A stretch of DNA of 44,648 nt from Monosiga brevicollis MX1 (Eukaryota > Opisthokonta > Choanoflagellata > Craspedida > Salpingoecidae). Below, in pieces: positions 1-44,648 of this stretch (position 1 is the stretch's first letter; every line of letters begins with the position of its first letter). The notes under the pieces are model-generated. The model was not told the origin of the DNA. It worked only from the letters and a program-made list of their open reading frames with translations, and ran no database searches. The stretch spans positions 773,988 to 818,635 of the forward strand of contig NW_001865047.1 in assembly GCF_000002865.3 (NCBI RefSeq). Reading direction: 5' to 3'. A program made the position numbers and the translations under genes.

Positions 1-365
1 GGTCCTTTGTATGATGTCTTTGTCTTCTGTGGCCGGTTGTTTTCCTCAATCCGACGTTGTGTCTCGTTGGATGTGAGCGTGCCGTGGTGTTCATTGTGTT
101 TTTGCTGTGATGGCTTATACTTGTGATGTGTGACTGCCCTTTTGGGTGTCTTGTGTTTAAAATGGCCGTATCTCTGGTTATACCTGGTCGTTTTGTACGA
201 TTTTTGTTTCTATGTGCGTAATTCTTCGCGCTTGTACTCCTCGGCATGATAGGAGCCGATGAAAATGTCTTGTTCTCTTGTGTTGTTTTGCGTGCCGTCG
301 TGATTTTGATGTCGGGGTTGCACAGCTTTGCTTTCGGCTCTGAGGTTCAAACACCTAATTTATTA
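1..365 (+). repeat. Left inverted arm (truncated by the window edge)
   Basis: It pairs with 1803-2175 in inverse orientation. Its inner boundary lies at the shared motif 'cacctaattt', after which the tandem array begins. The small open frame at 246-455 inside it shows no family resemblance and crosses from arm into array, so it is not called as a gene. Confidence 0.7.
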
Positions 366-1802
366 TCCGTGAAGCGAGCTCCTTTTCTGCCCGAGCCATT
401 ATTAAAAAAAAAAAAAAAATTATTATTAGCCATGCTCAGCCAGGTCATTTGTTAGCTCCTCTTCTGCCTGGGCCAAGCTCGGTCCGGTTCTGATCTGCGA
501 GACCCGGATCTGCGAGCTCCTTTTTCGTCAGATCATGAACAGCAAGGTCCCGATCCGTGAAGCGAGCTCCTTTTCTGCCCGAGCCATGCTCAGCCAGGTC
601 ATTTGTTCGCTCTTCTTCTGCCTGGGCCAAGCTCGGTCCGGTTCTGATCTGCGAGACCCGGATATGCGAGCTCCTTCTCTGCCTGGGCCATTCTTCGCCA
701 GCTCCCGATCCGCGAGACCCGGATCTGCGAGCTCCTTATTCATCAGGTCATGAACAGCAAGGTCCCGATCCGTGAAGCGAGCTCCTTTTCTGCCCGAGCC
801 ATGCTCAGCCAGGTCATTTGTTAGCTCCTCTTCTGCCTGGGCCAAGCTCGGTCCGGTTCTGATCTGCGAGACCCGGATATGCGAGCTCCTTCTCTGCCTG
901 GGCCATTCTTCGCCAGCTCCCGATCCGCGAGACCCGGATCTGCGAGCTCCTTATTCATCAGGTCATGAACAGCAAGGTCCCGATCCGTGAAGCGAGCTCC
1001 TTTTCTGCCCGAGCCATGCTCAGCCAGGTCATTTGTTAGCTCCTCTTCTGCCTGGGCCATGCTCGGTCCGGTTCTGATCTGCGAGAGCCGGATATGCGAG
1101 CTCCTTCTCTGCCTGGGCCATTCTTCGCCAGCTCCCGATCCGCGAGACCCGGATCTGCGAGCTCCTTTTTCGTCAGATCATGAACAGCAAGGTCCCGATC
1201 CGTGAAGCGAGCTCCTTTTCTTCCCGAGCCATGCTCAGCCAGGTCATTTGTTAGCTCCTCTTCTGCCTGGGCCAAGCTCGGTCCGGTTCTGGTCTGCGAG
1301 ACCCGGATATGCGAGCTCCTTCTCTGCCTGGGCCATTCTTCGCCAGCTCCCGATCCGCGAGACCCGGATCTGCGAGCTCCTTATTCGTCAGGTCATGAAC
1401 AGCAAGGTCCCGATCCGTGAAGCGAGCTCCTTTTCTGCCCGAGCCATGCTCAGCCAGGTCATTTGTTAGCTCCTCTTCTGCCTGGGCCAAGCTCGGTCCG
1501 GTTCTGATCTGCGAGACCCGGATCTGCGAGCTCCTTTTTTCATGAACAGCAAGGTCCCGATCCGTGAAGCGAGCTCCTTTTCTGCCCGAGCCATGCTCAG
1601 TCAGGTCATTTGTTAGCTCCTCTTCTGCCTGGGCCATGCTCGGTCCGGTTCTGATCTGCGAGAGCCGGATATGCGAGCTCCTTCTCTGCCTGGGCCATTC
1701 TTCGCCAGCTTCCGATTCGCGAGACCCGGATCTGCGAGCTCCTTATTCGTCAGGTCATGAACAGCGCGGCCCGGGTGTGCGAGCAACTCTTCCGCCGGGC
1801 CA
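366..1802 (+). repeat. Tandem array, unit about 215 bp with three about 70-bp subunits
   Basis: The string 'ccaggtcatttgtt' and its neighbours recur at spacings of about 215 bp, near 598, 813, 1028, 1243 and 1458. Each unit holds three related blocks beginning 'gcgagctcctt' or 'ttagctcctct' followed by 'ctgcctgggcca', so the 215-bp unit is itself a diverged trimer. Two units, one near the left end and one near the right end, are about 150 bp, as if one subunit was lost. A poly(A) run of 16 interrupts the first unit at 403-418. Open frames here are by-products of the repeat and not genes. Confidence 0.85.
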
Positions 1803-2175
1803 TGATAAATAGATTAGGTGTTTTGAACCTCAGAGCTGAAAGCAAAGCTGTGCAACCCCGACGTCAACATCACAACGGCACGCAAAACAACAGAAGACAA
1901 CCAGACAAATTCATCGGCTTCTATCATGCCGAGCAGTACAAGGGCGAAGACCCACGCTCAAGGAAACAAAAATCGTGAAAAACGACCAAGTATCACCAGA
2001 GATACAGCCATTTTATACACAAGACACCTAAAACGGCAGTCAAGCATCACAAGTGCAAGCCATCACAGCACGAACACAAAGAACACACCACGGCACGCTC
2101 ACATACAACAAGAGACAACGTCGGGTTGAGCAAACAACCGACCACAGAACAAGAAGTCATCACACAAAAGACTTC
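1803..2175 (-). repeat. Right inverted arm
   Basis: Reverse complement of 1-365 with scattered substitutions and small indels. It begins with 'gattaggtgttttgaacc', which mirrors the inner end of the left arm. The homology can be followed to about 2175, where the left arm runs out of the window. Confidence 0.7.
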
Positions 2176-2972
2176 GCAAAAATGCTACATAATACCAAAT
2201 AGCAAAAATTATTGCAAAATACGAGCAAAATTACAAAAAAAAAATACAAGTCAGACACAACGAGAACCACCAAGGGAACGACTGGTGCACACAGAGATCC
2301 CCACAGAGGGACCCCGAGACGGTGCCTACCTACGACAAGCGTAGGCAGACACCGCCAAAGTGGCGCTGGATGTGGTCAGCGTTCATCTGATGGACCAGCG
2401 CCGCAAAGCGACCCTTCCACCGAGGAACAAAGGCCTCATCCAGCCCCGGCTGGTACACACCACGGGCCTCGGCGCAGCGGGCAAGCTGACCAAGCAGATC
2501 CACAAACAAAAGAGGAGACAAACACGCCGGTTGTCGTCATCGCTGCAGCGTTTTTCAAATGGTTGAAACTGGTGTAGTACATGTGGTTTGGTTTGGCTTG
2601 GCGAATCAGGCTTTATTGAATGGCGTGCTACAGTTTACCCCTCTCATGACGTGTTAAAGCCCGATCTCTGCTTCCACCTCGTCATACTGTGAGGCTCCAG
2701 GGCCAAGAACGGATTTGACGCTATTACATACAGTACAAGCAAACTGACAGAATTCTTCTTGTGACAGTTAGTTTGCATAACAAATCCGATTTGTCTCAAT
2801 CGTGGTGTCGAAGTCTTGTTAACAACACAGTTGGAATGGACTACGACGCTCGCATGCGATAAGTGACTCGCTTGGCTAACTATTTCCTTTGTGATACCTA
2901 GCGGCATGAGATGGCTAGCTGCTCTACTGCTTGAATAAATCGGCCTTTACTTGACGTTTCGCTTATCATGGT
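2176..2972. other. Between the element and the transportin gene, with a poly(A)-signal candidate
   Basis: There is no convincing gene. A minus-strand frame at 2330-2521 has protein-like composition (63 residues) but no recognised family. It could be a relic within a longer right end of the element. The hexamer AATAAA occurs on the minus strand at 2612-2617 and is a candidate poly(A) signal for the transportin-3 gene, which is transcribed towards it. Confidence 0.35.
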
Positions 2973-3252
2973 CTATGCGAGTGGGACATATCGACCAAAG
3001 GTTACAGGCGAAGAGAAAAGCAATGAGCGAGATGAGACGCGGACAGGAATGAGGAAACGGCGAACCTCCAGAATTTCTCTAGCTGCAGCTTGTTGCATTA
3101 TTCGTTCATGCTGCTGAGCTGTGTGCATCAAGAGCGGATGCAACAGCGCAGAGCAATTCTAGATGTACAATGCCATCGTGATGAGTGATGCGTCTCGCAG
3201 TTTCCTTTTGAGATATCTTCACCACGGAGCGAAAGAATGTCTATATTCTCAC

Positions 3253-6200
3253 TTGTTGTAATGCCCACAAGATGGCCCCGACATGCGTCACGTTGGCGCG
3301 GGCCACCTCGCTCGTTATCGCGGTGACTGCAGTCTCAATGATCTGGTGTGCAAGATTCGAGGAGACCAAAACGGCTTGCTGTAAGTCAGCCCGCTGGCAG
3401 ACCAGCTCGATAAGAACGGCCAAGCATTGGCAAGCGGCTGCAACTGTCGTCATCTCGTTGAGCTTCAGGGCGGACAAGCACCATAGAGCAATGTTGTGCA
3501 GGTGATCGGCCGCATCGGGGGACTGTAGTAGGTGTTCGCCTTCCGTTCGGTAAAATTTACTGGCCAAGGAAAAAAAGGTGCAGACAACGCCTGGCTCGTC
3601 GAGAAAGGCGCCCGAGGAAAAAAGTTGAGCCATGCGTCCACGCACGTCAGCAAAAGTAGCAACCAAAGTGGGGATGGCACTTTGTTGCCGGCCAAAGACA
3701 GCTTGCAGCGCTACCATGGCCTCCAGCACAGGTGCACTCGGTGCAGCCTCGAACATAGACTGCAGGGTCATGCAAAAGCTGGGTAACAGTGGCTCAAGCT
3801 GCATCTTAGCCACACGTAAAGCGTGCCCAAGAAGATCACGAATGGCGCTGGTCACTTCTTCATTCTGGTAGCAGGTCGAAGCAACCTGATGAACGATAGG
3901 CCATAAAGCCTCCAACATCTGCCCAAGCGCAAATGAAGATACCAAATGTGTTGAAATTGGACCCGAGCAACTAGTGAAGTACTGGTTGAGAAAAGAAAAG
4001 AAGACGCCCTACCTTGCCAAGGACGTCACCTTGTACAATCAAAGAGCGAAATCCGTGGCCAATGACACGAAGTTCGGCCGCGGCGCGGCTTTGTAAGTCC
4101 CAGCCTTCATCGCCCACTACTTGCAATTCCTCTGCTACGCGTGTCAGGTTGACGAATTCGTCCGCGTAACAGCGATTGAGCTAGATTTAGGCGCATGGCA
4201 GTCCAGCAGCAAAGTTAGCATCGTTGGCACTTGGACGTGTTTGTCATTGGCACAGCATCAACTCACCCAGGTAGCCGCGAGGTCAGGAGTCGGGAGGGCT
4301 CGTGCAATGAGGGTCAAGGCCTCAATGACCTGCTGTCGGCTGGTGGTGGAAAGGCCGGCCTGCGTGGCCTCTCGGCGACGCTTGATGATGCTGTCCAAAA
4401 AGGGCGCGAGCTGTTGACGGCACTCGGTTGCCAGTTCGCGCAAAGCCTCACAAGCTGCCTCGGAGCCAGAGATGCGGTGACGCCGAACATCTGGTAGCCA
4501 ATTTCCACCCACGTCACGGGCAACAGACCCACGCCGCGGGCGTGTCGTCACATTTGCTACCATGTTGCGCAGCAGGACAACCATAGGTTCTTCCAAAAGT
4601 TGCGGACGACGGGCTAGCCAGGACGCCAAGCCGCCAATGCAACGAATCGCTGCTACGTCCACGAGCTAAGAGCACAGGCAATGGCGTTGGCTCTTGAGCT
4701 ATCAGGTGACCATTGTGGGTATTATGTTTATGTGATAAAACAAACGGACCGGATCTGTAGGTACTGTCGTCAAAAGGCGAACGACTTGGGGGACTAATGC
4801 CTGCACAGGCAAGCGATTCGTTGTGAAATGGGCATGGTCAACTTGATACGTGGCTGCAGGTGGGACTTACTTCATCTTTCACGTCGAAAAAGCCAGCAGA
4901 ACGGGCGACGCATTCAAGGGTTGCCTCAATGACAAACACTTGATTTGAGTTTGCGAGGGCTTCCTCCAATAATTGCAGCATCAACTGTGGTCATGTTCGT
5001 TCGTGGAGAGAGATAAAGAGATGGAGAGAGATTGGGGCAAATGTTGTGAGAGGTCATTGATGGCTCAGTCAACGGTTGATAAAGCATGATAAAGCACAAG
5101 ACAACCTGCAGGCACGAGTGTTGCAGGAAGCATGATATGTACATCACTAGCTCGCCAGCCTCATTGCGATATCCTGAGAATAGAAGCCAAGACGACACGA
5201 CCAGAGCGGCGATGAGTGCGGCAAAAGAGGGCACGCACGACCTTGTGTCACACAGGTGAGAAGGGAAGGTCAGCAGAATGGCACGAGGCACAACGGACCT
5301 TCGATATCAGCTTCTGTTTCGGGATCCAATTGGTAAATTGAATCGGGATACATCATCTTGTTTCGAAGAGCAATGAGCAATGCCTGAAGCAATGGGGCCA
5401 GAAGTGTGCGGTACTTTCGACGCTCGTCTGGTTGAATTTTGATTTGAGAGCCAGCAATGAGGCGAGAAAACACGCCATTGTACGTGGTCGAGCATCACCT
5501 TGACCGCGAAACATGCGTCGCTCCAGTTGCAAGGGGAGCACGTACCACTGGGCAGCCCAACCACGTGCTCAATCAAAGCATACCAAGACTTTAGAGTAAG
5601 GCGCGAGCAATCCTCGTCAATGCATGCCTGCCATGATTGGTGTACGATACATAAGCGCCAACTGGTGAGCATCGATATAATGCTGTCATTCGGAGATGAA
5701 AGAGAGTGAAGAGAGAAAAAGAGAGAGCTGGTTTAAACCTGGCCTGGGGCATTGGTGCAGGCGTAAAACATTTGTAATACTTGTGCACCCGCTGGGATGT
5801 GCAGAAGTGCATCAACGTGAGCGTCTAGCATAGACGAGAGGACCTAGATTGATACACGAATGGCCAAAGTCAGGACTGCAGGTGGCTTTGGCACCCGTAT
5901 CACAGGGGGCGGGTCACTGACGCGGGCAAGCCCCTCTATGACGTCGACACGTGCGTCGCGAGTCGCTTCTTCCAAAAGAGGCTGAAGCTGTTGCAGCGTG
6001 TCAACCAAGACCTGCAGGTTGGTTGGGCCTGGGTATGCACCAGAGGCTGAGCTGAAAACAAGTGGCCATAGACGAATAACAGGGGGAGGTGAAAGGCATG
6101 TGCCACCACGTACTGCTGGCGTCGCGATGAGTGACAATCGCAACAAGAGCTTCTACACCAGCTTCGAATGAAGCCTCCGATTGTGTGGCGGCAATCACAT

Positions 6201-7654
6201 GTTCTGAGTCATCGAGGGGAGGCACGAGTAAGAGGGGAGCAGGCTGTGCAAAGTAGGAAGACTTTGGAGCAAATCCAGGGTCAAGAAAGATGTACCAAAG
6301 TGTGGGCCAATGGTAGAAAGTGGGCAGTTGCCCGTTTCCACCCATGCGGTCAAGGCGTGAAGGGCTTCGTTCAGGAGCGAATCGCGGCGCGAAAGAATCT
6401 AATGCAAGCCATTCCCAATCGGCAATAGGACAAAAGCTAAAATGAGGATCTGTCAAGCTGAATGGCCTTGTGTGGAAAAGGGTACAGGGGCCACGCACGG
6501 AAAGGATGCCACTGAGAGCCAGTTCTTGGGCGGCTGCCAGTTGTAGAGCAGCATGTTGTTTGCGTGTCCCGATAGTCTCTTTGCCACCGAGCACTGGGGG
6601 TGGAAGGGCCGGCCCGAGTCAAGGCGTGGTGGTATGGTATACTCGTGACCGCAGACACACAGAATGCAATCGGAAAAAAAGCGAGTGGTGAGTTCAAACC
6701 TTGCGCAAAGGTCGTTACAAGATCCAGCTGCAGCAGGACGTCGTCCGAAGGAACATCGGATAGGATCTAGCATGGGACACGGAGGAAGATGAGCATGGGT
6801 TGAGGTTGTGCGATATGACGCCACAGTTTTTGCATGAACAAAAGCTTGCTTGCACAAACCGCGGCTAGTGCATTATCAAGCGAGCCCGATGGGGCGCATA
6901 AAACCAGGGTGACCAGCGCCACGCAGAGCTGGCGTCGGACAAAGCGTGCCTTCTCACGGCAGCTACGGTATTGGCGCATATCGAGTCAGTCCTTGCATTG
7001 AGTTGGGCAAGATATGGGTGGGGGTGCTCGTCGGTGCATGTGTTTGCGGGTCGTCAGCGACAAAGAGAAGTAGTACCGTAGGACAGCGCCAAGCAGCTGC
7101 GGCGGTAGAGCTTGAAAAAAGTCGGCATTTGTTTCAGGGTTGAGTAGGAGGATGTGACGCTGGAGGACGCAAGCACCGTAAAAGTTGGCTTCATCCGGCA
7201 GTTTGGGATCAAGAAGGTCAAACACCCAAGGCCACGCGGTTCCTATCAAAAGAGCGCACCACATGGAATTTAGCCGGCTGAGAGGCATGATGTGGCACGG
7301 GCAGCAGCTGGCTGCGGCTGATCAGGCAGCTAGGCTGGCGCCGTTTTCAAAGCTTACCACTATCCTGAATGGCAGCCAATCGCTCTTCAGCCTGCAGCCA
7401 AGAACAGCACCCAGGCCAGGGTTGATGAGTGCCCGCAAAGGAAGAGTGAACCAATGGAGCCCGACAATGACAGAGCGCGCGCGAACAGGTCAACGTCGTC
7501 GTTAAGTCTTTGTCTTATCGGTCAGCACACGCACCTGTCGCTTCACCTCATTATCCGGGGACGAGTACAACGCCATCACATCTTGCAACACCCTCTCCAA
7601 CTCCCTCCCAGCCCGCCCCGACCCATCAGGCGGCTGCTCCCCCGGTCCCGCCAT
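3253..7654 (-). CDS. TNPO3: Transportin-3-like importin-beta receptor (multi-exon)
   Basis: Importin-beta family nuclear import receptor. In animals, transportin-3 carries SR-rich splicing factors into the nucleus in a Ran-GTP-controlled cycle. The N-terminus splices cleanly: exon 1 at 7535-7654 (ATG at 7654), exon 2 at 7358-7391 and exon 3 at 7077-7242. These give LQDVMALYSS, AEERLAAIQ and AWPWVFDLL, matching the first HEAT repeats of the family. Exon 4 (about 6860-6962) holds RRQLCVALVTL, and exon 5 (6700-6766) holds ILSDVPSDDV. Later blocks include LLNEALHALTAWVETG (near 6330-6390), ACEALRELATECRQQLAPF (near 4430) and the long exon 3253-3918 ending ILWALQQ. The order matches TNPO3 better than importin-13. 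The exon 4-5 donor is uncertain. The C-terminal end is not settled; a phase-compatible exon may run from about 3108 to a stop at 2973. Confidence 0.85.
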
Positions 7655-8699
7655 CTTCCTCTGCTCCCGCGCCTCCTGCTGATGAAAAATTTATGTGTGT
7701 GTGTGTGTGTGTGTGTGAAGGAGAGATGAATTCAATGTCAGAATGTCAGACGAACGATGCATGCCATGCCTTCATCATGGATGGCTAAGAGAGAAGAGCG
7801 GGTCGTCGTCACTCAATTGACATGGAAGGGAGCGGGGGAGAGGGAATGGGCGGAGGATATATTATATTACAGGCATCAAGCCGTCCCAGGCGAGGACGGG
7901 ATGCATGTGGCCTAGCCAGGCCTGGCTTGGTGTGGTCTGCTGCGCTGAAGCTTTGTGAATCTCGTAAAGCCCGGGTTGCTGTCTGCGGCCGCGCCCTCCC
8001 CTCGCCCTGTTCTCACGCAGGGCGAAGGGAAGGTGGTGTGCGGGAAGCATCAATGTCCAATCCTGCTTGTGAGGGCAGTAAGCAAAGGACCAGGAGACAA
8101 ATGCCTCGAGACAGTACAACCTAATAATCAGAGACACGACAGCCATGGTCATGGTTGTAGCCGTGCTCGTCACAAAGGGGACAAGTTTCACGTTCAGGCC
8201 GCGGTCACACCAAACACAGGCCCCACACGCCTGCACGGATGCAGCAAGAGCATCAGGCAGACATGTTGGACAAGAATCCTCTCTTGCATTCCCATCTCTT
8301 TCCCTGCTTCATGCAGCAAGGGAGCGCCGAGCATACAACCAACAACAAACAAGGCGCGCGCACGAATGCTTGCGCCAAAAAAACTACATCGCAGCCGCAT
8401 GGCCTCTCTCAAAGCGAAAGACCCCGGGGTGCAGTCATTCCCGCACACACAAAACACGACATTGCCAAGTCCACCCGGAAAGCCTTGCTTGCCACGTGTG
8501 CACCTCTTGTTGTCGAACAACCACTTTCGTGGCACGACTCTGGCTTTACACTGGCAAGCAGCTCTCAAAGGCTCCTTGGCAAACGCGTGGTTTGGTATGC
8601 GAGCAAACAGCACTCCCCAGGAGGCTGGTCAAGCAAGGGTATGGGTGAGAAGCACATACTCCCTGCCTACCACGCCACATGCGCTGGATGCATGGCCTT
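7655..8699. other. Intergenic, includes the 3' flank of the selenoprotein W gene
   Basis: A (GT)n run lies at about 7693-7717, just upstream of the transportin start. Open frames on both strands in 7822-8740 show no family resemblance and no consistent splice pattern, and are not called. The minus strand here should contain the 3' UTR and SECIS element of the selenoprotein W gene. None of the ATGA motifs I inspected (near 8435, 8310 and 8150) gave a convincing SECIS fold by eye. Confidence 0.5.
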
Positions 8700-9160
8700 T
8701 TAGGCGCGCTGGCCAAGGGCCGCTTCAATGGCCTGCTTGATCTCTTCCACCTGCGCTTCGTTTGGGAAATTGCCGCGCTCCTTCTTGGAGTGGATCAGCT
8801 TGCCGTTGACAACGACCTCAAAGGCGCCACTCACCTGCGGTGTTGGCTGCCAGTCCGCACCACACGAAACATAAGAAGAGTAGGGTGCCAGACCGCAAAA
8901 GAGGTCGCACCCCACCCCACCAAGGCGGTGCAGGCACTCAACTGCGCACTTAAACCTCGCCCCTCCCTCCAAGCCACTGACACAATTGGCACAACCGGTC
9001 TTACCTCGCAGGTGAACTTCATCTCAGAGTCGTCAAACGTCTCGAGCAAAAGTCGCTCAAATGCCCTCACTTTGGAAAGGTAGCCTGAGGGGAGGGTGCG
9101 CATGAGCATGATGAAATAAAACAAGCAAGCAGCGCGAACATGGCGGCCAACGGTCCCGGG

Positions 9161-9201
<41 letters not shown>

Positions 9202-9283
9202 GCGCGCACACGACCAGCCGTGATTGCAACGACTCACCTCAGGCCCCACAATAGACGACGTGGACGTTCACAGGCTGAGCCAT
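8700..9283 (-). CDS. SELENOW: Selenoprotein W, three exons, in-frame UGA (Sec)
   Basis: Small thioredoxin-fold redox selenoprotein of the Rdx family. Exons: 9238-9283, 9005-9084 and 8700-8834, totalling 261 nt and 86 residues, against 87 in human SelW. Exon 1 encodes MAQPVNVHVVYCGA followed by TGA, then G split across intron 1. This is the family's CxxU redox motif (YCGAUG). Exon 2 gives YLSKVRAFERLLLETF, aligning with the YLQLKKKLEDEF region. Exon 3 gives FEVVVNGKLIHSKK, nearly identical to the SelW signature FEVMVAGKLIHSKK. All splice sites are GT-AG and phases agree. The UGA is best read as selenocysteine. Intron 1 contains a (CA)n/(CG)n run. Ordinary gene prediction would stop at the UGA and lose the N-terminus. 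Confidence 0.92.
9162..9209 (+). repeat. (CA)n grading into (CG)n microsatellite
   Basis: Simple dinucleotide repeat inside intron 1 of the selenoprotein W gene. Confidence 0.95.
9239..9241 (-). other. UGA selenocysteine codon
   Basis: Codon 15 of the selenoprotein W frame, in Tyr-Cys-Gly-Ala-UGA-Gly. It lies one base from the intron 1 donor (TGA G|GTGAGT), so the Sec codon sits at an exon end. Confidence 0.9.
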
Positions 9284-9300
9284 GATGCCGGTGTTGAAGA

Positions 9301-9332
<32 letters not shown>

Positions 9333-9858
9333 CGTGCAAAGAGAGAGGAAACGAAAATGACTCTTGCTCTCACTTCTCTCTCTCTCTTGAGTTTTTTTTT
9401 TTTTTTTTCGTTGTTGTTGGAGCTCTGTGGTTTCTTCGTTCACGAATACCAGTCTCGGATGGCGGCTTTTGTGGCCTTGCTCACCAGATGCATTGGTATT
9501 TGCAGTAGGTGGCAGGGCAGGTGGTGCGGCTGTATGCCCAATGAATCAAGGTTTCTTTAGATCGTGTAATTGAGTAAGCACTCGTCATCTGGTCAAACAG
9601 CCTGTGGCACACTCAGCAGCCGTCAAAAAACACCATAGGAACATCATCCAAACACGAGAGCTCTTCTTGGCTTGGGTTGAAGCCATTTTCGTGCATATCC
9701 CGTCGTCGCCGTCCTGCAGCAAACTGCGTTCCTCAAAGTTCCTCTTCCACGCCCCTCAAAATTGATTGGTCAGGTTGAGCGTCAAAGTGCGCTGCTGGTG
9801 TTGCGAGGCTGCCAACATTTCCTCCCGAGACCCTGTGATTTAAAAAACACAAATTAAA

Positions 9859-9914
<56 letters not shown>

Positions 9915-10095
9915 ACATGTCCATACACAACCACACAACCACAGGCCCATCACCATTGCCAACAACCATCATCAGCCACGAAGGTGGGCGAACAGAACGT
10001 CATTGACAAGGCCAAACGGAAACAGCTTCCGTAAGCATGGCGTGCTGGCAGCAAGTAGAAAAAAAATCGATGAAAGAGAAATGACAGGACTCAAA
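9284..10095. other. Intergenic, simple repeats only
   Basis: It contains (GA)n at about 9300-9333, poly(T) at 9392-9408 and (CA)n at about 9860-9907. The rest shows no coding pattern. It is the 5' flank of the selenoprotein W gene and the 3' flank of the ATPase gene. Confidence 0.6.
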
Positions 10096-16283
<6,188 letters not shown>

Positions 16284-17438
16284 ATGAACAGCGGCGAAGA
16301 TCTGGAATTTGTGGCCGAGGCGTGCCGCGTGTCTGTGGGTGTGGCCGCGCGCTTGCTGGCCACCCACGGCGGCGATGTGCAGGCTGCTGTCCTCGCAGGT
16401 CTGGGTGATCGCTCGCCGACATCGCCGGCTGGCCACGCCACCAAGGCCTCGGCCTCGAGCGAGGACGTCGTTTTGATTGACTCAGAGTCTGACCAGGAAC
16501 GCTCGCCCGCCGCCAAACGGAGTTGCCCGGGCGTTGGTGAGGCATCCGTACCACCAAGCACGGCTCCCACGACACAGGCTGAGGCAGCGCCCTCAACGGC
16601 ATCCCAAGTCGCGAGCGAGCACACCGTCGGACAGCTGGGTGTGGTGACCTGGAACATCAACGGTCTCACTGAGGAACCCGGCTTGCTCAAACCGCGTCTG
16701 CGAATGGTGGCTCACGAACTGCTCCAGCTTCGTGGGCTGGACGTGATCCTGCTGCAGGAAATGACCACAACGACCGTGGCCCTGCTCCAACCCCTGCTCC
16801 AGGCCCGGTTCCCCCACATGCGGGTGGGGTCGACGCAACCCTACTTTACCGCCATGTACAGCCGATTGCCTCTGCTGGAGACGCAACGCCTCGCCTTTGA
16901 CCGCGAGGCCACCAGCGCCATGTGCCGCAATCTTCTCATGGCCGAGATTGAGCCCCAACCAGGCACACGGGTTCGCCTCCTAACCTCGCACCTCGAATCA
17001 CTCCGACAAGGTGCTACGGCCCGCGTCGCCCAAGCCCAGCGCGTTCAGGAAGAGCTCGCGAGGCCAGACTGCCTCTGGGCCATTTTTGGCGGGGATACCA
17101 ATCTTCGAGTTGCCGAAACCAAGCAGCTCAGCACCACGGCCAAGCAACACGGCATCAAGGATCTCTTTGACCTCGCTGGCTGCCCCAAGGAGGCCCGCTA
17201 CACTTGGGACATGCAGGTCAACGATACCTTGCACATGGACAGGGGACCTCGCATGCGCCTCGACCAGCTCTGGGCCCGCCCCCCTCCAGACGACGCTGGC
17301 TTTGACGTGGCCCACTACGCGCTCATCGGGACCCGCCGTTCCGAATCCTTTGGCTTTGCCTCGGATCATTTTGGCATCTGGACCATCATTCGTTATACAC
17401 CAGACACCTGCAAGACTCGAAAACAGGCTGCGCCTTGA
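16284..17438 (+). CDS. TDP2: Tyrosyl-DNA phosphodiesterase 2 (TDP2/TTRAP), intronless
   Basis: Mg2+-dependent phosphodiesterase that removes topoisomerase II peptide remnants from DNA 5' ends before end joining. The 384-residue frame is uninterrupted. Residues 8-40 (EFVAEACRVSVGVAARLLA...) look like the N-terminal UBA-type ubiquitin-binding helix bundle. About residues 45-110 are a Ser/Pro/Thr-rich linker. From residue 118 the exonuclease-endonuclease-phosphatase fold follows, with VVTWNINGL (catalytic Asn), DVILLQE (metal-binding Glu), LTSHLES, FGGDTNLR (catalytic Asp), RYTWD and FASDHFG (catalytic His). The metazoan WNIDGL motif reads WNINGL. The ATG is followed closely by the UBA helix, supporting the start. 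All key residues are present. Confidence 0.95.
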   Translation: MNSGEDLEFVAEACRVSVGVAARLLATHGGDVQAAVLAGLGDRSPTSPAGHATKASASSEDVVLIDSESDQERSPAAKRSCPGVGEASVPPSTAPTTQAEAAPSTASQVASEHTVGQLGVVTWNINGLTEEPGLLKPRLRMVAHELLQLRGLDVILLQEMTTTTVALLQPLLQARFPHMRVGSTQPYFTAMYSRLPLLETQRLAFDREATSAMCRNLLMAEIEPQPGTRVRLLTSHLESLRQGATARVAQAQRVQEELARPDCLWAIFGGDTNLRVAETKQLSTTAKQHGIKDLFDLAGCPKEARYTWDMQVNDTLHMDRGPRMRLDQLWARPPPDDAGFDVAHYALIGTRRSESFGFASDHFGIWTIIRYTPDTCKTRKQAAP

Positions 17439-18281
<843 letters not shown>

Positions 18282-19179
18282 ATGAGTTCAGATGGAGAGC
18301 TGCTGTACGGTGCGTGTACTTTACGGGATCCACAAGAGGCGCTGCAGCTGTTGGAAAGCTGGGACCCCCAACGAATTCGCTCCGCTGCCACTTACAAACA
18401 TGGCTGGGTGAGCATGCCATTTGATGGGACACTGGTGAATGATATTGGGTATGTGCCACTCATTTTTTTTTAATGCTCCACGTGGATCGACCACTAGGTT
18501 GCTGATACACCTCTGCATGAGGCCTGTCATAAAAATCTCGTGGAGGTAGTGCAGATCCTGTTGCGACATGGCGTCGATACTGAAGCCAAGAACAGCGTCA
18601 GTGCTGCCTCGCTTCTCTTCCTCAGTGGCTGTGTGTTTTGATGTTGTCCACTTCCCCCCTCCCCCGATCGGGCGCACCTGCTGTTGATATCCGATATTCT
18701 ACATGTAAAGAGCTCATCATGATGCTATGGTGATGCTACATCTGGACGTAATGGTGGGGCCAACTTCAGTCTGGCTACACGCCACTGCACGTTGCCTGCG
18801 TTGACGGTCACGTAGAAGTCAAGGAAATCCTGTTGAAGCACGGCGCAGATGCTGAAGCCAAGGACATTGTGAGTACTCATCCCCACTATGACTGTTCCTC
18901 CCCTTGCTCGCCTTCTTTTTGCACCCTATCTGCCGTCCCACCCCTTGCCTCTTTGGCCGTTTCCTCCTGCCGCTCCTTGCCCTTCTGGTTTGGGACATTG
19001 TTGCCCTGCCTCATATTGGTGAAGCCAATACACAACACGGGGCGCACACATCGCTCTTCCCCTCACATGCATCAATCGTCTGATGTTGGCCACAACCTCA
19101 GTGGGGTGAAACGCCCCTTGACTACGCCCGTCGACAAGGCCTCAAGTTGTCCGTGCCTGCTGACCACGAACAGTCTTAA
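18282..19179 (+). CDS. Small ankyrin-repeat protein (ankyrin paralogue 1)
   Basis: Four exons with phase-0 junctions: 18282-18407, 18498-18596, 18770-18868 and 19102-19179 (402 nt, 133 residues). Exon 1 encodes a 42-residue cap (DPQEALQLLESWDPQRIR) shared with the genes at 31711 and 37876. Exons 2 and 3 are each exactly 99 nt and encode one canonical 33-residue ankyrin repeat (DTPLHEAC...VEVVQILLRHGVDTEAKN; YTPLHVAC...LLKHGADAEAKD). The last exon starts a further repeat (GETPLDYARRQG) and then stops. Ankyrin repeats bind proteins; no catalytic part is seen. Compared with the 31711 gene it lacks the kinase and PARP parts, so it may be a shortened copy or a regulator that shares the same binding surface. 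Confidence 0.8.
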
Positions 19180-19825
19180 ACTTTTACGACTTTGGACAGA
19201 ACCACTGCTCAAATGTAAGCACATGAATAGAGATCCGAGGTTCCCTTTGTGCAGCCAACAGGCCATATCTCGCCTCTGCCATTGAACTAAATTGAGAGGC
19301 AGGGCAAACGCGCCAAGGCTGCCGTTTCCATGATGCCGTGCCGTTCGCTTCAAAAAAAAAAACCTCTAGAGGACCAAGAATGTATTTTACTTTTTTACTG
19401 TCGTGCATCATCAATGACCGTTATAACCGTTATGTCTCTTTTGTTTCTCTCGCTTTCTCTGACCTGTAACTCTGCCCGAGTGTCTCTCTCTGGCTGTGCT
19501 TGCGAGTGTAAGGGCTTTTCTGTCTGTGGCTTTCTCTCTCTCTTGAACTCGCTCACTTTCGATCCATGTCTCTGATCCTCTCTTTTGCTCATTTGCTCGT
19601 GTGCGCGGGGCCCGAGCAGGCGCGCGGCGAAGTGACTGGAGACGCCTCCGAGAGAGGTTGTGCGGGCTGGCCTTGACCCGGCTGGTTGATTGTGGCGGCT
19701 TGCAGCGCGTGCGCGCATCGAGTCAAGGTGCCTGGATCACGGCTGCGCACCGTTTGCCACCCGTTGCATTTGACAACACCATCAGACCTGTTGCCGTTGC
19801 CAGGCTTCCATGCACACCTTAAATC
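19180..19825. other. Intergenic, nothing recognised
   Basis: 3' flank of ankyrin gene 1 and 5' flank of the next gene. The stretch 19430-19600 is rich in CTCT/TCTC. No coding frame with family resemblance was found. Confidence 0.5.
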
Positions 19826-22800
19826 ATGGCGTTTCAAGCCGCACAGCAGCGCTTGGACACATGCGATCTGGACAAGGTAATGGCAGGCACCCGGGCCACC
19901 CCTGCCCTTGGCCCATCCACTCGGGCCTGTTTTGCATTCGTTCACTGGTCTGGAAATAAAGCTTGAGTCCTGATTGTGCCTAACTGGTATATCCTCTTCT
20001 CGGTTCTTGCGCAGATGCTCGAGAGCTACGTTGCCTCACCCCTGCTCTCACCCTTGACGCTCGAGCTGGAGGATCGACAAACGCTAAACGAGCTTTACAA
20101 TGCTCTGCACAATCGCAGCGAGCTCCTGTGGACCAATGAGATGAAGAATTACTTGGGCCAGCCTGAGATTGTCCGTCTCCTCCTCAAAGACATCTTCCCG
20201 ACCAAGCGTCTGAACGTTCAGAGGTACGCTGTCCGTCATACGCCCCCCCTGGAGCAGTTTTGCTGTTGGTCTTGGGTCTGACTCTGATCGCACTCTTTCC
20301 CCTCTCTCTCTGGGCAGGTCACACCATGCTCTCCAGCTGCTGACGTTGCGCCAGGGCTCGCCTGGCTTGCCGAGCCTCGTTCTCAGCGAGCACCTCGAGG
20401 ACTTTGCTGAGCATGTGGTCCATTCTTGGCTCCACGACAACACACTTTTTTACAACAAGCATGTTCAGGTCAGCGTTTCTGCCGCCTTGCTTGGTGACCA
20501 TCCTCCTCGCCCCCCAGCCCTGCTCCGCCGGTGGGCCTCATAATTGCTGGGGCGTTGCTCTTAGTCATTGATTCGTGAAGTGTTTGCTTGTGATCGAGCC
20601 GACTTTCTGGCCGCGCTGCATCAGAGCTTGCTTCCTCATCGACACGCCCACGCATCCCGCGCCCGAGATTGGCCATACAATCAGGTATGCTGACTCATGT
20701 TCACACTCCTCACTGAGCTGTGCGCCGTGCCGTCACTCGCCGGCCCGTGTTGCCCCGTTCAGGTCGTCCTGGCTGCACGCAGCCTGGTGGGTTCCATTCT
20801 TCCTTGCCTACAGACGACAATTCCCGCCAACTCGGTATGAGCACTGTGGAATTGTGGGCCGTTCAACCCCGCCTTGCTTTTGATCTTTTTTTCTTTTTTT
20901 TTTTCTTGGATTGTTTTCCGGCATTTCTGATCAAGCGCCTGTTAAACATTTTTAGCTGCTCGGTGCACAGCCGCTGACACAGCATCAATATGATATCTGG
21001 GACTGGCTGACTCGCCAGCAGTACATGGTGCAAATTCTACGGGCTGCTGGCGTTGCCAACAACGACGCACAGGTTAGACTATCCGGTTTGCCCGGTCTAC
21101 ACACTTCCTGGCACGAGTGGATGACAACTGGTGGAGCTAGCATCGAGACATGGCAGATTCATCCCTCACTATTCCCATGCTTTGAATAGGCATCGATTGA
21201 GTTGGTTCCTGCCGTGCAGGAATGGCTGCGCGCACATCACGGTGTCACCGATACACAGCGACTGGTGCATGGCATCACGCCCAATCGCTCGCATGCCATC
21301 ACCTTTGCTCTCGAGGTGTGTTGTGTCATGCCATCTGCCGTCCCATGTCATGCTTGTTAGTTTTGCACCGAGCCAAGAGCTCGTGTGACCAAAAGGCGCG
21401 AGCACATGTGCGGATGAATTGACTTTGACGCTGTTTGTCCCTCACAGCGCATGGATCAGCAAGGCGTTCCGAGTGTCACGCGCCCCTTTATCAAGCTACT
21501 CAGCAGTTTACTTGGGCACTGGTACGCAATGAATTTTTTTTTTTTTTTTTTTTTTTTTTTGATTACCTGGACCCCGACCACGCTGCTACCGTTTGCTGAG
21601 GGCGTGAATGTCATAAGACTGACACCCGTCGTGTTGGATGGCAGGCAAAGCCTGCGCGCAGACATTTACCCCGTTGCTCCGACACAACGACACAGCGCGG
21701 CACGAGCGTTTTATGCGCTGGTGCTTCATGGATACCACCAAGGCTGGTGAGGCCATGAGAGAGGTCGCTTGATGGCTGGCATCTCGCTATTCTTCTAACG
21801 ATGGCCGTGACGTCTCGCAGTCTGGAGTGGTTGCTAGTGGGATTGCGTGGGTTGTCGACCCTGGCAGAGGCTGAGGTGGCGACGGGTCGTTGGCAGGCGG
21901 TACGAATTTCCATCTGGCCTTGCACTTGCCGGCGCCTTTATTGTCAGCCTGTGGTGTCTAACATGTGCTCTGCCACGACAACGCCGCGGCGGGATGGGGT
22001 GGAATGGCATCCAGTTGGAAGCTAGCCTGCCGGTGAATTGGACCACGGTGCTGGGCCAAGTGGTCCTCGAGCTCGGGGATGCCGACGTTGTGCACAACGT
22101 CAACTATCGTCTCTTGCGCCTGGTGTTTGTGGAGAGCTCGCTGGAGCGCCTGGAGGTGAGAGTCTGGGGCTTGAATTTTGTGTCAAATTCGATTCGAGGC
22201 ATGAACCAAAAAAAAAAGCAAAAAGGAAAATGGATAGGGGAAAATGAAAGGTAGGTATGTACGATCCCCTGCTCTGACAGGTGCGTCGCGTATGCGTCCA
22301 CAGGCACTGTTCACGCCAGAATTTTGTGAAGCGTTTGGTGCCTTGCTCACCGAGCCCTCACGACGAGGTGAGTGGGCAATTGGGACTTGTTGGAACTCTT
22401 TGGTCAATCGCTTGTTTCGGCCAATCACGTGTGTTGGCCATGTCAATTATATCTGCTTTTGTGGGGTGTAGGGCGAAGCGTCTTTGCGCGCCTGATCTTC
22501 AAGGCCGCCGCCGAGCTCTTGGACCAACAAGACGCCGTGTTGATTCAGTGTCATTCGTTGGTGGCCATGGTGGCTGCGCATCGGCACCAAACTGGGTCTC
22601 ACCGGTTTGTGACTGTTTGTTGCTGATTGATGGGGAGGGGGGGACGGAGGAGCTGCATTGGCGCATTTTTTGTCATGGTATCTGCACCTCGTTGTAGGGG
22701 ACCGGAGCAGGACACACCAGCCTTATCGTCCTCATCGGGGTCGGGCCAAAACGCCGGGCCTGCCTGCGATTACACATCTCCGCCCGACGCGACGGATGCC

Positions 22801-23006
22801 AGGTCGGAATTGGTTTCTGTGACTCGTTGGGCCTATTGTGGGATTGTGGGTCGAATGCAAAGGGACGATGGTGCTGATTTCTGCGCACGTCTCGGGTCGA
22901 TGTCAGGCGCCACGTCTCCAAGCTCAGCAAGGTGCAGACGGACCAAGGCAATATTCTCCGTCAACCCAACCTCCATCCCAGCAGCGAAGGCTCATCAATC
23001 ATCTAG
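19826..23006 (+). CDS. Unrecognised alpha-helical repeat protein, 15 exons
   Basis: The gene splices in consistent phase through 19826-19876, 20015-20223, 20318-20468, 20565-20684, 20763-20834, 20956-21072, 21190-21315, 21448-21521, 21645-21746, 21821-21899, 22015-22155, 22304-22367, 22472-22604, 22698-22802 and 22907-23006, giving 547 residues. All introns are GT-AG and none contains family-like sequence. The protein is Leu/Ala-rich and helical throughout (for example NEMKNYLGQPEIVRLLLKD and YDIWDWLTRQQYMVQILRA), suggesting an armadillo/HEAT-like fold, with a polar Ser/Gly/Pro-rich C-terminus. Spacing of some helices loosely recalls the SAPS (PP6 regulatory subunit) family, but no diagnostic motif was seen. 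No signal peptide or membrane segment is visible. If the last intron is not used, the frame instead ends at 23169. Confidence 0.7.
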
Positions 23007-23705
23007 AGTGTTGCCGATTGATTCTTCGGGGCTGTTTTGTGCTGTTTACCTGTTAGTTGAGCAAGCAGGAAAAGGAAAATCAAGCAGAATCGTTCATAAC
23101 AATAATGTACGGCGTCTGATGATGCTGTCAAAAGCCAAAACGCCAAACCGGGTTAACATGTCGACATGAGAAGCAGCCCGAGGTCTTGATGTTCTCCGGT
23201 AGGGATCTTCGCAGCACACATCACTCGCACAGCACACACAGCCTGGAGCCCATGGAGCCTATCCGAGCCCTGGACGAAGCAAGCCTCTGCGACAACTACA
23301 AGAGTGTCTTCGTGTTCTTAGTCTTATGCTTCATAAACTACACATGTTGGTATGGGAAAGTGACTTGGAGTTTATTGTATTTCTTCACAAACACAAAGCT
23401 TTGCTACAATAAGTGTGATATTAAGCTACAATAACAACAAACCAAAATAAAACATGATGACACGCCATTCCAATCAATTGTGTGTGTTGATGTTTCACAG
23501 AGTTTGAGAGTGAGGGATTTAAGAGAGAGAGTTTGAAAGTGAGAGTTTGAGAGAGATTTAGAGAGAGATTTCGAGAGAGATTTAGAGAGAGAGAGCGACA
23601 GCGAGTTCGAGAGAGAGACAGAGCGAGAGAGACAGAGAGTTTGAGACAGAGTTTGTGAGAAAGAGAGGAAAGATCGAGACAGCGACGCCACGCACGCTCT
23701 CAGTT

Positions 23706-23746
<41 letters not shown>

Positions 23747-23985
23747 CAGAGAGAAGAGCGAGAGAGCGAGAGAGCGAGTGTGTGTGGCAACAGAGATCGG
23801 CTCACTGACTAGCCCGGGTCGACGGCGGGCAACATCTGCGTGTGATTTGGCGCACAGGGCAAGACTCGGCGTCTTTTGTGCCCGGTGTGGTCGACAGAAT
23901 CGAGTTGCTGTGCTGACGAACCGTGGCGATCGGTCGCCAGCCCCACTCGGAAGGATCAACCGCTAGCGATCTTGCCGCCGCCACC
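23007..23985. other. Intergenic with degenerate GA-rich tract
   Basis: Positions 23511-23775 are a degenerate GA/GAGTTT-rich tract with a purer (GA)n core at 23710-23740. The rest shows no coding pattern. The downstream start has a strong Kozak context. Confidence 0.55.
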
Positions 23986-26900
23986 ATGGCCCGGGGCTCG
24001 CACGCGATGTGGGCCTTGGCCGTGTCCATCGCCTGCTGCCTACTGGTGCTAACTGAAGCCCAACATTTCACACCTGGTTGGTCTTTTTTGCGCACATGTG
24101 CCGTGAAACAACACCATCCCCTTCGCCATCAACCATCTGATTTACACTGCGCTTCTTTCCATGTGACCGCTTCGCTTCGCCTCGTCTTGCTTGCCACCTC
24201 ACGCTTTCATCTTGTCGCTTCGCGTGCGCTGCTTCTGTTTGCAGCACAGGATCTCCTCGGGCTTGGCACACAGGTCATCAAGGCGGAAAACGCCAGCACC
24301 GACCCAACCGCTCCCTTGTACCAAGAGGGCAAGTGGGAAGTCAGCGGCATTGACGGCATTTATAGTGCCAAGTGTCGTTACTCCCAAGGCGCCGCCACCA
24401 TGACTGCCACCTTTAATGTACCAGTGGCCGACTATTACAATGTGTACGCCACATATTGCCCTCATAACGTGTATCGCACGACCCGCTCCGTCTTTGTCAT
24501 CGATTCCCCATCGACACCCGATGCCGAGCAAATCGTGGCTGTCAATCAGCGCACCGACGCCGCCCATCCCGATGGCCTCGAGGTTTTGCACAGTGTTTTC
24601 CTCAACCCAGGCCCTTTGACCATCCAACTGCGCCAATCCACCGGCGACCCCAACGGTACAATTTCTATCGATGCATTTGTTCTGCGTCGGGGTATCATCG
24701 TGGAGGCTGAGCACCCCGAATCCACCACCATCAACGGCACTTGGACAGAGAGCATCGACTATGATGGATATTTCGGCTCCTCCTACCTAACCACGACCGA
24801 GGAAGGGGCAACGGTGGATATGAAGACTGGAGCCCCCAGGCGTGACATTTACAGTCTATTTCTCCTCTCCGTTGCCGCACAGATTCGCGATGGCACGGTG
24901 GACGTGATTGTCTACCACGCTCTCGGCTCCACACCACTCATTTGGGACCAGGTGCGAACCCCCTCTTATTTGACGATGGCCTACCCACTGGCCAGATTCT
25001 TTGGCATTATTGAGCCTTGCGCTGCACGTTCTGAGTACAGTGCCTGCGCTCCTACGCCATCTCACCCTTTTTTATCCCCACGTCTCCTCCTCCTGCTTCT
25101 CCTCCTCCTCCTGCTTCTCGTCTTGCAGCATACCCATCCTACCTTTTTCGCGGGCAGCTTCACCTTGGACGGCGCTTCCCATGTCTTAATTGTTGTCAAT
25201 GGCACCGGAGACCGTGCCGTGGTCGTGGATGGCCTGTGGATCAAGCAGGCTGACATTGCCGACAACGACGATGCCTCACGCATCGCCACGATTGGCTCGT
25301 GGGGCACCTCAACCAACACGGCCGGCTACCTGGGAACCAGCTGTTAGTTGCTGGCCTTGATCTCGTTCTCGCCCAGTCTTACTCAGCTAATCGCCTGGCC
25401 TCACCATCTTCAACGCCTTGCTCTTGCTCCGATCCTACATTAGATGCTTACACCTCGGGCACCTCGGACAACACGTTCGTTGGATACAAGAGTATGATCT
25501 TCAAGTTTGAACCCGAGACCGCGGGTATTTATACCTTTTCCCTTACTTGGCGTCCATACACCTCGCGTGCCACCAACGCACTTTGCTCCGTGTTTAGCAA
25601 AAGCGGCGATGTCCTGGTCACGCGCATCAATCAGCGTAAGGCCCTGCCCAACGGCATGTTTCTCGACACCATCACTGCCGTCCTGCCCGCTGGCCTCACC
25701 AACTTTAGCGTGAGCAATTACTACATTGTCACCGAGGACGAGGACATTTCTCCCAGCCTCAGCGCCGACGCGGTGAGCCTTGCACCTCGAAACAACATTG
25801 TCTACGATGCAGACGTGCAGGGTGTTACCCTTATGGGTACCTGGGATGAGGAGCGGTACACCAGCTCTGATCGCGCCTACTCGGGCAGCACCTTTCTGTT
25901 GAGCGGTGACGCAGCCGCATCTGCCAACGTGAAAGCCCCGCATCTGGAGGGTGTGGCTGAATACGATGTGTACATCAGCTACGTCTATTGGTCCAGTCGC
26001 TCCAAAACCGTTCGCTACGAGTCTAGCGGCCCCTACGCTGTGGCGGGTAATCGCTCTTCAGATGTCGATCAGTCGGTCGATCCAAGCGGCACCTGGCAAT
26101 TCTTGCATCGCCAGGTCTTCGGTCACGGTCAAGGAGGTCTGATCATGACCAATCAGGGTTCGGGAAAAATGTGCGCCGATGCCTATAAATATGTGTTTCG
26201 CCGACGCGTCCCGTCGCAGCTGATTGATGCCGAGGCCCCACACTTGGTGACCTTTGTCGGATCGTGGGCTTTATCCTCTCACACGCCAGGCTTTCATGGC
26301 TTGGGCTACTTCCACGACCTCAACGAAGAAGCTGGCCGCAAATCAGTCACGTACCACTTTACGGTCAGCGCCCCAGGCAGATATCGTATTTACAGTAGCT
26401 GGGCTGGGGACGCCTCTCGTGCTTCCGACGTGCCCATCATGCTCTTGGGAGCGAGTGGCTACTCCTTCAATTTTACCATTGATCAGTCGATGCGGCGCTC
26501 GCACTACGTAGTGGCTGAAGTCACCTTGCCCGTGGGTGCGCTGGACCTAGTCCTGTCCAACGACGTGGCGCGCTATAGTTATCGGCAAACCTACGTCATT
26601 GCGGATATGTTCGCGTTGGTCATGGTGGAGGAGACATGCGATGGAGCAAGCACTACGCGCGACACGTCTGATCCGAATAGCATCGTGCCACGCTGCCGCC
26701 TGCAGGCCGATTGCCCTCTAGGGACCTTTCGCTCGGATGTAGACGAGTGCACACCGTGCACCGAAGCGCAGTACACGCCGGTTATCAATAGCCCAGCTTG
26801 TTTTGATGTGACGACTTGCTCACCCGGAGCCTACGAGCGTATTGCGCCTACCCTCTCGACTGATCGCAAGTGCCAGTTGTGCGAGGCTGGCACGTTTTTA

Positions 26901-28797
26901 AATGACACAAGTGGTCAATGCCAGGCCTGTACGGCCAACTGTGCCGATGATGAGCTGGTTGTGCAGGCATGCACGCGTGCTCACGACTTGCAGTGCGAGC
27001 CTCGAACTGAATGCGCAGCGTATGAGTTTGAGGCGGATACAGGAGTCCCAGGCCAGACGGATCGCACCTGCACCAATTGCACGCAATGTTCACCGGGCGC
27101 CTACGTTGCATCCGATTGCTCATCGACGGCAGATCGCAAGTGCGCCGCCTGTGACAGCGAGAGTTTTTCGAGCATCATCAATGCTGCCATCTGCCAGGGC
27201 ATCAACAGCTGCCTTCCCGGGCACTATCAGCTTGTGGCGCCCACGTCTAGCAGCGATGCTGAATGCCAGGCGTGTGCCGTGGGCAAGGCTGACACAGACT
27301 CGGACGCAGCGACGAGCTGCGTCAGTTGCGGCGATTTCAATGGCTATCAGGATCAAGCTGGGCAAGCGACCTGCAAGCAGCCCTCTACTTGTGCACCCGG
27401 GGCTGGCCAGTCCGTGGCACCCACGAGCACCTCCGATCGTGAGTGTGCCCCTTGTGAGCCAAACCGTAGCTTTCACAACGCTGGCACTTCTGCCCCTACT
27501 TGTCAAATCGTGACCCTGTGTGGCAAGGGCTACGTAATGACGCAGGCTCCGACAACGTCGACAGACCGAGTCTGCAGTCCATGCCCGGTACGAGTTGGAG
27601 TGTCGCGTATTGCTGATAACACCCTTGTCATTTCTGTCTGTTTGATGAGATTGCCACTTCTTGTTCTAACTTTTGTATCTTGGTAGGATGGCACCTTCAA
27701 AACCACGGCTGACACCCTTGATGAACAGGGCTTGTGTCAGACCGTCACTTCGTGCGAGGATGAAGAGTATGCAGCGCAGGCTGCGACTCTAACCTCGGAC
27801 GTAGTATGCCAGCCGGCGGCCATCGTGCTCTTGACCTTCTCGGAAGGCATCTCGGCTGTCAAGGGTGGAGCTTCAGAGCAAGGTGTTTTGGCCGCGATTG
27901 CCGAGGCCATCCGTCAGCTGGACAGCGGCTCGTCACTGCTTCGCTTGCTTCCCGTCTATGGCACCTCGAATCGTCGACGGGTTTCGACCATGATTGGCGC
28001 CAACGCGCTTTTCCCTTCCGTGACCGCCCGCAAAGCGTTTGAGCGTGAGTCACAGGATCTGTCCTTTACATACGACGGACAGCAATATTCTACATCGCAG
28101 ACTGAGGTGGGTGCCAGCACGGCATCTAGTGGCAAGTCCAACGTGGCCCTAGCTGCCGGGGTTGGCGCAGGCGTAGCTGTAGTGGCGTTGGTTTTGGTCG
28201 TTGTCTTTGCCGTGCGGCGTCATAAAGATGCCAAGCGCCGCAAAGCTGAAACACGCGAAGTCATTGCGTTTGAAAACCCCAACTATGAGACAACCCCACA
28301 AGACACTTTCAACCCGGTCTACAACGACTTTGAGGACCATGCAAGTGAGGACGCTGTGGGCTATACCGATGTGCCTGTTCGTAGCAGCGGCGATGCTGAT
28401 GGCGAAGGAGCCATGGGGTTTGGGGCAGACGACTATCTCGAGACGGAAGGTACGAGGGTGTATACATCCATGTTTTTTTTTTGTTTGTTTTTATCAAGTC
28501 GGGTCAATCTTCTCACTCACACGAGCCGTGTCGGTGTTTGAATCCGCAATCCCCTTTGCTTTTAGTGGAAACAGGGGATAATGAAGGGGGCTGTAAGTCA
28601 TGCCTGCATGCCTTGACGATGTCTGTGTCCTCTTCTCATTACTGATGCTCATATTGACCCGCTGTGTGGCCTTGCACTTTGTGGCAGATTTGGACGTGGA
28701 GATGCCCGAGCCCCAAGCCGAGGATGCGGGGTATCTTGAGGCAGATGGCTTTGATGGTGGATTCGATGATGATGATGATGACGCTTTCAACGGCTAG
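23986..28797 (+). CDS. Type I membrane protein: golvesin-like modules, TNFR-like repeats, tyrosine-motif tail
   Basis: Seven exons in consistent phase: 23986-24076, 24245-24951, 25129-25342, 25444-27587, 27687-28449, 28566-28592 and 28688-28797 (4056 nt, 1351 residues). The ATG sits in a strong Kozak context (gccgccaccATGg) and starts a signal peptide (WALAVSIACCLLVLTEA). The ectodomain carries about five golvesin/xanthan-lyase-like beta modules, each opening with an 'A(D/E)...GxW' motif (GKWEVS, GTWTES, GSWGTS, GTWDEE, GSWALS). These are followed by cysteine-rich TNFR/ephrin-receptor-like repeats (CSPGAYERIAPTLSTDRKC and similar) from about 26640 to 27815. One membrane helix (about residues 1204-1226) precedes a 120-residue acidic tail. 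The tail has two NPxY motifs (Tyr1252, Tyr1264) and YTDV, YLET, YLDV and YLEA (Tyr1278, 1302, 1316, 1331). It has no kinase or death domain. It is probably a surface receptor or adhesion protein read by SH2/PTB proteins. Confidence 0.87.
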
Positions 28798-29178
28798 CCT
28801 TTGTTTATTGTTTCTTATTCCAACATTCACCCATTAACTTTCGCTGCGCCACTCGCTTTAAGGCGTCTCCAAGGCTTTGGCCTTGCTTGTGTTGATTTTT
28901 TTCTGTGACCTTTTCCATCGTTCTCCTGTCCATAACGTGCGAGCTTTTGGGTTTGGGTTTAAGTCTGCAGCCGCTGCCCATCAGCCAGCTGGCTGTTCGA
29001 TTCATCCTTTCAATTTGTCAATTCAGCATGATCAAATTTCGTCAAACTAACTTTCTTTCGACTCACTCATATTCACTGGCTTTTTTTTTTTTTTTTTTTT
29101 TTTTTTGTGCGCATGGGAACCCGAGGTTCGGCTTGCCACCGGCGTACTACATGGTCAAGGCACTGCTTATTCAGCCAC
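28798..29178. other. Convergent 3' flanks with poly(T) tract
   Basis: Short region between two genes that end facing each other. A poly(T) run of about 26 lies at 29081-29106. No gene was recognised. Confidence 0.6.
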
Positions 29179-30852
29179 CTATCGCAAATTGATAGAAATG
29201 TGAGGTGGTGGCGGTGTGGGTGGCACAGCCATACTGAAGAGCAGAGGCTTGTGTATAGATGTGCGTCTGACCTGGTCTGGGAGCTCATTAACAAGCGCGT
29301 AACCGAATTCGCGTTGTTTTTTCAAGCGGCGGCGCATCACAAAGGCCAGGCCACCACCCAGTACAAGCAAGGCGCCTAATAATGTGCAGCAAAAATTGAG
29401 GTGAGATAAACAGATGATGGACCAAGAGGCATCGGGCATGTTGAGCACAGAATCGGTTGCAAACAAGGTATGGACCGACAACGCACCAATTGAGATGGCT
29501 GCGAGAACACCGGTAGTGAGACCGTGCTTTCCGTCCCGCGCAGGCGCAGACGTGGTGGACGGGTTTGCTGTTGTTGCTGTGGTGGTGGTGGTGGTGGTGG
29601 TGGGGTGACATGACTTTTTGTTGTCTGAAAAGCGGATGTCAGACGCATCGCCTTGCGCCTGGAGGTGGGAGATAACAAAGGTGGCAAGGGTGGAGTTGGT
29701 CGTGCCATTGTTGGATGTCGTTGAAGCATTGAGCGTTGCCATATCACAGGCCAGCGCTTGGTGGGGATGAATGCCCTGAGTGGCGCGCTCCACTGAGGCG
29801 TTGGCAAAGAGGGACACCTTGAGGCCGGTCGCCAATTTTTCGGTGTAGCGAATTTCAACCAAGCGCAATGGATCCGTGCCGCCAAATTCAAAGCTGAGGG
29901 TTTCCGGGACCGGCAGGGTGGTGCGGTTTTGCTCTTGGGTCGGCGAACCAGCCAGCTCATCAACCCAAGTCAAGGTGATAACAAAGGATGAATTGCTATT
30001 GTTCACGCTTGAGGTCAAGCCGTTGACCCAGAGGCCATGGTAGGTACAGACCAGCTGTTGCACGGAGGTTGCGGCACCGTTGCAAAACACTCGAGGAGGG
30101 GCATTCTCCGAGGTGGGTTCATACACGATGAGGTCCTGAAAGCCAATACCAACACCTTGATCGAAAACAATTGTGGGCTCGTTGGGAGGCGATGGTGGTA
30201 GCGTGGTCGTGCTGACATTGGCAGGAAACGTGGTGGTGGCGGGATTTGTAGTCGTCGTGACGTTTGGCACTGTTGCAGTTGTGGTGCCGTTGGGCGTGGG
30301 TGTGATCGCTCCTGTGGTTGTTGTGACATTGGCAGGAAGAGCGGTCGTGGTGCTGTTGGGCATGGGCGTGGTCGCTCCTGTGGTTGTTGTGACATTGGCA
30401 GGAAGAGCGGTCGTGGTGCCGTCGGGCATGGTCGTGGTCGCTCCTGTGGTTGTTGTGACATTGGCAGGAAGAGCGGTCGTGGTGCTGTTGGGCATGGTCG
30501 TGGTCGCTCCTGTGGTTGTTGTGACATTGGCAGGAAGAGCGGTCGTGGTGCTGTTGGGCATGGGCGTGGTCGCTCCTGTGGTTGTTGTGACATTGGCAGG
30601 AAGAGTGGTCGTGGTGCTGTTGGGCATGGGCGTGGTCGCTCCTGTGGTTGTTGTGACATTGGCAGGAAGAGCGGTCGTGGTGCCGTTGGACATGGGCGCA
30701 GTGGCAGTCACCTGCACCACCACTATGAAGGGAGACGAAGCCAAGTGAGCATCGAGACGACCAGTGTTTGGCCGCATGGCCAAGCCACCACCACACCCAG
30801 TCAGCAAAGACGTACCAACAGCAAGCGCCAGTCTCATAGCCAACGTCGCCAT
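29179..30852 (-). CDS. Mucin-like Thr-rich type I membrane protein
   Basis: Three exons: 30816-30852, 29487-30722 and 29179-29375 (1470 nt, 489 residues), GT-AG with matching phases. The first splice creates a clean signal peptide (MRLALAVVVVQVTATA), which the unspliced frame lacks. Next come about six 22-residue Thr-rich repeats with N-glycosylation sequons (PANVTTTTGATTPMPNS), then a roughly 190-residue region with further NxT/S sites and no family recognised, then a poly-Thr stretch. One membrane helix (VLAAISIGALLVLGGGLAFV), intact only after removing the 111-bp intron, is followed by RRRLKK and a short tail with a PPTPPPP motif. It is probably a heavily O-glycosylated surface protein. 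It lies tail to tail with the receptor-like gene at 23986. Confidence 0.85.
   Translation of the reverse strand: MATLAMRLALAVGTSLLTGCGGGLAMRPNTGRLDAHLASSPFIVVVQVTATAPMSNGTTTALPANVTTTTGATTPMPNSTTTTLPANVTTTTGATTPMPNSTTTALPANVTTTTGATTTMPNSTTTALPANVTTTTGATTTMPDGTTTALPANVTTTTGATTPMPNSTTTALPANVTTTTGAITPTPNGTTTATVPNVTTTTNPATTTFPANVSTTTLPPSPPNEPTIVFDQGVGIGFQDLIVYEPTSENAPPRVFCNGAATSVQQLVCTYHGLWVNGLTSSVNNSNSSFVITLTWVDELAGSPTQEQNRTTLPVPETLSFEFGGTDPLRLVEIRYTEKLATGLKVSLFANASVERATQGIHPHQALACDMATLNASTTSNNGTTNSTLATFVISHLQAQGDASDIRFSDNKKSCHPTTTTTTTTATTANPSTTSAPARDGKHGLTTGVLAAISIGALSVHTLFATDSVLNMPDASWSIICLSHLNFCCTLLGALLVLGGGLAFVMRRRLKKQREFGYALVNELPDQVRRTSIHKPLLFSMAVPPTPPPPHISINLR
30285..30700 (-). repeat. 66-bp coding minisatellite (mucin repeats)
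   Basis: About six near-identical 66-bp units (22 codons) encode the Thr-rich repeats. Because 66 is a multiple of three and stop-poor, other frames on both strands also stay open here; these are shadows. Confidence 0.9.
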
Positions 30853-31066
30853 TGCCCCAATCGTCGTCTGCCAAAGACGAGCTCACATCCACCTCTCCCC
30901 AAAAGGCCCACAGCTCAGCTTCAAGGTAGCTTCAAGCCAGCTTCAAGCCCCTACCCGGCGACCTTGTCCACCCGAGCCACCTCCTGCCAAGATCAAGATC
31001 AACCTCAACCCCCTCGCGCGTATAAGCAGAGAGACAGAGAGAGAGAGACAAGAAGAGACTTCAAAA

Positions 31067-31200
<134 letters not shown>

Positions 31201-31339
31201 TGATAGGGGGCTTTTTGGCCCCCTCTCTCTTGTACTGTTGTCAACTCATGTTCAGATCAGATCGTCCTCCTCCTATTTCATCATCATCAGCATCAGCATC
31301 ATCTGCTTGCACTCGAGTCGCGGGAATCAGCATCGACGG

Positions 31340-31710
31340 CCGGTGACTTGAGGCGTTGAGCTGGTGCGTGTGGGGGGTTGGGGGGTCTTAATTCTGCTGG
31401 CTCGTTGGGGAGACGGCGGTTACCTGGTCGCTCAGAGTACTGCTGCCACTTTGTTTGAATGCCGCTGATCTCACGTCACAGTCGACAACGTGCACTAAAC
31501 AGCTGTTGCTCAGAACTGTGAGCTAGAGGTGAGTCGGCTGGCACATCAGGAGAAAGGGCGAGGCCCGTCAAGCGGCTGCGGACTTGAAAGTGGATCAAAC
31601 CGCGCACCGACATTGGACAATCTACACTTGAAGGGGACTCATGTGATGGGAGTGACTGTAGAAGCAGAAAGCGAGACGGATGGTGATAGAGAGACTGTCT
31701 ACCCATTGCA
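31340..31710 (+). promoter_or_regulatory. Leader shared by ankyrin genes (copy 2), with probable 5' UTR intron
   Basis: This stretch is homologous to 37420-37875, upstream of the third ankyrin gene. Shared blocks include 'acctggtcg', 'gctgcc.ctttgttt', 'gcc.ctgatct.acgtcac', 'gctagaggtgagt' (31528-31540) and 'gatggtgata.agagac' just before the ATG. The conserved 'ag|gtgagt' looks like the donor of a 5' UTR intron. It is probably duplicated promoter plus 5' UTR. Confidence 0.6.
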
Positions 31711-34700
31711 ATGAGTGATGATGGCAGGCAGCTGTTTGCTGCATGCTGTGCATCAGATCCACAAGAGGCACTGCAGCTGTTGAACGCTTGGGACCCGCAA
31801 CGTATTCAAGATGCTGCCGCTCACAGAGATGGTGTGGTACGTATGCTGTTTGGTCGATTTTGCCGTTGTTGTCTCATCTTCAAGTTGAATCCGTCCTTGG
31901 TTTGGGTTGACCCTATCCCACAGCAAGGCTACAGACCACTGCACGCAACCTGCAGTATGGGTCACGTTGAGGTGGTGAAGATGTTGTTGAAGCACGGCGC
32001 TGATACTAATGCCAAGGATTACGTCAGTACCTTCATCTTCCTTCCTCAGCGCCCCTCTGCTGGCCTCAAAACGCAATGTGATGATAATGATGCTGTACTT
32101 GTGCGCCATACTGATGCATCACACGATCTAATAGTATGGCAATGTGCCACTACATCATGCCTGCCAATACGGTCGTGTGGAGGTGGTGGAGATGCTGTTG
32201 AAGGATGGTGTTGATGCCAAAGCCAAAGCCACCGTCAGTCCAGACCTGCAACGTATCATGCTGCTGCTGTACCTGTAAACGCGATGCCTGATGCATGTTC
32301 TGACAGGATGGCAGTACGCCACTGCACTTTGCCTGCGCCCTCAATCATGTGGAGGTGGTGAGGATGCTGTTGCGGCACGGTGTGGATGCTGAAGCCAAGA
32401 CCAACGTCAGTTCTCCCTTCAAGCCCCATAATGACTGGCATAGCCACATGATAATGCTGATGTTGCCCTTGTATTCATCATATCACAGATTGGCAACGCA
32501 CCACTTCATCATGCTTGCCAATTCGGTCGTGGGGAGGTGGTGGAGGTGCTGTTGAAGCACGGCGTAGATGCTAAAGCCAAGAACGACGTCAGTACAGTAC
32601 CCCTCTCTCCTCTCCTCCTTTGGCGGCTAGTGCTCCTGTTTGCCCCCTGTGTCTGTCTCCCCTCTACATCCCTCCTCGCTTTGCGCGCGTGCTCCCGTGA
32701 TCCACTCTTCTGGCACATTGCTTCTCTTTCGTCTGAACGTCTCCCTGCCATCGTCGCTTTCTTTTGACTTGAACGCGACTTGTCTTCCCCTGATTTCCCA
32801 GCCCGCTTTGCAGCACTGCTGTATGGTCGCCCACCTCACATGTTCCGATCGTTTTGACTGTGGCCGTATTCTCAGCATGGAATGACACCTCTGATGTTGG
32901 GATGTTATTTTCAACATCACGACAAGCTGGAGCCCGTGTTTGCTGCCCACGAAGCTCGCCTCGCACAACCATCCAAGCCCCTCACACCACCACCACCACC
33001 ACCATCCGAGCGCCTCACTCCGCCTGCATCTGAACTGCCGACTGCCTGGCTGCCGCCTCTACCCGACTCGGCGCCCACCCTTGAGGTGAGTCTGCTTCCC
33101 CATGCCAAGTCCAACAGCCTCATCCAACCTAAGTGACCAATGGGTACCACACACTTTAGACCACGGCCTCTGTTGTGGTGGCCGTGGACACTTGGCTCAG
33201 GCCGCTCTTGCCCAAGCGCACCAGCACCCATCCCTTCCCACACCTCGATGCCTTTTTCAGTGGTGTTGCCAAACAAAACTCTGATCTTGCAACGAAGGTT
33301 GCTGGCGTTCAGAGGACCATCGACGAAGCCCCACCAGAGTTTCCTTCCATAAACTGGGCTCCCTTCCAGGCGACCACCACACAGGCTCTCAGCGCGCTTG
33401 GTCAGGCATTGGCAGCGCCCGAAGCGTTGAAAAGTCGCTTGAGGCAATTGAACACAAGCACCGACACACTGGAATCAATGCTGCAAGAGCTGCATGATGT
33501 CACTGCTCGGTTTGAACTGCAACCGGCGCTTCTTAAGCTTCAGACCGTGCTGGCAGCATGCCCCGCTTCACCCACCGCGCTGACAATCGCGCCCGAGACG
33601 CCGCCCGCCAACCTTGGTGCAGCCCTGGACAAAGTCGCCATACTACGCGACGTGGGACCTGAGCGCCAAGAATTGCTCGCCAGCGCAAACAGCAACCTCC
33701 AGCAGCTGGTGCTGGCGCTGATCGACGCTTTGGACGCCGTGGCAAAAGCGGGAACCTCCGACACCATCCATCGCGTGGAAACACTGCGACAATGCGCACA
33801 ATGCTTGGATGTGGATGCATCGCCTGCACCTGAGGCCTTGCCCGAGGCTTGGGAACAGCTGCGCCAAGCCCACGAAAAGCTGAGCCGGCCTGAACAGAAT
33901 GGCCTGGAGGAGCTCATGACCTGGAGTGTGGAGCATGACTATAAGCATCATGATTATTACCTAGCGTTTGCTCTTCACGAGGCGCAAGCTTTGACGCAGC
34001 AGTTGCAAGACATGATTGACTGGCAGGCCACGACGCGGTCTGTACTGACGACGTGCATGAGGCATGTGGAGAGTTTAGCGCAAGGGGTTGATGATGAATC
34101 GGTTTCTGTCCATGAGCAACTGACAAAACTGGAGACTGAGATTCAAGGTATCAACGCAGCAATGCAGCTCGTGCCCGAAGCTGTTCGCGCTACACTCCAG
34201 CAAGAACTTGTCAACCTGAAAGAGCGACACGTCACCTTGCAACAGCAATCATCAGATCAAACGCAGGTAGACCATACTGCAGAGCTCGCACAGCTGCTGC
34301 ACCAGCATTTCCCGGCCCTACTAGTCTTTTTGCACCCTGAGCAGAGTGCGCTTGGAGCGCGCCTGCGCACCGTGCTCGGCCCCGACGTTCCGACCAGCCT
34401 CATCTTGGAAGCCATGACCGAGGTAGACCGCACATTGTCGCTCTCCAGTCTGGGTCAGCTTGATCTTCATTACAATCAAAACCACAAGGTGTACAAGGCC
34501 CATGCCGCGCTACCAGATTGCCCTGAGCAAGATTTGGCCGTCAAGGAGTACGCTTTTGCTCGGCAACACAAACAAGATCAGTGTCGGACATTCCTGCGCG
34601 AGCTTCGCGCCATGCGCCAGCTTGAGCATCCACACATCATTCCTGTCCTTGGCGCGCTTGTGGATGTGCACAGTGGCCACCCCAGTGGATATTTGGTGCA

Positions 34701-36342
34701 GCCGTGGTGTGCGCAAGGGGATCTACAGCAGTGGCTGAGCAAGGCACGGCAGCTGGCCACCTCGACCGTGATTGCGGGACTCATGACTCAGCTGCGTACG
34801 GCCCTGGCGTTTATGCATAGCAAGGGCCTGGTGCACCGAGATGTCAAGCTGAGCAACGTGATGCTGGACGGCGAGGAGGACCAGCCTGTTGTGCGGCTGG
34901 GCGATTTTGACATTGTCAAGGCCGCCGCTGAAGCTACAATGTTGCCTTGCACGGCCACCGCGTCGTCAGGCACGACTGGCTACATTGCACCGGAGGTGCT
35001 TTTTGGCCAGGGTCGTGTGGGGGCGCGTCCAGCACAGGATGCCTTTTCCTTTGGCTGTGTTGTCTACAACACCTACATGTACCCAAAAACGGTGCCGGTC
35101 GCTCAGTCGCGAACCGATGAGGTCGTGGCTCATTGCAGATGGAATTTCCAAGCGGGAGATGATGCCTTCAGCTTTCCTCATCTGGCGGCCGAGGTCAGTC
35201 AAGTATTCTTTTTCTTCTCTTTGATTCCAAGACCCTCTGGTTGTCGTTCTCGTCGTCGTCGTTGTCGTAGCCGTCGTTGTTGTTGTTCACAGCTGTGTTT
35301 CTGTGCAGATGTGTGACGCGGCAAGCGATCTGTACAAGGAAACGCGAGCCTTGCTTGCAACAGATCCGAAGCAACGGCCAAGCCTATTGAGTGCTGGGCA
35401 AATTGCGCAGCCACCTGTCGCTGGTCATGTCGGGCCAGCCATTGACGTTTTGCGCGACGCACCCGAGCTTATCCCGGAGGTGCGTTGCTTGCTGGCACTG
35501 TAATGTTATATTTTTGACAAGCAGACTGATTTAAATCTACCGTGAAATTAGGTTGCCGAGCTGTTGGAACAGCTGAGCATTGATGGGCAAGGGCCAGCTA
35601 ACATCCAGGTGCAGCGGGTGGAGCGGGTACAGAACTTCGTGCTGTGGGAACGCTACAGCGCCAAGCGTCGGGAGATGTTGCACCGCATCACAAACCAGGA
35701 GCACTACACTCGGCTTCAAACGGCCACAGGAGATGCGCCCTCGGGCTCTCCAGCTCTTCTTCGCGATACATCCTGTCAAGAGCGCCTGCTACTCCATGGC
35801 ATCGCCCCGGACAGATCTCTGCGTGACAAGATTGCGCGCCTGGGCCTCGACCTGCGCTTTGCCGGCAGCAACGCCGGCCACCGATTTGGTCTTGGTGTTT
35901 ACCTGGCGGACCATCCCGGCAAGGTGTGGCTGCGATGGCTTTCAATTTGCGCTTCGTCCTTATGAGTGATGGTGTTCTAACGCGGCGGGTGGGCGCTTGT
36001 ATGATATTAGAGTCATCAATACACCGATGCTGGACCCGACGGCGAACGGATGCTCGTCATCACGCGGGCACTGCTGGGTCGTGCCTTTGTTCATCACTCA
36101 CCCTCTTGCGCAGCGCTGGCCCCTCCGCTCCTGCCCGATGCACCCAACAACGAGCGGTGTGTTGGACGGTATCTGCTGGTTTTTCTCACAGTGAAATCTC
36201 TGGCTCTGATGACCTGATTGTTGCCTCTTTTTTTAGATATGACTCTGTCATTGCGACGCCTTTTGGGGAATTTCACGAGGTCCTGATCTTTGACAATACG
36301 CAAATTTATCCCGAACTAGTGGTATACTACACGGCTGATTAG
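31711..36342 (+). CDS. Ankyrin repeat - protein kinase-like - PARP catalytic domain fusion
   Basis: Eleven exons with agreeing phases: 31711-31836, 31924-32022, 32135-32233, 32307-32405, 32489-32587, 32876-33085, 33160-35193, 35309-35479, 35552-35923, 36011-36168 and 36237-36342 (3573 nt, 1190 residues). Residues 1-42 are the family cap. Four 33-residue ankyrin repeats follow (43-174), one per 99-nt exon, then a degenerate repeat and a Pro-rich linker. Residues 245-665 are helical with no family recognised. Kinase-like domain, about 670-950: AVKEY (Lys706), HRDVKLSN (Asp805), APEVLF and DPKQRPS. The glycine loop is not recognisable and DFG reads DFD (826-828). ADP-ribosyltransferase domain, about 995-1190: RVQNFVLW, LLLHG (His1061), GVYLAD (Tyr1096), SHQYT, MLVITRALLG, RYDSV, and IYPELVVYY (Glu1182). 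This gives an H-Y-E triad as in tankyrase and PARP1, so auto- or partner ADP-ribosylation is plausible. Kinase activity is uncertain. Confidence 0.9.
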
Positions 36343-37419
36343 GTACAAACGAGTGATGTACACTTGGTGTCTATTGCATGTTGCTTGTTGCCTGTTGTTG
36401 AATTGAACAAGTCATGTGAACGCTTTCGGCATCAAGGATGATACGGCCAAGGAGTGGGTTGCTTGATGTCGTTTAGCGCTGTGCGAGAGCGTCAACCAGT
36501 AGCGCTTATCTCATTAAGCCAAGCATGGTCGGCCCTATTTTTGGCAAAATATCAAGCTTGCTGACCGTGAACACTGAATCCAAGGCTATGAGACTCGTGG
36601 CTCTATTCCACATACTTCTATCCATTGACCATAAATCCGTCCAGCGAGCATGATTCTCAGATTCGTGTGGTGCAGCCATGCATCTGTTCTGAATGATCCA
36701 ATCGGTGCCATGACTTTTAACTTTGCTGCTCTGGGCTGGTCTTAGTGGCGGTGACACTTGATTGTCAAGGCTGCCCAAGTAATATGCCCTCTGGCGCTAC
36801 ACTCTCACCCCCTCAATTACCGACCAAACGTCATCAAGCAAAGAAATTAAACCTCAGGTCACCGCGCTCGCAATGATGTGGCTGGCCACGACACGAGAGC
36901 CAGCCCCACCACGCCGGCACGGCTCGCATGCATGAGCTATCCATCTTGGACAAGCCCGAGTCCATTAACACCTGATCGAAGTCTTGCGACCGTATTCCCC
37001 CTTGGTAGCTTCACCTTTGCTTGGAAAAAAAAAAACTGAAACAGCCCCGACATGCGCGGTAGGCGGGGATCTATTCGTATTCATTCGTATCACCCTCTCT
37101 CCAAGAGCCATGTGCCTTGAATGTGAGGAGGCGCTTCTTATGTTTTTTTTTTTTTGGCCCTTTTCCCACATTGGGATTTAGCAGCGAGTGTGTATGCGCC
37201 AAGGTACACCCACATGCACGAGGACCACGCACACACATGCACGCACGCACAGGAGCCCACAACAAGAAGCACACAAGCAGCAGGGGATCTGCTCGCATGC
37301 GTTCACGGCCTTTTCTATCATCTTGCTTGCGGAGTTACTTCTTGTCATCATCATTCACATGAGTGTTGGTGTTGCATTTTCTTCTGCTTCTGCTTGCATC
37401 TCATGTGAGTTGGCATAGG
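36343..37419. other. Intergenic, nothing recognised
   Basis: 3' flank of the fusion gene and upstream sequence of the third ankyrin gene. It holds short poly(A) (about 37025) and poly(T) (about 37142) runs and a CA-rich patch near 37225-37250. No frame shows family resemblance. Confidence 0.55.
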
Positions 37420-37875
37420 GTCGTGATATCGGCATCAGCGACTGGCTGGTGGAGGCGTTGGGCTATTGCACGCGGGGTATTGATCCTGCTTGATCGTTGC
37501 TGATACAGCAACCACCTGGTCGGGTGCAATCTTGGCGTTTTGGTTGAGAGAGCACCGCTGCCGTTTTGTTTCTGTTTTTCGGTGGGTGTGAAGGCCACTG
37601 ATCTTACTTCACGGTTGACGACACGCTGATCAACCAACTACACCTCACTTTGCAACTTATCAACAGCGCTGCTTGCTAGAGGTGAGTTCTTTGGCATATC
37701 AGAGGGGAAAGGCGCAGGACCCGCTGACCGACTGCCGTTTTGGATACTGCGCGCGCACGAGTCCGAAATTTGGGCTGCCGTAGGAGTTGTATTCGGAGGG
37801 GGCTCATGAGATTGATGGTGACTAGAGATGCAAGAAATTGGTAAGAGCGGATGGTGATAAAGAGACACCGTAACC
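37420..37875 (+). promoter_or_regulatory. Leader shared by ankyrin genes (copy 3)
   Basis: Homologous to 31340-31710, with the same 'gctagaggtgagt' donor-like block at about 37674-37686 and 'gatggtgata.agagac' close to the ATG. A weaker match precedes the first ankyrin gene at about 18065-18281. Confidence 0.6.
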
Positions 37876-39475
37876 ATGGATGCTGATGGAGAGCAGCTGT
37901 TTGATGCGTGTGATTCAATAATGGGTCCAGAAGAGGCGCTGCAGCTGTTGACCAGTTGGGACCCACAACGTATTCGAGCTGCTGCCAAATACGAAGATTG
38001 GGTACGTATTCTGTTTGGCATGATATTACTATGAGTTCGGATATGTCGACGCTTGGTCTAACATGGGACACATACTGCATAATATTCGCGTCATCTCACA
38101 GGTTGCCCAAACACCACTGCACATGGCCAGTTATTTCGGTATAAAGAAGTGATTGAGATGCTGTTGGGGCACGGGGCTGATGTTAATGCCAAGGACGAAG
38201 TCAGTACAGTACCTCCCTCTTCCCCCTTACCCCGATGATGGTACACACCTGTGCCGCACGATGATGGTGATGGTGATGATGATGATGATCCTGTGCCTGT
38301 ACGTCATGTCGATGCACCATCCCACAGTGGTTGAATACACCACTGCACTTTGCCTGCCAATTTGGTCATGACGAGGAGGTGGAGATGCTGTTAGGGCACG
38401 GTGCTGATGTTAAAGCCAAGGCCATCGTCAGTACAGTACCTCCCTCTGCACCCTTTACTCCTATGATGGTGTACCTGTAACATATGATGATGATGATGAT
38501 GATGATGATGATGCTGTTGTACCTGTACGTCATGTCGATGCCTCATCGCATAGGATGGCGAAACACCACTGCACAAGGCCTGCGGTTGCGAAAACGGTGC
38601 TGCCGAGGTAGTGGAGAAGATGTTGGAGCACGGTGTTGATGCCAACGCCAAGAAGCAAGTCCGTACAGTACCTTTTTCCCCTCTGGCTGTAGCTCCTGCT
38701 GCTCTGCTTGTTTTCTTTGCGCCTTCTCTCTATCCTCTACACCCTGCCTCCCGTGCGCGCCCGTGCTGCCTCTTGCTCCTTTTTCTTTCCCGCTATCCCT
38801 CTCCCTCCCCCGTTTTGCATCCGCACAATGTCGGTTCTCCCTGTATCCTGTCCTGTTTCCCGCTGGTCTTTTCCGACTACCGTCCTTGCTCTCCCCTTTC
38901 TGGTGTTGTAACTTCAATCCGAACACCACGCAACCCCTTGTCATCGCGCCTCTGCCTCCCTCGCGCTCGAAAATAATATTAAAATGAAAACGTGCCTCAT
39001 GCTTTCGTACATTGATCAAATCATACAGGACGGCCAAACGCCGCTTCATGCAGCCTGCGCTGCCTACACTGCCAGCCGAAAAAGTATCCACCAACTCTTG
39101 CGACACGGTGCCGACCCGGATACGAGTGATCTTGTAAGCCTTTTACCACGATGCCGTACCTTTTGCGCTGTTCTGCTGCACCTGCGATTGAAACCTGATG
39201 ATTTGCTGTGGCAGACGGGTACACGACCCGTGGATCTGCTCCTTCACAGGGATTCCATCGAGCTGGAGGTGGGCTTTTTCTTTATTTGTGGTACTGATTG
39301 CAGAGGCACGCTTGCTTACCGATGAATCTGCTTCACTTTATAGCTGATTGAAGAACTACTGGGCGCAATCCGTACCCCTTGCTCCTACCACACTTCGAAT
39401 TCCCATGGTGCGAACCTGATTCACATGTCACTGTCCGCATTGTCTTGTTCTCATCGGATCTCAACGTGGCGTTAG
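37876..39475 (+). pseudogene. Ankyrin-repeat gene with a one-base frameshift (ankyrin paralogue 3)
   Basis: Exons by homology: 37876-38001 (42-residue cap, DADGEQLFDACD), 38102-38199, 38328-38426, 38554-38658, 39029-39133, 39215-39268 and 39344-39475. Exons 3-5 encode ankyrin repeats (NTPLHFAC..., ETPLHKAC..., QTPLHAAC...) of 33, 35 and 35 residues. Exon 2 is 98 nt where its paralogues have 99, shifting the frame at about 38141-38150 and giving a stop inside the repeat. All junctions are phase 0, so skipping exon 2 would give an intact protein lacking one repeat. A sequencing error is also possible. The final exon is odd: a second frame, open to 39648, reads more like protein, so the C-terminus is uncertain. 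There are no kinase or PARP parts. Confidence 0.65.
38483..38512 (+). repeat. (ATG)n microsatellite in an intron
   Basis: About ten GAT/ATG units in the intron between exons 3 and 4 of the third ankyrin gene. A shorter run sits at the same relative place in the previous intron (about 38263-38288), showing that the introns are copies too. Confidence 0.85.
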
Positions 39476-40374
39476 TCCAATGCTTGATCAATGCGGAGCA
39501 GGTCAGACGCTGGCGGTGCGCTGCTGCTGTTCTTTGTAGCGTCGGCTGGCGCGTGGATCCTCGATTGTTCAATATCCAAGACCTACAAACGCTTTGTGAC
39601 TGCCTGGCCGCTCGAACGTTCGCCGCTCAAACTGCACCTACAAATTGAAATTTGTGACGTTTGTGGTTGGCTTGTCGACCGCTATACAACCAGAGAATAA
39701 AGTCAAACGGGCAGGGCGGGCTTTGTCCAACGTCTGAAGCAGAACCAGTCCAACAACCACCGAAAAAGAGCGGGAAGCCATCTCGTCTTTATTCGCCATG
39801 CGTTGGATGAATGCGGTTGACATGAGCGGCTCTCACATCGTGAACCACACGAATCATGACGAACTCGTCCCCAACATGGTGCTTCGAGCTCAAGCGGCCA
39901 AACGGTTCGCCGGAGCAGACAACGCCTCAAGCTTGACAACACTTGAGCCTTCAATAAGCTTCATATAACCGACACAAACGTATGCAAAAACCCAACTCTA
40001 ATCTACCTTTATGAACTATTTTATCTGCACAAACTTGCTCTTTAGATACATTAACTTTAGGGCGATTGCAACATCCATTCCGCTCGTGCGCCCTTTGGCC
40101 TTTCACACACTCTCTCTGTTTCTCTGGGATGACCTCAGTGACTGACTTCTGCTCTGGTCATGACTTTCATCTCTCTTTCTCTCTCTATGACCGTTCTATC
40201 GACTCATGCTCTCTCTGTTTTCGCTTTATTTTCTTGCGACGCTCATTCACTCGCCACAAGATCTCTCTCATTTGCTCAACTCACCCGCAACACTCTCTCA
40301 ACTATTCTCATTGAATACCCGTCTCTCTGATATCAGTTCTCTTTCGGTCTTCCTCTCTCAGCACATTCAAGACA
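39476..40374. other. Intergenic, one weak small frame
   Basis: Mostly no signal. A plus-strand frame at 39798-39968 (56 residues, starting MRWMNAVDMSGS) has protein-like composition but no family and no support. The stretch 40085-40330 is CTCT-rich 5' flank of the reductase gene. Confidence 0.4.
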
Positions 40375-43300
40375 ATGCGACGACACCGCCCCTCGGCACC
40401 GCTGTCCCTCCTTCCGGCTCTGGCGGCAGTGCTGGTCGTATTGGGCAGCTTGGGATGGACTGCGGCCAGTCCAGATGGCCTGCCGGCTGGCGCTACCTGT
40501 GAAACCATAGTCCCGCCCCACGGCAGCAACTCGGGCAGCATCCCCGCCATGAGCATCTCGCCGCTCATCGATCCCGATCAGGGCTTTGTTCCCGGTCAAA
40601 ACTATTCAAGTGCGTCCCCGCGATGCCAGAGCAAGCGTGGCTTCTTGGCTCGGTTGGGCTGCTCCGCCGCTTGCCTGCTTCAGTCTGCCGGTCTGCGTCC
40701 TCTAATCTCGGATGTGCCTGCCACCTCTGTTGTAGTCACACTCGCAGACTTGCACCAGGGCTTGCTATTGGCCGCGACACACGGCCAGCTGCATCATGAC
40801 ACGGGGGACTATCAGCACTACATCTGCAGTGACGTGGAAAGCTTTCCTACCGCGCTTTGTCACAGCAATGCCGACAACAAATCGGATGTGGCTTTTACTT
40901 GGACTGCGCCGCACGATGCCTTTGACAATGTCACCTTGCGCGTGGTCTCCGTCCAGAGCTACGACACCTGGTCAACACGCTCCCTCCTGCTTGCGGTATG
41001 CAGTAACAGCGATCCCTGCCTCCTCCTTCTTTGCAGCTGGACCAAGACTTTCAACCACAATGACCCTCATACTCTTTTTTTTTTTTTTTTGCACGGCCGC
41101 GTGCCCACGTTGAACCAAATCCATCCGTGCCCTGCTCACATCATTAGGGCCCTTGCACTGATTGCTCCGCCTTGTATCGGGACATATGCAGCAGCGCCAC
41201 CAATGGGGCTTGTGGCGCTTGCCTCGATGGCTACCATGGCCTCCTCTCTGGCAATACGGCCTGCTCAGGTGCTGTTGCTGGCCTTATTTTGAAACCATCT
41301 AGCGTCGCCTCTTCTGACCGTATTGGGTGTGCCTTTACTCCTCGCAGAATGTTCGGCCCATTGCCAGGCCTGCAGCAATGCTACATCGTGCCACCTGTGT
41401 GCCGAAGGATACCAGCTGGCTGGGGATCAATCTTGCGCTCCCGTATCTACAGGGATCCTATTGGGAGTGTCTGCTCCGCCAACAACCACAACCGCCCCTA
41501 TTTCGAAACGCAACTTTACAGGGGCAGCCGTAGTGGCCACGCCCAGTGGTTGTGCAGAGACCAATAGCTGCACTCTACAGGTGAAATGGAAAGCCCGGGA
41601 GTCGCAAGCCACTTCCCGCCGACGCCGCGAGCCCGACCTTGTGGATTTTGAGGTCAGTTGTGCCTTAATGGCATTCGTGCCTGGCTGGCTCGTACTATTG
41701 CGACGCTGTCTGGAAAAAAAATCCGAAAATACTTTCAATAACACGCCTGTGTATCCAGATTACCCTCGGGAACGGAGTAGGATGGGGTGCCCTTGGCTTT
41801 TCCTTGAGTCGAAGCATGGTGCGTGTCGCTTTGTCCCGCTTCATGTGTGTGGCCATTGGCATGGTCGCTATGGATGTCGCATGTTCATTCAAGGTCGCCT
41901 CGTGATTTCCTTGTTTTCTACAATTCCACAGCCAGATTCGGACATTTACGTCTTCGACTCGACGGCAAACACCAGTCTTCAGGTTTGTCTCAGGCTGGCA
42001 GTGACACACAACAGCAGCAACAACAAAAGAAAAGCACACACACGCGCACACACATTCTTTTTTTGGGGCTGCATAGACCCACTTTCTGGCATTGTGTCGA
42101 GTGTAGGTGACGAACCGATATGCCACAATGCATGATGATCCCGCGATTGGTCAGTCCAGCTCGTCCTGTAGCATCCAATTTTAAGGCATCGTGGTTTGGG
42201 TCGAACGTGGATTGTGCTTCATTCCCTGCTCGTATCTCTGACCGGCCGACATGCCTCACGGTTGCTTCCGAAGACACACCGTCGAACATCTTTGATGTCG
42301 TCGTGACCAGTATCAATGGTCAGGCGGTGGCGCAATTCACGCGCCCAGCCGACACCGGCAACCCCAATGATGTAGTTTTTCACACCGACACTGAGGTAGG
42401 CTCGAGTCGCATAAGCTTTCAGCTCTTAGGCTTTGATCTTAGTGCCAACTCCCCTGTCCCGCCTCCCATTCCCTAGCCACATTATGTCTTAATTGCCTGG
42501 GGCAGCGGCAGTTTTGGGTACCACGGCAACAACCGCGCGTAAGTATGGCCGCCTCTGCCAAGCGTGATCGCCTCCAGCCGGGCAAGCACACAGCCCAACA
42601 GAGGGTGCGAGAAAGGCAAAATGTTGAATTTGGCCTCCGCTTCGCAATTCCTGTGCAACCTGCAATTTCTTCCTAGGGTTTCATCGAGCACCTTGGAGCT
42701 GGTCGGCGACTCACAGGACATTGACGTGACCAGGTCGACGCTCGTCAATACGGCGACCATTGCTCATGGTACACTTTATTGCTAGCTGACGCTCAGGCTG
42801 TCAAGGCGTGCGGTCCCTCAATGTCCGCCCTGTGGTTCATTATTGCGATGCCACCAACGGCAGGCATCTGCATGGTTTTGGCTTGGCTGCTCTTCATGCC
42901 GGGAGGGGCGTTGGTGGCCCGCTTTCTCAAGGAGCATGGGCTGTGGTTCCGCATGCATGTGGGATTGCAATGCATTACCGTTCTGCTGACTGTGGTGGGC
43001 TGGATCATTATTCTGCTCCACGATGGGGACAACGCTGGTGTTCACGGCAAGCTTGGCATAGCAGTTCTTGCTCTTGCCTTGGTACAGGTGAGAGCTGGCA
43101 TAATCATCCATGTGTTGGCCGTGAACTTTCCCTGGGGGCAATTCGAACGAGCTTATCAACGCGCATATTGCAGCTTCTGCTGGGTTTTGGCAGAAACATT
43201 ATTAGTGGCACGCCAGCTGGAGAGGGCAAGGGGTTTGGGCCCCGACGCTGGCTTTTCAACTACATGCACTGGGGCATAGGCCTTGGCCTCTTGGTCCTCG

Positions 43301-43894
43301 CGCGTACGTCGATGTGGTCATGGCCGCACCCTCACAAACTAGCCACCTGAACATGATGCTGTGTCCCTTGGCCGTTTGTCTGCTGTGTAGCCGCGACCAT
43401 CTGGTATGGACTTGACAAACTTGGAACTGAGGATAACACAAAATATGGTAAGTCTTTGAACGCACACTCGTTTAGGCAGGCTGCTAAATGAGCGCGCACC
43501 TATCAACCTCTGAAGAACTGATGCATCATCCTCGGCACATGCGCGCGCGCGTGTGTGTGTGTGGTAGCCCTGTACGCATGGGGAGTTGTAATCACAATGT
43601 CAACTGTGGTTCTCGAAGTGCTACGACTTCGACGCTCGGGTTCCGCCCGTCTTGCGCAAGAGGAGGCTGGTGAAATTGCCCACAACGCCCTGGGACGTGT
43701 AAGTGATGTATTGGGTCAAGGCGCATTCTGTTTTTTTATTTTTGCTAACTACCTGATTTCTAGCTCGGCTCATGACTGCGTTGCTGCAATGAAAACCATA
43801 ATAGATGGCAATCACTTCTGTATTCGCTTTGGCTGCTACGCTGATTGTCGTGGTGGTTCTGAGCTATCTCATCTCGGATGCCCCGCGCAGCTGA
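40375..43894 (+). CDS. FRRS1: FRRS1-like ferric-chelate reductase: Reeler, Cys-rich, DOMON, cytochrome b561
   Basis: Fifteen exons in consistent phase: 40375-40609, 40736-40995, 41148-41268, 41348-41652, 41759-41818, 41932-41982, 42107-42167, 42274-42395, 42477-42538, 42677-42768, 42864-43087, 43174-43303, 43391-43447, 43568-43698 and 43805-43894 (2001 nt, 666 residues). A signal peptide leads into a Reeler domain (GLPAGATCETIVPPHG; LHQGLLLAATHG; VAFTWTAP). A cysteine-rich part (CGACLDGYHG; CQACSNATSCHLC) precedes the DOMON domain (CTLQVKWK; GWGALGFSLS; DSDIYVF; QFTRPADTG; YVLIAWGSG). The cytochrome b561 domain keeps all four haem histidines (AHGICMVLAW His456, MHV His488, VHGKLG His517, MHWG His563). 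This is the SDR2/FRRS1 layout, moving electrons across a membrane to reduce Fe3+ outside the cytosol. The extra cysteine-rich insert between Reeler and DOMON is not one I know from the animal protein. Confidence 0.92.
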
Positions 43895-44257
43895 TTGGCT
43901 GATTGACTGAAAGGTGGCGTTTGAGTATTGCTAATGGTGCTGTTTACATGATGATGTTAATATTTTTGATGTTCAAAAGAGTCGAATGTAAAAATCCAGG
44001 GTTTAATGGTGCTCACGGCATCAGTACTTTTCAGTCCATTTTGAATGCACTTAATGTTTTTTTAAGGCATGGTTGGAGGGCTGAATCAAGGGGAGAGATA
44101 TTTCAGCTCAAGCTCGACCTGGCGATGGGCGTCCTCCAGTTTGAGCCGCGCGGGCCGATTTCTACAAGTCAAGAAAGCATGAAATGATCAGCAAGGTGTA
44201 GAGTGCAAAGACGAAACTGTTTTTTTTCTTTCTTTTTTTTTTTTTGTTTTTTTCCAT
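43895..44257. other. Intergenic between convergent genes
   Basis: The stretch is AT-richer than its surroundings. Poly(T) lies at 44220-44253. No gene was recognised. Confidence 0.5.
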
Positions 44258-44599
44258 TCAGGAGGGGTCGGGACGGGATACAAACTTGGCAAGGTAGGCT
44301 TCTGTGTCATGCCAAGTGGTGTAGCGAGCGGGGGCGGGCGCTGCTCGGGAGCGTGGGCCGGGGTCCAGGCGCAAATCCTCTGCGAGGCGTTTCTGCATGT
44401 CCACAAACTGGAAGCAAGGAGTGAACACAACAGAGCCCATGAAAACAAAATATCAAAACGAGCCAACCGCTAGCCGAGGGATTGTAAGGTGCATATGAAC
44501 CAGAGGGCCACATACGCTTTGCATCACTTGCAACTGCTGTCGGTGCAGCTTGATGAGCGCAAGTGCGGCTGGTGAGTATCCCGTTAGGGCTACGGGCAT
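44258..44599 (-). CDS. Possible 77-aa protein, two exons
   Basis: The minus-strand exons 44516-44599 (ATG at 44599) and 44258-44407 join with a GTATGT donor and a CAG acceptor, in phase, to give 77 residues. The first exon reads YSPAALALIKLHRQQLQVMQ and continues as FVDMQKRLAEDL, one amphipathic helix broken by the intron. The rest is an Arg/Ala/Pro-rich middle and a C-terminal TEAYLAKFV. No family was recognised. Continuity of the helix across the splice supports the model. A longer gene with 5' exons outside the window is possible, because the ATG may be internal. Confidence 0.5.
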
Positions 44600-44611
44600 C
44601 GAATGCAAAAC

Positions 44612-44646
44612 AAAAAAAAAAGGGGGGGGGGGGGGGGGGAGGGGGG
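44612..44646 (+). repeat. A-run then G-run at the window edge
   Basis: About ten A followed by about 25 G with one interruption. It may mark low-quality sequence at a contig end. Confidence 0.8.
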
Positions 44647-44648
44647 TG

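Follow-up and report, generated by a model that had tools for sequence, protein, structure and literature searches.

The gene at positions 31711–36342 (+) of a 44,648-nt stretch of the Monosiga brevicollis MX1 genome (the window; all features below are on its + strand) encodes ankyrin repeats, a long linker, a Ser/Thr-type protein kinase and an ADP-ribosyltransferase (ART) in one predicted chain. The frame proposed in the sequence-only reading, 1190 amino acids in 11 exons, was rebuilt identically, with all introns of the GT–AG type and zero internal stops. Pfam returned 12 matches at E ≤ 0.01 for this protein, and Ank_2 (E 7.3e-38), Pkinase and PARP all scored above their gathering cut-offs, which bears out the presence of ankyrin repeats, kinase fold and ART in a single frame, as does the one gene design shared by the paralogs. 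Exon 1 (31711–31836), defined by an open frame and a GT donor, encodes an N-terminal cap starting with MSDDGRQLFAACCASDPQEALQLLNAWDPQRI, and exon 6 (32876–33085), placed by the spliced frame, encodes a C-terminal ankyrin half-repeat followed by a proline-rich stretch; its counterparts in many paralogs are less identical than those of exons 7–11. The first part of exon 7 (33160–34485) encodes a linker (residues 245–686), which had zero Pfam matches and a sole PDB sequence match at E 0.41, and which matched 53 places in the genome, wholly or partially. Exon 8 (35309–35479), supported by the spliced frame and by paralogs, encodes the kinase end and a connector toward the ART. The donor of exon 10 is probably at 36156, 12 nt before the previously proposed site at 36168, and the predicted protein would therefore have 1186 amino acids. 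This position was chosen by the nearest-GT rule in 25 of 32 exon-10 models, while the other seven, including that of the window gene, took another GT; the paralogs using the 36156-type donor read NER-YDSV or a near variant, without CVGR.

The kinase domain (residues 687–950) is encoded by the end of exon 7 and the start of exon 8 (34486–35392, with an intron at 35194–35308), and Pfam Pkinase matched residues 700–950 with an E value of 2e-35. Lys706, HRDVKLSN (803–810) and APE (854–856) were found exactly where they had been placed before, together with E725 and DFD at 826–828, and the nearest PDB structures by profile were ULK1 (9.4e-17) and PknB. Among 32 aligned copies the residues of a Ser/Thr-type kinase were present almost throughout, including the VAIK lysine (32/32), the αC glutamate (30/32), the HRD aspartate, the asparagine five residues after it and the aspartate at the DFG position (31/32 each). 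On the other hand, DFD replaces DFG in 30 of the 32 copies, the exceptions being L042 (GFE) and L038 (DCD), and the GxGxxG glycine-rich loop is missing from the window kinase, where the loop reads LGQLDLHYNQNHKVYKAHA; because of these two features the predicted kinase activity is uncertain.

The ART (35597–36342) is encoded by exons 9–11 (35552–35923, 36011–36156 or 36168, and 36237–36342). It was matched by Pfam PARP over residues 995–1127 (E 2.3e-8; 34.2 bits versus a cut-off of 26.7) and by the PARP12 profile. His1061 and Tyr1096 of the proposed H-Y-E triad had been placed correctly, while the glutamate is Glu1170 (FHEVLIF) rather than Glu1182 (YPE). This assignment is made because Glu1170 sits opposite an isoleucine of PARP12 in the HMMER alignment, which we take to be the residue at the catalytic position of PARP12. 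A glutamate in this column is required yet insufficient for chain formation. Glutamate occupies both 1170 and 1182 in all 32 aligned copies, and the fold match together with the triad (H 31/32, Y 32/32, E 32/32) places the domain in the PARP/ARTD superfamily; the one copy deviating at the histidine, L026, has a tyrosine there. The divergent copy L042 has lost both HRD and DFG while retaining the ART triad. Overall, the catalytic residues of kinase and ART are nearly invariant among the aligned copies.

The comparison with known ART proteins showed that the closest relatives by profile are clade 3 enzymes, with the PDB entries of PARP12 (2.6e-18) and PARP15 (6.7e-15) far ahead of tankyrase-2 (3.3e-9). 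PARP12 shares the segment VQ-ERVQN--LWE-Y with the window ART, but the latter carries a glutamate in place of the aligned isoleucine, and, unlike the clade 3 PARPs (PARP12, PARP15, PARP14, PARP10), the window protein lacks Pfam matches to zinc fingers, WWE and macrodomains and has a kinase and ankyrin repeats attached. The designation tankyrase-like thus holds for domain order only, since tankyrase (PARP5a/b, clade 4) also has N-terminal ankyrin repeats followed by a C-terminal PARP catalytic domain. In contrast to tankyrase, the window protein has a kinase between ankyrin repeats and ART, no SAM domain listed by Pfam at E ≤ 0.01, and four 99-nt ankyrin units plus partial ends in its gene against the 15–18 repeats given for clade 4 in a passage of PMC2964712. 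In PMC9688111, a search for tankyrase in M. brevicollis is reported as negative. With the shared layout on one side and these differences on the other, there is a negligible probability that the gene descends from tankyrase itself as an orthologue with an inserted kinase. Clade 1A proteins also combine ANK and PARP, but according to PMC2964712 they carry WGR and PRD. A mention of an M. brevicollis ANK and PARP protein in PMC4245714, which in that place names no kinase domain, may refer to a member of the family described here. Among the papers listed by literature searches, none dealt with an ankyrin-kinase-PARP protein or with hypervariable ankyrin repeats of choanoflagellates, which does not establish their absence from print.

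The fusion is predicted from genomic sequence, and the model could be an artefact joining two or three adjacent genes; the other copies in the genome bear on this point. Three of 43 exon-7 matches had no exon 9 nearby, and four of 44 near-full-length exon-9 copies had no matched exon 7 nearby, one of these four (C37) having a divergent kinase; the remaining 40 were preceded, at a distance of at most 1.5 kb, by the kinase part of exon 7. The kinase-PARP design is thus present in about 40 copies. In the 30 best-scoring loci (L009–L038, window gene included) the linker-kinase and PARP exons followed in constant order with identical splice sites in 30 of 30 cases on many contigs, and exons 7–11 were free of in-frame stops in 27. 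Because this order repeats in all 30 loci, the predicted fusion is not due to chance. Kinase and PARP distances were also correlated over the copies (Mantel r 0.59, p 0.001), as is not expected of an artefact, which we consider extremely unlikely; the window gene is confirmed as a real gene predicted from the genome. Of 32 modelled copies, 25 were retained for an analysis of selection, which is purifying for both kinase and PARP, with median dN/dS values of 0.125 (300 pairs) and 0.162 (290 pairs), respectively, and that of linker residues 245–670 was 0.261 (300 pairs). L040, an incomplete copy located where a contig ends, shows only the linker. All PADLOC matches among those listed (25 of 32) lay on the kinase domain, while NCBIfam gave nothing above its curated cut-offs.

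The ankyrin region of the window gene contains four to five repeats, with one 99-nt exon per repeat. Its four complete units, supported by Pfam Ank and by the genome unit lists, are exon 2 (31924–32022), exon 3 (32135–32233), exon 4 (32307–32405) and exon 5 (32489–32587), and their residues at codons 1, 3, 8, 11 and 12 are Q,Y,A,S,M; Y,N,H,Q,Y; D,S,F,A,L; and I,N,H,Q,F, respectively. A comparison of units from 30 genes, 74 of them distinct at the DNA level, showed that the framework is conserved, while these five codons are hypervariable, with 73 distinct five-residue sets and entropies of 3.2–3.7 bits among the 71 distinct peptides; framework positions 16, 29, 32 and 33 were also rather variable (2.0–2.3 bits). 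These values describe the ankyrin units of one superfamily within one genome. The pattern is that of a repeat receptor with high internal conservation, with a near-identical framework and few fast-changing positions, which the alignment with a designed ankyrin protein (DARPin) suggests to lie on the concave face. A DARPin was the nearest PDB sequence match of the window ankyrin region, and DARPins share with the units a fixed framework and variable residues before and after the G and in the first helix; in the aligned DARPin repeats, the variable residues flank the G on both sides and also lie within the helix pair. Four of the five hypervariable codons match positions varied in the designed proteins, whereas position 8 is highly variable here in addition, and the present units, unlike DARPins, are natural, exon-encoded and fused to enzymes. 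Three loci (L026, L030, L035) had zero 99-nt units within the 1.5 kb searched.

To measure how fast these codons change, pairs of units were chosen independently of them, by codons 13–33 only or by flanking introns only. In pairs picked on codons 13–33 (≥95%, n=53), the hypervariable codons differed at 0.473 and the interleaved framework codons at 0.023, while in intron-picked pairs (≥90%, n=19) the hypervariable codons differed at 0.488, compared to 0.047 for intron substitutions and 0.039 for framework third bases. The contact codons thus differ about 10-fold more than the flanking introns in these 19 closest pairs, and about threefold more in a wider set of pairs sharing ≥90% framework identity, where the ratio of raw differences was 2.97 (95% 2.49–3.54, bootstrapped across 19 genes). 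An example lies within one gene, L013, where units 120 and 343 have introns 0.91 identical and contact codons 0.73 different; the recent duplicate pair L031/L032, which is among the intron-matched pairs, has unchanged contact codons.

The very sharp contrast between five codons and their framework could also be the work of a mutator aimed at these codons, for instance a diversity-generating retroelement that randomizes them. However, the contact codons showed no adenine bias (A 0.477, C 0.554, G 0.534, T 0.385), and it is in the framework that adenines vary more (0.161 versus 0.094–0.114 for other bases). An adenine-type retroelement was rejected on the missing bias, and a targeted mutator appears very improbable; third bases were also less changed, with differences of 0.62, 0.50 and 0.38 at first, second and third bases of the hypervariable codons. 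Tyrosine codons were moreover tied to position, with TAT in 13 of 13 cases at position 1 and TAC in eight of eight at position 12, and this locking together with the first- and second-base excess indicates selection at the amino-acid level.

A further possibility is that duplication, gene conversion and exchange homogenize the framework and shuffle old contact variants on a surface drifting without selection. L063, with five units, shows tandemly duplicated repeat exons, and exchange among near-identical frameworks would leave little trace. The hypervariable codons were mutually unlinked, with no linkage exceeding that of shuffles (71 units, without the recent duplicates L030 and L031), a result compatible with exchange as well as with its absence. 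Among the 19 pairs matched on introns, the framework as a whole differed more than the introns (0.075 versus 0.047), as exchange predicts, and therefore exon exchange between genes is likely beside in-place substitution and may be the source of part of the rate contrast between hypervariable codons and introns. Yet exchange carries framework and contact codons equally, whereas dN at the contact codons was 3.7 times the framework dS over all 2701 unselected pairs, which exceeds the neutral expectation. This excess and the marks of amino-acid selection make an account by turnover without selection improbable.

The window contains two further ankyrin genes. The gene at 37876–39648 belongs to the same superfamily and has similar N-terminal and ankyrin exons, one of which has 98 nt and breaks the frame, followed by a short tail in place of kinase-PARP; by eye, its opening exon resembles exon 1 of the window gene. 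The gene at 18300–19170 has a partial N-terminal exon, ankyrin units at 18498–18596 and 18770–18868, and a short ending. The short tail had 57 matches in the genome, 44 of them at E ≤ 5.1e-15, with a listed ankyrin unit upstream of 33 of these 44, and its best Pfam match reached only E 0.081. The predicted genes with this tail form a second class, in which ankyrin exons of like design are combined with a different, short tail.

The preferred reading of these features, held at even odds, makes the window gene a member of a large, lineage-expanded and germline-diversified family serving recognition and modification. The five hypervariable residues would form a concave contact surface through which every family member recognizes a protein ligand of its own. 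Ligand binding would place the two enzymes, kinase and ART, on the captured protein or, alternatively, free them so that they mark the receptor together with its neighbors. Diversity would come from duplication and exchange of single-repeat exons together with strong selection for new contact residues, and the short-tail class may supply adaptors, decoys or regulators. That the predicted protein may both phosphorylate and ADP-ribosylate its partners, as had been suggested, is a fair inference.

The diversity could also serve housekeeping, if each ankyrin face recruited its own endogenous protein for phosphorylation and/or ADP-ribosylation, comparable to tankyrase with its many partners, without any immune role. 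ANK combined with ART is the substrate-recruiting layout known from tankyrase, as described in passages of PMC9688111, PMC2964712 and PMC4245714, and the conservation of both enzymes fits such adaptors; diverse endogenous substrates would likewise favor diverse contacts. However, stable endogenous partners are expected to keep contact residues constant, against which stand the excess of contact-codon over intron change, the strong differences between neighboring exons within L013 and the near-uniqueness of the contact sets, while fragments and broken copies speak of turnover. We therefore regard housekeeping adaptors as rather unlikely. For the recognition family, intracellular non-self or allorecognition would be the most likely purpose, a reading made because of analogy with other systems. 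Its fuller form, in which about 40 genes of the kinase-ART class and as many as 44 of the short-tail class would give a unicellular relative of animals a natural DARPin-like germline repertoire for intracellular immunity or allorecognition with a double enzymatic output, is proposed tentatively, at slightly under an even chance. Such a repertoire would be of neither NLR, TLR nor antibody type. At least 150 single-exon ankyrin units were counted, and nearly all sampled units have a private five-residue contact set.

The closest parallel is found in fungal NLRs. According to Dyrka et al. (2014; PMC4986451), positive selection acts on five ANK positions of a Podospora NLR, all but one on the concave face, and ankyrin, TPR and WD repeats diversify by unit duplication or exchange combined with selection. 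Like the present genes, these NLRs are described there as a large family with conserved repeat frameworks, few hypervariable positions, unit duplication and several alternative effectors, PKinase among them. Unlike them, the present family, which is not fungal, has N-terminal repeats in separate 99-nt exons and C-terminal kinase and ART effectors, and it lacks NACHT and NB-ARC. No Pfam match to either domain was found within the window protein, and by coordinates none of eight NACHT matches elsewhere in the genome coincided with a kinase-PARP locus; the NLR activation step therefore has no counterpart here. If the repertoire reading is true, a further lineage evolved repeat-based recognition repertoires like those of fungal NLRs but wired differently, and a choanoflagellate would offer a tractable setting, beyond animals and fungi, for the generation of germline binder libraries and their coupling to enzymes. 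The ankyrin units would also reveal, as a natural experiment, the contact positions that evolution picks for a DARPin-like library, and kinase and ART on one chain would open cross-talk between phosphorylation and ADP-ribosylation to direct testing.

Origin and location of the family were also considered. A viral origin was rejected, as the PARP alignment, when run against viral contigs, yielded 82 pattern matches and tblastn revealed no relative there. A subtelomeric family was likewise rejected; among the 40 of 44 exon-9 copies on contigs of known length, 19 have a contig end no more than 50 kb away, no telomeric array occurred in 18 contig-end stretches (eight of them all N), and four consecutive TTAGGG units were found once in the genome. 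Assembly breaks at repeats account equally well for the contig-end pattern. Two of the contig ends look alike by eye.

Rebuilding the gene at 31711-36342 (+) from the sequence gave 11 exons, with every intron GT-AG and no stop before the terminal one. The predicted protein matched Pfam models for ankyrin repeats (7.3e-38), protein kinase (2e-35, residues 700-950) and PARP (2.3e-8, residues 995-1127), all above the gathering score. Hence, the single ankyrin-kinase-PARP frame proposed in the sequence-only reading was confirmed, including both catalytic domains in HMM searches, while its comparison to tankyrase did not hold: the closest solved ADP-ribosyltransferases (ARTs) by profile were PARP12, PARP15, PARP14 and PARP10, followed by tankyrase, and a tankyrase identity of the gene was rejected. 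Because 25 of 32 models of the family, built with a nearest-GT rule, favor an exon-10 donor 12 nt upstream, the paralogs argue for a predicted protein of 1186 rather than 1190 residues.

Searches of the genome (39.47 Mb, 57 contigs; the window lies on contig 48, 773988-818635) gave at least 90 matches to the gene, with 48 of 280 candidates scored. Exon 9 gave 59 matches among 63 candidates, all scored; these comprised 44 near-full copies (at least 106 of 124 residues, identity at least 54%), two further copies (108 residues at 48% and 119 residues at 39% identity) and 13 fragments, although these, like the tails described below, are counts of markers and not of checked genes. The linker in the first part of exon 7 gave 53 whole or partial matches, with all 55 candidates scored. 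When copies were paired by coordinates, the kinase part of exon 7 lay no more than 1.5 kb upstream of 40 of the 44 near-full exon-9 copies. Among the remaining four, the copy on contig 37 (locus L042) has a divergent kinase, C9:9603 consists of exons 8-11 only, and C40 and C44 have upstream DNA outside the comparison. Conversely, three of 43 exon-7 matches lacked an exon 9 close by. The order of exons 7-11 was identical in all 30 best-scoring loci, the window gene included, and 27 of them were free of in-frame stops across these exons; in one (L021) the exon-9 acceptor has been lost. Of the 40 exon-9 copies whose contig has a known length, 19 are no more than 50 kb from a contig end, a pattern that a subtelomeric location and repeat-induced assembly breaks would explain equally well.

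The catalytic residues were compared in 32 aligned copies, which were the 30 best-scoring loci together with L039 and L042. Kinase Lys706 was kept in all 32, Glu725 in 30, and the HRD aspartate, Asn810 and the DFG-position aspartate in 31 each. HRDxKxxN is the Ser/Thr form of kinase, and the closest solved kinases by profile were ULK1 and PknB (~1e-16). DFD replaces DFG in 30 of 32 copies, and the loop of the window kinase lacks GxGxxG. In the ART domain His was kept in 31 copies, and Tyr and Glu1170 in all 32; L026 has Tyr at the His position. Glu1170 aligns opposite an Ile of PARP12, which we take to be the PARP12 catalytic-position residue. In L042 (contig 37, 12000-21900; linker apparently very short), HGH replaces HRD and GFE replaces DFG while the ART triad is complete, so that its kinase looks dead and its ART retained. 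The dN/dS values were obtained for 25 of the 32 copies, after removal of L020, L021 and L038 (stops or lost splice site), L039 and L042 (divergent), and L026 and L037. Median dN/dS was 0.261 for the linker and 0.125 for the kinase (300 pairs each), and 0.162 for PARP (290 pairs, 10 being saturated or otherwise dropped), at median dS of 0.77-0.94. Distances of kinase and PARP were correlated (Mantel r 0.59, p 0.001; linker-kinase 0.42, linker-PARP 0.31). Judging from the coding sequences, the two domains are both kept, jointly.

Each full ankyrin repeat is encoded by one 99-nt phase-0 exon. Searching the 1.5 kb of DNA that precedes exon 7, together with the longer loci, yielded 74 units with 71 distinct peptides; with four longer upstream stretches added, the DNA set held 74 distinct sequences from 30 genes, while no unit was found within 1.5 kb 5′ of exon 7 in L026, L030 and L035. 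Entropy was 3.2-3.7 bits at positions 1, 3, 8, 11 and 12, 2.0-2.3 bits at positions 16, 29, 32 and 33, and at most others far lower than at the five hypervariable positions. The five-residue sets, led by Tyr, Asn, Asp and Trp, were distinct in 73 of 74 units. In an alignment with DARPins, whose variable residues lie on both sides of G and in the helix pair, the DARPin variable sites corresponded to positions 1, 3, 11 and 12.

Among 89 unit pairs with at least 95% framework identity, framework pS was 0.016 versus a hypervariable pN of 0.552, and across all 2701 pairs dN(hypervariable)/dS(framework) was 3.7, a ratio independent of introns. Since choosing pairs by framework lowers framework divergence, two tests used pair choices independent of the hypervariable codons, which were themselves defined on the same units. 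Pairs chosen by codons 13-33 only (at least 95%, n=53) differed by 0.023 at interleaved framework codons versus 0.473 at hypervariable ones. Pairs chosen by flanking introns only (at least 90%, n=19) differed by 0.047 in introns, 0.039 at framework third bases and 0.488 at hypervariable codons; at 75% or more (n=312) the values were 0.120 for introns versus 0.539. The raw hypervariable/intron ratio was 2.97 (2.49-3.54, bootstrap over 19 genes; pairs with at least 90% framework identity). All these values come from ankyrin units of the superfamily in a single genome, and units from one gene are mutually non-independent. In the 19 intron-matched pairs, however, the whole framework differed more than the introns (0.075 versus 0.047), so that ankyrin exons were probably also swapped among genes, making the intron an imperfect clock. 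This raised the weight we give to turnover without selection, in which duplication, exchange and drift would explain the pattern; we still consider it unlikely.

The two-unit pattern recurring in locus L063 and the partly common contact sets of adjacent units in some genes, such as KIE in three units of L017, indicate that units duplicate and afterwards diverge. Changes at hypervariable codons were more frequent at the first (0.62) and second (0.50) than at the third base (0.38; 85 pairs), and several of these codons are fixed by position, which points to residue-level selection, not blind randomization. No adenine bias was seen at the contact codons, and linkage among hypervariable codons did not exceed shuffles. 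The best explanation, held at about even chance after the intron comparison lowered it slightly, is a recognition-and-modification family with a hypervariable ankyrin contact face, from which we infer non-self recognition or allorecognition as the likely purpose. The main rival is that diverse endogenous substrates lie behind the diverse contacts. The ankyrin repeats would work like fungal NLR repeat domains; Dyrka et al. (PMC4986451) describe five selected positions in an ankyrin repeat, all but one on the concave face. NLR identity itself was rejected, as the protein has no NACHT.

The window contains two more superfamily genes. Directly downstream, the gene at 37876-39648 has a first exon similar by eye to exon 1 of the window gene, one ankyrin exon of 98 nt with a broken frame, and a short tail in place of kinase-PARP. 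This tail had 57 matches in the genome, 44 of them at E ≤ 5.1e-15. The other gene, at 18.3-19.2 kb (18300-19170), contains two units of 99 nt before a short ending, with no kinase or PARP of the family nearby among the matches listed. The 150 best-scoring ankyrin units of 838 candidates were classed by the closest same-strand marker in the 8 kb downstream, which was a linker in 80 cases, a tail in 53 and neither of the two in 17. One or more of these units lay upstream of 33 of the 44 tails. Counted without tails, 81 units were near a linker and 69 were not, the linker list including two positions drawn from other searches and one assumed contig 40 position that matched no unit. Of four regions downstream of such units, two were ~90% N and two held ankyrin units without a kinase-PARP exon.

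Elsewhere in the window, Golvesin_C matches were found in the ORFs at 25254-27683 (4.3e-22) and 23917-25344 (8e-13), the former also carrying TNFR-type cysteine-rich repeats (2.4e-18), an unusual pairing in one frame. The ORF at 40315-41289 matched the Reeler domain (1.1e-6), and the DNA downstream of it resembles additional membrane-protein exons. Tandem arrays lie at 30281-30698 (66-bp unit, 6.3 copies, 96% matches) and 492-1536 (215-bp unit, 4.9 copies, 97% matches).
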